Shown piece after piece: positions 1 through 49,465 of a stretch of DNA of 49,465 nt. The stretch covers positions 1 through 49,465 of the forward strand of contig JAGQIK010000651.1 in assembly GCA_020431405.1 (NCBI GenBank), given 5' to 3'. This DNA is from Myxococcales bacterium (GTDB taxonomy: Bacteria > Myxococcota_A > Polyangia > GCA-2747355). The position numbers and the translations under genes were made by a program. A model generated the notes under the pieces. That model was not told the origin of the DNA. It did no database searches and worked only from the letters and a program-made list of their open reading frames with translations. The first letter of the stretch is position 1. Every line of letters begins with the position of its first letter.

Positions 1-42
1 GCCCTCGCGCGGCCAGGGCGCCGGCTGTGGCGGCAGCTTCGC

Positions 43-960
43 GTGCGCACAGCGCGCCTGTTTCGCGCCTCGCGCCGCGCGCGCGCCCAGCGCACGCAGC
101 ACGTCCCGCGCAACGGCCTCGGCGACCTGGCCCGCGGCCTGTGGGGCGGCCTGCGGCAGCGCCCCGTCGAGCCCAAGCTCTGGATCCAGCGCACCCGCTT
201 CGTCAACGTCTCGCCGGCGCGCATCGAGTCGCGCATCCTCGCCGGCATCCGCCGCGCCAAGCGCGCTGGTAAGCAGCCGGTGGTGCTGCTCGACATCGAC
301 TCCACGCTCTTTCCCACCGAGCCACGCTCGGGCGCCATCTATCACGAGTGGGCGCGCTCGCCCGAGAGCGCCGCGTTCCCCGAGGCACGCCGGCTGCTCG
401 CCACGCTGCCCTTCGAGAAGGTGCCCTGGGGCCATCGCGAGTCGCTCGTCGCCTCGGGCCTCGCCGCCGATCACCCCGAGCTCGACGCGGCCACCAAGTC
501 GCTCACCGACTTTTGGACCAAGCGCTTCTTCACCAACGAAGCCGTCGCCAAGCACGATCGCAGCTATCCAGGCGCCTCGGCATTCGTCAAACGCCTGCAC
601 GACGCCGGCGCGCGCGTGATCTACCTCACCGGCCGCGACAAGAAGACCATGCGCGACGGAACGCTCGCCTCGCTCGCCAACAACGGCCTCCCCGTGCCGG
701 GCCGCGACAAGCGCGTCGAGCTGCTGATGCGCGAGCAAGGCGCCGACGCCGCGTTCAAGGGTCAGGTCGCCAAGCGTTTCAGCAGCGGCAACCAGCAGGT
801 GGTCGCCTTCGTCGACAACGAGCCGAGCAACCTCAGCGCCGTGTTTCGTGTGCTGCCCAAGACCATGCAGGTCTTCTTTCACAGCACGCACAGCAAAGAG
901 CCGGCCACGCCGCTTCAGGGCGTCTACTACATGAAGGCCTTCCCGAGCAGCGCGCGCTAG
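43..960 (+). CDS. HAD-superfamily phosphatase-like protein (5' end uncertain)
   Basis: Probable HAD-fold hydrolase of about 305 residues. Motif I is DIDSTLF near residue 85, motif II is the YLTGR segment near residue 195, and motif IV is FVDNEPSN near residue 258. This spacing, with a long insert between motifs I and II, fits a cytoplasmic phosphatase with a helical cap; the substrate is unknown. No signal peptide is seen. The chosen GTG start has only a weak ribosome site, and the frame is open to the first base of the window, so the true start may lie upstream. It converges on the Rieske gene, with only 3 bases between the stop codons. The family assignment is fairly secure and the function is not. 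Confidence 0.72.
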   Translation: MRTARLFRASRRARAQRTQHVPRNGLGDLARGLWGGLRQRPVEPKLWIQRTRFVNVSPARIESRILAGIRRAKRAGKQPVVLLDIDSTLFPTEPRSGAIYHEWARSPESAAFPEARRLLATLPFEKVPWGHRESLVASGLAADHPELDAATKSLTDFWTKRFFTNEAVAKHDRSYPGASAFVKRLHDAGARVIYLTGRDKKTMRDGTLASLANNGLPVPGRDKRVELLMREQGADAAFKGQVAKRFSSGNQQVVAFVDNEPSNLSAVFRVLPKTMQVFFHSTHSKEPATPLQGVYYMKAFPSSAR

Positions 961-963
961 CAG

Positions 964-2058
964 CTAGATCAGCAGCTCGCCTTCTTTGACCCACGGCTCG
1001 TCGCTGGGCTCGCGCTCGCCGCGCTCGGCGTTGCGCAGCAGGCGCATGATGTGCGAGCCGAGCACGTCGGCTTCGGTCGAGATGTATTGCTCGCCGCCGA
1101 AGCGATGCACCATCGCGTTCTGCTCGCGCAACATCTCGGCGTCCTGCTTGAGGATGCGCAGCGCCACGGGACGCAGCACCGGCGCCACGAGCCAGCCCGG
1201 CAGCGGCAGCCGGAAGCTGACCACGCTGTAGAGGCGCGTCTCGAAGTCGCTCACCGGCACGAACGCCGCGCTGGTCAGCAGGTGGCTGTCGTCGCCGAGC
1301 TTGTATTCGACCTGCGCGATGCAGGGCAGGATGAAGCGGTCGTAGTGCTCGACGGTGCCGCCGCTGGGTGCCAGGATCTTCGCCGCCAGCCCCGGCGGGC
1401 GCGGCTCGTCCAAATACTGCGCCTCGACGCGATCGTGATAGCGCCGCACGACGACGCGGATGCGGTTCTTCGTGCCGCCGGCCTTGCGAAACAAGCCGCC
1501 GTGCAGATACGCCGTGTGCGGCACGTCGAGCGCGTTCTCGATGGCGGCGTGCATGGTGCCTTCGAGATCGAGGGAGTAGGGCACGTGCGTGTAGCGCGCG
1601 TCGTCGAGCAGCGAGAAACGAAACGGCTCGCGCACCGGCTCGCGGTCGGCCTCGGTGTAGACCCAGACGAAGCCGTCGAGCTCGCGCGTGGCGAAGGCCT
1701 CCACGCGGCGCCCGCGCGCCTCGTGCGGTCCGCACAGCCCCGGCACGAAGCGGCACGCGCCGTCGCCCGAGAAGCGCCAGCCGTGGTAGCCGCACTCGAG
1801 CTGCCCATCGCGCACCGCGCCGAGCGACAGGGGGACGTTGCGGTGCGGGCAGCGGTCGAGCAGCGCGTGCGCTCGCCCGTCACCGTCGCGAAACAGCACC
1901 AGCGGGATGCCGAGCAGCGTGCACGCCAGCGGCTTCTTGCCGCTCAGCGCCTCGCTGCGGCAGGCGATGTACCAGTCGTCGGTGACGCGCGCCACCGACG
2001 AGGCGCCCTTGGTGGGCGGCGGGCGCAGGCGTCTATCCATCTCCGCTGCGGATCCCAT
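964..2058 (-). CDS. Rieske [2Fe-2S] aromatic-ring-hydroxylating-type oxygenase, alpha subunit
   Basis: Oxygenase component of the Rieske non-haem iron family, about 364 residues. The Rieske cluster ligands are visible as CPH (C70, H72) and CGYH (C89, H92). The mononuclear iron site follows in the segment DVPHTAYLH (D178, H181, H186), and the order and spacing match ring-hydroxylating oxygenases and related sterol or pigment oxygenases. No ferredoxin or reductase partner is nearby, so electrons must come from elsewhere in the genome. The ATG at 2058 is preferred; an in-frame TTG lies 14 codons upstream and an internal ATG six codons downstream. The substrate cannot be read from the sequence; a single-gene context is typical of stand-alone oxygenases. 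Confidence 0.86.
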   Translation of the reverse strand: MGSAAEMDRRLRPPPTKGASSVARVTDDWYIACRSEALSGKKPLACTLLGIPLVLFRDGDGRAHALLDRCPHRNVPLSLGAVRDGQLECGYHGWRFSGDGACRFVPGLCGPHEARGRRVEAFATRELDGFVWVYTEADREPVREPFRFSLLDDARYTHVPYSLDLEGTMHAAIENALDVPHTAYLHGGLFRKAGGTKNRIRVVVRRYHDRVEAQYLDEPRPPGLAAKILAPSGGTVEHYDRFILPCIAQVEYKLGDDSHLLTSAAFVPVSDFETRLYSVVSFRLPLPGWLVAPVLRPVALRILKQDAEMLREQNAMVHRFGGEQYISTEADVLGSHIMRLLRNAERGEREPSDEPWVKEGELLI

Positions 2059-2218
2059 GATGAGCCGACCGTCGCGTGCCGTGTGATGGCTGTCAAGCAA
2101 CGGTCAGCTGGCCAGCACGCCATCCACCAGCCGACCCACAGCCGCCACGAAATTACGGCGCTTTCGGCCGACCAAGGGCGGATCTAGCTCTGCACGATTC
2201 CTGCAGGAGCACCTCGCG

Positions 2219-2941
2219 GTGAAGTCCGCAGCCGCCACCTATCGCGCCATCACCGCGCTCGTGCTCGGGATCTGGTTGCTTTCGAGCGCCCTCTCGCCGC
2301 GCACGGCCGAGGCGCGAACCAGCCGACTCAAGCGCGCCTGGTTCGCCGTCAAGCGAAGCGTGCGCCGCCCGCTCAACTTCGCGCGCGCGCACATGACGCG
2401 CTGGGCCGACAAGCTCGAAGCGCGCACGCCCGAGCGCTTCAAGGGCTTCGTCCGCAAGCTGCGCACGGCGACGTCGCCGATGGCGCTCGGCAAGTTCACG
2501 CACCAGAAGTTCAAAGCCGACGGCAAGTTCCTCGCGACCTATGGCGTCGCGTCGTCGGCGCTGGGTTACCTCTCGCTCCCGGTGCTGCTCAGCACCATGA
2601 GCCCGGCGGCCGTCCTCGGCGTGCGCGTCGCGCACAACCTCGTCGACGCCGGTGTGTTGCTATGGCGCCAGCATCACCTGCGCACCGATCGCTCGCAGAC
2701 GCTCGGCGACACGTGGCGACAGCTCGGCGTCGAGCTCGAGGGCTACGCCGAGAAACAGCGCGCGCTCAACCGTCGCTACCTGCGGCTGCTCGAGTACAAG
2801 CGTGCGGTCAAGGCCGAGCAGCGTGCCGCGCGCAGGCAGTCAGCCTACGGGCAGGGCGTACAGAGCCCGACGTTCGGGTTGTTTCCGAACGCCTTCACGC
2901 AGACGGGGCCGCTCAGGCCAGCGCAGTCCGCGTTGCCCTGA
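2219..2941 (+). CDS. Hypothetical secreted or membrane-anchored basic protein
   Basis: Unrecognised protein of 240 residues. A hydrophobic N-terminal segment (residues 8-28, ending near an ALSPRTAEA site) looks like a signal peptide or anchor. A strongly basic region follows (residues 32-90), then a hydrophobic stretch around residues 108-135, then a charged helical C-terminal half rich in Arg, Glu and Gln. The GTG start is supported by an AGGAG site about 8 bases upstream. The last 97 bases overlap the convergent lipoprotein gene, so the last 30 or so residues are read antisense to the other gene's C-terminus. No family or function can be named. Confidence 0.55.
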   Translation: MKSAAATYRAITALVLGIWLLSSALSPRTAEARTSRLKRAWFAVKRSVRRPLNFARAHMTRWADKLEARTPERFKGFVRKLRTATSPMALGKFTHQKFKADGKFLATYGVASSALGYLSLPVLLSTMSPAAVLGVRVAHNLVDAGVLLWRQHHLRTDRSQTLGDTWRQLGVELEGYAEKQRALNRRYLRLLEYKRAVKAEQRAARRQSAYGQGVQSPTFGLFPNAFTQTGPLRPAQSALP

Positions 2942-3660
2942 CCGGGGTCGCAGTACTTGGCGCACTTGTTACACGGCAGCGCGCAGTGAAACCCACCGGC
3001 GCAGTCCTCGTTGCGGCTGCACGTGGTGTCCTGCTGCCCAGTGCCTTTGAGACGGCACTGCCCCTGGCCGGTGGTCATGTTGACGAAGCAGGCATCGCTC
3101 GGCATGCACTGTGGCGGTACCGCGGTGAGGTCTAGCGGATCGCAGGGGCCGGCGTAGCAGACGCCGAAGTTGCCATCGATGGGGTTGCACACGTCGCGCG
3201 TCTGCGGACAGCCACTGGGTGGCGAGACGGTGCAGTGCTTGAGGCAGCGCTTGTTGTTGAGGTTGTCCGCGATGCACGAGTGATCGAAGGCGCACTGCCG
3301 ATTGTCGGTACAGTCCCTGCCACCGCCCGTCGATCCGGCGTTGGCGCAGAACGAGCCGTTCTTGTCGTAGAAGCAGGTCATGCCGGGACAGGTGTTCTGG
3401 TCGAGCGGATCGCAGCTCTGCAGGGTGTCGGCGGTGGTGTCGACGCTGCTGTCGGGCTCCGTCACGTCGGCCTCGGGCCCGCTGTCGGGCCGCTCGAGCA
3501 GACACTTGCCGCCAAAGCAGCGCTGCCCCGGCGGACAGGCGCCCGCGTCGGTGCACGCCAGGCCCAGCGGAAAGCCCGATTCGACACACCCTGTCACGCT
3601 GGCCAGCCCCAGAAGCAACAGAACCCTTGCAACCGGTTGCGCGTGCTTGAGCGCGTGCAT
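2845..3660 (-). CDS. Cys-rich lipoprotein
   Basis: Probable outer-envelope lipoprotein of about 271 residues. The signal peptide ends in a lipobox (SVTGC). The mature part has an Asp/Ser/Pro-rich stalk (about residues 55-80) and then around 30 cysteines spaced in short DxQCxxxxxC-like units, probably a small disulfide-bonded ectodomain. The pattern is typical of myxobacterial surface lipoproteins of unknown role. The ATG at 3660 gives a normal signal peptide; an upstream in-frame ATG at 3675 would add five residues. The gene diverges from the kinase gene across about 40 bases and overlaps the preceding + strand gene at its 3' end by 97 bases. Confidence 0.78.
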   Translation of the reverse strand: MHALKHAQPVARVLLLLGLASVTGCVESGFPLGLACTDAGACPPGQRCFGGKCLLERPDSGPEADVTEPDSSVDTTADTLQSCDPLDQNTCPGMTCFYDKNGSFCANAGSTGGGRDCTDNRQCAFDHSCIADNLNNKRCLKHCTVSPPSGCPQTRDVCNPIDGNFGVCYAGPCDPLDLTAVPPQCMPSDACFVNMTTGQGQCRLKGTGQQDTTCSRNEDCAGGFHCALPCNKCAKYCDPGQGNADCAGLSGPVCVKAFGNNPNVGLCTPCP

Positions 3661-3700
3661 AGCACCACTTAACATATCCCTACCGCGGAGGGATGCGAGG

Positions 3701-5764
3701 CTGCAGATCTGTCCGACATGTGGGGAAGTCTATCCTGACGGCGACGCGGTTTGCCGGATGGATGGCAGCGACCTCGAGGCGTGGCAGCTCGAGACCAGCG
3801 CCACGGTGGCGCCCGGCGACGCGCACGCGCGCGACCTCGGCACGTCCAAGACCGTGCCCGTGTCAGCGGACGACGAGACACCGCCTCACCCTGGCGCAGT
3901 CCACACGGTCACCGTCATCCCCTACAACAACTCCAAGTGGTCGGGCCGCGCCAGCGCCGACAACGCCAAGATGGTGATCGACAAGGCCGAGGTGGTGATC
4001 GACAGGCGCCCGCCACCCGCCGCGGACGCCAACGCGCCCGAGGACAAGGTCGTCGTCGGCGACTCCCTCGAGGGGGCGCCCGTGATGGAGCTCGGGCGCG
4101 TGCTCGGCGAGCGCTACCAGCTCGATCACCAGACCGGCGTGGGCGGCTTCGGCGCCGTCTTCGCCGCGCGCGACCTGCGCCTCAACAAGCGCGTCGCGGT
4201 GAAGGTGCTCTCGCCGCGCGTCGCCGAGCGCGACGACATGCTCACGCGCTTCCGGCGCGAGGCCATCGCGGCCAGCCGCATCGGTCACGAGGGCATCGTC
4301 GACGTCACCGACTTCGATCGCGACGCCGACGGCACCCACTTCATCGTGATGGAGTTTCTGCACGGCAGCGACCTGGCCAACCTGCTCGACCACGAAAAGC
4401 GGCTCGCGCCGGTGCGCGCGCTCAGCATCGCGGCCCAGGTGGGAAACGCGCTCTATGCCGCGCACCTCAAGCGCATCGTGCATCGCGATCTCAAGCCGTC
4501 GAACATCTACCTCGTCGAGCGCCAGAGCCGCCACGACGCGGTCAAGATCATCGACTTTGGCATCTCCAAGATCCTGGCCCACTCGATCGCGCCCACCTCG
4601 GTGACGCGCCAGGGCGCGATCCTCGGCACGCCGTATTACATGGCGCCCGAGCAGGCGGCGCCTAGCGGCGAGCTCGACCATCGCGTCGACATCTACGCGC
4701 TGGGCGTGATCCTCTTCCAGATGCTCACCGGCCAGCGCCCCTTCACCGGCAAGAGCTACCTCAGCGTGCTCGACCAGCAGCGCAACAAGGCGCGACCCAA
4801 GCCAAGCGACGTCTACCCCGAGCTGCGCGAGCTGCCGATTGCCGACGCCCTCGACGCGCTGGTGGTCAAGGCGATGGCCAAGGACGCCGAGGCGCGGCAC
4901 AGCTCGATGATCGTGATGGTGCGCGACATCGTCGCGGCGCTCGAGGTGCTCGACGCGACCGCCGCCGACGTAGTGCGCCCGGTGCGCCCGCCGCGGCGCG
5001 CCACCGGTGATGCGCCAGTGATCGATCACACCGAGCCCGGCCTGGGTGACGGCGAGCTGCTCGACGAGGACCGCACCGTTCGCTACGGGCCCACCGAGAA
5101 GCCCAGCGCTGATGGCAAAGGGCCGCTCAAGCAGGAGGGCACCGAGACCGAGCTGCTCTCGAGGCTGGTGGTCGAGCGCGCCGAGGCGCAGGCGGCCCCC
5201 ACCGAGGAGCGCACGAGGCGCTCGTGGCTCGGCATCGGCGTCGCAGCAGCAGTGGTCGCCGCGGCGGTGATCGCCTTCGTCGCCACGCGTGGCAACCGGC
5301 CAGCCTCGGCCAACGGCGACAAGCAGACACACGCCGAGCAGGCAGCGGCAGCAAAGGCCGAAGCGGCCAAGCGCGCGGCGGCGGCAGCCAAGGCGGCAGC
5401 CGCCGGACAGGCGGCGGCGGCGGCCAACAAGGCCAAGGCGGCGGCGAGCAAGGGCGCAGGCTCGGCGAGCAAGGCCGCAGGCTCGGCGAGCAACGGCGCG
5501 CTGGAGACCGACGCGGCGGCCGCAGCCAAGGCCGGCGCCGACGAGCCGGGCATCGCTAGCGGCGGCAGCGCCAAAGGCACGGCCAAGCCCCGCACGGCCA
5601 AGCGCCAGCGCGAGCCGAAGCACGTGCCCAAGGGCAAGCCCAGGCGCAAGCCCAGGCGCAAGAAGGTGATCCGGCGCGCGCGCGCTGCCCACCCGAGCAA
5701 ACCCCCCAAGACCAAGCGCCCGCCGTCCAAGCGCAAGGCAAGCGACATCGCCCGCGAATGGTAA
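3701..5764 (+). CDS. Zinc-ribbon Ser/Thr protein kinase with one TM helix (CTG start)
   Basis: Hanks-type kinase of 687 residues. A zinc-ribbon-like N-terminus (C4, C7, C18) precedes a kinase domain at about residues 137-405: glycine loop GVGGFGAVF, VAVK lysine, HRDLKPSN catalytic loop near residue 263 and DFGIS near 285, followed by GTPYYMAPE. One TM helix lies at about 508-530, then a low-complexity Ala/Lys/Gly/Arg-rich tail. The start is inferred to be CTG: it sits 8 bases after a GGAGGG site and directly before the zinc ribbon. The only nearby ATG (3693) is out of frame. The stop overlaps the next start by 7 bases, so it is probably co-translated with the PEGA/TPR protein. Its targets are unknown. 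Confidence 0.9.
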   Translation: MQICPTCGEVYPDGDAVCRMDGSDLEAWQLETSATVAPGDAHARDLGTSKTVPVSADDETPPHPGAVHTVTVIPYNNSKWSGRASADNAKMVIDKAEVVIDRRPPPAADANAPEDKVVVGDSLEGAPVMELGRVLGERYQLDHQTGVGGFGAVFAARDLRLNKRVAVKVLSPRVAERDDMLTRFRREAIAASRIGHEGIVDVTDFDRDADGTHFIVMEFLHGSDLANLLDHEKRLAPVRALSIAAQVGNALYAAHLKRIVHRDLKPSNIYLVERQSRHDAVKIIDFGISKILAHSIAPTSVTRQGAILGTPYYMAPEQAAPSGELDHRVDIYALGVILFQMLTGQRPFTGKSYLSVLDQQRNKARPKPSDVYPELRELPIADALDALVVKAMAKDAEARHSSMIVMVRDIVAALEVLDATAADVVRPVRPPRRATGDAPVIDHTEPGLGDGELLDEDRTVRYGPTEKPSADGKGPLKQEGTETELLSRLVVERAEAQAAPTEERTRRSWLGIGVAAAVVAAAVIAFVATRGNRPASANGDKQTHAEQAAAAKAEAAKRAAAAAKAAAAGQAAAAANKAKAAASKGAGSASKAAGSASNGALETDAAAAAKAGADEPGIASGGSAKGTAKPRTAKRQREPKHVPKGKPRRKPRRKKVIRRARAAHPSKPPKTKRPPSKRKASDIAREW

Positions 5765-6966
5765 GCCCGACGCCCGTGTTTCGCTGTGGCGCGCCCATCA
5801 GCGTGCTGCTCGTCCTGTTGTCGCTCGTGTCGCTCGGCGCGCCGCCGCTGGCGCGCGCCGCCGAGAACAACGCCGAGAAGGCCAAGCGGCTCTTTCTGCA
5901 GGGCAACAAGGCCTTCGACGAAGGGCGCTACGGCGACGCGTTGGCTAGCTACCGCGCGTCGTTTCGCATCGTCGAGCGCCCGAGCACGCTCTTCAACATC
6001 GCCGTCTGTCGTGATCGCCTCGGTCAGACCGAAGGCGCGCTCGTCGACTACCGCCGCTTCATCCGCATCGCCCACAAGGCACACGACGCCGCGCGGCTCG
6101 AGAAGGCGCACGTGCGGGTGGCGAAGCTCGTCAAGTCACTGCACGTGGACGTCACGATCAGCTCCAACCCGCCGGGTGCGGCGATCTATCGCGGCGACAA
6201 GATCGTCGGCCGCACGCCAGCGACCATCAAGCTCGCGCTCGGCGCCAACCCACTGCGCCTCGTCGCCAGCGGCTATCGCGAGCGGCGCGTTCTCTTTCAC
6301 GTCAGCGCCGGCGCTAGCAACCGCTTCGACGTGACCCTCGAGCCGATGGCCAAGCTCGACATCACCGTCGTTCCACCCGGCACCGAGCTCGTCGCCACGC
6401 GGCTCGGCGTGCAAGGCAGCAAGCCGCGCAGCGCGCGCGGTCACATGCTGGCCACCGTCGAGCCGGGCGACTACCAGCTCGTCGCCAAGCTCGCCGGCTA
6501 CACCAGCCAGACCCTGCGCCTGCGTTTGACGCGCGGCGCGGTCGTCGCGCGACACCTCGTGCTGCGTCGCGACGCGACCGGCAACGCACAGCAGCCCGCG
6601 CCGTCCGCGGACGACGGCAGCACCAAGCGCTCGGTGCTGCTCTACGGCGGCATCGCCGCGATGGCCGTCGGCGCCATCGGCATCGCGTTCGCCGTCTGGC
6701 AGGGCGCCGAGGCGTCGTCGCTCTCGGACGACGTCCAGCGCGCCGCGACCCAGGGCAGCTGGGCGCAAGACACCTACGACAGCGCCAAGCGCTCCGAGCG
6801 CGCCGCGATCGCGCTCTACGTCAGCGGCGGCGTCGCCTTCGCCGCGGGCACGGTGATGATGATCCTCGGCCTGCGCACGTCGAAGACGCCCCACCGCGCG
6901 CAGCGCTTGCCCAAGTGGCAGTTGAGCGCCGGCCCCGGCGGCGCGATGCTGCGCACCACGTTCTGA
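5758..6966 (+). CDS. TPR/PEGA-domain membrane protein
   Basis: 402 residues with an N-terminal signal peptide (ending near RAAEN), a TPR-like region at about 35-125 (A-x-Y, F-D-E-G-R-Y motifs), two beta-rich PEGA-type segments (about 130-200 and 200-270; the first has the SNPPGAAIY signature), and two hydrophobic helices near 290-312 and 350-372. Such proteins often accompany myxobacterial Ser/Thr kinases. The ATG overlaps the kinase stop, so the pair is likely translationally coupled and works in one signalling or envelope-sensing unit. The acylase gene follows after 34 bases. The exact role is unknown; PEGA domains are thought to bind at surfaces or act as partners. Confidence 0.82.
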   Translation: MVSPTPVFRCGAPISVLLVLLSLVSLGAPPLARAAENNAEKAKRLFLQGNKAFDEGRYGDALASYRASFRIVERPSTLFNIAVCRDRLGQTEGALVDYRRFIRIAHKAHDAARLEKAHVRVAKLVKSLHVDVTISSNPPGAAIYRGDKIVGRTPATIKLALGANPLRLVASGYRERRVLFHVSAGASNRFDVTLEPMAKLDITVVPPGTELVATRLGVQGSKPRSARGHMLATVEPGDYQLVAKLAGYTSQTLRLRLTRGAVVARHLVLRRDATGNAQQPAPSADDGSTKRSVLLYGGIAAMAVGAIGIAFAVWQGAEASSLSDDVQRAATQGSWAQDTYDSAKRSERAAIALYVSGGVAFAAGTVMMILGLRTSKTPHRAQRLPKWQLSAGPGGAMLRTTF

Positions 6967-7000
6967 ATCAACAAAGGCTCCATCGGTGGAGGTAGCGCTC

Positions 7001-9670
7001 ATGTCCCTTCGCGCGCTCGGCTTTGCTTTGCTGCTCGGCCTGACGGTGCTGCTGTCTGCAGCCTGCAGCGACGACTCGCCCAAATCGGACAGCGGCCCCG
7101 ACGCGGCCGACGCTGGGCCCGACGGCGATGGCGGCGGTGACGCCGCGCCGCCGCCCAAGAACATCTCGATCCCCGGCCTCGGTGCGCCGGTCGAGGCGGT
7201 CTACGATCAGCACGGCATCCTGCACCTGCGCTGCAAGAGCGACGACGACTGCATGGCCGCGCTGGGCTACTTCCACGCGGCCAACCGCTTCTTCTTCATG
7301 GACTTCGCGCGCACGCTGATGCTCGGGCAGCTCTCCGAGATCTCCATCGCCGGCCAGCTCGCGCTCGACCGCGACTTCGCCACGCGGCATCTGATGTCGA
7401 CACCGGACGGCACACCGCTGGTGGACGCGTCGCTGGCCAAGCTCTCGGCCGGCACCAAGACGCTGCTCGATCGATATGCCGCCGGCGTCAACGCCTGGCT
7501 CGCCGATCTGGCCGCCGGCCGAAACGGCGCGAAGAAGTCCGACGAGTACGGCCTGGTGATCCTCGATCAGAAGCGCGTCATCCCGCAGTGGTCGGCCAAA
7601 GACACGCTGGCCGTGGGGCTGTTTCTGATCAACGACCTCGGCAACAGCAGCGACGCCGAGCTGACCGGCGCCGACATCGCCGCCAGCGTCAGCGACAGCA
7701 AGCTCGTCTCCGACCTGCTCACGCCGCGCCCGGTGTTTCAGGAGTTCATCACCACCGGCGCCGGCATCCCGTTCAGCTTCGGCGGCAAACCGCCGCTGCT
7801 CGCGCTCGAGCACCTGCGGCGCGCCAAGAGCGCGATCCGCAGCGCCCGCGCGTACCTCGCGCCGCTGGCGCGCCGGCCGCTCGGCGAAGGCTCCAACAAC
7901 TGGCTCGTGAGCAAGACGCTGAGCGCCAACGGCCGCGCGCTGCTGGCCAACGATCCGCACCTGACGTTCTACAATCCGGCGATCTTCTTCCCGGTGGAGA
8001 TCGACGCGACCAGCGACGGCGGAACGGGCACGCTGCACTGCGGCGGCGGCACGGTGCCAGGCATGCCGTTTGTCTTCGTCGGCCGCAACGAGTCGATGGC
8101 CTGGGGCGTGACGACGGCCTACTACGATCTCAACGAGCTCTACATCGAGAAGCTCAGCGACGACGGCAGCGCGGTGATCTTCAACGGACAGCAGGTCAAG
8201 CTGATCCAGAAGGAGCTGACCTTCAAGGACGCCTCCAGCGGCCAGGACGTCAAGAAGACGTTCGAGTGGGTGCCGCACCACGGCCCGCTGATCTCCAAGG
8301 ACACGGCGAGCAAGACCGGCGTGAGCATGCGCTGGGTCGCCGCCGACGGCGTCACCGATCCCGACGCCTTCTTCGAGCTGATGCGCGCCAAGAAGGTCGC
8401 TGACGTGCCCAAGGCGCTCGAGAAGCTGACGGCCACCAACCAGAACTTCATCATCGCCGACAGCGAAGGCAACGTCGGCTGGTTCCCCTACGCCAAGATC
8501 CCGCAGCGGGCGTGGGCGAGCACGACGCTGCCGCCCTATCTGCCGGTGCCCGGCGACGGCACCGCCGAGTGGAACGGCTTCGTGCCCCTCGCCGATCTGC
8601 CGCAAACGCAGGATCCGCCCAACGGCTTCGTCGTCACCGCGAACAACGCCAACACCAGCGCGGTAGCCGACGGCGACGCGACCAACGACGGCAAGGCGTC
8701 GGTGCCGTACCAGGCGCTGTCCAAGGCGATCGGCGCGCGCGCGCTGCGCATCACGCAGATGATCAAAGACGGCGGCGACAAGCACGACATGGCGTCGATG
8801 GGCGTGATCCAGGGCGACACCAAGTCGGTTATCGGCGAGCTGGTGGTGCCCGCGCTGACGGCGGCGACCCAGGGCCAGACGCTCGGCGCCGGCGCCAAGA
8901 AGGTGATGGATGCCATCGCCGCCTGGAAATTCACATGCCCCACGGGTTTGTCGAGCAGCGATCCCAAGTCGGCCAAGAGCAGCGACGCTGCCGAGGTCAC
9001 CGACGCGATCGGCTGCACGGCGTTTCACGTGACGTTGGCCAAGATCATCGTGCTCGCCCTCGCCGACGAGGCCAAGGCCGCCGGCATCGAGATCCCCGGC
9101 CGCGCGCGCCTCAACCTGGTGCTCACCGCCATCGCCGAGCCGACGCGTATCCAGTCGACGTTCTGGGACGACGTCTCGACCAGCGGCACCACCGAGACGC
9201 GCGACGAGATCTTGCGCAAGGCGCTCGCCGAGGCCGCCACCGAGCTCGACAAGATCAACAGCGACCCCAACGAGTGGCTGTGGGGCCGCGTGCACACGGT
9301 CACGCTGGCCAGCCCGCTCGACGCCTTCGGCGTCACGTTCTTCAACTACGGCCCCTACGCCAGCGCGGGCGCGCTCGGCACGGTCAACGTCGCCGCGCCG
9401 ACGGTCTTTCGTGACGAGGCCTTCTCGGCGGTGACCAAGCTGCCGCTCGACCAGCAGCACGGCGCCTCGATCCGCATCATCGCCGAGGCCGGCGGCGGCG
9501 AGGTGAAGATGAAGCTGCAGCTTCCGGGCGGCACGGAGCACGATCCCAAGAGCAAGCGCTACAACCAGCTGCTCGAGGATTGGCTAGCCAACAAGTCGCT
9601 GGACTTTCCCTTCGGCGCAGGCGCCGTCACGTCGCCCGACGAGACGCTGCAAGTCAAGCCGGCGCAGTGA
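7001..9670 (+). CDS. Penicillin-acylase-family lipoprotein (Ntn hydrolase)
   Basis: 889-residue member of the penicillin amidase family, exported as a lipoprotein (lipobox LSAAC) with an Asp/Gly-rich linker after the lipid anchor. An alpha-subunit-like segment with ALGYFHAANR and FMDFARTL is followed by the autocatalytic junction GSNNW. Ser298 would become the N-terminal nucleophile of the beta chain, and the downstream ANDPHL motif is also conserved. The family cleaves amide-linked acyl groups (beta-lactams, acyl-homoserine lactones, lipopeptides); the substrate cannot be told from sequence. The ATG at 7001 has GGAGG nine bases upstream, better than the in-frame GTG at 6986. Its stop overlaps the next ATG, so it lies in the kinase-PEGA operon. 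A periplasmic or surface role is likely. Confidence 0.88.
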   Translation: MSLRALGFALLLGLTVLLSAACSDDSPKSDSGPDAADAGPDGDGGGDAAPPPKNISIPGLGAPVEAVYDQHGILHLRCKSDDDCMAALGYFHAANRFFFMDFARTLMLGQLSEISIAGQLALDRDFATRHLMSTPDGTPLVDASLAKLSAGTKTLLDRYAAGVNAWLADLAAGRNGAKKSDEYGLVILDQKRVIPQWSAKDTLAVGLFLINDLGNSSDAELTGADIAASVSDSKLVSDLLTPRPVFQEFITTGAGIPFSFGGKPPLLALEHLRRAKSAIRSARAYLAPLARRPLGEGSNNWLVSKTLSANGRALLANDPHLTFYNPAIFFPVEIDATSDGGTGTLHCGGGTVPGMPFVFVGRNESMAWGVTTAYYDLNELYIEKLSDDGSAVIFNGQQVKLIQKELTFKDASSGQDVKKTFEWVPHHGPLISKDTASKTGVSMRWVAADGVTDPDAFFELMRAKKVADVPKALEKLTATNQNFIIADSEGNVGWFPYAKIPQRAWASTTLPPYLPVPGDGTAEWNGFVPLADLPQTQDPPNGFVVTANNANTSAVADGDATNDGKASVPYQALSKAIGARALRITQMIKDGGDKHDMASMGVIQGDTKSVIGELVVPALTAATQGQTLGAGAKKVMDAIAAWKFTCPTGLSSSDPKSAKSSDAAEVTDAIGCTAFHVTLAKIIVLALADEAKAAGIEIPGRARLNLVLTAIAEPTRIQSTFWDDVSTSGTTETRDEILRKALAEAATELDKINSDPNEWLWGRVHTVTLASPLDAFGVTFFNYGPYASAGALGTVNVAAPTVFRDEAFSAVTKLPLDQQHGASIRIIAEAGGGEVKMKLQLPGGTEHDPKSKRYNQLLEDWLANKSLDFPFGAGAVTSPDETLQVKPAQ

Positions 9671-11823
9671 TGAGGGCGCTCGCATTGGCCGGCGCGCTGG
9701 CGCTGGCGACCTTCGGCTGCGCCGCCAGCACCAGCAAGGCGCCCGCGACCAAGAGCGCCAACACCTCGCGACGAGACCAGCCAGCGCGCATCCCGCGCGC
9801 GCTGCAGCGCGGCGGCGCCGTGGCGCGCCTGCTGCAGCGGCTGCCCGCGCGGCACGGCAGCTGGGGCGTGATCGCGAGCAACCTCTCGCGTCCGCTGGCC
9901 TACTGGGAAGGCATGCGCATGGCGTTCGCGGCCACGCCCACGGGGCGCGCGCTGCTGCCGATGGCCGAGGCGCGCATTCGCCACCCGATCGATGGACGCT
10001 CGCTGCGCGCGTTGCTCGATACGTGGGGCTTTGCCGTCGACAAGCCGCAAGGCGTGCTCTCTGGCCGCGGCCAGCGCCAGCTGCTGATCTTGAGCCTGCG
10101 CGACGCGGCGACCTTCCGCCTCGCCGTCGCGGCCGAGGCGAGCCGCATCACCCCCGCGCGCTGGACCGAGCAGCGCGTCGGCAAGCGCAGCATCTGGCAG
10201 TTTCTCAGCGGCCAGCACCAGCTGTGGGAGTGCGCGTTCGCGGCCGACGGGCCGAGCTTCTGCGCCTGGCGCACGCTCGGTCCTTTCAAGGACCTGCTCG
10301 ACGGCAAGGTCGAGTCGTCGGTGTGGTCGCGCCTCGACGCCAAAACGCGCGCGCGGCTCGAGCGCGGCCACAAGTCCGATCTCTTCGGCTGGCTGTTGAT
10401 CGCGCAGCAGGTGGCGACCGCCGATGCGAACCTGCGCGATGACGCGCTCTCGATCGCCCTCGATGTCGCCGGCCCCGGCATTGGCGCGGCCACCGCCGCA
10501 CTCGGCAGCTGGCCAAGCGGCGCGCTCTACGGCCGCTATCGCGCGCTCTCCGGCGAGCGCTTCTACCTGCGTTTGCCCCGGCGCTTGGTCACGCGTGTGA
10601 TGCGTACGCCGTTTACGAGCGGCTGGCCCTCGGGCGAGCTGTTGCTGGTGAGCAGCGGAAGGTGCGCGTTGCCCTCGCTGCTGCTGGGCAGCGACCGGCC
10701 GCAGCTGCTGGCGAAGATGATCCAGACCGTGCCCGCCTTGATGCAGCGCCTGCGCGCCAAGGTGACGTTCACGCCGCGCACCGTCGGCGGCCACCCTGCG
10801 CTCGAAGTCTCGGGGTTGCCTGCCAAGCTCTCTCTGATCCTGCCCAAGTCGATCGGCCTCGCCGCGACACCCAACGGGCTGGTGGTCGCGCCGTGGTCGT
10901 GCGTCAGCGAGGCCGTCGCCACGGCGACGCGCGCGTTCAAGGCGCCGCCGCCGCCGAGCGCCGGGCTGCCGGTCGCGGCCGGCCAGCTGGCCCTCGGCGA
11001 TCCCTTCGTCGCGCTGTGGCCGATCATCACCCAGCGCAGCGGCGGCCAGCTGCCGCCCAAGATCGCGCAGGCCTTCTCCGTGGCGCGCGTGCTCGCCTCG
11101 CAGCTTCACGACGTGCGCGGCACGGTGATGCTCGCGCGAGCGGCGGTGCAGGGGCGGTTCATCGTGCGACTGCGCCATCGCGGCGCCAAGGACGACGCCG
11201 CGCGCGCCCTGTGGCATCGGGCCGTGGCCGCGCGCACCCTCGGACAGAACGCGACGTTCAAGCAGATCGCCGCCGAGATCGCCAAGCGCGCGCCGGCGTC
11301 GCGCTACGCCCAGGCTGGCAAGGTGCGGCCGGTGATGCTGGCGCTGCTCGGCGGTGTGATGGCGTCGATAGCCATCCCTGCCTTCATCAAGTACCAGCGC
11401 AAAGCCAAGACCGTCGAAGCCACCGAGAGCCTCGACAAGCTGAGGGTCGGTGCGCGCCTCTACTATCGAGCCGATCACTACAGCAAGCGCGGCAAGCTGC
11501 TGCCCAAGCAGTTCCCGCGCGGTCAGACCGGCTGGACGCCGAAGCAGATCTGCTGCAAACAGCCGGGCGGCAAGTGTCCCGCTGACCGCAAGGTCTGGCG
11601 CAAGGACCCGTGGCGCGCGCTCAACTTCGAGATCAGCGAGGCGCACCGCTACCAGTATCGCTACCGCGCCAGCGGCAGCGGCAAGAAGTCGACCTTCGTT
11701 ATCGAAGCGCGCGGCGACCTCGACTGCGACGGCGTGTTCTCCAACTACAAGCTGCAGGGGGACATCGACCCGCAGATCGGCGTGCGCAGCGTCGGCCCGA
11801 TCATCGTCAACGAGATCGAGTAG
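9670..11823 (+). CDS. Large lipoprotein with a C-terminal type IV pilin-like domain
   Basis: 717 residues. The N-terminus is a lipoprotein signal (lipobox ATFGC). Residues about 60-540 form a domain that is not recognised. From about residue 553 a hydrophobic helix followed by IAIPAFIKYQRKAKT resembles the N-terminal helix of type IV pilins and pseudopilins. A small soluble domain follows with paired Cys (ICC, GGKC, DLDCDG), as in minor pilins. The usual prepilin-peptidase site (G/F-T-L-x-E) is absent. The ATG overlaps the acylase TGA, so the two are translationally coupled. It may be an envelope protein that uses a pilin-like module to meet a pilus or type II machinery; this is inference. 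Confidence 0.75.
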   Translation: MRALALAGALALATFGCAASTSKAPATKSANTSRRDQPARIPRALQRGGAVARLLQRLPARHGSWGVIASNLSRPLAYWEGMRMAFAATPTGRALLPMAEARIRHPIDGRSLRALLDTWGFAVDKPQGVLSGRGQRQLLILSLRDAATFRLAVAAEASRITPARWTEQRVGKRSIWQFLSGQHQLWECAFAADGPSFCAWRTLGPFKDLLDGKVESSVWSRLDAKTRARLERGHKSDLFGWLLIAQQVATADANLRDDALSIALDVAGPGIGAATAALGSWPSGALYGRYRALSGERFYLRLPRRLVTRVMRTPFTSGWPSGELLLVSSGRCALPSLLLGSDRPQLLAKMIQTVPALMQRLRAKVTFTPRTVGGHPALEVSGLPAKLSLILPKSIGLAATPNGLVVAPWSCVSEAVATATRAFKAPPPPSAGLPVAAGQLALGDPFVALWPIITQRSGGQLPPKIAQAFSVARVLASQLHDVRGTVMLARAAVQGRFIVRLRHRGAKDDAARALWHRAVAARTLGQNATFKQIAAEIAKRAPASRYAQAGKVRPVMLALLGGVMASIAIPAFIKYQRKAKTVEATESLDKLRVGARLYYRADHYSKRGKLLPKQFPRGQTGWTPKQICCKQPGGKCPADRKVWRKDPWRALNFEISEAHRYQYRYRASGSGKKSTFVIEARGDLDCDGVFSNYKLQGDIDPQIGVRSVGPIIVNEIE

Positions 11824-11839
11824 CCGCCCAGCTCGGCTA

Positions 11840-11857
11840 CCAGCAGCCTGCTACTGG
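11840..11857. terminator. Hairpin after the pilin-like lipoprotein gene
   Basis: An 8-bp stem with one G-U pair and a 2-base loop begins 16 bases after the stop at 11823. There is no T-run, so it may be a processing or stability hairpin rather than a simple intrinsic terminator. Confidence 0.4.
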
Positions 11858-12030
11858 CAGAACGCCTGCCACTCGTGCGAGGCCGAGTAGGCCGAGCCGG
11901 CGAAGCCGACATCAGGGGGTGAGGCCCGAAAAACGACGCTTTTTCGGGCCGAGGGGGCATGGGACATGCCCCCTTGGTAATTGTGGAGCGGTAGGCGTTC
12001 TGCCAACTACTGGCAGAACGCCTGCCACTC
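11851..12030. repeat. 24-bp direct repeat bracketing copy A of the element
   Basis: Positions 11851-11874 and 12007-12030 are identical over 24 bases. The second copy is the last seven codons and stop (ending EWQAFCQ) of the discoidin lipoprotein gene on the minus strand. The 156-base period contains the 100-bp element. It looks like an insertion or unequal recombination at the gene end. Confidence 0.75.
11876..11975 (+). repeat. Dispersed 100-bp intergenic element, copy A
   Basis: This segment is about 95% identical to the reverse complement of 28474-28574 (four substitutions and one extra base). It contains two internal hairpins: an 11-bp stem (GGCCCGAAAAA arms) and a 9-bp stem (GGGGGCATG arms). 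It carries no ORF. It lies between convergent genes and is flanked by repeated arms at 11851-11874 and 11983-12005. Confidence 0.85.
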
Positions 12031-12033
12031 CAC
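11983..12033 (-). terminator. Long hairpin spanning the stop codon of the discoidin lipoprotein gene
   Basis: The arms 11983-12005 and 12011-12033 pair over 23 positions with one G-U pair and one mismatch, around a 5-base loop that holds part of the TAG stop. One arm is coding sequence (the last codons), and the other is its inverted copy downstream. It probably acts as a bidirectional terminator or mRNA stabiliser between the convergent genes. Confidence 0.6.
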
Positions 12034-13224
12034 GATTAGCGGGTTCTTGAAGCCGCTGGAGTGTGCGTGGGCGTTGATCAGGCGCAGGCCCGTCGTCGTC
12101 ACCGGCGTGAAGGTGCGGCTCCAGTCGTTCGACTGGTTGGAGATGGTCGTGATCGTGACCCACGTCGAGCCCTGCAGGTACTGCAGCGTGCCGCCGGCGA
12201 GGGTGCGTCCGTTGCTGACCGTGAGGCCGCACAGCGTCGTCGAGGTGTAGAGGATCGTATCGAAGACCACGCGGCCGATGGTCACCGGCGCGGACCAGTT
12301 GTACTGGATCCAGTGCGCGCTGGTGCCGGCGCTGTTGGGTGCGTCGAGCCAGTGAAAGCGCGCCGTGGTGCAGTTGGACTGGCCGAAGCCGTCGTTCATC
12401 CTGTCGGGGCCCACGCCGTAGGTCGCTTGGCCGCCGCCGCTCGACGTCGCTGTCGCGGTCAACGCCACGTTGGTGCTCGGGTTGCACGGCGGCCCGCAGG
12501 TCGAGCCGTTGCAGACGTTGCTGCCGGTGCACGGCGGCCCGCTGCCGCAACGACAGCCGCTGGCGCCGGCGCAGGTCTCGCCCGCGCCGCAGAGGTTTCC
12601 GTCGTCGACGGTGCCATTGCAGTCGTCGTCGAGGCCGTTGCACGACTCGCTGCCGCTGCCCACGGCGACGTCGGGGACGCAGGTCGGCGCCGCGTTGCTG
12701 CCGGTGCAGGCTTTCTTGCCGGTGGAGCACACGCCGGGGAAGCCGGTGTTGCAGACCTCGCCGATGTCGTTGACGCCGTTGTTGTCGAAGTCGACCTCGG
12801 AGCTGTCGCCGTCGCAGTCGTTGTCGACGCCGCGATCGCTGCAGGTCTCGGGCGCGCCCGGATAGCGCGTCTTGTCGTTGTCGTCGCAGTCGTTGTGCGA
12901 CTGGCAGGTCGGCCCGACCTGCCCCGGGGCGCAGTGGCCGTCGCCATCGACGTCGTAGACGCCCGGCGTCGTGTCGGGCGCCAGCGTGTCGGGCGCAGGC
13001 GGTTTGGGGCCGTCGAATGCCTGCGGGCCATCGAACAGCTGCGGTCCATCGAAGGTCGGGCTGCGCGTGTCGTCGCTCGGGTTGCCGCCATCGCCGAAGT
13101 TGATGCCTTCGCCGCCCGGCCCGCCGCGCGTGTCGACGCGCGTTGCCGTCTCGGCCCCGCCAGCGCACGCGGCGCAGGCGAGCGCCAGGGCGAGGCCCAG
13201 CGGTGCGACCCGACGGTACGGCAT
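12007..13224 (-). CDS. Lipoprotein with MopE-type metal-binding repeats and a discoidin-like domain
   Basis: 405 residues. The lipobox is LACAAC. An Asp/Gly/Pro-rich linker contains three FDGP repeats (about 65-80). Residues 95-225 hold the Cys/Asp-rich pattern DCDDND..YPGAPE and DNDCDG, then CNGLDDDCNGTVDDG, which matches the putative metal-binding motif found in MopE-like proteins. The C-terminal 150 residues look like an F5/8 type C (discoidin) domain, with NVALTATATSS at its start and EWQAFC at its end. It is probably surface-exposed, binding metals and glycans or phospholipids. It lies 19 bases downstream of the hydrolase lipoprotein gene, so the two are probably one operon. The last codons also form the arm of a long hairpin. 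Confidence 0.82.
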   Translation of the reverse strand: MPYRRVAPLGLALALACAACAGGAETATRVDTRGGPGGEGINFGDGGNPSDDTRSPTFDGPQLFDGPQAFDGPKPPAPDTLAPDTTPGVYDVDGDGHCAPGQVGPTCQSHNDCDDNDKTRYPGAPETCSDRGVDNDCDGDSSEVDFDNNGVNDIGEVCNTGFPGVCSTGKKACTGSNAAPTCVPDVAVGSGSESCNGLDDDCNGTVDDGNLCGAGETCAGASGCRCGSGPPCTGSNVCNGSTCGPPCNPSTNVALTATATSSGGGQATYGVGPDRMNDGFGQSNCTTARFHWLDAPNSAGTSAHWIQYNWSAPVTIGRVVFDTILYTSTTLCGLTVSNGRTLAGGTLQYLQGSTWVTITTISNQSNDWSRTFTPVTTTGLRLINAHAHSSGFKNPLIVEWQAFCQ

Positions 13225-13243
13225 GGGCCTAGTATAGCTCGCT

Positions 13244-14248
13244 TCAGGGCACCGACTGGATTACGCCGCTCTGCGCGAGGCGCGCGCGCTCGCTGCCGCC
13301 GGGCGTGACCCACTGCTGGCCGCTCGCGTCGACGCCGGCCTGCCAGGCGATAAACGCCGCGGCCAGCGCGCGCGAGAGCAGCGCGCGCGCGGCGTCGGCG
13401 CCGCCGCACAGCAGGCCGCACAGTGCGCCCGATGGCGCCTCGAAGTCGCAGTGCGAGCCATTGACCACGCGGATCAGCTCGCCCTTGGGCATCGACTTGA
13501 ACACGGTGCGCCCGTTGCCGTTGGCGTTGCACGCGCTCGGTTCGCCGACCAGCCCGAGCCCTGGCACGGTGATGCCGGGCGCCGCCTTGAGCGCGGCGTC
13601 GGCCGCGTCCGTCAGATCGAGGCCGAGCACGGCGATGGCGGCGCTGTCCTGCCCCGCGGCGAGCACGGCGCTCAGCCCGCCCGCCGAGTGGCCGGCGTGG
13701 ATGACCTTGCTGCCCTGCGCCAGCTGCTGCGAGAGCGCGACGGCATCCTGCGCGTTCTTGGCGTGGTCGGCGCCGCAGTAGGTCGGCGTCACCACGCGCA
13801 CGCCGAACGAGGCGATGTGCTTGGCGACGTCGGCGACGTTGGCGGCGGTGCGCGTGAAGCCGTGGCCGAGCACCACCAGCGGCTGGGTCGTGGTGACGGC
13901 CGGTGTGTAGAGCGTGTAGGCCAGCGAGCAGCCGCTGACGGCGAGCGAGCCGCTGGCCTCGTTGACCGCCTTGGGGCCTGCCTTGGTGAAGTCCGTCGCG
14001 TTGCTCGTGCCCTTGTCGGGCGCCGCGCCGTCGGGCGGCACTTGCTGGTCGGCGGGGGCGGCGGCGTCAGAAGCGGCGTCGGCGGGTGCGCTGTCGGGCG
14101 CGCGCGTGTCGGCCGCCGCGCTGTCGACGGGCGGCGCGCTGTCGGCGGCGCGCGATGATCCATCGTCGCTGCAGGCTGCGCAGGCGGCGCTCGCGACGAG
14201 CAGGACAGCGAGGGCGAGCGGCATGCGCCGCAGGTCGGGCGTGCTCAT
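13244..14248 (-). CDS. Alpha/beta-hydrolase lipoprotein
   Basis: 334 residues, exported as a lipoprotein (lipobox SAACAAC) with a long Ala/Asp/Pro/Ser stalk at about 25-95. The hydrolase fold follows: oxyanion segment VVLGHGFTRT, nucleophile elbow GHSAGG, a plausible acid in LGLDLTDAADA, and catalytic His in VNGSHCDF. This resembles dienelactone-hydrolase or chlorophyllase/PET-hydrolase-like esterases; the substrate is unknown. Several paired Cys suggest a disulfide-stabilised secreted enzyme. The ATG at 14248 gives a normal signal peptide; the longer upstream frame runs through another gene and is not used. It is first of two lipoprotein genes in an operon and diverges from the TIGR02996-type gene. 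Confidence 0.85.
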   Translation of the reverse strand: MSTPDLRRMPLALAVLLVASAACAACSDDGSSRAADSAPPVDSAAADTRAPDSAPADAASDAAAPADQQVPPDGAAPDKGTSNATDFTKAGPKAVNEASGSLAVSGCSLAYTLYTPAVTTTQPLVVLGHGFTRTAANVADVAKHIASFGVRVVTPTYCGADHAKNAQDAVALSQQLAQGSKVIHAGHSAGGLSAVLAAGQDSAAIAVLGLDLTDAADAALKAAPGITVPGLGLVGEPSACNANGNGRTVFKSMPKGELIRVVNGSHCDFEAPSGALCGLLCGGADAARALLSRALAAAFIAWQAGVDASGQQWVTPGGSERARLAQSGVIQSVP

Positions 14249-14302
14249 GGTCGCCACGGGTTTAGCACAGATGCGCCGAGCTGCTAACGTGGCGACTGCG
14301 CG

Positions 14303-15268
14303 ATGCCGCTCGTCAGCGATGAAGAGCGGGCGCTCTTCGAGCAGGTGCTCGAGGCGCCCGATGATCTGCAGCCGCGGCTGGTGCTCGCCGATGCGCTGCT
14401 CGAGCGCGACGAGCTCTACGGGCTGTTCATCCAGCTCAGCTGCAGCAGCGCCGAGGTGCGCACCGCGCGCGAGGCGCGACGGCGGCTGACAGCGCTTCGC
14501 CGAGCGACGGTGCCGGCCTTTCTCGGCGCGCTGGGCGGGGCACTGACGAGCAACCAGCGGCGCGTGAGCTTCGCCGACGGCCTGCTCGACAGCTGCGCGC
14601 TGGCCGTCACCGACGCGGCGCGCTTCGCGGCCTGCGAGGGCGATCCGCTGTGGGGCACCGTGCGCGCGCTCGAGCTGCCCAAGGCCAGCGATCGCCGCGT
14701 TTACGACGCGATCGCCTTCGCCGGCCGCAACGCGAGCTGGCGCTGGCTCGACCGCGTGCGCGTGGGCGCGCCTTACCACGTGCGGGCGCTGTGTCTCGCG
14801 CCGAGCTTTCCCGTGCAGACGCTGCGCGTCGAGTTCTGCTGGCCGGAGGACGTCGAGCGCCTCGCGCGTCCCGAGCACTTCCCCCGCCTGCGCCGGCTCG
14901 AGCTCGACGTGGTGCCGATCAACGGCGAGCACGGCACCGCTCAGGTGGCGTCGATCATGCGCCGCCCGCTCGAGCTGCTGCAGATCTCGGGCGTGCAGCT
15001 CACCGCGCCGATCTGGATCCCGCTCGTGGAAGGCGGCGCGGTGCAGACGCTGCGCCTGCTCTACGAGGGCTTCGCCATCGAGACGTCGCCCAGCGCGGGC
15101 GACTTTCGCTGGCGCTTGCGGCGCCTCTCGCCGCGCGGACGCAAGGGCGCCGCGCGGGCGTTGTTGCGGCGCGTAGACCCCTACTTCGTGCGCGACGTCG
15201 AGTTTGTCGAGACTTCCGTCCGGAAAGAATCTTCCCACCACGGGAAGCGACGCCCCCACGGGCTTTGA
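14303..15268 (+). CDS. TIGR02996-type (repeat-companion domain) protein
   Basis: 321-residue cytoplasmic-looking protein. The first 45 residues match the repeat-companion pattern (APDDLQPRLVLADALLERDELYGLFIQLSC), a short region typical of Myxococcota and Planctomycetes proteins. The rest has leucine-rich irregular repeats such as LRRLEL and LQISGVQL, as in the LRR-like partners of that domain. No catalytic motif is seen. The role is probably protein-protein interaction; function is unknown. The ATG at 14303 is close to the divergent lipoprotein gene (54 bases between starts), so their promoters overlap. Confidence 0.75.
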   Translation: MPLVSDEERALFEQVLEAPDDLQPRLVLADALLERDELYGLFIQLSCSSAEVRTAREARRRLTALRRATVPAFLGALGGALTSNQRRVSFADGLLDSCALAVTDAARFAACEGDPLWGTVRALELPKASDRRVYDAIAFAGRNASWRWLDRVRVGAPYHVRALCLAPSFPVQTLRVEFCWPEDVERLARPEHFPRLRRLELDVVPINGEHGTAQVASIMRRPLELLQISGVQLTAPIWIPLVEGGAVQTLRLLYEGFAIETSPSAGDFRWRLRRLSPRGRKGAARALLRRVDPYFVRDVEFVETSVRKESSHHGKRRPHGL

Positions 15269-15351
15269 GCCTCGATGCGCCGCAACGCTGTGTTGATCGC
15301 GTCTTAAGCGGATCCACGGGGGTGGTACGCGCCTTGTAATGGATCGGCGCG
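15269..15351. promoter_or_regulatory. Short intergenic leader before the Gly-rich lipoprotein gene
   Basis: This is 83 bases without a gene. It must hold the promoter or the read-through link for the next gene. No convincing -35/-10 pair, operator or riboswitch was found. Confidence 0.3.
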
Positions 15352-16533
15352 ATGACAAAAAAAGCCCACAGGACAGCATTCACCATCGCGATCATCCCGA
15401 CCTTGGCGCTGCTCGGCTGTGAGCCCGAGCTGCAACGCGAGCGCGTGTTGCAGCTGGAAGATGCCAAGACGCGCGCCTCTGCGTGCAGCTGCGGAGGCGG
15501 CGGCAAGTGGAGCGGCGGCGGCAACAGGTGGGGCAACGGTTTGCGAAACTTCGGTCGCGGCTTCGGCGGCGGCGGTTTCGGAAACGGCTTCGGCGGTGGC
15601 CCCAACTGGGGCAACGGCGGTGGCTGGGGCAACGGCCTCGGCAACGGCGGCGGCGGCGGCGGTGGCTGGATGAACTTCTGGCAGGGCCTGCTCGGCGGCC
15701 TCGGCAACAGCGGCGGCGGCCTGCCCGGCGGGCAGCCTCCAGCCAACGACTACGTGCCGCCTCCCACGACCACGCCGCCTGCGAGCACGCCGATCAACAA
15801 CCCGACGAACCCGCCCAACGTCAGCATCCTCTATCCCAAGCCGGTCTCCGAGGTCAGCGGCGACTTCAAGCTCTCGGCCGACATCAAGCACGATCGCGGC
15901 ATCGCCAGCGTCGAGATCCGCGTCGATGGCAACGTCGTCGGCGGCGGCGCGAGCCAGCCCTACGAGTACGCGCTGACGCTGCCGGCCGGCCCGCACAACG
16001 CTGAAGTGCGCGTCTTCGACGTCAGCGGCCTGAGCGCCGCCGCCACGGTGCAGTTCACCGTCGTCGGCGCCGGCGGCAGCAGCAGCAGCAACACGCCCAA
16101 CGCCACCGGCGTGACCAGCCCCGGCGCGCCCACCACCGGCATGTCGGTCTTCGGCGCGCTGTGCGAGCTCGACATCGACTGCCAGAGCGGCTTCTGCGTC
16201 AACGACCCGGCGATCACGGGTGGCCCGCGCTACTGCTCGCAGCCCTGTGACCTCGGCTGCCCCGTCGGCTCGGTGTGCCTGCAGAGCAACAAGGGCGTCG
16301 GCCTGTGCGGCATCGCGCTGCCCGGCAGCGGCGGCAACGTCGGCTCGACCAACGTCAGCGGCGGCGGCGCGCTGCCGCAGAGCACCGACAACAGCGGCAG
16401 CGGCACCACGCGCAGCATCGCCGCCGGCTGTCAGATCGGCGCGAGCACGTCACCCGCTGACGACGCGCGCACGGTGGGCGGTGCGCTGCTGCTGCTGCTC
16501 TTCGTCGTCCTGCGCCGCAAGACGCGCTGCTAG
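15352..16533 (+). CDS. Gly-rich lipoprotein with Ig-like domain and MYXO-CTERM tail
   Basis: 393 residues. The N-terminus carries a lipobox (ALLGC). Residues 45-125 are extremely Gly/Asn/Phe/Trp-rich. A Pro/Thr linker leads to an Ig-like beta domain (about 155-235, VEIRVDGNVVGGG and VRVFDVSG), then a Cys-rich segment (about 265-325). The C-terminus is AGCQIG, a short linker, a hydrophobic helix and RRKTR, as in MYXO-CTERM sorting tails. The protein therefore carries a lipid anchor signal at one end and a MYXO-CTERM signal at the other, which is unusual. It probably ends up on the outer surface. Its partners are unknown. Confidence 0.82.
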   Translation: MTKKAHRTAFTIAIIPTLALLGCEPELQRERVLQLEDAKTRASACSCGGGGKWSGGGNRWGNGLRNFGRGFGGGGFGNGFGGGPNWGNGGGWGNGLGNGGGGGGGWMNFWQGLLGGLGNSGGGLPGGQPPANDYVPPPTTTPPASTPINNPTNPPNVSILYPKPVSEVSGDFKLSADIKHDRGIASVEIRVDGNVVGGGASQPYEYALTLPAGPHNAEVRVFDVSGLSAAATVQFTVVGAGGSSSSNTPNATGVTSPGAPTTGMSVFGALCELDIDCQSGFCVNDPAITGGPRYCSQPCDLGCPVGSVCLQSNKGVGLCGIALPGSGGNVGSTNVSGGGALPQSTDNSGSGTTRSIAAGCQIGASTSPADDARTVGGALLLLLFVVLRRKTRC

Positions 16534-16583
16534 ACATTCTCTGCTCATGGGGCATCCTCTTCCGGTCCAAACCGGGAGACCCC

Positions 16584-17339
16584 ATGATCAGCGTCGACAG
16601 CAAAGCCCCTGACTTCACCCTCGCCGACCACCTCGGCCGCGTCATCAAGCTCTCCGACTACGCCGGCAAGCAGCACGTGATGCTGCTGTTCTACCCGCTC
16701 GACTTCACGCCCACCTGAAGCCGCGAAGTCCCAGGCGTGGAGCGCCTGCTGGAGCGGTTTCGCGCGGCCAACACCGCGGTGATGGGCATCAGCGTCGACA
16801 GCGTTTACTCGCACGCCAACTGGGCGCAGAGCCTCGGCGGCGTGTCGTTCCCCCTGCTCGCCGACTTTCACCCCAAGGGGGCGATGGCGAGCGCCTACGG
16901 GCTGTATCTCGAAGACAAGGGCATCACCGATCGCGCCACGGTGATCGTCGACGCCGCGGGCAAGGTCGCCTACGCCAACTCGGTGACGCCGGCCGGCGAG
17001 CGCGACATCGCCGCGCTGGCCGCCGAGTGCGAGCGCATCGACAAGGCCTACGCCGATGCGCACGGTGCGTTGGCTCCGCTGGCGTCGCAGGCCAAGCCGC
17101 TCGGCGCCGACAGCAAGCTCTACGTCAAGAGCAACTGCGGCTTCTCGCGCGCGGTGCTCTTGGCGCGCGACAACCTGCACCTGGAGCTCGCGACGGTCAA
17201 CGTCAGCGAAGACGCCGCCGCGCTCGACGCGCTCGAGAAGGCCAGCGGCAAGCGCCAGGCGCCGTGTCTGGTCGAGGGCGGCACGGCGCTGCTCGAATCA
17301 AAGGACATCATCGCGCGCTTCCTGCAGAGCTTCGGCTAG
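16584..17339 (+). CDS. Probable selenoprotein: peroxiredoxin-glutaredoxin fusion (in-frame TGA = Sec45)
   Basis: Read through one TGA (16716-16718), this gives a 251-residue protein. Residues 1-160 are an AhpC/TSA peroxiredoxin; the active-site segment FYPLDFTPT-U-SREVPG places the TGA exactly at the peroxidatic Cys. Residues 175-251 are a glutaredoxin domain with CGFS (185-188) and a cis-Pro segment QAPC (227-228). The reaction would be peroxide reduction at Sec45, with the fused Grx as resolving partner; the other cysteines are C149, C185 and C228. The ATG at 16584 has GGGAG six bases upstream. A hairpin 20 nt after the TGA fits a bacterial SECIS. The stop overlaps the convergent gene's stop at a CTAG. 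A sequencing error or pseudogene is the alternative, judged unlikely. Confidence 0.88.
16716..16757 (+). promoter_or_regulatory. Candidate bacterial SECIS element 1
   Basis: Downstream of the TGA at 16716-16718, CAGGCG (16732-16737) pairs with CGCCTG (16743-16748) around the loop UGGAG. Outer bases 16729-16731 can pair with 16751-16753 past a 2-base bulge. The loop Gs lie 20 nt after the UGA, inside the range known for bacterial SECIS hairpins that bind SelB. Confidence 0.75.
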
Positions 17340-17848
17340 GGAACCTCGAGCGCGCGCTCGATGGTCGACGTCTTGAAGGTGCCATCGAGCTGAGCGGAGA
17401 TCACCCGCACGGTGGCGCCCGTGCGGTGATCTTCGAGCAGCAGGTTGCTGAGCGTGGCGCGCAGCCGCGGCTCGTCGACCGTCGGCACCTGCGTGGTGTC
17501 GACGATGCCCTCGACGACATCGTTGCTGCAGGTGTGGCTGCCCTCGCAGCTGAACGTGACGCTCGTGTCGAAGTAGCGCCGCTGCTCGGCGCCGATGCGC
17601 GTCGAGAGATCGACGCGCTCGGGCGCGAGCAGCGACAGCGCCGTGTAGCGGATGCGCAGCTCGAAGGGGCCGATGGGTGCGGCCTCCACCGTGATGCGGC
17701 CGGTGGACGCCACATAGCCGAGCTCGGCGCGAAAGGCGCCGGCGTCGGTGGTGCCCTCGAGCCAGCCCACGTCCTCGCCGCCGCAGCCGCTGGCGCTGGC
17801 TAGCGTCAGCGTGCAGGCGAGGGCGACAACGAGCGGGCGCGCGAGCAT
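17336..17848 (-). CDS. Small lipoprotein of unknown function
   Basis: 170 residues with a lipoprotein signal (lipobox ASASGC) followed by a compact beta-rich domain. Two cysteines (SCEG, HTCS) are close together and may form a disulfide. No family is recognised. It converges on the selenoprotein gene, sharing the CTAG at the stop. It sits downstream of the FrnE-like gene on the same strand, with 21 bases between, so they may be co-transcribed. Confidence 0.65.
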   Translation of the reverse strand: MLARPLVVALACTLTLASASGCGGEDVGWLEGTTDAGAFRAELGYVASTGRITVEAAPIGPFELRIRYTALSLLAPERVDLSTRIGAEQRRYFDTSVTFSCEGSHTCSNDVVEGIVDTTQVPTVDEPRLRATLSNLLLEDHRTGATVRVISAQLDGTFKTSTIERALEVP

Positions 17849-17869
17849 GGTGTGCAGTCTACGCCAGGT

Positions 17870-18520
17870 CTACGCGACGTTGTCGCGCGAGACGCGGCCG
17901 AAGGCGTCGATGAACACCTCGGGGTCCTGCGCGCCGGGGATGAGGTAGCGATCGTCGAGCACGAAGGTGGGCACCGCGTGCACGCCCTTGTGCAGCCACT
18001 CGCGCTCGTGCGTGCGCACGGCGTCGCTGTAGATCTGATCGTGCAGCACGCGCTCGGCCTGCGCGCCGTCGAGCCCGGCGCGCGCGGCGGTCTCGCCGAG
18101 CACACCGATGTCGTAGAGATTCTGCTGGCGCTTGAAGTAGGTCTCGAAGAGCGCGAGCTCGAGCGCCGTCGTTTGGCCTTGCTCGTCGGCCCAGGCGAGC
18201 AGCTGATGCGCGCGGAACGTGTTGTAGATGCGCATCTCGTCGTTGAAGTCGAAGGCGAAGCCGAGCTCGGCGCCGATGGCCGTCAGCCGCTGGCGCACGC
18301 CGCGGCTCTGCTCGACGCTGGTGCCGTACTTCTCGCGCAGATGCTCGCGCAGATCCTGCCCCTCGGGCGGCATGTGCGGGTTGAGCTCGAAGGGGTGCCA
18401 GCGCACGGTGACCTCGGGCGCCGCGTCGCCGAGCTGCTCGAGCGCGCGCTGCAGCTTGCGATAGCCGACGATGCACCACGGGCAGACCACGTCGGAGACG
18501 ATGTCGATGCGGATGCTCAT
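17870..18520 (-). CDS. FrnE/DsbA-family thiol oxidoreductase
   Basis: 216 residues, thioredoxin fold of the DSBA/FrnE type. The active site is CPWC at about residues 13-16 (DVVCPWCIVGYRKL), followed by the WHPFELNP segment and the long helical insert typical of this family. There is no signal peptide, so it acts in the cytoplasm on disulfides or as an isomerase. The cis-Pro segment VPTFV is present near residue 182. The ATG at 18520 is chosen since it starts directly before the first beta-strand. Both redox residues are ordinary Cys codons, unlike the two nearby redoxins that have TGA. Specific substrates are unknown. Confidence 0.88.
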   Translation of the reverse strand: MSIRIDIVSDVVCPWCIVGYRKLQRALEQLGDAAPEVTVRWHPFELNPHMPPEGQDLREHLREKYGTSVEQSRGVRQRLTAIGAELGFAFDFNDEMRIYNTFRAHQLLAWADEQGQTTALELALFETYFKRQQNLYDIGVLGETAARAGLDGAQAERVLHDQIYSDAVRTHEREWLHKGVHAVPTFVLDDRYLIPGAQDPEVFIDAFGRVSRDNVA

Positions 18521-18616
18521 GGCCTGTTTGTAGCGCGTGGCTAGCGCAGCGACCATCACCAGGGGGCCTCAGCCCACGCCCATCGCGCCAAATGCCCGCT
18601 AGCGCCCGTTCTGCGC

Positions 18617-18632
18617 TGGCACGGCGGCTGCT
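18617..18632 (+). promoter_or_regulatory. Sigma-54-like promoter candidate
   Basis: TGGCACG-GCGG-CTGC keeps the invariant GG-N10-GC spacing of sigma-54 promoters with one mismatch in the -12 box. It lies about 50 bases upstream of the ATG at 18680. No enhancer sequence was identified. Confidence 0.42.
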
Positions 18633-18679
18633 ATTGCTAGCTGGCGAAAGCGTCGCCGGGCTCGAGGGACAGAGGTTCG

Positions 18680-19618
18680 ATGTCGTCACCATCGCGCTCG
18701 CGGCTGCTGCTCGCCGTCTCGCTCGCGCTCGTCCTGCTCGCCGGGGCTGCGCGGCCCGCGCTGGCCGGGCCGTCTTCCGGCCGCGTCGGGCGTGCCCGCG
18801 CGCAGGCAGCTCTCGTCAAGAAGGGCAAGCGCCCGCCAGGCCGCCTGGCGCGCTGGCGCAAGCGCCTCGTCAAGGGCATCGGCGTGGCGCTGCTCGGCTA
18901 CACGCTGCTCGGCCCCATCGCGTTCGTCGCCAACAAGGCCGCCGTCAACAAGAGCGCCGATCGCACGGTGGTCTTCACCAGCGGCAGCTTCGACGGCATG
19001 GGGCTGCACATCCCAGAGCTGCCCAAGCTCGCTTCCACGACCACGCCGGAGGCGCGTGTCGACCCCAAGACGGGCATGGTGGTGCGCGCTGGCGATACGC
19101 CTGGCCAGCAGCCGGCGTCCAAGCCGCCCGGCGAGCGCTGGCGCGACAGCGACAAGGTCACGTTCGGTGATCGCGTCGCCACGGCGCTGGTGGACTGGGC
19201 GATGATCCCGCCGGTGGTGCTCGGCGAGACGCTGCGCGGCAACCGCGTCGAGTGGCACAGCGGCGCCAGCGCCGACGCCATCGGCGCGCGCCTTTCGCGC
19301 GGCCAGCACAAGAACGTGCGCTTCATCGGCCACGGTCGCACGGGCAGCTTCGCCGCCGCCGGCGGGCAGAATTTCACTGTCACCGACGTGCGCCGTCTCG
19401 GCATCGCCAAGACCGACGGCGAGGTGGTGCAGCACAGCTGCGGCGGCGGCGCGTGCCGCGAGTCGCTCGGCGCGAGCCTCACCACGCGAGCCGATCGCGT
19501 GCAGGAGTACGCCGACACCGTCTCCTGGCAGCAGCTGACCAAGCCCTGGCTGCGCACGCTCGACGACGCCGCGCGCAGCGTCACCGGTCGCCCGCCTACT
19601 GACCTCGCCGATCGCTGA
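18680..19618 (+). CDS. Secreted/membrane protein with a possible clan-CD peptidase His/Cys dyad
   Basis: 312 residues. A signal peptide or anchor (residues 7-30) is followed by a basic stretch and a second hydrophobic helix (about 55-78). The C-terminal part has FIGHGRTGS (H218, followed by Gly) after a hydrophobic strand, then VVQHSCGGG (C254) 36 residues later. An HG motif then an SC motif, each after a hydrophobic strand, is the signature of clan-CD cysteine peptidases (caspase/gingipain type); the family is not identified and other folds are possible. A sigma-54-like site lies upstream. Short spacing to neighbours on both sides suggests a single transcript. Confidence 0.62.
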   Translation: MSSPSRSRLLLAVSLALVLLAGAARPALAGPSSGRVGRARAQAALVKKGKRPPGRLARWRKRLVKGIGVALLGYTLLGPIAFVANKAAVNKSADRTVVFTSGSFDGMGLHIPELPKLASTTTPEARVDPKTGMVVRAGDTPGQQPASKPPGERWRDSDKVTFGDRVATALVDWAMIPPVVLGETLRGNRVEWHSGASADAIGARLSRGQHKNVRFIGHGRTGSFAAAGGQNFTVTDVRRLGIAKTDGEVVQHSCGGGACRESLGASLTTRADRVQEYADTVSWQQLTKPWLRTLDDAARSVTGRPPTDLADR

Positions 19619-19641
19619 TCGCACGCAGGCGCGCGACGCGC

Positions 19642-19908
19642 TCAGCTCGAGCGCTTGGCGCGCTGTCGCCCACGCGAGACGGCGACGATGGCGCCGATGA
19701 CCAGCGCCAGCAGCGGCCAGCGCGAGCCCATCACGCGCAAGATGATCGCCGTCGCCAGCGCCACGCTGAGCAGCGCCGCGCTGAGGCCCCAGCGCAGCGC
19801 GGCGTCGATCTCGCGCGGCAGCGGCAGCGCCACACTCGGGTGCGACGCCACCGTCACGTAGAGCGCCACCAGACCGAGCGTGGCGCTGAGCAGAAACAAC
19901 ACGATCAT
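19642..19908 (-). CDS. Small polytopic membrane protein
   Basis: 88 residues, probably three TM helices (about 2-20, 38-58, 62-78) and a basic C-terminal tail (RGRQRAKRSS). No family is recognised. The ATG at 19908 gives the clean hydrophobic start; an upstream ATG would add six residues. It converges with the peptidase-like gene, leaving 23 bases between. Confidence 0.5.
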   Translation of the reverse strand: MIVLFLLSATLGLVALYVTVASHPSVALPLPREIDAALRWGLSAALLSVALATAIILRVMGSRWPLLALVIGAIVAVSRGRQRAKRSS

Positions 19909-19926
19909 CGCTTCACACGATAGCAC

Positions 19927-20099
19927 TCTCCGCCGCGCCGAGGGCGCCTTCGGCAGCGATGGCGCGTACTTATCTCACTAGAATTATGAAGTTTTGTTAA
20001 GCCGAGACAATCGGAAAATTTGCGCTATGGTCCGGGCGGCGCAAAGATTTTTGCATCGTCGCGCATGTGTCACGTGTTACAGCGAGCTCTGTCCGAGTA
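19927..20099 (+). promoter_or_regulatory. AT-richer leader of the envelope-lipid operon
   Basis: About 170 bases without a gene. Positions 19970-20060 are clearly more AT-rich than the rest of the window (for example TTTTGTTAAG and GATTTTTGC) and must hold the promoter of the six-gene operon. No -35/-10 pair could be fixed with confidence; TATGGT at 20026-20031 is a weak candidate -10. Confidence 0.4.
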
Positions 20100-20846
20100 A
20101 TGTCTCCGAGCGCTCCAAGACGCGCCGTGGTCCTCGCCGCCGGCATGGGGACGCGGCTGGTGGAGACCTTCGACGGGCCCAAGCCCTTGGTGCCTGTCGC
20201 AGGCGTGCCGATCATCGTGCGCACACTGCGTGCGCTCGCGCTCGGCGGCGACGTGCGCGAGGCCTGCGTGGTGACGGGCTTTCGCGGCGACGAGGTGCGC
20301 GCCGGCGTCGAGTCGGCGGCCGCCGCGCTGCCGCTCGCGATCCGCTTCGCACAGAACGATCGCTGGGAAGAACCCAACGGCCTGTCGCTCGGCGCCGCGC
20401 GCGAGCTCGTCGGCGGCGAGAGCTTCTACCTCAGCATGGCCGATCACCTATTCGACCCACGCATCGTCGGGATGCTCGCCCAGTCGCCGCACCACGACTC
20501 GGTGCGGCTGGCCATCGACGAGAAGGTCGCCAGCGTCTTCGACTTCGATGACGCCACCAAAGTGCGGTGTGACAGCTCTCATCGCATTACGGCCATCGGA
20601 AAGCACATAGTTCCCTGTGACGCCGTCGACACCGGCGTCTTTTTGTGCACGGCGGAGGTCTTCGACGCGCTCGACGTCTCGGTAGAGCGCGGCGAGCGCT
20701 CGCTGTCGGGCGCCATGCAGGTGCTCAGCGAGCGCGGCAAGCTGCGCGGCGTGCCCATCGGTGACTGCCTGTGGCAGGACATCGACACGCCCGAGATGTA
20801 TCGCGTGGCGCAGGAGCTCGCCGTCAAGCTCGACGAGGTGCTCTGA
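20100..20846 (+). CDS. Nucleotidyltransferase resembling inositol-1-phosphate cytidylyltransferase
   Basis: 248 residues. The NTP-transferase signature LAAGMGTRL is at residues 13-21, KPLVPVAGVPI follows, and the metal-binding segment SMADHLF is near residue 117. The later part has TKVRC, ITAIGK and AVDTGVFLC, a pattern like IPCT enzymes that make CDP-inositol. The next gene is a CDP-alcohol phosphotransferase, so this enzyme most likely activates a polar head group (inositol phosphate or similar). The ATG at 20100 is preferred over a GTG 11 codons upstream. Its TGA overlaps the next ATG. The head group is inferred, not shown. Confidence 0.82.
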   Translation: MSPSAPRRAVVLAAGMGTRLVETFDGPKPLVPVAGVPIIVRTLRALALGGDVREACVVTGFRGDEVRAGVESAAAALPLAIRFAQNDRWEEPNGLSLGAARELVGGESFYLSMADHLFDPRIVGMLAQSPHHDSVRLAIDEKVASVFDFDDATKVRCDSSHRITAIGKHIVPCDAVDTGVFLCTAEVFDALDVSVERGERSLSGAMQVLSERGKLRGVPIGDCLWQDIDTPEMYRVAQELAVKLDEVL

Positions 20847-21823
20847 TGAGCCGAATGCCGCCGTTTTCGTCGCTGCTCAAGTCCCGCGAGGTCGAAGACC
20901 CGGTCAATCTGTGGATGCACCGGCCGATCGCCTACGTGATCGCGTCCGGCCTCTACCGCACGCCGGTCACGCCCAACCAGATGACGCTCGTCGCGATGCT
21001 GGTGGGGTTCGCCGCCGGCGCGCTGTGGTTGGTCGGCACGCCGACGATGATCATGATCGGCGGGATCCTGCTCTGGTCGAGCTCGATCCTCGACGGCGTC
21101 GACGGCATCCTCGCGCGCGCCAAGAACATGTCCTCCGACATCGGGCGCGCGCTCGACGGCACCGCCGACGTCTTCGTCGTCACCGCCACCGTGGTGCCGG
21201 CCTTCATCTATCTGCTGCGCACCTACGACCAGGTGAGCCTCGTCACGCTGCTGGCGATGATGGTCGTCGCGGTGATCACCACCCTGCCGCAGATCTATCT
21301 CTACGATTACTACAAAGAGGTCTATCTGCACGCCACGCGTCCCGGCGAGGAGCGCCGACGCGAGAGCGTCGACAAGGCCGAGGCGCGCGCGGCCAAGGCC
21401 AAGGCCGAGGGCGCGCCGATCTGGGTGCGCTTCTCGCTCAACGCCTACGTCGGCGTGCTGAAGAACCAGCAGCGCGTCGTGCGCCTGCTCAACCCAGCGA
21501 GCATCGACATCGAGCGCAGCGAGACCACCGAGAAGTCGGCCGAGATCTTCCGCCGCCACAACCACGGCCCGATGCAGCTGTGGACCTTCATCTCGCTTTG
21601 CCCGCACTCCTACCTGCTCGCCATCGCGGCGATCATCGGCCGCTTCGATCTGTACCTGTGGTTTCGCGTCGTCGGCGCCAACGCGTTGTTCATCATCGCG
21701 CTGATCTGGCAGCGCCACGCCAGCAGCCGCACGCTGGCCGAGGCCGAGCAGAGCGGGCTCGACTGGCCGGGCCACCATCACGGCCACGGTCACACGAGCG
21801 TCGGCGGTTTGCGCGGGTCCTAG
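20846..21823 (+). CDS. CDP-alcohol phosphotransferase
   Basis: 325-residue integral membrane enzyme. The full CDP-alcohol motif D-x2-DG-x2-AR-x8-G-x3-D-x3-D is present (DGVDGILAR, then G, then D and D), near residues 78-100. Several TM helices follow, with a charged cytoplasmic insert (about 160-215) and a His-rich C-terminus (HHHGHGH). It transfers a phospho-alcohol between CMP and an acceptor lipid or sugar. The tight junctions with both neighbours (overlap of 1 base, then no gap) place it in one lipid pathway with the cytidylyltransferase. The product may be a phosphoinositol-type lipid; the acceptor is unknown. Confidence 0.88.
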   Translation: MSRMPPFSSLLKSREVEDPVNLWMHRPIAYVIASGLYRTPVTPNQMTLVAMLVGFAAGALWLVGTPTMIMIGGILLWSSSILDGVDGILARAKNMSSDIGRALDGTADVFVVTATVVPAFIYLLRTYDQVSLVTLLAMMVVAVITTLPQIYLYDYYKEVYLHATRPGEERRRESVDKAEARAAKAKAEGAPIWVRFSLNAYVGVLKNQQRVVRLLNPASIDIERSETTEKSAEIFRRHNHGPMQLWTFISLCPHSYLLAIAAIIGRFDLYLWFRVVGANALFIIALIWQRHASSRTLAEAEQSGLDWPGHHHGHGHTSVGGLRGS

Positions 21824-22831
21824 ATGAAGCGAGCCCTCGCGTGGCTCGTCCCCGCGGCGGGCGCCGCCGTCGTCGTCTACCTCGTCATCGATCTCGGGCC
21901 GCGCCACCTCGCCGCGCAAGCGTCGCGCATGGGCTGGAGCATGGCTGCGCTGCTGGCGCTGCCGCTCTTTCTGTACGTCGTTCACGCCATCGGCTGGGGC
22001 TACACCATGTCGCCGGCCAACCGGCAGCGCGCCGGCCTGTGGCGTCTTACCGCGCTGCAGGCGTTCTCCTACGGCCTGTCCGGCGTTATCCCGCTGCAGG
22101 TCTTTGTCGCCGAGCCGCTCAAGCTCTCGTTTCTGCGCCACCCCGACTACGACCGCGCCGACCTCGGCGCCTCGGTGGTGCTCAACAACACGATCAACGG
22201 CGTGGCGATCGTGCTGTGGGCCATCGGGGGATTGCTCTACCTGGCGCTGGTGCTGGTCTCCGAGCCGTGGCTGCGCCTGGCGCTGATCGGCGCCACGCTC
22301 GCGCTGTGCGGCATCGTCGCGGCGCTGGTGCTGGTGCAGCGTCGCGGGCTGCTCTGCGGCATGCTCGGCCTCGCCGGCCGGCTCGGCTTTCGCGGCTTCA
22401 GCGAGCGGCACCTGCCCGCGGCGCGCCGCATCGACGACGCGGTGGCGGCGTTCTACCGCGAGCGGCGTGGCGCCTTCGCGGCCTCCCTCGGCTGTCACGT
22501 CGTCGAGAAGCTGCACGGCGTGGCCGAGTTCTGGGTCATCTTCAACGGCCTCGGCCTGCTCGTGTCGTGGGGCACCTGCTTCTTCATCTTCGCGGTGGTC
22601 AGCACCCTCGATAACGTGCTGTTCTTCGTGCAGCTGGGCGGTATGGAAGCCTGGGTGGCGTCGCTGTTGGCGCTGGTCAGGATCGATCGCCAGCGCGTCA
22701 ACATCACGGCGGCGCTCTTTCGCCGGCTACGCATGATCTTCTGGGCCATCGTCGCCGCGCTGGTAGCGTGGCCGGCGCGGCGGTTGATCGGCGATCACGC
22801 CGCGGTTGGCGCCGAAGAGTCACAGAGCTAG
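21824..22831 (+). CDS. LPG-synthase-TM-type (flippase-like) membrane protein
   Basis: 335 residues with about eight TM helices. The segment GVIPLQVFVAEPLKL near residue 90 and NNTINGVAI near residue 123 fit the lysylphosphatidylglycerol-synthase TM region family, members of which are thought to move or modify lipids (MprF flippase domain, glycosyltransferase partners). The soluble aminoacyl-transfer domain is absent, so a translocation role is more likely than synthesis. It starts directly after the stop of the CDP-alcohol enzyme. It probably flips the lipid made by the first two genes; this is inference from context. Confidence 0.8.
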   Translation: MKRALAWLVPAAGAAVVVYLVIDLGPRHLAAQASRMGWSMAALLALPLFLYVVHAIGWGYTMSPANRQRAGLWRLTALQAFSYGLSGVIPLQVFVAEPLKLSFLRHPDYDRADLGASVVLNNTINGVAIVLWAIGGLLYLALVLVSEPWLRLALIGATLALCGIVAALVLVQRRGLLCGMLGLAGRLGFRGFSERHLPAARRIDDAVAAFYRERRGAFAASLGCHVVEKLHGVAEFWVIFNGLGLLVSWGTCFFIFAVVSTLDNVLFFVQLGGMEAWVASLLALVRIDRQRVNITAALFRRLRMIFWAIVAALVAWPARRLIGDHAAVGAEESQS

Positions 22832-22849
22832 CGCCAACCTCACGGCCCG

Positions 22850-25234
22850 TTGAAAAAACCGTCCCCCACATCGCGCTGGGCGCGCTTTTCGGTCGAGCAT
22901 CGCTACAAGCTGCTCGTCGCGGTGGCCCTCTTGTGGGCTGCGGCGGCCTACGTGACTACCGGGCTCAAGTTCGACAGCTCGTTCTCGGCGCTGCTCGCGC
23001 CACAGACCCCCGAGCTGGTGGAGGTCAATCGCCTGCTGCGACGGGTCGGCGGCGCGGCCGAGCTGGTGGTCGCCATCGGCGGCAAGGACAAGCAGGCGCG
23101 GCTGCGCTTCGGCCGGCTGGTGGCCAACAAGCTGCGCGCGCGGCCTTGGATTCGCGGCGCCGATGTCGAATACCCGATCGAGTTCTTCCTCGACCGCAGG
23201 CTGATGCTGCTAAGCCTCGAGCGGCTCGAAAAGCTCGCCAAGCGCATTAGCGACGAGATCGACCGCGCGCGCGCGCGCAGCAACCCGCTCTACGTCGATC
23301 TCGAGGACGACGACAGCAAGAAGAAGGACGACAAGCCGCGCTGGCAGGCGCTGCGATCGGCCAAGCTCGGCCCGCAGCAGTCACAGCTCGCGCGCACCTT
23401 CGGCACAGCCGACGGCAAGTACCTCTTCGTGCGCGTCAAGCCGATGGGCGCGACCTACAACTTCGGCAGCGGCGGTGAGCTGCTGCGGCGCATCAAGGCC
23501 GACGTCGCGTCGCTCGATGCGGCGCGCCACGGCGTCACAGTGCGTTTTGCCGGCGGCCTCGAGATCAACCAAGAGCAGCACCGCCGCATGGGCTCCGATC
23601 TGCGGCGCGCCTCGCTGCTGTCGCTGGTCGCCATCGTGCTGCTCGTGACGGTCTACGTGCGCCGTGTCGAGGCCGTGCTGCTGCTGGCGGTCCCGCTGGT
23701 GGGCGGCGTGGTGACGACGCTCGGCCTGACGACGCTGATCATCGGTCAGCTCAACATCGTCTCCGGCTTTCTCGTCAGCGCGCTGTTCGGTCTCGGCATC
23801 GACTTCGCGATCCATCTCTACCTGCGCTACCTCGAACGGCTCGACGCCGGCGACGACCGCTTCGACGCCATGCGCGACGCCATCGCGCACACCCTCACGC
23901 CGTGCGTGACGGCGGCGCTGACCACCGCAGGCGCCTTCTTCGCGATGGCCTTCGCCAACTTCCGCGGCTATCGCGAGTACGGCATCATCGCCGGGGCGGG
24001 CGTGCTGATCACGCTGGTGACGATCTTCGTCGCGCTGCCGCCGCTGGCGCTGTTGACCAGCCGCAAGCCGCGTCGCCGCGGGCGTCGCACCCCGCGCGCG
24101 CCGCGCCGCGGCGTGATCCTGGCGATGGTGCTGATCGGCAGCGCGCTGTTTGTCGGCGCCGCGATCAAAGCGCCCGAGGTGCGCTGGCACAACGACTTCC
24201 GCAAGCTGCGCGGCACGTCGGCGGCGGTGGACTTCAGCATGCAGGTTGGCAAAGCGCTGGGCGGCGATCTATCGCCGGCCGCGGTCTACGTGGAAAACCT
24301 CGACCAGGCGCGGCGCGTGGTGAAGTACGTCGAGGCGCGCTGGGAGCGCGGCCCGAGCTCGCCCGTGCGCTACCACCTCTCGCTATCGCAGATGGTGCCG
24401 CACCGGGCGGCCGCTAAGCAGAAGGTGCTCGCCGCGCTGCAGACCAAGCTCGAGAAGCTCGCGCGCCGGCCGCTCGACAAGACCGATCGTGCGCGCGTCG
24501 ACGAGCTGCTCCGCCTCGTCAAGGTCAAGCCGTGGACACTCGCCGACGTGCCGGAGGTTTTCCGGCGGCCGCTCTCCACGCTCGACGGGCGCGGCCAGCT
24601 CGTCGCGCTGTGGCCGCGCCATAACACCGACATCGATCGCGAGATCATCGCCTGGGCCAAGGTGCTCGACACGGCGCGCAGAGAGCTGCACAAGCTCGGC
24701 ATTCCCGCGCAGATGATGGACGAGAACCGCGTCTCCGCGCGCGTGCTGAGCGAGATGCGCGCCGACGCGCCAGTGGTGCTCGGCGCCGCCGCTGCCGTGG
24801 TGCTGTTGGTGCTGATCGTGCACTTCCGGCGCCCGCGCCACGTCGCCATCGTCGCCGGCAGCCTCGTGGTGGGCATGGTCTGGATGCTCGGCCTGCTCGC
24901 GGTCTGGAACATCGACCTCAACGTATTCAACCAAGCGGTGCTGGCGACCATCATCGGCGTTGGCATCGACAACGCGGTGCACATCTATCATCGCGTCGTG
25001 CGCGAGGGGCCGCGCGCCCTGCCGCAAGTGCTGCAGACGACGGGCTCGGCGGCGCTGCTCGCGTCGGTGACGACCGCGCTCGGTTTCGGCACGGCGATCA
25101 CGGCCTCGCATCTGGGCATCCAGTCCTTCGGTTGGCTCGCCATCGCCGGCCTGAGCAGCGTCTTCGTGGCCACCACGGTGTTCTTTCCAGCGGTGCTGCT
25201 GCTGACGACCGGGCGGCGCGAGAAGGGCGAGTAA
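22850..25234 (+). CDS. MMPL/RND-family lipid exporter
   Basis: 794 residues with the RND/MMPL layout: TM1 near residues 22-42, a periplasmic loop to about 255, TM2-6 at about 258-405, TM7 near 422, a second loop to about 640, and TM8-12 to the end. The segments FGLGIDFAIHLYLR and IGVGIDNAVHIYHR mark the paired TM4-like helices, with an Asp in each, as in HpnN-like exporters. No partner periplasmic adaptor is next to it. A TTG start is used, 18 bases after the upstream gene. It probably moves a lipid from the inner membrane toward the outer membrane, linking the synthesis genes and the barrel gene. Confidence 0.86.
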   Translation: MKKPSPTSRWARFSVEHRYKLLVAVALLWAAAAYVTTGLKFDSSFSALLAPQTPELVEVNRLLRRVGGAAELVVAIGGKDKQARLRFGRLVANKLRARPWIRGADVEYPIEFFLDRRLMLLSLERLEKLAKRISDEIDRARARSNPLYVDLEDDDSKKKDDKPRWQALRSAKLGPQQSQLARTFGTADGKYLFVRVKPMGATYNFGSGGELLRRIKADVASLDAARHGVTVRFAGGLEINQEQHRRMGSDLRRASLLSLVAIVLLVTVYVRRVEAVLLLAVPLVGGVVTTLGLTTLIIGQLNIVSGFLVSALFGLGIDFAIHLYLRYLERLDAGDDRFDAMRDAIAHTLTPCVTAALTTAGAFFAMAFANFRGYREYGIIAGAGVLITLVTIFVALPPLALLTSRKPRRRGRRTPRAPRRGVILAMVLIGSALFVGAAIKAPEVRWHNDFRKLRGTSAAVDFSMQVGKALGGDLSPAAVYVENLDQARRVVKYVEARWERGPSSPVRYHLSLSQMVPHRAAAKQKVLAALQTKLEKLARRPLDKTDRARVDELLRLVKVKPWTLADVPEVFRRPLSTLDGRGQLVALWPRHNTDIDREIIAWAKVLDTARRELHKLGIPAQMMDENRVSARVLSEMRADAPVVLGAAAAVVLLVLIVHFRRPRHVAIVAGSLVVGMVWMLGLLAVWNIDLNVFNQAVLATIIGVGIDNAVHIYHRVVREGPRALPQVLQTTGSAALLASVTTALGFGTAITASHLGIQSFGWLAIAGLSSVFVATTVFFPAVLLLTTGRREKGE

Positions 25235-25268
25235 CTGCCGCCCAGGTGCGCTATTGTCGGCGCGTCCT

Positions 25269-26735
25269 ATGAGGAGCCGTCGCGCCGGAGCGCCGCGCGC
25301 CATCGCGCTGGGTGTGGCGCTGATGCTGGGTGCGAGCAGCGCGATCGCCGCACCGACGTCGCAACCGACGTCGCAGCCGGCGTCGTCACCGGTGCAGCAC
25401 GCGGGGCGATCGATTCAGCCGACGTCGCGACCGGTGCAGCACACGGCGGCCTCGGTGGCCGGCGCACCGCGACCTGACGAGAGCTCCGGCCGTCGAAGAG
25501 CGCCCGCCACGACCACGGCGAACACGCTGCGCTGGATCCCGCGCGTGCTCTTCTTCGTGCCGCGCTGGGCCTTGACCGCCGTCTTTCTGCCCATGCGGGG
25601 ACTGTCCTATCTGTGGGACCGCTACCAGATCGGCGAGCAGCTCACCGACATCTTCTTCAACGACGAGCGCACCTTCGGCATCTACCCGGTGGTCGAGATC
25701 CAGACCGGCTTTGGCGCCAACGTCGGCGCCGGCATGGTCTATCGCAACATCTTCGGCCGCGACGAGCGCTTCGCCGCGCGGGCGAGCTTTGGCGGGCGTT
25801 ATCTGCAGCACTACGCGGCAGACCTGGTGAGCGGCAAGCGCTGGCTGCCGCTGCACCTCACGCTCTACGGTGGCTATCACGTCGGCAACAACGAGCGCTT
25901 CTATGGCTTCGGCAATGGCGACGAGGCGCGCATCGACGGGGTCGCGCGCGACGCGCTGCTGCGCGGGCCCGCCTTCGGTGCGCGCTATCGCTACGATCGT
26001 GGCACTGTCGGCGTCACGGCGGCGCTGCGCCTGATGCCGCGCGTGTCGTTGCGGCTCGGCACGCGCCTCACGCGCCAGACCTTCTTCGACGAAAACGCCA
26101 GCGTCAGCGGCGATGAGGCCATCGAGCGCGTCTTCGAGCCGCAGACGCTGGTCGGCTTCGAGCGCGACCTGGCCAACCTCGACAGCAGCGTCGAGCTGCG
26201 CATCGACGCGCGCACGCGCGCGAGCATCTACGTGCCGCCGGCGATGTACTCGAGCGGCCCCTTCTTGTCGGCCAAGCTCAGCTACGTCGAAGGCTTTGGC
26301 CCCGATCCTTCCAACTACGTGCGCTACCTGCTGGACGCCAGCTACACGTTCGACCTCTTTCAAGGCACGCGCACGCTCGAGCTGCGCCTGCGGCTCGAAG
26401 GCGTGTCGGCCGAGCTCGAGCGGCTGCCCTTCAGCGACGCGCCGCAGCTCGGCGGCGGTCAGCTGCTGCGCGGCTACCTGCCGGGGCGGTTTCGTGATCG
26501 CGTGGCGCTGCTCGGCTCGGTGCAGTATCGCTTCACGGTCACTCATCACGTGCTCGCCTACCTGTTCGTCGACAGTGGTCGTGTCTACGACGACATCTCG
26601 TCGGTGAGCTTCAGGCAGCTTCGCGTCGGTTTCGGCGGCGGCCTCGTCGTGCACCGTTTTATCGAGGGCTTTGCCCTCACCGCGCAGCTCGCAGGCACGC
26701 CCGATGGTGACGTGCGCTTCGACCTGCAGTTCTAG
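25269..26735 (+). CDS. Outer-membrane beta-barrel protein, BamA/Omp85 (surface antigen) type
   Basis: 488 residues with a signal peptide (ending SSAIAAP), then a Thr/Ser/Gln/Pro repeat stretch (TSQP, PVQH units, about 28-65), and then a long series of alternating beta strands to a terminal DVRFDLQF, the kind of C-terminal strand recognised by the BAM complex. The segment LGGGQLLRGYLPGRFRD near residue 395 fits the conserved RGY element of bacterial surface antigens. POTRA domains are not evident. The preferred ATG at 25269 is 34 bases after the exporter gene. It likely forms the outer-membrane end of this export operon. Confidence 0.8.
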   Translation: MRSRRAGAPRAIALGVALMLGASSAIAAPTSQPTSQPASSPVQHAGRSIQPTSRPVQHTAASVAGAPRPDESSGRRRAPATTTANTLRWIPRVLFFVPRWALTAVFLPMRGLSYLWDRYQIGEQLTDIFFNDERTFGIYPVVEIQTGFGANVGAGMVYRNIFGRDERFAARASFGGRYLQHYAADLVSGKRWLPLHLTLYGGYHVGNNERFYGFGNGDEARIDGVARDALLRGPAFGARYRYDRGTVGVTAALRLMPRVSLRLGTRLTRQTFFDENASVSGDEAIERVFEPQTLVGFERDLANLDSSVELRIDARTRASIYVPPAMYSSGPFLSAKLSYVEGFGPDPSNYVRYLLDASYTFDLFQGTRTLELRLRLEGVSAELERLPFSDAPQLGGGQLLRGYLPGRFRDRVALLGSVQYRFTVTHHVLAYLFVDSGRVYDDISSVSFRQLRVGFGGGLVVHRFIEGFALTAQLAGTPDGDVRFDLQF

Positions 26736-26744
26736 GAGACGACC

Positions 26745-28424
26745 ATGCAGCGCGCAGCCAGATGGATGTTGCTCGCGGCAGCGAGCGTCGCGGTGGGCTG
26801 CCGGCCGCCGCGCACGGTGGGGCGCGTGCGTTTTGTCAATCGCCCACCGGTGTGGGTCGTCAACGACCGCGAGCACGTCGCCAAGCGGCCGCAGGAGCTC
26901 AAGCAGCTGGTGCTGCTCGACCATCTCGACGCCGTGATCTTCCAGCGCATCCCGTATCTGCTGGCGATGCACCCGCGCCTGCGCGCGCGCGCCGTCAACA
27001 GCGTCGACGACGTGCCCGACTCGACGTGGTTCACCAACCGTATCGGGCGGCGCGCGCTGCGCCCGGCGGCGCTCGCGCGTGGTCCCAACCGCCTGCCGCC
27101 GGCCGACCAGCGGCTGCCGCTGACGGTGCTGAGCACCAAGGTCGGCGGCGGCTCGGTGGGTTTCATCGTCGCCGACAACAGCGGCGTGCGCTACCTGCTC
27201 AAGTTCGACACCAAAGGCGCGCCCGAGCGCGAGACCGGCGCCGACGTCATCGTGCAGCGCATCCTGTGGGCTTGCGGCTACAACGTGCCCGAGGACGACG
27301 TGATCCACCTGCGCGCCGAGGATCTGAAGCTCGCCGCCAACGCCAAGATCAAGGACGTCTTCGGCAAGCCGCGGCCCATGACCCAGCGCGACCTCGACGT
27401 GGCCCTCGGCAAGATCGACGTCGGCGGCGACGGCCGCATCCGCGCGCTGGCCAGCCGCTTCCTCTCGGGCAAGCTGCTTGGCGGCTTTCCGATGCTGGGC
27501 GTGCGCGAAGGCGATCCCAACGACCGCGTCCCGCACCAGCATCGCCGCGACGTGCGCGGGCAGCGCGCGCTCTTTGCCTGGCTCAACCACAACGACGTCA
27601 AAGAGGACAACACGCTCGACATGTACGTGCGCGACCCCGCCGACCCGGCGCGCAAGTACGTCGTGCACTACCTGATCGACTTCGGCCAGGCGATCGGCAC
27701 GCGCGGCGCGGCGCGGCGCCGCGACGTCGGCTTCGCGCGCTACGAGGACCTGCAGTGGGCACTGCCGAGCCTGCTCTCGCTGGGCATCTGGGTGCGCCCG
27801 TGGGAGCGCCTCGAGCGGCCGGCGATTCACGGCGTGGGTCTGTGGTCGGCCGCGTCATACCATCCCGATAGCTGGGAGCCGTCGAAGGACTACTGGCCGT
27901 TTCACGAGGCCGACCGCTTTGACGGCTTCTGGGCGGCCAAGCTGATCGCGCGCTTTTCGCCGGCGCACCTCGAGCAGGCCGTGCGCGCCGCGCGCTACAG
28001 CGACGCCGCGGCCATCGCCAAGATCGTCGAGGTGCTGCGCCAGCGCGCGCGCCTCACCATCGCGCCCTACTTCGAGCGCGTCAGCCCGCTCGATGGTTTT
28101 CGCGTCGCTGACGGCGAGCGGCTGTGCTTTTCAGATCTGGCGATCGAGCACGGCTACGCCGCGGCCGAAAAGACGCGCTATGCGCTGCGCGCCTACGACG
28201 AGCGCGCGCGAGAGCTGCCCGCGCCGCAGCTGGCGGCGAGCGCCGCGCGAGGCCGAGGCCAGCGCTGCGTCTCGCCGCTGCCGCGCAGCCCGTCGGCCGA
28301 CGGCTATCTGATCGTGCAAGTCGTCGCGCAGCGCGACAGCAAGGCGCTGCCACCGCTCGACGTGCACCTCGCGCGCGCGCCGAAGGACGGGCGGCTGCGC
28401 GTGATCGGCCTCTGGCGACACTAG
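26745..28424 (+). CDS. Lipoprotein with an apparent kinase-like fold
   Basis: 559 residues. The lipobox is AVGC (C19). A segment YLLKFDTKGAPERETGADV (around residue 151) offers a lysine and a nearby acidic helix. Near residue 280 the run LNHNDVKEDNTLDMY looks like a catalytic loop (HxDxKxxN), and about 30 residues later LIDFGQAIG looks like a DFG metal site. Order and spacing fit an atypical protein or lipid kinase fold, though the glycine loop is not clear. It is the last gene of the six-gene operon, 9 bases after the barrel gene. If active it would need ATP in the periplasm or act as a pseudokinase; the identity is inferred. Confidence 0.68.
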   Translation: MQRAARWMLLAAASVAVGCRPPRTVGRVRFVNRPPVWVVNDREHVAKRPQELKQLVLLDHLDAVIFQRIPYLLAMHPRLRARAVNSVDDVPDSTWFTNRIGRRALRPAALARGPNRLPPADQRLPLTVLSTKVGGGSVGFIVADNSGVRYLLKFDTKGAPERETGADVIVQRILWACGYNVPEDDVIHLRAEDLKLAANAKIKDVFGKPRPMTQRDLDVALGKIDVGGDGRIRALASRFLSGKLLGGFPMLGVREGDPNDRVPHQHRRDVRGQRALFAWLNHNDVKEDNTLDMYVRDPADPARKYVVHYLIDFGQAIGTRGAARRRDVGFARYEDLQWALPSLLSLGIWVRPWERLERPAIHGVGLWSAASYHPDSWEPSKDYWPFHEADRFDGFWAAKLIARFSPAHLEQAVRAARYSDAAAIAKIVEVLRQRARLTIAPYFERVSPLDGFRVADGERLCFSDLAIEHGYAAAEKTRYALRAYDERARELPAPQLAASAARGRGQRCVSPLPRSPSADGYLIVQVVAQRDSKALPPLDVHLARAPKDGRLRVIGLWRH

Positions 28425-28465
28425 CAGGTTGCTGAAAAGGCGCGGCGCGCCTTTCCTGCACCTGC
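28424..28465. terminator. Composite hairpin at the end of the kinase-like lipoprotein gene
   Basis: Outer arms GCAGGT (28424-28429) and ACCTGC (28460-28465) enclose a perfect 9-bp inverted repeat AAAGGCGCG/CGCGCCTTT with a one-base centre (28436-28454). It begins on the last base of the stop codon. It is probably the terminator between convergent genes and may also be the end of the dispersed element. Confidence 0.55.
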
Positions 28466-28473
28466 TCGTCACG

Positions 28474-28574
28474 AAGGGGGGCATGTCCCATGCCCCCTCG
28501 GCCCGAAAAAGCGTCGTTTTTCGGGCCTCACCCCCCAATGTCGGCTTCGCCGGCTCGGCCTGTTCGGCCTCGCA
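28474..28574 (-). repeat. Dispersed 100-bp intergenic element, copy B
   Basis: This is the reverse-complement match to 11876-11975 (four substitutions, one indel), with the same two internal hairpins. It again sits between convergent genes. Outward on both sides lie TAGCAGG-x-TGCTGAA sequences in inverted orientation (28422 on +, 28608 and 28650 on -), so the whole unit looks like a small non-autonomous element with inverted ends. Confidence 0.85.
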
Positions 28575-28581
28575 GCAGGGC

Positions 28582-28665
28582 GTTGAAGAGTTCTTCAGCA
28601 CCCTGCTAGCGTTGCAGGCCGGCGCTGAAGAGTTCTTCAGCACCCTGCTAGCGTTGCAGGCCGGC
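28582..28665 (-). repeat. 42-bp tandem duplication at the end of the SARP gene
   Basis: Units 28582-28623 and 28624-28665 differ at one base. Each carries the final codons and TAG of the SARP gene followed by an 8-bp hairpin (GCTGAAGA arms, one unit with a wobble). The gene therefore ends in unit two, and unit one is a spare copy of its stop and hairpin. Confidence 0.85.
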
Positions 28666-30657
28666 GCTCACCAGCGCGTCGACGAGCTGCTGCGCGTCGC
28701 GCGCGTGCTTGAAGGGCAATGAGGCGACGAAGCGCTCGGCGCTGAAGGTGGGCACGCGCGCGCGCAGGGCGGCGAGGCGTGGCTCGAGCAAGGCGGCTTC
28801 GGCGTGCGCGCAGGCGGCGACGGACGCGACGAGCGCCTGCAGATCGGCGGCGTTGATACGCGCGGCGCAGCGCGCGGCCTCGGCGTGGTTGCCCGTCTGG
28901 CGGTGCAGCCGGCTGAGGTGCAAGAAGTAGCGGTCCGAGTGGTACGGGTTGACGCGCATCGCGCGCTCGACCCACGCGACCCCGTCGGCGCCGCGCCCCA
29001 GGAAATACGAGAGCTCGCCCATCTGACAGAGGATGCGGTCGTCGTTTGGGTTGAGCGCCATGGCGCGCGCCTGGTGGTGCTCGGCGAGATCGAAGTTGCG
29101 CGTGAGCAGGTTGATCGCGGCGAGGATGCGATGACATTCGCCTTCGTCGTCGTCGAGGGCCAGCGCGCGCTGAGCCGCCTGATACGCCAGCGCGAGGTAC
29201 TGCATGGCCTGCTGCTTGCGCGCGTGCGCCATCTTGAGCCCGTAGGCACAGCCCAGCCAGGCGTGCGCCAGCGCGTACTGCGGGTCGGTCTCGATGGCGC
29301 GCTCGAACATCTCGCGCGCGTCGTCGGCGCCTTTTTCGTCGAAGCGGTGGTGGTGGCACTTGCCGCGCAGCACGAAGTCGTGTGCCAGCAGCGCGTCGGG
29401 CGACTTGCGGCGCGCGCGCGAGAGCTGCGCCGCCTCGACGCGATCGGCGAGCGTCGCGACGATGGTGCGCAGGAGCTCGTCTTCGAGCTCGAACAGCTCG
29501 TCGGGGCGCACCTTGTAGCGGTTGGCCCACAGGTGACGCCCGCTGGCGCCGTCGATGAGCTGCGCCGAGATGCGCAGCGACTGCGGACCGCGCCGCACGC
29601 TGCCGTGCACGATGTAGTGGGCGCCGAGCCGCTCGGCGATCTGCGGGATCGAAAGCGCTTCGTCGCGCAGCCGGAAGCTCGACGTGCGCGCGATGACGAT
29701 CAACGAGCGAAAGCGCGTTAGCTCGGTGATGAGATCTTCGGCGATGCCGTCGCTGAAGTAGTCGTCGTCCTCGTTGGAGAGGTTTTCTAGCGGCAGCACG
29801 GCGACCACCGGCAACGCAGCGTGGGGCGTCACGCGCGGCGCGTGGGGCAGGGCGCTCACGGCGCGCGTCGCCGCCTCGGCGCTCTCCGCGGCCGGCGTCG
29901 TCGTGGGCTCGGGCGTGCTGGCCGCGCGCAGGCGCTGATAGAGCGCGTTGGTCTCGGCTTCGGGCTTCGCTTCGTAGGCGCGCGCGAGCGCCTCGACGCA
30001 GCGTTCGTACTGCGCCAGCGCGTCGGAGCGGCGGCCGGCCGCGTCGTAGCGCCGCATCAGCGCGCGGTGCGCCGCCTCGCAGGCGGGATCGATCTCGAGC
30101 CAGCGTTCGATGGCCGAGATGGCGCCCTCGTGCTCGCCGGCTGCGTCATGCAGCGTGGCGAGGCGCTGCAGGGCGTCGCACGCGCGGTCGCGCGCGCGGC
30201 GGCGCTCGTCGTCGAGCCAGCGGTCGAACTCGTCGACGTCGAGGAAGAAGCCGCCCATCAGCTCGCCGAGATAGATCGTCAGCACGCGCTCGAGCGCTTC
30301 GCGCTGCTGCTCGCCCCCGCCGTCGCCGGCGATCGCGATCGCCTCGGCGAGCGCGTCGACGTCGCTGGCGGCGACAAGCGCCAGCGCGTCGTCGTCGCTC
30401 TGCAGCGCCTCGTCGCCGAGGCTGCGGCGCAGCGCCGCGACGCACTGACGCAGGTTGTGGCGCGCGCGTTGTGGTCCGGTGTCTGCCCACAAGAGCGTGG
30501 CCAGCGTGGCGCGTGGCGCGCGGCGTTGCGGCTGCAGCGCCAAGTAGCAGAGCAGCGCGCGCCCCTTCTTGTTGTTCAGCGAGACGTCGCCGCCGCCGCC
30601 GGCCCGCTCGACTCGGAAGCCACCGAAAAGATGAAGCTTTATCGCTGCCTCGACCAT
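28648..30657 (-). CDS. SARP-type regulator with BTAD, TolB-like and TPR domains
   Basis: 669 residues from the preferred start (longer in-frame starts exist at 30732 and 30768). The N-terminus (IKLHLFGGFRV, about 6-90) is a winged-helix DNA-binding domain like AfsR/SARP. A bacterial transcriptional activation domain with TPR helices follows (about 90-260). Next is a TolB-like segment VAVLPLENLSNED..DYFSDGIAEDL (about 290-400) and a C-terminal TPR array (about 430-640). This architecture occurs in proteobacterial regulators that control metabolism or envelope genes; no effector is known. It diverges from the methyltransferase gene, whose promoter it may control. The start at 30657 leaves 128 bases for divergent promoters. 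Confidence 0.82.
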   Translation of the reverse strand: MVEAAIKLHLFGGFRVERAGGGGDVSLNNKKGRALLCYLALQPQRRAPRATLATLLWADTGPQRARHNLRQCVAALRRSLGDEALQSDDDALALVAASDVDALAEAIAIAGDGGGEQQREALERVLTIYLGELMGGFFLDVDEFDRWLDDERRRARDRACDALQRLATLHDAAGEHEGAISAIERWLEIDPACEAAHRALMRRYDAAGRRSDALAQYERCVEALARAYEAKPEAETNALYQRLRAASTPEPTTTPAAESAEAATRAVSALPHAPRVTPHAALPVVAVLPLENLSNEDDDYFSDGIAEDLITELTRFRSLIVIARTSSFRLRDEALSIPQIAERLGAHYIVHGSVRRGPQSLRISAQLIDGASGRHLWANRYKVRPDELFELEDELLRTIVATLADRVEAAQLSRARRKSPDALLAHDFVLRGKCHHHRFDEKGADDAREMFERAIETDPQYALAHAWLGCAYGLKMAHARKQQAMQYLALAYQAAQRALALDDDEGECHRILAAINLLTRNFDLAEHHQARAMALNPNDDRILCQMGELSYFLGRGADGVAWVERAMRVNPYHSDRYFLHLSRLHRQTGNHAEAARCAARINAADLQALVASVAACAHAEAALLEPRLAALRARVPTFSAERFVASLPFKHARDAQQLVDALVSAGLQR

Positions 30658-30785
30658 CGCCGAGCCAGCATAGCGCGAATAGACGCCTTTTAGACGCTCG
30701 ATGCCACGGGGCGCAGACGGGCTGGCAGCCATCGTCTTTTCGTTCGCAAGCACAAACCCCACACGCACCGAAAGAGGAGCCCGAG

Positions 30786-31652
30786 ATGACGCAGCTAGCC
30801 ACCACCAGCGAGAGCCTTCGCCCGTCCGCCACCATCATCCGCTCGCACAACCAGCAGGCCGCTCGCGTCTGGCACGCCGGCGGCGGCGCCTACGAAGCGA
30901 TCAGCCAGCAGATCGCCGACGCCATCGAGCACTGCGTCGGCCGACTGGCGCCGCGCCCGGGCGAGCGCGTGCTCGACGTCGCCACCGGCACGGGCCTCGC
31001 CGCGCGGCTGTGCGCTCGCCGCGGTGCGCACGTCAGCGGCGTCGACTTCGCCCCCTCGGCGATCGCGCGGGCGCGCCAGCTCGCCGACGCCGACGCCACC
31101 CGCGCCTCGCTGCCCATCGCCTTTCGCGAAGGCGACGCCGAGCAGCTGCCCTACGCCGACGGCGAGTTCGACGCGGTGGTCTCGACCTTCGGCGTGATGT
31201 TCGTCAACCGTCCCGAAGCGGCGGCCGCCGAGATCGCGCGCGTGCTCAAGCCGGGCGGCCGCGTCGCGCTCGCCACCTGGCCGCGCTCGAGCACCGTCTT
31301 CGAGATGTTCAAGGTCATCGCCGCGCACAAGCCGGCGCCGCCCGCCGGCGCCAAGGCGCCCCCGTCGCCCTTCGAGTGGGGCCGCACCGATCGCCTGGTG
31401 GAGCTGTTCGGCGAGCACTTCGACCTCGCCTTCGAGCACGGCACCTCGCAGTACCGCGACGAGAGCGGCGCGCGCGCCTGGCAGGTCTTCGTCGACGGCT
31501 ACGGCCCGCTGCGCACGCTGGTCAACACGCTCGCGCCCGAGCAGGTCGCCGCGCTGCGCCTCGACTGGGAGCGCTTCCACGAGCGCTACCGCACCGGCCT
31601 CGGCATCCTCGTGCCGCGCGAGTACTGCGTGATGGTCGGACAGCGCCGCTAA
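30786..31652 (+). CDS. SAM-dependent class I methyltransferase
   Basis: 288 residues. The SAM-binding core has motif I VLDVATGTGLAA (near residue 60), the acidic end of strand two VSGVDFAPS, EGDAEQLPYADGEFDAV and the post-motif LKPGGRVAL. This is the UbiE/MenG-like or small-molecule methyltransferase fold; the acceptor is not known. The ATG at 30786 has an AGAGGAG site about 7 bases upstream. It is divergent from the SARP regulator and followed 59 bases later by an OsmC gene, so these three may form one regulated unit. No targeting signal is present. Confidence 0.85.
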   Translation: MTQLATTSESLRPSATIIRSHNQQAARVWHAGGGAYEAISQQIADAIEHCVGRLAPRPGERVLDVATGTGLAARLCARRGAHVSGVDFAPSAIARARQLADADATRASLPIAFREGDAEQLPYADGEFDAVVSTFGVMFVNRPEAAAAEIARVLKPGGRVALATWPRSSTVFEMFKVIAAHKPAPPAGAKAPPSPFEWGRTDRLVELFGEHFDLAFEHGTSQYRDESGARAWQVFVDGYGPLRTLVNTLAPEQVAALRLDWERFHERYRTGLGILVPREYCVMVGQRR

Positions 31653-31711
31653 CCAACGAATCGAAGCAAGCACACGCGCACACGAGCGCGAAGCGAAGAA
31701 AGGAACGACCC

Positions 31712-32326
31712 ATGACCATCAACCTCGACACCACCAGCGCCGACGCCGCCCGCCAGCGCGTGCTCGACACCGTCCCCTCCGACCTCGACGCCGTGCGCCA
31801 GGTACGCACGCGCCAGGGCTACCTGCGCGCGCACTACGCGCGCTCGCCCGAAGACGCGTGGGTCATCGACACGGCGAGCAGCGAGATGGCCAGCGCGCCG
31901 TCGCAGGACCCGCAACACGCGCGCATCAAGCTCGGCCGCAACGATCGTCAGGGCGTCGACATCGGCGTGCACAAGGCGGTCGGCGGGCTTTGCGACCTGC
32001 CCAACCCGGGAGAGATCCTCTGCGGCGCACTGGCGGCCTGCACCGACTCGACGATCCGCATGGCCGCCGCTGCCGTCAACGTGCCTATCGAGGAGCTCTC
32101 GGTGCACGTCGCCGCGAAGGTCGACACGCGCGGCACGCTCTTCGTCTCGCCCGACACGCCGGTGGGCTTTCAGCAGATGAGCGTGCGCATCAAGCTGCGC
32201 CTCGCCGAGGGCACCGAGCCGCGCCTGCGCGACAAGCTGCTCTCGTTGGCGCGCCACTGCTGCATCGTGATGCAGACGCTGCGCCACGGCGTGCCCGTCG
32301 ACGCGCGCCTCGAGGCGCTCGATTGA
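31712..32326 (+). CDS. OsmC-family peroxide or thiol-stress protein
   Basis: 204 residues. The OsmC/Ohr fold is marked by EILCGALAACTDSTIRMAA (first Cys region) and the later ARHCCIVMQTL (second Cys region), which are the positions of the redox cysteines in this family. OsmC-family proteins reduce organic peroxides using thiols. Both active-site residues are normal Cys codons. The N-terminal 60 residues are charged and not part of the core. The ATG at 31712 has an AAAGGA site upstream. It is convergent with the MYXO-CTERM gene (14 bases between). Peroxide is the most likely substrate; some family members act on other substrates. Confidence 0.82.
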   Translation: MTINLDTTSADAARQRVLDTVPSDLDAVRQVRTRQGYLRAHYARSPEDAWVIDTASSEMASAPSQDPQHARIKLGRNDRQGVDIGVHKAVGGLCDLPNPGEILCGALAACTDSTIRMAAAAVNVPIEELSVHVAAKVDTRGTLFVSPDTPVGFQQMSVRIKLRLAEGTEPRLRDKLLSLARHCCIVMQTLRHGVPVDARLEALD

Positions 32327-32340
32327 GCCGAGCGGCGGGT

Positions 32341-32949
32341 CTAGCGGGCGACGCGCGCTCGCGTCCGCCACGCCGCCAGCGCGAGCGCGAGCAGCAGCAG
32401 CAGCACGACGCCGAGCTGCGCGCTGCCGCGGCCGCCCACCGCGCAGCTCGAGGCCTTGCGCTTGCTCGCCGGCACGACCTTGCCCTGCGCGTCGAGGTGG
32501 TCGTCGCCGGCCTTGGTGAGCGTGACCTTGGTGCCTGCCACGCCGGTGATCGCCAGCTTGGTGTGCACCGTCACCGCCGGGTTGGATTTGTTGACGGTGG
32601 TGGTGGGGTAGACCACCTCGCTCTTAGGCAGGCTCTTGTCCTTGGCGAGCTCGGCGCAGCGCGCCTTGTCGACGCTCGCGACGGCGCCCTTGATCGCCAC
32701 CACGCGCGGCGAGAGCCAGCGGTAGGCCAGCTGTCCGATGGGCTTTCCGTCGGCGAGCACGGCGCAGTTGGGCGCCCCCGGCCCCACCGGCTCGAGCAGC
32801 ACCAGCGTGTAGCCCTTGGCGTTGCTGACCCCCGAGAACACGAGCATCGCCGTGACGCGCTTGAGGTGCTTGGGCGGCGCCACGTCGGCGCGCGCGCTGC
32901 CGGCCAGCAGCGCCACGGCAAGAACGGCTGAAAGCGGTGTTTTGCGCAT
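32341..32949 (-). CDS. Secreted protein with MYXO-CTERM tail
   Basis: 202 residues. A signal peptide (cleaved after SARA) is followed by a compact domain (about 25-160) of unknown family. Two Cys (APNCAV, KARCAEL) may pair. The C-terminus is SSCAVGGRGS, a hydrophobic helix and an Arg-rich end (WRTRARVAR), typical of MYXO-CTERM sorting tails that are processed and anchored at the outer surface. It diverges from the kinase gene at 33007, with 57 bases between. The function is unknown; the sorting signal is the firm part of the call. Confidence 0.8.
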   Translation of the reverse strand: MRKTPLSAVLAVALLAGSARADVAPPKHLKRVTAMLVFSGVSNAKGYTLVLLEPVGPGAPNCAVLADGKPIGQLAYRWLSPRVVAIKGAVASVDKARCAELAKDKSLPKSEVVYPTTTVNKSNPAVTVHTKLAITGVAGTKVTLTKAGDDHLDAQGKVVPASKRKASSCAVGGRGSAQLGVVLLLLLALALAAWRTRARVAR

Positions 32950-33006
32950 GGGCCGACGCTAGCACGCGAAAATGCTTCGCACACGCGGCGCTGGTAAAGT
33001 GAGCAC

Positions 33007-35586
33007 GTGAGCCGTGATCGCCCGCCGTCGTCCGATGCGCACGAGATAAAGAGAGTCGAGGTCGCGCCCGAGCTTTCGGATACGCAGCCCAACGTCGAGG
33101 TGCCCGGCGCCGCGCTCAAGCAGACGCCCGAGCAGCTCGAGCAGCGCCAGCGCGAGCAGGAAAAGGCGGAGCGCAAGCAGCACCTCACGCCGCCGCCGCG
33201 CCCGCGTCGCGACACCAAGCGCGGCGCGCTGTGGAGCGGGCGCCTGCGTCCCGGCGAGGAGCTCGGCCGCGGCGCCACCGGCACCGTGCTGCGCGGCACC
33301 GACGTCAAGCTGCGCCGCGACGTGGCGCTCAAGGTCACGCGCCTGCCGCGCGGCGAGCTGCCCACCCAGCTGTTCGCGCGCTTCGTCGAGGAAGCGCAGA
33401 TCACCGCGCAGCTCGAGCACCCCAACGTGGTGCCGGTGCACGACTTCGGCACCGACCCGGAGGGCCACGCCTACTTTTCGATGAAGCTGGTGCGCGGTCA
33501 GTCGCTCGAGGAGATCCTCGCGCGCCGCCGCGCCGGCGACCCGGCCACGGTCTCCGAGTTCGGCCTGCGCCGGCTGCTCGACGTGTTTCTCACCGTCTGC
33601 AACGCCATCGAGTACGCCCACGCGCACGGCGTGATCCACCGCGACCTCAAGCCAGCCAACATCATGGTCGGCGACTTCGGCGAGGTCCTGGTGATGGACT
33701 GGGGCATCGCCAAGCTGATCGGGCGCGACGAGCCGGCCGCCTCGCTCGGCATGACCGGCGAGCACCCGCTCTCGGAGAGCACGGCCAGCAAGACCGGCGG
33801 CGACATCTCCTCGGTGCGCGAAGACGCCAAGGCGCTCGCCACCCAACACGGCATGGTGCTCGGCACGCCGGCGTACATGTCGCCCGAGCAGGCCCGCGGG
33901 CTCGAGCTCGACGGCCGCAGCGACATCTACTCGCTGGGCGTGATCCTCTACGAGATCTTGTGCGGCCGCGTGCCGTTCGACAGCCCCGATCCGGTCGACG
34001 CCGTCTCGCGGCTGCTCGTCGAAGAGCCGACGGCGCCGTCAAAGATCGATCCGCGCACGCCGCCAACCCTCGAGGTGCTGGCGCTGCTGCTGCTCGAAAA
34101 GGATCGCGACAAGCGCACGCTCAGCATCCGGCAGGTGCGCTCGCACATCGAGGACTACATCGAGGGCATCGGCCGCGCCTACCGCCGCGAGAGCATCGGC
34201 ACCAACATCCTGTGGCTGGTCGGCGCGCTGGGCCTGTTCGCCTTCCTCGTCTGGTATCTCACGGGCCAGTCGGTGGCGACCGTGGTAGCGATGACGCCCT
34301 CGGCGGTCTTCAACGCCCTCGGCTGGCTGCTCTTCGTGCTCGCGCTCGGCTATCCGTTATGGGCCGTGACCACCAGCGTGGGCATGAGCGGCGCCGAGCA
34401 CGGTCTGTTCAAGCCGCCCACCGTCAGCGAGCTGTTCGTCTCGGGCTACTTATCGCATCGCACCTTCGCCACCACCGTAGCGCCGCTGTTTCAGCTGGTC
34501 TTTGTCGCCGAGACGGTGGCGGCCGCCGTGCAGCAGCCGGTGGCGCGCGCGCTCGAGCAGGTACGCGCCGAGTGGGCCAACGCGCTGATCGTCATCATCG
34601 TCTTTCTGTTCGCTTACCTTCTGACCTTCTCGCTCGAAGTGCGCTTCGCGCGCCGCATCGACCGCTACGTGCGCCTGGTGCGCCGCCGCGCGTGGGAGTC
34701 GATCTGGCCCTTCGCGCTGATCATCGTGCTGCTGGGCAGCGTCATCGCCACTGACGCGCTGACCTGGTCGCCGTCGGGCGCCGACAGCGGCGTCTGGGCC
34801 TACATCAAAGAGCGCATCCTGTGGCGCGAGCTGCACCCCTTCGAGGTGGTCAAGACGCTCGTCTTTCAAGGCACGTTCCTCGTCGGCCTGGTGATGGCGA
34901 CGCTGGTCTTGGCCTTTCCGTTCTCGGAGCTCTTGGCCTCGCTGCGGCTGACCTACCAGGCCGTCGATCAAGCCTCGGTGACCACGCGCAAGCGCTACTT
35001 CCTGCGCTCGCTGGCGGTCTTTCGCATCGCGCGCACCAACTTCCTTTACGCCGGCGCGATGATCGGAAGCCTCACGGGGCTGACGATCCTATCGGGGCAG
35101 AGCCGCGCGCCGCTGGTCGAGCAGGTCGTGTTCGTGCTCGGCCCGTCGCTGATCGGCTTCATCGGCTTCGTGATCATGGGCCGCAAGACAGCGGCCTATA
35201 TCGCCGACGCCCCCGCGCTGCAGCGCATGCTCGACGACGAGCTGGCCGTCGCGCGCCACGAGCACGCCATCGCCGATCTCGACGTCCTGCGCGCCGCGTC
35301 GCTGCGCCGCCGCATGCTGCAGCTGGTGGTGCCGCTGGTGTGCATCGCCGGCTATCTGATCTGGAGCGGCACCGGCTTTCACCAGAAGGCCTTGCGCGAG
35401 CTGATGCTGCCGGTGAGCGCCAAGGGCTGGCTGCTGATCCTGCCCTACGCCTCGCTGGTGGTGGTGCTGCTGGTTCGCCATCCCGTGCAGGTGTGGCTGC
35501 TGCGGCGGCGCGTGCGGCGCGCCGAGCTCGCCGAGCCACCACAGCCCGAGCTCACGCGCCGCGAAGACGACACCGTCGAAGTGTAG
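33007..35586 (+). CDS. Ser/Thr protein kinase with a large polytopic C-terminal domain
   Basis: 859 residues. A charged N-terminal region (about 1-80) precedes the kinase domain (about 81-375): LGRGATGTVLRG loop, VALKV lysine, HRDLKPANIM near residue 212 and MDWGIAK near 230 (DWG in place of DFG), then GTPAYMSPEQ. Residues from about 400 onward form roughly eight to ten TM helices with Arg-rich loops; they resemble no transporter that I recognise. The GTG start lies after a weak GTGAG-like site. The layout is a cytoplasmic kinase fused to a membrane sensor or channel-like part. No partner gene is in the same operon. Confidence 0.87.
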   Translation: MSRDRPPSSDAHEIKRVEVAPELSDTQPNVEVPGAALKQTPEQLEQRQREQEKAERKQHLTPPPRPRRDTKRGALWSGRLRPGEELGRGATGTVLRGTDVKLRRDVALKVTRLPRGELPTQLFARFVEEAQITAQLEHPNVVPVHDFGTDPEGHAYFSMKLVRGQSLEEILARRRAGDPATVSEFGLRRLLDVFLTVCNAIEYAHAHGVIHRDLKPANIMVGDFGEVLVMDWGIAKLIGRDEPAASLGMTGEHPLSESTASKTGGDISSVREDAKALATQHGMVLGTPAYMSPEQARGLELDGRSDIYSLGVILYEILCGRVPFDSPDPVDAVSRLLVEEPTAPSKIDPRTPPTLEVLALLLLEKDRDKRTLSIRQVRSHIEDYIEGIGRAYRRESIGTNILWLVGALGLFAFLVWYLTGQSVATVVAMTPSAVFNALGWLLFVLALGYPLWAVTTSVGMSGAEHGLFKPPTVSELFVSGYLSHRTFATTVAPLFQLVFVAETVAAAVQQPVARALEQVRAEWANALIVIIVFLFAYLLTFSLEVRFARRIDRYVRLVRRRAWESIWPFALIIVLLGSVIATDALTWSPSGADSGVWAYIKERILWRELHPFEVVKTLVFQGTFLVGLVMATLVLAFPFSELLASLRLTYQAVDQASVTTRKRYFLRSLAVFRIARTNFLYAGAMIGSLTGLTILSGQSRAPLVEQVVFVLGPSLIGFIGFVIMGRKTAAYIADAPALQRMLDDELAVARHEHAIADLDVLRAASLRRRMLQLVVPLVCIAGYLIWSGTGFHQKALRELMLPVSAKGWLLILPYASLVVVLLVRHPVQVWLLRRRVRRAELAEPPQPELTRREDDTVEV

Positions 35587-35589
35587 AGC

Positions 35590-36942
35590 CTACGTGTCTC
35601 GCGGCTTGATGCGCGGCGTGTAGCCGAGCACGCGCGTGAACAGCTGGTAGCCGATCCAGCGCATCGGCTCCGGCGGCACCCACTCCATGCGCCGGTGCAC
35701 CCACTGGTGTCCTTGCCAGCGCGCCTCGTCGCCGGCGTAGATGTCGCACAGGATCTCGCCAGCGAGGTTGGACATGGTGACGCCGTTGCCGGAAAAGCCC
35801 ACGCCGTGCAGCACCTCGCGCGCGCCGCGCATGCGGCCGATGGAGCAGGCGCGCGAGAACGTCAGCCCGAGCGGCGCGCTCCAGCGCGCCTCGATCTCGA
35901 TGCCGCGAAGCGCAGGGAAGCAGTGCGCCAGGCGCGCCTCGATCGCGTCGTAGCCCGCCGCCGTGTCCGGGCCGTCGTCGCGCGTGCCGCCGGCAAACGC
36001 GTAGCGGTACGCCAGGCGCGCGCCGCCTCCGAACACCATGCGTCCGCCCGCCGTCAGGCTGGCGTAGGTCACGCGCGGGTGGTCGTCCGAGAAGCCGCCC
36101 AGCTCGTCGCTCCAGCCGATGGCGGCGCGCTCGCTCTCGCTGAGCGGTCTGGTGCTGACCACGCGCGAGCTGAGCGGGATCAGGTTGCGCCGGAAAAAGC
36201 CGAGCGCGCGCGTGTATCCGTTAGTCGCCAACACGAGCGTGGTCGCGCTGACGACGCCATGCTCGCAGTGCACGCGGTGACGCGGTGTGCCTTGCTCGAC
36301 GCGCAGCACCGGCGTCATCTCGTGCAGTACGACGCCGCGCCGCAGGAGCTCGGCGGCGACGCCGCGCAGGTACGCCACGCCGTTGAGCGAGCCGCCGTTG
36401 GGGTCGGCGAGCGCACCCTTGGCGCCGGCGACGTGGACAAGCGCGCTCAGCTCACGCGCGTCGAGCAGCCGCACGGGTACGCCCACCGCGTTGAGCTCGG
36501 CGGCGTGTTCGGCGTTTTCGCGCATGTTCTCGTCGGTGGTCGAGACGCGCATCACTGTCGCGCGCTTGAAGCTGCCGGGCGCGAAGGCCTTGGCGCGCTG
36601 CTCGATGCGCTCGATCGCGCCCGTCGTAGCGGCGTAGTGCAGCGCGCTTTGCTGCGGGCTCTGCTCGGGGTGCGGCATCAGGTTGAGCACGATGCCGCCG
36701 TTGCGGCCGCTGGCGCCGTTGCCCACGCGACGCGCCTCGAGCAGCACCACGCGGCGCTCTGGGAAGCGCTCCGACAGCGCCAACGCCAGCGAGACGCCGG
36801 TGTAGCCGCCGCCGATGATCGCGACGTCGGCCTCGCAGTCGCCCTCGAGCGGCGTCGGCGAGAAGCTTGGCAGCGGCGCCTCGGTCGCCCAGGCCGAGTT
36901 GTTGTCGTCGAGGCCCTCTTCGATGCGGCGTTTGGAGCTCAT
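35590..36942 (-). CDS. FAD-dependent amine oxidase (DAO/PuuB-like)
   Basis: 450 residues. The dinucleotide-binding motif VAIIGGGYTGVSLALAL (near residue 40) and GASGRNGG (near residue 78) mark the DAO family; the C-terminal GVGFSGNGVTMSNLAGEI closes the FAD site. It is similar in layout to gamma-glutamylputrescine oxidase and glycine or sarcosine oxidases, which give an aldehyde, ammonia and hydrogen peroxide. It is last in a minus-strand operon after a GABA-type transaminase and a deacetylase; its ATG overlaps the deacetylase TGA. A polyamine-type amine is the most likely substrate, by context. No reductive partner is needed for an oxidase. Confidence 0.83.
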   Translation of the reverse strand: MSSKRRIEEGLDDNNSAWATEAPLPSFSPTPLEGDCEADVAIIGGGYTGVSLALALSERFPERRVVLLEARRVGNGASGRNGGIVLNLMPHPEQSPQQSALHYAATTGAIERIEQRAKAFAPGSFKRATVMRVSTTDENMRENAEHAAELNAVGVPVRLLDARELSALVHVAGAKGALADPNGGSLNGVAYLRGVAAELLRRGVVLHEMTPVLRVEQGTPRHRVHCEHGVVSATTLVLATNGYTRALGFFRRNLIPLSSRVVSTRPLSESERAAIGWSDELGGFSDDHPRVTYASLTAGGRMVFGGGARLAYRYAFAGGTRDDGPDTAAGYDAIEARLAHCFPALRGIEIEARWSAPLGLTFSRACSIGRMRGAREVLHGVGFSGNGVTMSNLAGEILCDIYAGDEARWQGHQWVHRRMEWVPPEPMRWIGYQLFTRVLGYTPRIKPRDT

Positions 36943-37874
36943 CGAAAGACCTCGCAGGCGGTGACCGCCGTATTGACGTGCACGGCGACCACCTGCGAGA
37001 TGTCCTCGCTGTAGCCGCCGCCGAGCGCCCACGCGCAGCGCGCACCGGCTGCGCGTGCGGCCTCGAAGACGAGCGCGTCGCGCGCGCGCAGATCGTCGAC
37101 GCCGAGGTCGAGCGGAGAGTAGGGGTCATCGCGCAGCGGATCGGCGCCGTCGTGATAGAGCACCAGCTCCGGGCGCGCGCGCTCGAAGGCCTCGGCCAGC
37201 GCGCGCTCGACCACGGCCAGGTAGGTCTCTGCGCCGCTGCCGTTGGCCACCGCGAACGACGCGCAGTTGTGCGTGTCCTCGGCGCGCGTGCTGTCGATGT
37301 CGGGCGTCGAGCGGTTGTGCTGATACCAGCAGCCATAGACCGAGACGGCGAAGATCTCGTCGAGCTCCGAGAGCAGCGCCGCGGTGCCGTTGCCGTAGTG
37401 CAGATCGAGATCGACGATCAGCGCGCGTCCCAGCGCCCCGCGCGCCTGTGCGCGTGCCAGCGCGATCACCAGGCCATTGAACGTGCAGAAGCCCTCGCCG
37501 TGATCGCGGTGCGCGTGATGAAAGCCGCTCGCCAAACAGCCCGCCACGTCGCCTTCGAGCGCGGCGTCGACGGCGGCGATGCAGGCGCCGTTGGTGAAGC
37601 GCACCGCCTCGGCCAGCCCCGGCGACCACGGAAACTTCTGCGACTCGGCCAGCTCGCGCGGCTCGCCGCTCTGCACGGCGCGCAGGTAGCGCTCGTCGTG
37701 TACGCGCAGGATGTCTTCGTCGCTGGCGGGGCCAGGCTCGCGCAGCTCGACGGGCAGCCCGTCATCGGCTGCGCGCTGCGCCAGCGCCTGCGCGACGAGG
37801 CGATACTTATCGATGGGCATGATGTGGTCGCCGATGTCGGCGAAAAAGCGCGGCGAGTAGAAGAGTGGGATCAT
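36939..37874 (-). CDS. Histone-deacetylase-fold amidohydrolase (acetylpolyamine amidohydrolase-like)
   Basis: 311 residues. The zinc site motifs of the arginase/deacetylase fold are clear: FHHAHRDHGEGFCTFN (His pair near 119-120), VDLDLHYGNG (D157, H159), and YHDGADPLRDD for the third ligand. The family removes acetyl groups from acetylated lysines, acetoin-related compounds or acetylpolyamines. In an operon with an amine oxidase and a GABA-type transaminase, acetylpolyamine is the best guess. Both ends overlap neighbours by 4 bases (ATGA), so the three genes are translationally coupled. It is cytoplasmic, without a signal. Confidence 0.85.
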   Translation of the reverse strand: MIPLFYSPRFFADIGDHIMPIDKYRLVAQALAQRAADDGLPVELREPGPASDEDILRVHDERYLRAVQSGEPRELAESQKFPWSPGLAEAVRFTNGACIAAVDAALEGDVAGCLASGFHHAHRDHGEGFCTFNGLVIALARAQARGALGRALIVDLDLHYGNGTAALLSELDEIFAVSVYGCWYQHNRSTPDIDSTRAEDTHNCASFAVANGSGAETYLAVVERALAEAFERARPELVLYHDGADPLRDDPYSPLDLGVDDLRARDALVFEAARAAGARCAWALGGGYSEDISQVVAVHVNTAVTACEVFR

Positions 37875-39256
37875 ACGAGCTCGTCGAGCACTGCGCCGAA
37901 CACGGCGAGCGCCTCGTCGATCTCCTTGCGGGTGGTGATCAGGTGCGGCCGCAGGCGCACCGAGCGCGTGCCAGTGTAGCTCGCCATCACGCCCTTTTCG
38001 CGCGCCCGCACGAGGAACGTGTTGCGCAGCTCGGGCGTGGGCATGTCGAAGGCGAGCAAGAACCCGACGCCGCGCGGCTGGCTCACCAGCGTCGGGTGGC
38101 GCGCCGCGAGCTCGCGCAGCTGCTCGACGAAATACTCGCCTTGGGTGCGCACGGCGGTGAGCAAGCGCTCCTCCTCGATCGCCTCTAGGGTGGCGAGGGC
38201 GATCGCGGCGCGCGCGCGGTCGCCGTTGCGCGTCTGGTACATGCGGCCGAACTGCGAGATGTCGTAGCGCTCGCCGGCAAAGAAGCCGCCGAGCTGCATC
38301 TTCTTGCCGAAGACGACCATATCCGGCGGCTCGTCGAGCGCCAGCTGCTCGTGCGCCCACAGCGAGCCCGTCACGCCGACGCCGGTCTGGACCTCGTCGA
38401 GGATCAGCGCCGCGCCCGCCGCGCGCGTCATCTTCTGCACGGTGCGAAAGAAGTCGGGCGAAGCGTAGCGGTCTCCGCCCTCGCACTGCACGACCTCCAC
38501 CAGCACCGCGGCGACGTTGCCGCTGTGCTTGGCCAGCACGGCGGCGAGCGCCTCGAGCGAGGCGGCCTCGCTGGCGGCGTTGGCCTCGAGGTTGTCCTCG
38601 AGCGGAAAGCGACTGGCGGGAAACGGCACCACCGGCCACTCGAAGCAGGGCAGGTCGGCCTTGTGGATCGGCTTGCTGTGCGTCGCCGACATCGGCCCCA
38701 GGCCGCGGCCGTGAAACGCGCCGCCGAACGAGACCACCACCGCCTTGGAGCCGGCGCGGTTCTCGAGGATCGCTTGCTGCTCGGCGGGCGCGAGCTCGAG
38801 CGGATCGCGCGGCTTGCCGGCGCCGGCACGCTTGCGCTCGCCGTGCACGATGTAGGCGGCCTTGATCGCGCTCTCCACGGCTTCGCCCCCGGCGTCGACG
38901 CAGTACATCTTGTGCATGCCGGGCGGCGCCCAGCGCTCGGCGACGCGGTCGACGAAGTCGAGCCACGAGTGCGTGGTCAGAAACGGCGTCGATGTCGGGT
39001 TGGCCAGCGCGCGCACCACTGCCTCGCTGCGCGCGGCGGCGAGCAGGCGCGGATGGTTGTAGCCGAGCGCGCCGAGGGCGAAGCTCGAGAACATGTCGAG
39101 GATCGTGTTGCCATCGAGGTCGACGAGGTAGCAGCCATGGCTGGCCTCGTCGTCGATGATCAGCGCGCGGTAGCCGGCCTGCATGTCGAAGCGTCCGCGC
39201 TCGAGCGCCTCGCGGGTGCGGGGGCCGGGGATCTGTGTGGCGAGCGAGATCGGCAT
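37871..39256 (-). CDS. Class III aminotransferase, 4-aminobutyrate transaminase-like (eukaryotic-type)
   Basis: 461 residues. The PLP lysine lies in VVFGKKMQLGGFF, preceded by the conserved LILDEVQTG. The N-terminal IPGPRTREAL and YLVDLDGNTILDMFS resemble eukaryotic-type GABA transaminase and L-lysine 6-transaminase rather than GabT. It would transfer an amino group from GABA or a similar omega-amino acid to 2-oxoglutarate. The ATG at 39256 is chosen; a TTG six codons upstream is possible. It is first of the minus-strand operon and diverges from the aldehyde dehydrogenase gene over only 41 bases, so both operons share a control region. Confidence 0.83.
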   Translation of the reverse strand: MPISLATQIPGPRTREALERGRFDMQAGYRALIIDDEASHGCYLVDLDGNTILDMFSSFALGALGYNHPRLLAAARSEAVVRALANPTSTPFLTTHSWLDFVDRVAERWAPPGMHKMYCVDAGGEAVESAIKAAYIVHGERKRAGAGKPRDPLELAPAEQQAILENRAGSKAVVVSFGGAFHGRGLGPMSATHSKPIHKADLPCFEWPVVPFPASRFPLEDNLEANAASEAASLEALAAVLAKHSGNVAAVLVEVVQCEGGDRYASPDFFRTVQKMTRAAGAALILDEVQTGVGVTGSLWAHEQLALDEPPDMVVFGKKMQLGGFFAGERYDISQFGRMYQTRNGDRARAAIALATLEAIEEERLLTAVRTQGEYFVEQLRELAARHPTLVSQPRGVGFLLAFDMPTPELRNTFLVRAREKGVMASYTGTRSVRLRPHLITTRKEIDEALAVFGAVLDELV

Positions 39257-39297
39257 CGTGCCAGTATCGAACAACCCCGAGGCGAGGAGAAGTGGCC
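39257..39297. promoter_or_regulatory. Short divergent control region of the two catabolic operons
   Basis: Only 41 bases separate the two start codons. The + strand side carries a GAGGAGAAG ribosome site. Promoters and any operator must overlap this space or the first codons. No palindrome longer than a few bases is seen. Confidence 0.4.
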
Positions 39298-40761
39298 ATG
39301 GCCGACGATTCGACCGCGAGTCTGGGTGTCTGCAAGCTGTGGGTCGATGGCGCCGCCTGCGACGCGGCGGACGGCGAGACCTTCGACACCATGCGACCCG
39401 ACACGGGCGAGGTGCTGACGGCGCTGCCGCGCGCGCGCGCGGCCGATGTCGACCGCGCCGTACGCTCGGCGCGTCTTGCCTTTGACGAGGGCGAGTGGCC
39501 GCGCCTGCCGGCTAGCCAGCGCGAGCGTATCTTGTGGCGCGTCGGCGATCTGATCGAGGCCAACGTCGAGAAGCTGGCGCGCATCGAGTCCATCGACGCG
39601 GGAAAACCGATCAAGAACACGGCGCGCGCGGACATCCCGCTCTCGGCCGATACCTTCCGCTACTTCGCCGGCTGGGCGACCAAGCTGCAAGGCGACACGA
39701 TCCCGGTGCGCACGCCGCACCTCAACTACACGCTGCGCGAGCCGGTGGGCGTGGTGGCGGCGATTACGCCGTGGAACTTCCCGTTGCTGCTCGCGGCGCG
39801 CAAGGTCGCAGCGGCGCTGGCGGCGGGCAACACGGTGGTGCTCAAGCCGGCCGAGCAGGCGAGCCTGACGTCGCTCGAGCTGGGGCGGCTGGTCAGCGAA
39901 GCTGGCGCGCCTCCCGGCACGCTCAACGTGCTGTGCGGCCTCGGCCCCGAGGCGGGCGCCGCGCTGGTCGAGCACCCCGGCGTCGACAAGATCGCCTTCA
40001 CCGGCGGCAGCGATACGGGGCGCCGCATCGCTGCTGCCTCGGCGCCGAGCCTCAAGAAGCTCGCGCTCGAGCTGGGCGGCAAGTGCGCCAACGTGGTCTT
40101 TGCCGACGCCGACCTCGACGCGGCCATCGGCGGCGCCGTGCGCGCTGCCTACTACAACAGCGGCCAGGTCTGCACGGCGGGCTGCCGCCTGCTCGTCCAG
40201 CAGGACGTGCACCAGCGCGTGGTCGAAGGTGTCGCCGCCGGCGCGGCGAAGCTGGTGGTGGGCGATCCGCTCGAGCGCGCGACGGAGCTGGGGCCGCTGA
40301 TCTCTGCCGAGCAACAGCGTCGCGTCGAAGGCTACATCGAGCGCGGCGCGGCAGAAGGCGCGCGCCGCGTCACCGGCAGCGCCGGCGCAGCAGGCGGCGG
40401 CGGCTACTTCGTGCAGCCGACGGTCTTCGACAAAGTCACGCCCGAGATGACCATCGCGCGCGAAGAGATCTTCGGCCCCGTGCTGGCCGTGATCCCCTTC
40501 CGCGACGTCGAGGAGGCGGCGCGCATCGCCGACGCCACCGACTACGGTCTCGCCGCCGGCATCTGGACGCGCGACATCGGCCGCGCGCACGCGCTCGCCG
40601 CGCGCCTTCGCTGCGGCACCGTGTGGGTCAACAGCTACAACCTGTTCGACAGCCCGTCGCCCTACGGCGGCATGAAGCAGTCCGGCTTCGGCCGCGAAAA
40701 CGGCGCCGAGGTGATGCACGAGATGACGCAGGTGAAGTCCGTCTGGGTGGCGCTGTCTTGA
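39298..40761 (+). CDS. Aldehyde dehydrogenase (gamma-aminobutyraldehyde type)
   Basis: 487 residues, NAD(P)-dependent ALDH family. Hallmarks are TPWNFPLL, FTGGSDTG, LELGGKCANVV (catalytic Glu), GQVCTAGCR (catalytic Cys) and EEIFGPV. Sequence features match the PuuC/betaine-aldehyde group. In this operon it would oxidise the aminoaldehyde from amine oxidase or transaminase action to the acid, for example GABA. The ATG at 39298 has GAGGAG upstream. A symporter gene follows after 27 bases and a GabT gene after that, so it is first in the + strand catabolic operon. The exact aldehyde is inferred by context. Confidence 0.88.
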   Translation: MADDSTASLGVCKLWVDGAACDAADGETFDTMRPDTGEVLTALPRARAADVDRAVRSARLAFDEGEWPRLPASQRERILWRVGDLIEANVEKLARIESIDAGKPIKNTARADIPLSADTFRYFAGWATKLQGDTIPVRTPHLNYTLREPVGVVAAITPWNFPLLLAARKVAAALAAGNTVVLKPAEQASLTSLELGRLVSEAGAPPGTLNVLCGLGPEAGAALVEHPGVDKIAFTGGSDTGRRIAAASAPSLKKLALELGGKCANVVFADADLDAAIGGAVRAAYYNSGQVCTAGCRLLVQQDVHQRVVEGVAAGAAKLVVGDPLERATELGPLISAEQQRRVEGYIERGAAEGARRVTGSAGAAGGGGYFVQPTVFDKVTPEMTIAREEIFGPVLAVIPFRDVEEAARIADATDYGLAAGIWTRDIGRAHALAARLRCGTVWVNSYNLFDSPSPYGGMKQSGFGRENGAEVMHEMTQVKSVWVALS

Positions 40762-40788
40762 GGGCCCCGTCTTGAAGGATCGCTGAGC

Positions 40789-42267
40789 TTGGGCGGATCG
40801 CTTTTCGGTTGGGCGCTCGCCGTCTACGTGGTGGCCATGTTCGGCGTCAGCCTGTTGGCGCGTCGCGGCATCGAGACCGAGGAGGATTTCCTCGTCGCCG
40901 GCCGCCGTCTGCCGCTGTGGCTGGCGTGGCCGACGCTGTTCGCCACCTGGTTCGGCGCCGGCACGCTGCTGACGGCCACCGACGAGGTCGCAGCGCACGG
41001 GCTGTTCAAGGCAGCGCTCGATCCCTTCGGCGCCGGCGTGTGCCTGCTGCTCGCCGGCGTGCTCTTCGCGCGGCGGCTGTGGGACATGAAGCTGCTCACG
41101 GTCGCCGACTTCTATCGGCGCCGCTTCGGCGCGCGCGCCGAGATCATCTCCGGCATCCTGATGGTGCCCGGCTACTGCGGCTGGATCGCGGCGCAGTTCA
41201 CCGCGCTGGCCAGCGTGCTGACGCTCTATCTCGGCCTCGACGGCACCATCGGCATCTTCGCCGTCTTCATCGTCGGCACCGGCTACACGCTGATCGGCGG
41301 CATGTGGTCGGTGACGCTCACCGACGCGGCGCAGACGGCGCTGGTGCTGATCGGTCTGGTGGTGCTCGGCTACGCGACCTTCGAGCGCTTCGGCGACGGG
41401 TCGTTGGCCGACGGCATCGCGCGCCTCTCGCAGCGCGTCGATCCCAAGAAGCTGGCGATCTTCGGCGACGGCTCTCTGCGCAGCGTGATCTCGTGGATCG
41501 GCCTCTTTTCGGCGGGCGCCCTCGGCAACCTGCCCGGCCAGGACCTGATGCAGCGCGTGTTCTCGGCGCGCTCTGCGAACGTGGCGCGCAACGCCTGCTT
41601 TGTCGCCGGCCTGATGTATCTCGCCTTCGGATTGATCCCGCTGCTGTCGGGGCTCGCCGGCGAACAGATCTTCGGCAAGCGCCCCGACGCGCTGCTGGCC
41701 TACATGGCGGCGCAGCTGCTCTCGCCGTGGCTGTCGACGGTGTTTCTGCTGGCGGTCACCTCGGCGGTGCTCTCGACCATCGACAGCGCGATCCTCTCGC
41801 CAGCCAGCGTGCTGTCGCAGAACCTGCTCGCGCCGCTGCTCAAAGAGCGCGTCAGCGCCATGCGGCGCAACCACCTGTGCGTGCTCGCCATCGCAGTCGC
41901 CAGCCTCGTCATCGCGCTGATCGGCAAGAGCGCCTACTCGCTGCTCGAAGCGGCCTACGAGCTGGGGCTCGTCTCGCTGCTGGTGCCGCTCGGCGTCGGC
42001 CTCTACTCCAAGCGCGGCAGCGAGCGCTCGGCGCTGGCGTCGATGGCGGTGGGCACGGTGATCTGGCTCGTGCACCTGCTGGCTGGCTGGAACATGTTTC
42101 TCAAGCCGCTGCTCGCGCCGCGCGGCGTGCTGCTGCCCACCGGCGTATGCTGTGCAGCGCTCGGCCTGGCAGCGTATCTGCTGGCGGCGAGCAAGGGCGA
42201 AGACGACGTTGGCGCCGACAGCGCCAGCGGTAGCGGCAACGACAACGGCAAAGGTAACGAGGCATGA
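40789..42267 (+). CDS. Sodium:solute symporter
   Basis: 492 residues with about 13 TM helices, SSS family. Typical segments are FLVAGRRLPLW (first helices), WFGAGTLL, GTGYTLIGGMWSV and LGNLPGQDLMQRVFSA. Substrate is not encoded in a clear motif; in this operon an amine, polyamine or amino acid such as GABA is likely. The TTG start lies 27 bases after the dehydrogenase stop. The last codons overlap the ATG of the following GabT gene by 4 bases. A Ser/Asn/Gly/Asp-rich tail ends the protein. Confidence 0.85.
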   Translation: MGGSLFGWALAVYVVAMFGVSLLARRGIETEEDFLVAGRRLPLWLAWPTLFATWFGAGTLLTATDEVAAHGLFKAALDPFGAGVCLLLAGVLFARRLWDMKLLTVADFYRRRFGARAEIISGILMVPGYCGWIAAQFTALASVLTLYLGLDGTIGIFAVFIVGTGYTLIGGMWSVTLTDAAQTALVLIGLVVLGYATFERFGDGSLADGIARLSQRVDPKKLAIFGDGSLRSVISWIGLFSAGALGNLPGQDLMQRVFSARSANVARNACFVAGLMYLAFGLIPLLSGLAGEQIFGKRPDALLAYMAAQLLSPWLSTVFLLAVTSAVLSTIDSAILSPASVLSQNLLAPLLKERVSAMRRNHLCVLAIAVASLVIALIGKSAYSLLEAAYELGLVSLLVPLGVGLYSKRGSERSALASMAVGTVIWLVHLLAGWNMFLKPLLAPRGVLLPTGVCCAALGLAAYLLAASKGEDDVGADSASGSGNDNGKGNEA

Positions 42268-43553
42268 GCAAGAGCCTGTTGGAGCGACGTGACGCCGTGG
42301 TGCCGCGTGGCGTGCCGCTGCTCAGCGACCTGTGCATCGCGCGCGGCGAGGGCGTCGAGCTGGTCACCGCGGACGGCAGGCGGTTGATCGACTTCGCCAC
42401 CGGCATCGGCGTGATGGGCCTCGGCCACGGCGCGCCCGACGTGGTCGCCGCCGTGCAGCAGCAAGCCGCGGCTTTGATGCACACCTGCATCCACGTCGCG
42501 ACCTACGAGCCCTACGTCGCGCTCTGCGAGCGGCTCGCCGAGCTGCTTCCGCACGGCGAGCGCACCAAGGCGCTGCTCGTCAACAGCGGCGCCGAGGCGG
42601 TGGAAAACGCGATCAAGATCGCGCGCCAGTTCACCGGTCGCCCGGCGGTGCTGGCTTTCACCGGCGCCTTTCACGGGCGCACGCTGCTGGCGGCGACGCT
42701 GACCTCCAAGGTCGGCACCAAGCGCGGCTGCGGGCCCTTCGCGCCCGAGGTCTACCGCATCGATTTTCCCGACGCCTTCCGCCGCGGCGACGGGCTCGAC
42801 GAGGCGCGCTTCGTCGAGCGCGAGATCCAGCGCCTGCGCGAGGCCTTCGTCACGGTCGTCGATCCGGCGCAGCTTTGCGCCGTGATCATCGAGCCGCTGC
42901 AAGGCGAGGGCGGCTTCGTGCCTTGCCCGGCGCCGTATCTGCGCGCGCTGCGCGAGGTCTGCGACGAGCACGGCGTGCTGCTGATCTGCGACGAGGTGCA
43001 GTCGGGCTTCTGTCGCACCGGCACCTGGGCCGCCTACGAGCACGCCGGCGTGACGCCGGACCTCTCGACGTGGGCCAAGTCGCTCGGCGGCGGGCTGCCC
43101 ATCGCCGCCGTGGTCGGTCGCGCCGACGTGATGGACGGCGCCGTGCCGGGCACCATCGGCGGCACCTACGGCGGAAACCCCGTCGCCTGCGCCTCGGCGC
43201 TGGCCACCTTGAAGATCATGCAGGAGCGCGACCTCTGCGCGCGCGCGCGCGCCATCGGCGAGACGATGCGCGCGCGCCTCGAGGCGCTGCACAAGCGCTG
43301 CCCGCTGGTCGCCGACGTACGCGGCATCGGCGCGATGATTGCGCTCGAGCTGACCCACGGCGCGCCGCAGCACGCGCCGGCGAGCGAGCAGGCGCGCGCG
43401 GCGATCCTCGCTTGTCGCGAGCAGGGGCTGCTGGTGATCCCCGCCGGCGCGCACGGCAACATCATCCGGCTGCTGCCGCCGCTGGTGGTCGACGACGCGA
43501 CGCTGGCGCGCGCGATGGACGTGCTCGAGGCGGCGGTGCTAGCGGCCGTGTAG
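42264..43553 (+). CDS. 4-aminobutyrate aminotransferase (GabT-type)
   Basis: 429 residues, PLP-dependent class III. Marks are LVNSGAEAVENAIKIAR, FTGAFHGRT, LLICDEVQSGFCRTG and the PLP lysine in TWAKSLGGGLP. It resembles bacterial GabT and PuuE, converting GABA plus 2-oxoglutarate to succinic semialdehyde plus glutamate. A second GABA-type transaminase of a different branch lies in the divergent operon, so the two may prefer different substrates. It is translationally coupled to the symporter. A short ACCGTG x3 repeat (43565-43582) follows the stop. Confidence 0.86.
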   Translation: MSKSLLERRDAVVPRGVPLLSDLCIARGEGVELVTADGRRLIDFATGIGVMGLGHGAPDVVAAVQQQAAALMHTCIHVATYEPYVALCERLAELLPHGERTKALLVNSGAEAVENAIKIARQFTGRPAVLAFTGAFHGRTLLAATLTSKVGTKRGCGPFAPEVYRIDFPDAFRRGDGLDEARFVEREIQRLREAFVTVVDPAQLCAVIIEPLQGEGGFVPCPAPYLRALREVCDEHGVLLICDEVQSGFCRTGTWAAYEHAGVTPDLSTWAKSLGGGLPIAAVVGRADVMDGAVPGTIGGTYGGNPVACASALATLKIMQERDLCARARAIGETMRARLEALHKRCPLVADVRGIGAMIALELTHGAPQHAPASEQARAAILACREQGLLVIPAGAHGNIIRLLPPLVVDDATLARAMDVLEAAVLAAV

Positions 43554-43584
43554 CGTGGGCCGTAACCGTGACCGTGACCGTGGA

Positions 43585-44097
43585 CTAGCTGAGGGACTCG
43601 CGTGTGAGCTCGAGGATCGCCTCGGGCGAGGGGCGGCCGCGCGCGCCCCACAGGTTGGTGATCTTCTCGGTGTGGGTCCAGCGGTAGCGCAGCTCGCCGG
43701 CGCCGTCGAAGATCAGGATCGCCGGCTGCAGGAACGCCTTCTTCGGGTAGTGGCGGATCTCGGGGTGCAGCAGCAGCGACCCGGTGTAGGCCTTGCGCGT
43801 CGAGATCGGCAGATCGAGCGCCTCGGCGCTGCGCAGCTCGGGATCGGCGAGCATGGTGAAGGGCAGGCCGAGGTCGCGGCGAAAGGCGCTCAGCAGCTCG
43901 GGGGTGTCGGCCGAGACGCCGACGAGCGCGGCGTCGAGCTCGGCGAAGCGGTCACGTCGCTTGCTTAGCCCCTTCCAGGAGCTGATGCAGAACGGTCACC
44001 AGCGGCCGCGAAACGGCAGCAGCACGGTGCCCACGTGCTCGGCCCATTGCTGCTCGAGCGCGAAGGGCTTGCCGTCGTGATCTGGCAGCGAGATCAT
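43585..44097 (-). CDS. Probable selenoprotein: AhpC/TSA-type redoxin with UPFC active site (in-frame TGA = Sec34)
   Basis: Read through one TGA (43998-43996) this gives a 170-residue thioredoxin-fold protein. The segment LPFRGRW-U-PFC is the active site of a peroxiredoxin-like family whose usual form is FRGxWCPFC, with the TGA at the first Cys. The remainder (FAELDAALVGVSAD, LPFTMLADPELR, HPEIRHYPKKA) is collinear with that family and shows no frameshift. The ATG at 44097 overlaps the stop of the GNAT-nitrilase gene (TGATG), which fixes the start. A SECIS-like hairpin follows the TGA by 19 nt. Peroxide or disulfide reduction in the cytoplasm is expected. Gene callers would report two fragments; a sequencing error is less likely than Sec. 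Confidence 0.86.
43967..43998 (-). promoter_or_regulatory. Candidate bacterial SECIS element 2
   Basis: After the TGA, AGCTCC (43983-43978) pairs with GGGGCT (43972-43967), six pairs with one G-U, around the loop UGGAA. The loop Gs start 19 nt after the TGA. The loop UGGA is shared with SECIS candidate 1. Confidence 0.7.
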
Positions 44098-45785
44098 CAG
44101 ATCGACCGTGTCTCGCCGTCCTGGGTGGTGAAGACGCAGCGATAGAGATCGGTGCGCCTGTCCTTCCAGTTGGTGGTGGTGCCCGAGTGACGGTGGCGGC
44201 GCACCAGCTCGAGGTCGAGGTCGTGCAGCAGCACCTGCGCGATGTTGGGCGACGCCTCGGCGGCGATGCCGTCCCGCGAAAACGAGATGTCGCACGGCGA
44301 GAGGAGCGCCGACTGGGCGTAGTGGATGTCGGCGTTATCGACAAACGGCAGGTGCCCTACGCAGCCGCTGATCGCGGCGTAGAGGTGGTTTTCGATGCAG
44401 CGCGCCTGCGCGCAGTAGCGTACGCGGTGATAGCCGTTGCGCTCGTCGGTGGAGAACGGCACGAACAACAGGCGCGCCCCCTCGGCGCTGGCGTAGCGCG
44501 CCAGCTCCGGAAACTCGACGTCGTAGCAGACGTTGATCGCCACGCGCCCGGCGTCGGTGTCGAAGATCTCCTGCACGCTGCCCGGGCTGACGCCCCACCA
44601 GCGCCGGTCGTTGGGCGTGATGTGCAGCTTGTACTGCTTGCCCAGCGTGCCGTCGCGGCGAAACAGATAGGCCACGTTGTAGAGGTCGTCGTCCTCGAGC
44701 GTGAACTGCGAGCCGCCGACGACGTTGACGTGGTAGCGCACGGCGAGGCTCGTCATCAGCTCGAGATACTGCGATGTGAACTCGGCGAGGTGGCGCGCGG
44801 CCATCGCGGGCGAGGGGATCTCCTCGGCCACCGCCGAGAGCAGCTCGAGTGTGAACAGCTCGGGGAAGACGATGAAGTCAGCGCGGTAGTCTCCCGCCAC
44901 GTCGACGTAGAACTCCACCTGATGGGCGAAGTCGTCGAAGCTGTAGACCGGCCGCATCGACCACTGCACGCAGCAGACGCGCACCGTCGAGACGGACTTG
45001 AGCTCGCGCCGGCCCTCGGGCACGTAGTCGAGGTTGGTCCACTCGAGGTGCGTGGCGTAGCCGCGCGACTCGACGTCGCTCTTGAGATAGTCCGGGATCA
45101 GCGCGCGCAGCACGAAGCCGTTGGCGAGCTGCGGCGTCAACACCGGGTCGTAGACGTCCTTGTAGAGCACGTAGTCGGCGTATTCGCGCGCGCTCATGTC
45201 TTCGGCGAAGCGGTGATAGCCCGGGATGCGCCCGCCGATGATGATGCGCATCAAGTTGAGGCGGCGGCAGAGATCCTTGCGCGCGTCGTAGAGCCGGCGC
45301 GACAGGCGCATGCCGCGGTAGCCGGGGTGCACCATCATCTCGATGCCGTAAAGCGTGTCGCCCTCGGGATCGTGATTGCGGATGTAGCCGCTGTCGGCGA
45401 TCAGCTTCCAGTTGTGCCACTCGGCGTACTCGGAGAAGTCGACGATCAGGCTGCCCGAGGAGGCGACGAGCTTGCCTTCGTACTCGATGACGATCTGTCC
45501 CTCGGGAAAGACCTCGAGCTGGCTCTCGATGTGGTCGCGATCCCAGACCGGCATGCCGGGAAAGCACTTCTTCTGCAGCACGACGAGCGCTTCGAAGTCA
45601 TCGATGGTCATCGAGCGCACCACCACCTGGCGCTCGAAGTCAGCGAGGTGCAGCTTCTCTTTGCGCCGGATCTTCGGCCGTTCGCCCTTCTTCTTCTTCT
45701 TTGGCTTGTCGAGGGAGCTTTTCTTTTTGGGGCGACGCTTGGCGCGCCCTTCCTTGAGCCTGTCTTTCTTCTTCTTGGGCGTCAT
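44097..45785 (-). CDS. GNAT acetyltransferase-carbon-nitrogen hydrolase fusion (YhcX-like)
   Basis: 562 residues. A strongly Lys/Arg-rich N-terminus (residues 1-45) precedes a GNAT domain (about 50-230; MVHPGYRGMRLSRRL is the acetyl-CoA loop) and a CN-hydrolase domain (about 270-555) with the full Glu-Lys-Cys set: VFPELFT, GKQYKLHITPNDRRWWG and NVCYDVEFPE. The architecture is that of YhcX-type fusions. The hydrolase half would cleave an amide or nitrile-type bond and the GNAT half acetylate an amine, possibly on related polyamine-type compounds. Its stop overlaps the start of the second redoxin gene. The very basic N-terminus is not part of either fold and could bind nucleic acid. Confidence 0.84.
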   Translation of the reverse strand: MTPKKKKDRLKEGRAKRRPKKKSSLDKPKKKKKGERPKIRRKEKLHLADFERQVVVRSMTIDDFEALVVLQKKCFPGMPVWDRDHIESQLEVFPEGQIVIEYEGKLVASSGSLIVDFSEYAEWHNWKLIADSGYIRNHDPEGDTLYGIEMMVHPGYRGMRLSRRLYDARKDLCRRLNLMRIIIGGRIPGYHRFAEDMSAREYADYVLYKDVYDPVLTPQLANGFVLRALIPDYLKSDVESRGYATHLEWTNLDYVPEGRRELKSVSTVRVCCVQWSMRPVYSFDDFAHQVEFYVDVAGDYRADFIVFPELFTLELLSAVAEEIPSPAMAARHLAEFTSQYLELMTSLAVRYHVNVVGGSQFTLEDDDLYNVAYLFRRDGTLGKQYKLHITPNDRRWWGVSPGSVQEIFDTDAGRVAINVCYDVEFPELARYASAEGARLLFVPFSTDERNGYHRVRYCAQARCIENHLYAAISGCVGHLPFVDNADIHYAQSALLSPCDISFSRDGIAAEASPNIAQVLLHDLDLELVRRHRHSGTTTNWKDRRTDLYRCVFTTQDGETRSI

Positions 45786-45835
45786 CGGTCGCCGACATTA
45801 GCACGCGGCGTGTCCCGCAGTTCACGGGCGCGATA

Positions 45836-45884
45836 GGGCGACAGACGTTCACGGTGGCGCCGTGAACGTGAACGCCCGTCGCCC
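45836..45884. other. Large inverted repeat between divergent genes
   Basis: Inner arms GTTCACGG (45847-45854) and CCGTGAAC (45860-45867) and outer arms GGGCGAC (45836-45842) and GTCGCCC (45878-45884) form a two-step hairpin. It lies between the divergent starts of the GNAT-nitrilase gene and the Arg/Cys/Tyr-rich protein gene, so it may be an operator or a leader hairpin. Confidence 0.6.
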
Positions 45885-45924
45885 GGCGCGCAGATAAGAT
45901 TCGTAAAAACAGATGCTTACGCGT

Positions 45925-45940
45925 TGGCACCGGCCGTGCT
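45925..45940 (+). promoter_or_regulatory. Sigma-54-like promoter candidate
   Basis: TGGCACC-GGCC-GTGC keeps the GG-N10-GC spacing of sigma-54 promoters; the -12 box has one mismatch (GTGC for TTGC). It is about 56 bases upstream of the ATG at 45996, which would leave a leader of roughly 45 bases. Confidence 0.38.
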
Positions 45941-45995
45941 CTTACGTTGGTCGCCGCGGCGATGGACGTCGCGCCGAAAGACGAAGGGGTCGCCC

Positions 45996-46382
45996 ATGTC
46001 GAAAACGTCGAACACCACGAGCGCCAGCAGCCGCCGCAGCCACACCGCCCGCATCAGCCTCGGCCTGCTCCTCGCCGCCGCCGCCTTCGCGATCCCCACG
46101 CTCGCCACGTCCGGCTCCGCCGAGGCCGCCTGCTACAACCAGCGTATCTGTCGCCGCAGCTGCAGCCGCATCTATCGCACCCGCTGCAGCACGAGCTATC
46201 GCCGCACCTGTCGCAGCTACACGCGCCGCACGCGCTACTGCCGCTACAGCTTCGGTCGCCGCTACTGCTACACCACGAGCCGTCCCATCGTGCGCTGCAG
46301 CTCGCAGCCCGTGCGTCGCTGCTACAGCGCGCCGTTCAACCGCTGCACGCGCAGCTGCACCTACCGCACGCGCTGCTACTAG
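45996..46382 (+). CDS. Secreted Arg/Cys/Tyr-rich cationic protein
   Basis: 128 residues. A signal peptide (residues 1-44, cleaved after GSAEA) is followed by a mature part of about 84 residues with 23 Arg, 12 Cys and 11 Tyr, and no Lys, Asp or Glu. The Cys appear in repeated short units such as RRSCSR, RTCRSY and RYCYTT, so several disulfides are likely. The even number of Cys and the extreme charge suggest an extracellular structural, coat or antimicrobial-type protein; no family is recognised. The ATG at 45996 has an AAGGGG site upstream. A sigma-54-like site precedes it. Confidence 0.7.
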   Translation: MSKTSNTTSASSRRSHTARISLGLLLAAAAFAIPTLATSGSAEAACYNQRICRRSCSRIYRTRCSTSYRRTCRSYTRRTRYCRYSFGRRYCYTTSRPIVRCSSQPVRRCYSAPFNRCTRSCTYRTRCY

Positions 46383-46434
46383 CCTTGCCCGTCCAGGCGC
46401 CAGGTGCGCAGCTTCGTGATACCTTTTGACGACG

Positions 46435-47505
46435 ATGCTGCTGCGCCTGGCACCGCTTCTGTCCCTGTTGCTCGGTGCGTGCGTGATCGATCTGCCCGAC
46501 CGCGCGCTCTCCGGTGACGGCATTGCCAGCGATAGCGCGCGCGATGGCAGCACGCGCGAGGGCAGCACCGGCGACGGCGTGTCGGCCGACAAAGGGCGCG
46601 ACGGCGGCGGGCCGCCTGGCGAGAACACGCCGCCGCCGCCAGACACGCAGCCGGTGGGCGACGTCACCATCGACGTGGCGCCCAAGAAGTGCACCTCCAA
46701 CGCCGACTGCCTGACGCTGCCGAGCGCCTGCCATCTCGCCGGCAGCTGCGACTTGCAGAGCGGCGTCTGCAACTACCCGACCAAGGACTGCTCGTCGCTC
46801 GACGGCCCGTGCGCCAAGGGCGCCTGCGAGGCGAGCAGCGGCAACTGCGTCGCGCAGCCGATCAACGAGGCGCAGGCCTGCGGCGCGATGAAGACCTGCA
46901 ACACGCCCGGCAGCTGTGGCGGCTTCAGCGATACCTGCGACACCACCGGTACGCGCAGCGTGACGTGTCGCGACTTCACCTGTGTCTCGGGCAAGTGCAC
47001 CGCAGGCGCCGACTACACGACCAACGAGAGCTGCACGCGCAGCACCAACGGTCAAAGCTGCGGCACGTCGACCAAGACCAACTGCGGCGGCTGCGGCGGC
47101 TTCAGCAACACGTGCGACACTACGGGCACGCGCAACTGCACGTGCACGACGTTCGCCTGCAGCGGCGGCTCGTGTCAGGCCAACGCCTCGTCGTGCTCGG
47201 AGTCGTGCACTCGCAGCACCGATGGCCAGAGCTGCGGCAGCCCGACCACCACCAACTGTGGAACCTGCGGCGGATTCACCAGCGCGTGCGACGAGAGCGG
47301 CACGCAGAGCTGTACGTGCACGACCTACGCCTGCTCCGGCGGCAGCTGCCAGGGAAACGGCTCGTCCTGCACGCAAAATTGCACGCGCGTGACCAACGGC
47401 AACCAGTGCAACGTGCAGCAGTGCGCACCTTTCCCCGAGCCGCGTTTCATCCCGATCTGCTGCAGCAACGGCCAGTGCAACCAAAGCTGTGGCCCTTGTC
47501 AGTGA
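46435..47505 (+). CDS. Lipoprotein with tandem Cys-rich repeats
   Basis: 356 residues. A lipobox (LLGAC) and Asp/Gly/Ser-rich linker (about 20-80) are followed by Cys-rich segments. From about residue 160, three repeats of 58-59 residues follow, each built on CGGFxxxCDxxGT, SGGSCQ-type and SCTRSTxGQSC motifs. Such domains are common in secreted myxobacterial proteins and are probably disulfide-rich rods. No enzymatic motif is seen. The ATG at 46435 gives a short signal peptide. A + strand neighbour (47569) starts 63 bases downstream. Confidence 0.78.
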   Translation: MLLRLAPLLSLLLGACVIDLPDRALSGDGIASDSARDGSTREGSTGDGVSADKGRDGGGPPGENTPPPPDTQPVGDVTIDVAPKKCTSNADCLTLPSACHLAGSCDLQSGVCNYPTKDCSSLDGPCAKGACEASSGNCVAQPINEAQACGAMKTCNTPGSCGGFSDTCDTTGTRSVTCRDFTCVSGKCTAGADYTTNESCTRSTNGQSCGTSTKTNCGGCGGFSNTCDTTGTRNCTCTTFACSGGSCQANASSCSESCTRSTDGQSCGSPTTTNCGTCGGFTSACDESGTQSCTCTTYACSGGSCQGNGSSCTQNCTRVTNGNQCNVQQCAPFPEPRFIPICCSNGQCNQSCGPCQ

Positions 47506-47568
47506 CGCGTTGCGCCGTGACCTTCGCGAAGCTGCGTCGGATGCGGTAGGATCGAGCGAGGAGTGGTT

Positions 47569-49465
47569 TTGGGGGTCGCAGCGCGCAAGAGCCGGGTTTG
47601 CCCCGAGTGCGGCGAGACGTATCCGCACGCGGTGCTGATCTGTCCTGCTGATGGGAGCAAGCTGCGCGCGGATGATGACGAGGATCTGATCGGCGACGAG
47701 GACGAAGAGCCCACCGCGGTCGGCCTCGCCAACGATCTGCTCGACACCATCGACGATGTGGCGCCTTCAGGCATCGACTTGGCCGAGCTCGGCTTGGCGC
47801 TGCCACCGCCGCCCGGCGCAAGTGATGACGCGGAGCTGATCCCACCCGAAGAGATCAGCGTCGTCACCAAGCGCACCCACGCCGACGAGCTGCGCCGACT
47901 GCTCGGCAAGACCGATGTCGAGGGCGCGCCCGCTTCGGCCGCAGCCGCGGTCGCAGACGAAGACGAGGACACGGACACCAAGCCGGCCGATGCCTTCGCC
48001 GACGCGCAGGACGAAGAGGGCGAGCCCACGCATGTGCAGCCGATCCCCGAGGTCGTGCTCCTGCAGCAGGAGGACACCAAGGTCGATGCGGCGCCGCCGC
48101 TGCCGCTGCCGCCTCCCGTTGCAGCCAAGAAGCATGGCCACGGTCACCACCACGCGCGTGCCAAGGATCTGCCGACTGACATCGACGAGGAGCCGCGCAG
48201 CATCTCGGCCGAAATCGAGGTCGCGCGCCTGCGCGCGCTCGAAGCGGCGCGCCAAAACCGAGACGTTCGCCGCGAGGCGCAGCGCGCGCGGATGCCTACC
48301 GGCGCGTGGGTCGCCGCGCAACCTGAAGCGCAGCCGAAATCGACGACCGAGCAGACCGAGCAGCCCGCGCCGGCAGCCGACGCGGCGCAAGCGGCGGCGG
48401 ATAACAAGCCCAAGCCCGAGCGCGTCCCATTGCCGGGCGCCGGTGTGTCGCTCATCGATCAGCGCATCGCGGCCAAGAAGGCGAGCCGCGCGGCGAAGCA
48501 GCAGCAGAAGAAGGTCGAGCCGCCTCAGCCCCCGCGAGCCGCGGTCAAGGCCAAGGCCAAGGCCAAGGCCAAGGCCAAGGCCGACTCCGACCAACCGGCG
48601 GCCGAAAAGACGCAGCTGTCCGCCGAGAAGAAAGCAAGCCCCGACAAGACGAGCGCCGCCAAGAAGCAGAAGGCCGACAAGGCTGCCAAGACCGCTGCTG
48701 CATGGAAAGCTGCGGTGCTCAAGGCCGCGGCGGAAAAGCGAGACGAGGCCGAGAAGGCAGCGGCCGAGCGCGCGTTGGCGGCCAAGGCCGAGACCGACGC
48801 TGAGGCCGCCAAGGCGTCCGCCGCAGAGCCGCCTGCACCAGCGCCGCCAGCGGCGAGCTCGAAGCCCGCGGAGAGCGCTGCGCCGCTGCCGCCGCCGCCG
48901 CCGCCCCCCACAGCCGCCGTCGTCGCCGCGTCTGAAGCGCCCGCAGCGCCGAGCGCGTCTGCCGCGCCGGCCGCAGCGGTCACAGATCTCGAGAGCGAGC
49001 CGTTGCCGCCCGCCGACAGCGCTGACGACGGCGACAGCGGCGGCGACGGCGCGAGCGATGGCGACGGCATGACGTGGGTGCCGCTGCCCGATGCGATGAA
49101 CCGGCGCCCTGCCGCCGATCTGGTGCTCAGCACCGATCGCGACATGCTCCCCGAGCGGCGCTGGTTGCCGTACGTCGCCTTTGGCGGCGCGGGCGTGGTG
49201 CTGCTGGTGGTCGTGCTCGTCTTCGCGTTTTCCGGCAGCGGCAGCGGCACCAAGCAGCGCAAGGGCAGCGCCACTTCCGCGCTGGCCGGCGCCGGCAGCG
49301 CCGCCAGCAAGCAGCCCAGCAAGCAGCCCGCCAGCAAGCGCGAGCCCCGCGCGGCCAAGCCTGCAGCGCCCGAGCCCGCAGCGCCCGCGACGCCCGAGCC
49401 TGCAGCGACCAAGCCTGCGGCGGCCGAGCACCCCGCCGCGGCCGCGCCGCCCGCCAAAGTGGCGA
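47569..49465 (+). CDS. Zinc-ribbon, TM-anchored protein without a visible kinase domain (3' end outside window)
   Basis: At least 632 residues, open at the window end. The N-terminus has the same zinc-ribbon pattern (VCPECGETYP..CPADGSKL) as the kinase at 3701. Instead of a kinase domain, acidic and then Ala/Lys/Pro-rich low-complexity segments follow (about 35-500), then one TM helix (WLPYVAFGGAGVV and on, about 528-550) and a further Ala/Pro/Lys tail. The start is taken as TTG at 47569, five bases after GAGGAG; GTG at 47563 is an in-frame alternative but overlaps that site. It may be a kinase-less paralogue or a partner of the kinase family. The rest of the protein, beyond the window, may change this view. 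Confidence 0.72.
   Translation, partial: MGVAARKSRVCPECGETYPHAVLICPADGSKLRADDDEDLIGDEDEEPTAVGLANDLLDTIDDVAPSGIDLAELGLALPPPPGASDDAELIPPEEISVVTKRTHADELRRLLGKTDVEGAPASAAAAVADEDEDTDTKPADAFADAQDEEGEPTHVQPIPEVVLLQQEDTKVDAAPPLPLPPPVAAKKHGHGHHHARAKDLPTDIDEEPRSISAEIEVARLRALEAARQNRDVRREAQRARMPTGAWVAAQPEAQPKSTTEQTEQPAPAADAAQAAADNKPKPERVPLPGAGVSLIDQRIAAKKASRAAKQQQKKVEPPQPPRAAVKAKAKAKAKAKADSDQPAAEKTQLSAEKKASPDKTSAAKKQKADKAAKTAAAWKAAVLKAAAEKRDEAEKAAAERALAAKAETDAEAAKASAAEPPAPAPPAASSKPAESAAPLPPPPPPPTAAVVAASEAPAAPSASAAPAAAVTDLESEPLPPADSADDGDSGGDGASDGDGMTWVPLPDAMNRRPAADLVLSTDRDMLPERRWLPYVAFGGAGVVLLVVVLVFAFSGSGSGTKQRKGSATSALAGAGSAASKQPSKQPASKREPRAAKPAAPEPAAPATPEPAATKPAAAEHPAAAAPPAKVA
48547..48582 (+). repeat. 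AAGGCC hexamer tandem repeat
   Basis: Six copies of AAGGCC, in frame, encode alternating Lys-Ala residues in the low-complexity part of the zinc-ribbon protein. Because the unit is a multiple of three, copy-number changes would alter length but not frame. Confidence 0.75.

Follow-up and report, generated by a model that had tools for sequence, protein, structure and literature searches.

The locus and its surroundings

The window, meaning the whole analysed stretch of 49,465 nucleotides (contig JAGQIK010000651.1 of the Myxococcales bacterium assembly GCA_020431405.1), carries the gene of P0001, a protein of 717 residues in which a type IV pilin-like tail follows an exported carrier. The features considered here are listed below.

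6986–9670, plus strand: penicillin amidase family gene, upstream of the graft gene (PF01804, E 1.3e-141)
9670–11823, plus strand: graft gene P0001, 717 aa (ORF call; ATG overlaps the upstream stop; N-terminal export signal)
9670–9720, plus strand: signal peptide and putative lipidated Cys17 (sequence; Cys also in long-carrier relatives)
9814–11178, plus strand: N-terminal carrier module, residues about 49–503, alpha/beta, two lobes (AlphaFold; profile homology)
11182–11316, plus strand: helical hairpin, residues 505–549, TPR-like (AlphaFold helices 509–523 and 527–540; Foldseek)
11335–11469, plus strand: pilin alpha-1 helix, residues 556–600 (AlphaFold; P570 corresponds to pilin Pro22)
11470–11820, plus strand: type IVa pilin globular head, residues 601–717, Cys 628/629/636/686 (prepilin identity; 8tj2_A; Cys pattern)
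11978–12038, no strand: 28-bp inverted repeat (89%) between two convergent genes (repeat analysis)

P0001 is read in a single uninterrupted frame from the ATG at 9670 to the stop codon at 11821–11823. The stop of the penicillin amidase gene and this ATG form an ATGA overlap at 9668–9672, which suggests translational coupling of the two genes; no penicillin amidase gene was found at the locus of the nearest P0001 carrier homologue (L040). As the genome sequence is in draft state, with 733 contigs, an assembly or frame artefact fusing two genes was considered, but we find it hardly credible given the unbroken frame, the position of the joint inside a 49-kb contig and the recurrence of the order carrier, hairpin, helix and head on homologous carriers in independent genomes.

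A Pfam scan of 15 ORFs of the window recognised no T4P or T2SS family over cutoff. Between the convergent genes, the inverted repeat, possibly a terminator common to both, is accompanied by a 29-nt direct repeat (93%); the repeats at 11846–12038 could represent a copied terminator. Opposite the graft gene, a 695-aa antisense open frame (9559–11646, minus strand) is probably no gene, similar frames being common across this high-GC window. Further downstream (20771–26735), genes for a CDP-alcohol phosphatidyltransferase, an LPG-synthase-like TM protein, an MMPL transporter and Omp85 stand in series and possibly constitute a lipid-export cluster.

The pilin tail

After about 550 residues of P0001 comes KVRPVMLALLGGVMASIAIPAFIKYQRKAKT, followed by a cysteine-bearing end, and the single helix predicted for residues 556–600 contains IAIPAFIKYQRKAKT. 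The preliminary description of this locus had proposed a pilin-like domain at the C-terminus of a lipoprotein, its helix internal and its prepilin-peptidase site missing, and the evidence given here agrees with it on each of these points, the lipoprotein nature of the carrier being probable. Upstream of the helix there is neither a leader nor a [G/A]-[F/M]xxxE prepilin-peptidase site, and the residue in the place of Glu5, when numbering is set by the pilin proline (P570 = P22), is Arg.

The tail aligns with L003, a prepilin of the same genome that is complete and begins with the standard GGFTLIE, at 50% identity over 167 aa (E 2e-61, 168 bits). This alignment is not due to chance, since 307 of 1000 shuffled controls gave any alignment and the highest reached 23.5 bits. 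When a profile of six grafted heads (A2) was searched against PDB sequences, the 14 distinct sequences found at E <= 1 were all pilin, geopilin, fimbrial or pilus proteins, with M. xanthus PilA as the best match (7e-9). For 11 of these sequences, the match begins at chain residue 12 or 13, so that the leader and some 11 residues behind it correspond to the lost part. The NCBIfam Myxococcota PilA model NF041775 matched the tail at E 4.6e-5, with a score of 23.5 that is far below its cutoff of 400.

Structure prediction, on which the preliminary description had staked the fold, gave a pilin-like helix and head resembling the M. xanthus pilus subunit. AlphaFold model 1, built from 12 sequences, contains a 48-residue helix (554–601) and head blocks with pLDDT 58–90, while its carrier is poor. 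Model 2, built from 24 long-carrier sequences, reaches a mean pLDDT of 73.6 and pTM 0.58 with head blocks at 66–94, and its confidence is low at the carrier–tail joint (residues 554–563). The M. xanthus type IV pilus subunit ranks fifth for model 1 (Z 6.5, 113 aligned residues, 3.9 A) and first for residues 558–717 of model 2 (8tj2_A, Z 6.7, 109 aligned residues, 2.8 A). These structural matches come solely from VIA re-alignment, as Foldseek alone matched neither model to a PDB entry at E <= 0.001. The Z values are middling, and the identification of the tail is therefore carried by the sequence evidence.

P0001 thus displays an alpha-1 helix with a hydrophobic first half and Pro22, followed by a pilin-homologous head in which 628–636 and 629–686 are the probable disulfide pairs. 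Judged by sequence and models, its final ~165 residues represent a true type IV pilin that lacks only what precedes about mature residue 12.

N-terminus and carrier module

P0001 starts with MRALALAGALALATFGC, a hydrophobic signal spanning residues 1–17 with Cys17. Its lipobox, TFG-C, is weaker than the consensus: Gly at −1 fits, whereas Phe at −2 and Thr at −3 do not. A Cys at residues 14–24 after a hydrophobic stretch is present in 19 of 19 long-carrier relatives with a complete N-terminus, three truncated rows of the 22 being left out of this count. From these features, P0001 appears to be exported and is probably lipid-anchored. For M. xanthus lipoproteins, a published study describes Lys at +2 as an inner-membrane signal and Ala at +7 as a matrix signal (PMC3222651). 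P0001 has Ala at +2 and Lys at +7 and hence carries neither of them, which by analogy would suggest a location in the outer membrane.

The carrier module is predicted with ten-residue blocks mostly at pLDDT 53–96 and falls below 50 at residues 431–458. Neither a Pfam family at E <= 10, N_methyl included, nor specifically a Pfam TPR or the DUF3352-type domain that we had expected was matched in P0001, and a search of the carrier against PDB sequences returned nothing credible. For the hairpin that joins carrier and tail, Foldseek lists the YbgF TPR structure 2xev at probability 0.97 over 44 columns and 1.2 A, yet with E 1.8; the row gives no residue range, and we infer that it falls on residues 505–549. 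A match of the carrier to DcrB (Z 9.0 over 89 residues) was obtained with the poorer AlphaFold model only, while the better model returned TP0453 at Z 6.4 and nothing reaching Z 8, with DcrB unlisted. In the poorer model, residues 124–213 look like DcrB and Eag chaperones (Z 7.7–9.0), a likeness that the better model does not repeat. Eag chaperones hold transmembrane helices.

Copies in the same genome and in relatives

A search of the own genome with the tail gave nine places, P0001 among them, and eight loci, again including P0001, were read. Two of them, L003 and L008, are prepilins. In L002 and L005 the pilin tail is preceded by several hydrophobic segments, and L002 has a DUF4190 match of E 7.8e-7 that lies under the family cutoff. 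L004 and L006 are proteins with a signal and Cys that keep the head and have no hydrophobic helix, and L007 is a short anchored form. The genome also encodes a prepilin peptidase, a single ORF combining the one A24_N domain found (E 2.6e-33) with a Peptidase_A24 domain, and it yields 13 N_methyl matches, so the normal pilin route exists beside the graft.

P0001 has matches at E <= 1e-5 in 49 of 59 related genomes (the own one counted), and the tail alone accounts for almost all of them. We collected 161 loci with 160 distinct domain-bearing frames, 100 with and 60 without a prepilin motif; as the loci were partly chosen for long frames, this ratio is no frequency, and the 60 include contig-edge fragments, so that not every one is a graft. 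The prepilin label was given by a regular expression that requires Glu5, which makes its presence in 84 of 84 prepilins true by construction and the absence of the motif from grafts partly so. For tree building, 129 of the 160 frames (84 prepilins and 45 grafts) were retained after removal of eight hand-listed frames and of rows with E > 1e-27 or fewer than 95 model positions. By hand label, the 45 grafts comprise 25 fused forms with the helix, 10 without a hydrophobic helix, 7 polytopic and 3 short ones.

A class-wide search with a graft alignment (A1) found 18 places in 17 of 289 genomes that span the model from <=60 to >=470; 11 of these are members of A1 itself, and only about four candidates were scored per genome. 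In a draw over the whole phylum, which took in the own genome and class, 31 of 235 genomes had matches at E <= 1e-40, and further families outside the class were among them. Of ten of its loci that were read, only L204 proved to be a prepilin; in the remaining nine, helix and head are preceded by something different from a prepilin leader, two of them, L199 and L202, being repeats of proteins already in L066 and L087. The MAG labels of the relatives are Myxococcales, Myxococcota, Kofleriaceae, Nannocystaceae, Polyangium, Deltaproteobacteria, Proteobacteria and bacterium. The pilin tail on unrelated exported proteins is hence a recurrent architecture across the phylum; the preliminary description, which had considered a lone protein, was correct about the graft and too narrow in scope.

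Two loci of the phylum-wide draw, L196 and L197, look like minimal grafts that consist of a lipobox, a short helical hairpin, the pilin helix and the head. A ParA/MinD-like ATPase, assigned by eye from its P-loop, is encoded near a graft at L043 (4852–6303, minus strand) and has relatives in L152 and L153, which makes three loci with such a gene.

Carrier families and origin of the tail

Grouped by BLAST, the carriers form five clusters with at least three members each, the pair of P0001 and L040, and singletons. Profile comparison links P0001 and L040 to five other long carriers (probability 97.8%, E 6.7e-13, 491 columns). The long-carrier model A5 found 32 places in 20 of 317 genomes and did not find the own genome of P0001 at E <= 1e-6, so that the kinship of P0001 with the long carriers rests on the profile–profile comparison. 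In the 24-row alignment of long-carrier proteins (A7), whose tails were classed by reading, a T4P head terminates ten rows, 13 have little beyond the helix, and the tail of the last, L173, is of a different kind; P570, the pilin proline, is the sole invariant column. The closest homologue of the P0001 carrier, L040 (4787–6616, minus strand), is among the 13 and stops right after the pilin-like helix, without a head. The L173 tail had been taken by eye for GspG, an assignment that was dropped when Pfam gave no match.

Homology between the short carriers (A3) and the P0001 carrier was likewise abandoned, profile comparison giving only 12.7% and 8.1%, and no Pfam match is shared among the 16 short carriers examined. 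At L112, a signal-bearing carrier that belongs to one of the BLAST clusters ends in a T2SS GspG head (T2SSG, E 1.4e-18); together with the T4P heads elsewhere, it shows that tails of two filament families sit on carriers without detectable kinship.

In a quick tree of the 129 rows, 14 changes separate grafts from prepilins. A more careful tree of 79 rows, whose bootstrap had not fully settled, joins the P0001 head to three same-family prepilins and two further grafts from the same genome (forks 97/78 and 81/93), and groups the long-carrier heads of family f13 with an f13 prepilin (100/98). Graft heads thus appear, on the basis of these sequence trees, to follow the resident pilins of the host rather than the carrier. 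An AU test of all 11 long-carrier heads as one group, a group picked after viewing a tree, rejected this arrangement (p-AU 0.0017). It follows from test and tree that one carrier family obtained, or swapped, resident pilin tails more than once, and both gain and replacement by recombination fit.

That fusions arose or were replaced repeatedly, and that the head is absent in some relatives, would also be expected of a decaying remnant of an accidental fusion, but conservation makes this reading very improbable. Helix and head are 56–73% identical and the carrier 43–57% in 5 of 5 pairs from seven proteins, and dN/dS, from crude counts on high-GC genes, is lower in helix and head (0.45–0.80) than in the carrier (0.56–0.87) in 5 of 5 pairs; a decaying part would not be the more conserved one. 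The head is, furthermore, intact with four cysteines, and the identical architecture occurs in many families. Of the 'domesticated remnant' proposed in the preliminary description, the first term fits, while the second is contradicted by the stronger conservation of helix and head and the invariance of P570.

All 25 helix-keeping grafts retain the proline, compared with 77 of 84 prepilins, and none of the 25 has Glu5. In the heads, 43 of 45 grafts have an even number of cysteines, and in 45 of 45 the aligned Cys columns, four in number, behave pairwise: C1 and C3 are either both present or both absent, and so are C2 and C4, as if two disulfides were retained or lost whole. Twelve of 84 prepilin rows break this pairing, possibly through misalignment. 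For M. xanthus PilA, two disulfides are described in PMC11046646, one of them (C95/C102) with a spacing similar to C1–C3. The paired head cysteines suggest an oxidising compartment.

A proposed fixed pilin module and its alternatives

We favour, with a probability of roughly 55%, the reading that P0001 carries a domesticated, non-polymerising pilin-fold tail on an exported envelope lipoprotein, built from a resident PilA-like gene. The pilin gene would have been fused to the C-terminus of the lipoprotein. In the process the leader, some 11 residues at the start of the mature pilin and, with them, the cleavage site and Glu5 would have been lost, and the rest of the helix, beginning near residue 12 and including Pro22, would have been retained together with the entire head. 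The pilin domain of P0001 evidently lacks, in both sequence and model, the prepilin-peptidase site as well as the N-terminus and Glu5 that serve in filament assembly. The export signal and the paired head cysteines would place carrier and head both outside the cytoplasm, in which case the helix is probably no membrane span of the normal-pilin kind and would more likely be held against the carrier, the membrane surface or a partner helix. Export of the carrier was the reason to give up a helix that spans the membrane like that of a normal pilin. The least certain step is that the tail would act as an anchoring or docking module that has lost its role as filament subunit.

That both parts lie outside and the helix is no simple membrane span is held with moderate confidence. 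The head is kept despite a lost hydrophobic helix in 10 of 45 grafts, as assigned by hand. However, 19 of 25 graft helices reach transmembrane level (Kyte–Doolittle 1.6 or more; mean 1.83, P0001 2.31) and may well insert into the membrane; positive flanks after the helix favour an N-out/C-in orientation with the head in the cytoplasm, contrary to the cysteine argument; cysteine pairing can be inherited rather than selected; and the P0001 lipobox, as read from its sequence, is off consensus.

One alternative is a tail anchor, in which the helix would simply fix a periplasmic protein to the membrane by its C-terminus and the head would be cytoplasmic. The positive residues after the helix, the sufficient hydrophobicity of most helices and the 13 of 24 long-carrier proteins with just a short tail past it agree with such an anchor. 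We nevertheless judge it decidedly unlikely, as the cysteines are kept or lost in pairs as for disulfides, the pilin motif and the proline would be superfluous for a plain anchor, and ten grafts have the head without the helix.

A further alternative, in line with the docking of an uncleaved domain raised in the preliminary description and possible though unlikely, is that the helix pairs with T4P or T2SS pilins or with the platform protein, so that the lipoprotein is attached, capping or recruited while remaining uncleaved. Pilin motif and Pro22 are kept even in head-less relatives, with P570 invariant and 13 of the 24 proteins ending near the helix, and the separate carrier L112 with its GspG head means that both filament systems supplied tails. 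An A24_N peptidase domain occurs in 26 of 27 graft genomes, the exception being a genome 74% complete, an observation of little force as graft genomes only were counted. On the other hand, Glu5 and the free N-terminus, which are used for filament assembly, are gone, no T4P or T2SS family lies among the 15 ORFs of the window, and a bulky N-terminal module would be expected to clash within a filament. Nor was a widely shared neighbour gene found among 50 graft loci, where the largest neighbour cluster (11 loci) consists, by eye, of frames overlapping graft genes and the others comprise <=5 loci.

Relation to known pilins

Compared with the fixed pilin module that we favour in P0001, a more speculative proposal would see the Myxococcota proteins as 'inverted modular pilins', i.e. 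exported proteins whose uncleaved pilin or pseudopilin helix serves as a docking plug for T4P or T2SS. If true, cargo could be attached to pili or pseudopili, or their base capped, without prepilin peptidase. The defining mark of a pilin is an N-terminal signal cleaved by a dedicated peptidase. The inverted arrangement of the grafts is not predicted by current pilin rules, and it raises the question of what a pilin helix can do when it is neither cleavable nor polymerisable.

The P0001 tail shares the helix-plus-head fold and Pro22 with Myxococcota PilA (PDB 8TJ2, PMC11046646, NF041775), and its two probable Cys pairs compare with the two disulfides described there for the PilA head (PMC11046646). 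Unlike PilA, P0001 has no leader, cleavage site or Glu5, and its helix is internal behind a carrier of ~550 residues. In modular pilins such as S. sanguinis PilB and PilC, an N-terminal pilin with a class III signal peptide is followed by an extra module (PMC8179133), and the pilin module with this signal comes first in the published examples (PMC8179133, PMC10191384). P0001-type grafts resemble them in joining a pilin to non-pilin modules with many unrelated partners (PMC8179133), but differ in their reversed order and in a Sec/lipoprotein-kind signal in place of the class III signal. As the modular pilin census starts from the N-terminal class III signal (PMC8179133), a signal-less class of grafts behind unrelated exported domains would escape such signal-based surveys. 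Within the open-licence literature, no paper was found on a fused, internal or C-terminal pilin-like domain, a grafted modular pilin or a DUF4190–pilin protein.

Cyanobacterial 'type IV pilin-like G/H' proteins (PF16734) include pilin-like domains on other proteins; P0001, in comparison, matches no Pfam family. With regard to T2SS GspG (PF08334), the L112 carrier of like layout has a GspG head, whereas the head of P0001 is PilA-type. At L112 (2876–5586), two adjacent signal-bearing proteins share a common carrier, one being helix-only and the other ending in the GspG (T2SSG) head.

Follow-up and report, generated by a model that had tools for sequence, protein, structure and literature searches.

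A six-gene locus in a Myxococcales bacterium combining a putative inositol-lipid pathway with an outer-membrane barrel and a kinase-fold lipoprotein

Inositol lipids are seldom found in bacteria, and the CDP-inositol route proposed for them there is as yet unconfirmed. In a Myxococcales bacterium (GenBank assembly GCA_020431405.1), the window, i.e., the whole stretch of 49,465 nucleotides of contig JAGQIK010000651.1 that was analysed, carries six closely spaced genes that a sequence-only reading had taken for one operon making a phospho-alcohol lipid, flipping and exporting it, and inserting or modifying it at the outer membrane. The locus raises the question of whether the six genes form one system and which lipid they would serve.

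Layout of the six genes

The ORF coordinates of the window place six ORFs on the + strand in the order first described, and the gene classes assigned at that stage were borne out by Pfam for genes 1–5 and by an AlphaFold kinase fold for gene 6. From gene 1 to gene 6, the junctions between successive ORFs measure −1, 0, +18, +34, and +9 bases, the first being a TGATG overlap, in agreement with the reported gaps of 34 bases or less and overlap at the start. Codon composition is of the coding type in all six ORFs (GC3 0.88–0.94, GC2 0.44–0.50). The unit is not bounded by the promoter or terminator scan, since no promoter-like site was found on the coding strand between positions 19500 and 28800 and the terminator calls, though more numerous than in shuffled sequences, lie mostly within genes. 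An inverted repeat just 3' of gene 6 (28430..28460, no strand assigned; 15-nt arms, 87% complementary), absent from the terminator-scan calls, is a possible, weak candidate for the end of the transcription unit.

Genes 1–4 and the inositol head group

Gene 1 (P0006; 20100..20846, + strand) encodes an inositol-1-phosphate cytidylyltransferase-like NTP transferase (NTP_transf_3, 1e-10) with the motif LAAGMGTR at residue 12. Its top family is NF041135 (IPCT-DIPPS) at 110.5 bits, the runner-up family reaching 63 bits. The score is below the curated cut-off of 580 bits, which gene 1 cannot be expected to reach because NF041135 models a fused enzyme of 419 positions and gene 1 is a single domain. 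The best PDB sequence matches are 2xme (5e-20 over residues 8–237), 4mnd, and 4jd0; the first two entries carry the name inositol-1-phosphate cytidylyltransferase, and 4jd0 is identified as the same enzyme in PMC12275187. The gene 1 product is a putative producer of CDP-inositol.

Gene 2 (P0001; 20846..21823, + strand) encodes a CDP-alcohol phosphotransferase (PF01066, 6e-14) in which the motif D-x2-DG-x2-AR-x7..9-G-x3-D-x3-D is present in full (DGVDGILARAKNMSSDIGRALDGTAD; in short, DGVDGILAR..G...D...D). Its best match among the models is also IPCT-DIPPS (55 bits, cut-off 580), and its closest PDB entries are 4o6m and 4mnd. Relatives in Myxococcota MAGs share 42–57% identity over the best segment, and a plasmid search with gene 2 returned distant matches from Bacteroidota and Sphingomonas only. 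The gene 2 product may place phospho-inositol on a lipid alcohol. Ceramide phosphoinositol is found in Myxococcus xanthus (PMC9246714). A sphingolipid link was also sought through an MMPL paralogue elsewhere in this genome, which is 46% identical to gene 4 and is separated by 16 bases from a gene for an AOS-family enzyme. The scores of this enzyme fall among those for BioF, KBL, and serine palmitoyltransferase and below every cut-off, so that the acceptor lipid can be named only tentatively.

Inositol is the very probable head group, judging from the family match of gene 1 and the linkage of its relatives to inositol-1-phosphate synthase. Homologues of genes 1 and 2 are clustered with this synthase in L036, L041, L042, L044, L046, and L129. 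Within the fetched stretches, the synthase lies near relatives of genes 1–2 at 11 of 31 distinct Myxococcota loci and an MMPL exporter at 12 of them; in the gene 2 tree, the loci bearing either are found on several branches. This linkage strengthens the earlier suggestion of a CDP-activated head group, perhaps inositol. The inositol-phosphate synthase that had been proposed for a search is indeed encoded in this genome, on contig C695 (TIGR03450, 2e-128); it is the sole synthase match, and none lies beside the six genes.

Gene 3 (P0002; 21824..22831, + strand) encodes an HpnL/LPG_synthase_TM flippase-like membrane protein (PF03706, 2e-16). The match covers the TM region only (residues 11–310 of 335), and an assignment as lysylphosphatidylglycerol synthase (MprF) was discarded because the C-terminal aminoacyl-transferase domain is missing. 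The match to HpnL (1.5e-20) is under the cut-off. Gene 4 (P0003; 22850..25234, + strand, TTG start) encodes an HpnN/BstA-like MMPL/RND lipid exporter (PF03176, 6e-32) that keeps GxGxD in both halves (GLGIDFAIH and GVGIDNAVH); it reaches none of the cut-offs of HpnN TIGR03480 (234 bits, cut-off 752), NF052374 (124, cut-off 1100), or BstA (163, cut-off 1400). Its closest MMPL relatives in other genomes occur without the other five genes. A homologue of gene 3 was found in one of the 31 loci, L046, where CDP-OH transferase, NTP transferase, flippase-like, MMPL, and synthase (MIPS) genes stand together; the protein encoded between the CDP-OH transferase and MMPL genes shares 31% identity with gene 3 over 239 aa (E 1e-10). 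The flippase-like and MMPL components of the sequence-only reading are supported by their recurrence in such clusters, but the catalytic part implied by "LPG synthase" is absent.

Three other readings of genes 1–4 were weighed against the synthesis and export of an inositol lipid. It is improbable that gene 1 makes a different CDP-activated alcohol from phosphocholine, phosphoglycerate, or a sugar phosphate. Members of its enzyme class do use differing phospho-alcohols, and the phosphoglycerate cytidylyltransferase CpgD likewise has 4jd0 as its best structural match (PMC12275187), so the substrate is not fixed by sequence alone; however, the repeated clustering of the relatives with inositol-1-phosphate synthase and the lead of IPCT-DIPPS over other families by about 48 bits argue for inositol. 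The shared IPCT-DIPPS match could also mean that genes 1–2 make the soluble osmolyte di-myo-inositol phosphate and no lipid. The chance of this appears slight, given that 110 and 55 bits compare with a 580-bit cut-off (set for the fused-enzyme model) and that flippase-like and MMPL membrane proteins are coupled to genes 1–2 both here and in relatives. Nor is it at all likely that the pump and the flippase-like protein carry hopanoids or sterols and have no relation to inositol. Although HpnN and HpnL are their top NCBIfam matches and the genome holds a hopene-cyclase homologue below its family cut-off, every score is far under the family cut-offs, on which ground a function of this kind was rejected, and MMPL relatives are found in inositol-phosphate synthase clusters.

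Genes 5–6 and the conservation of the locus

Gene 5 (P0004; 25269..26735, + strand) encodes a POTRA-less outer-membrane barrel of the Omp85 superfamily (PF01103, 2e-14). Its structure model has 16 strands (pLDDT 77.5) and resembles TamA/BamA in Foldseek (E 1e-11 to 1e-9), and the Omp85 motifs LRGY and FVDSG are present at residues 400 and 433. No POTRA match was found in Pfam, and the model shows a low-confidence stretch at residues 1–65 followed by helices, with no POTRA-like strands before the barrel.

Gene 6 (P0005; 26745..28424, + strand) has no Pfam match, and its family profile gave nothing significant against PDB and Pfam, leaving fold comparison as the informative approach. The AlphaFold model (pLDDT 91.5) combines an atypical secreted-kinase fold with a C-terminal beta-sandwich and resembles CtkA (Z 15.6), Fam20C (Z 14.4), and PI4KII (Z 12.7). 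In the family, the catalytic residues are conserved: K153, D284, and D312 are kept in 33/33 members and N289 in 32/33. The lipobox Cys is kept in 30/33. The gene 6 lipoprotein has a confidently predicted CtkA/Fam20C/PI4KII-like kinase fold. Its family occurs in 46 of a sample of 379 Myxococcota genomes, in which at most three candidates were scored per genome, and an Omp85 gene lies immediately upstream of 31 of 40 family genes. Genes 5–6 are a second, independently conserved module. No description of the pair was found in the papers searched on extracytoplasmic kinases and on Myxococcota inositol/MMPL lipids. Long open frames had suggested an Omp85-lipoprotein fusion, for which the evidence is mixed. 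L080 and L086 have the barrel and lipoprotein genes in different frames. L171 has them in a single uninterrupted frame, but comes from a draft genome, on a contig of 3.6 kb, and in L085 both partners of the fusion are truncated.

As one conserved system, the six genes did not stand up. None of the 31 distinct fetched loci of gene 2 relatives carries the Omp85 or lipoprotein gene. At only one other locus, L084/L159, is the pair joined to lipid genes (MMPL, flippase-like, and two CDP-OH transferase genes), and these are arranged differently there. A search of other genomes, in which the taxonomic order was represented by only four, two of them incomplete, did not turn up the complete set of six in this arrangement. 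Conservation beyond this strain thus fails for the full six genes but holds for the lipid sub-module, a lipid-making gene set being common to many relatives.

Coupling of the two gene sets and comparison with known systems

From the gene order, predicted folds, motifs, and the relatives' linkage of genes 1–4 to inositol-phosphate synthase, which are shown here, we infer the reactions, acceptor lipid, transport direction, and coupling of genes 1–4 to genes 5–6. A two-module operon, in which genes 1–4 make and export an inositol lipid and genes 5–6 are tied to the same lipid, is favoured slightly above even chance. The synthase encoded elsewhere in the genome would supply inositol 1-phosphate, which gene 1 would convert to CDP-inositol. 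From this, gene 2 would pass phospho-inositol on to a lipid alcohol, for example diacylglycerol or ceramide. Gene 3 may flip the product across the inner membrane, and the MMPL pump of gene 4 may extract and export it. The barrel and kinase-fold lipoprotein, a conserved pair of their own elsewhere, would here be tied to this lipid, perhaps inserting or modifying it at the outer membrane; gene 6 would most likely phosphorylate the exported lipid or a periplasmic partner protein, or help the barrel place the lipid.

That two unrelated modules are adjacent by chance, genes 5–6 having no concern with the inositol lipid, is a less probable but serious alternative. The pair recurs across Myxococcota without lipid genes, which are seldom its neighbours elsewhere. 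ATP/ADP-carrier-like and PAP2 genes often are, the ATP/ADP-carrier-like ones at 19/39 of its loci vs 0/31 gene 2 loci. However, genes 4 and 5 are on the same strand with a gap of 34 bases and no coding-strand promoter-like site was found between them, and L084/L159, though arranged differently, also has the pair beside MMPL, flippase-like, and CDP-OH transferase genes. Within the two-module operon, a more specific proposal is improbable: gene 6 would be a kinase of the outer membrane or periplasm and would phosphorylate the inositol lipid after its export, the barrel would display the kinase or move the lipid, and ATP/ADP-carrier-like proteins would supply ATP in other Myxococcota. If true, the product would be a bacterial phosphoinositide whose synthesis takes place outside the cytoplasm.

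The locus is a partly new combination of an inositol-lipid pathway known in outline with an undescribed outer-membrane kinase/barrel pair, and in line with the earlier remark no description of the full set was found in the literature searched. The linkage of the CDP-inositol route to the synthase and MMPL across many Myxococcota makes the route directly testable and suggests how inositol lipids could exit the inner membrane, and the frequent occurrence of the conserved Omp85 and kinase-fold lipoprotein pair near ATP/ADP-carrier-like genes raises the question of ATP-dependent phosphorylation outside the Gram-negative cytoplasm.

Among known systems, the alternative inositol lipid cluster of Bacteroidetes (Bacteroides vulgatus) comprises an NTP transferase, a CDP-OH transferase, and MIPS with a "lysylphosphatidylglycerol synthase" neighbour, for which an unconfirmed CDP-inositol (Kennedy-type) route was proposed (PMC9246714). 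The present locus shares the NTP transferase beside the CDP-alcohol transferase, the LPG-synthase-like neighbour, and, in relatives of genes 1–2, the linked synthase. In contrast, the locus lacks a HAD hydrolase (no HAD domain by Pfam in the six proteins), the synthase is not adjoining, and the Omp85/kinase pair is added along with an MMPL exporter. In Caulobacter, a cytidylyltransferase (CpgD) likewise feeds a phosphosphingolipid head group, but its substrate is phosphoglycerate and no link to inositol-phosphate synthase is described there (PMC12275187). Compared with the IPCT-DIPPS of Archaeoglobus and Thermotoga (2xme, 4mnd, 4jd0), gene 1 resembles IPCT over nearly its full length and gene 2 the DIPPS half, whereas here they are two separate genes scoring under the curated cut-off in a membrane-lipid context. 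Genes 3 and 4 show family-level similarity to HpnL and HpnN/BstA, including GxGxD in each half of gene 4, yet lie far under all cut-offs and have no adjacent hopanoid or sterol genes. Gene 5 shares 16 strands and the LRGY and FxDxG motifs with TamA/BamA and differs in lacking POTRA domains and in its kinase-fold lipoprotein partner. Gene 6 differs from Fam20C, CtkA, and type II PI4K in being a lipoprotein, in its additional C-terminal beta-sandwich, and in the lack of a sequence-level match, while sharing with them the kinase fold, the conserved Lys, the HxD-type Asp, the Asn, and the DFG Asp.

The six-gene locus

The six open reading frames of the sequence-only reading were confirmed; they share the + strand, and their junctions measure -1, 0, 18, 34, and 9 bases. 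A GC3 that exceeds GC2 in each of them (0.88–0.94 vs. 0.44–0.50) supports genuine coding sequence. Pfam agreed with the classes proposed for gene 1 (NTP transferase, 20100–20846), gene 2 (CDP-OH transferase, 20846–21823), gene 3 (flippase-like, 21824–22831), gene 4 (MMPL, 22850–25234), and gene 5 (Omp85 barrel, 25269–26735), and returned no match for gene 6 (kinase-fold lipoprotein, 26745–28424). An AT-rich gap lies 5' of gene 1 and a 15-nt inverted repeat 3' of gene 6. The predicted operon is composed of two joined modules, genes 1–4, a predicted inositol-lipid synthesis and export set, and genes 5–6, which by homology and structure modeling are a conserved Myxococcota pair of a predicted outer-membrane barrel and a kinase-fold lipoprotein. 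The full six-gene combination was found nowhere else, in a search that included only four genomes of the order. The source assembly comprises 11.2 Mb in 733 contigs, the window lying on contig C467. Shortly 3' of the operon, a 42-nt unit occurs twice in tandem (28567–28650, 86% identical), and in the distant flanks, two large proteins (3380–5764 and 33007–35586) contain Ser/Thr protein kinase domains.

The barrel and lipoprotein pair

Of 379 Myxococcota genomes sampled, 46 contain the gene 6 family, frequently as two or three copies. For 31 of 40 family genes, the gene immediately 5' on the same strand encodes an Omp85 barrel (refined profile). The gene 5 model is a 16-strand barrel (pLDDT 77.5) that resembles TamA and BamA in predicted structure and carries LRGY and FVDSG motifs; no POTRA domain was found by Pfam. 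The gene 6 model (pLDDT 91.5) was aligned by VIA-align with CtkA (Z 15.6, 231 residues, 3.9 Å), Fam20C (Z 14.4, 261 residues, 4.1 Å), PI4KII (Z 12.7, 246 residues, 4.8 Å), and HipT (Z 10.4, 237 residues, 4.8 Å), while the part C-terminal to residue 447 gave FN3-like beta-sandwich alignments at low Z only. Catalytic competence of gene 6 is plausible because Lys153, Asp284, and Asp312 (each 33/33 members) and Asn289 (32/33) are conserved in the family; the lipobox Cys is present in 30/33. A further Omp85/lipoprotein pair occurs in the source genome of the window (L087 2009–5421, contig C274), and in one draft genome, the two share a single uninterrupted frame (L171 2–2890), a possible fusion.

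Genes lying inside the retrieved genome stretches (loci, L numbers) were counted as neighbors. TLC-type ATP/ADP carrier homologs (PF03219) were found in 19 of 39 lipoprotein loci (L079, L080, L089–L098, L165–L168, L170, L172, and L174) but in none of the 31 gene 2 loci, which served as controls (Fisher p 1e-6, without correction for shared descent), and these carrier-like proteins could provide ATP outside the cytoplasm. PAP2 phosphatases occur in eight of the 39. CDP-OH transferase and flippase-like genes were found in only one lipoprotein locus (L084 6813–18453 and L159 1526–7229), which encodes, in order, Omp85, lipoprotein, TPR, and purple acid phosphatase, then MMPL and CDP-OH transferase on the opposite strand, then LPG_synthase_TM and CDP-OH transferase.

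Head group and transport genes

Gene 1 scored 110 bits against the bifunctional inositol-1-phosphate cytidylyltransferase model (next family, 63), and its top PDB sequence matches were 2xme, 4mnd, and 4jd0. Since the phosphoglycerate enzyme CpgD likewise resembles 4jd0 (PMC12275187), the gene 1 sequence alone is insufficient to assign the head group, and genomic linkage to inositol-1-phosphate synthase is the stronger evidence. A scan of named genomes recovered gene 2 relatives in Myxococcota and Deltaproteobacteria MAGs at 42–57% identity over the best segment, plus one further, weaker match, and in many of these genomes, relatives of genes 1 and 2 cluster with the synthase. Among the 31 distinct gene 2 loci (L128 being L046, and L135 being L038), at least 11 contain the synthase, at least 12 an MMPL gene, and at least 15 an NTP transferase match, which is weak in some cases. 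Since short contigs are common, all of these counts are minima. Representative arrangements are CDP-OH transferase, NTP transferase, synthase, and MMPL (L041); CDP-OH transferase, synthase, NTP transferase, second CDP-OH transferase, polysaccharide-type flippase, radical SAM, and MMPL (L036); and CDP-OH transferase, synthase, NTP transferase, radical SAM, second CDP-OH transferase, LPG_synthase_TM, and MMPL (L046). In the gene 2 tree, which places the window protein only loosely, synthase-bearing loci fall on several branches. An inositol-3-phosphate synthase is encoded on another contig of the genome, where the sequence-only reading had suggested looking for an inositol-phosphate synthase. 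Radical SAM proteins recur beside inositol-lipid genes (L033 8956–10158 and 11864–12946, L036 10462–11511, L046 7550–8569); found together with them is a second CDP-alcohol transferase that is extended at its N terminus.

Gene 4 is nearest to HpnN and BstA, yet far below both cut-offs. Its closest relatives outside its own genome are 38–39% identical, and the other operon genes are absent from their neighborhoods. In its own genome, the closest paralog is 46% identical and follows, at a distance of 16 bases, an AOS-family gene that is BioF/KBL/serine palmitoyltransferase-like and not assignable to one type (L179 2348–6238). By Pfam, gene 3 consists of the flippase-like transmembrane region alone, without the lysyl-transferase domain, and is 31% identical over 239 residues to its homolog in the L046 cluster. 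An LPG-synthase-like gene is also located near both Bacteroidetes inositol lipid clusters (PMC9246714). Myxococcus xanthus is known to contain ceramide phosphoinositol (PMC9246714), and genes 1–4 resemble the alternative inositol lipid cluster of Bacteroidetes, itself unconfirmed.
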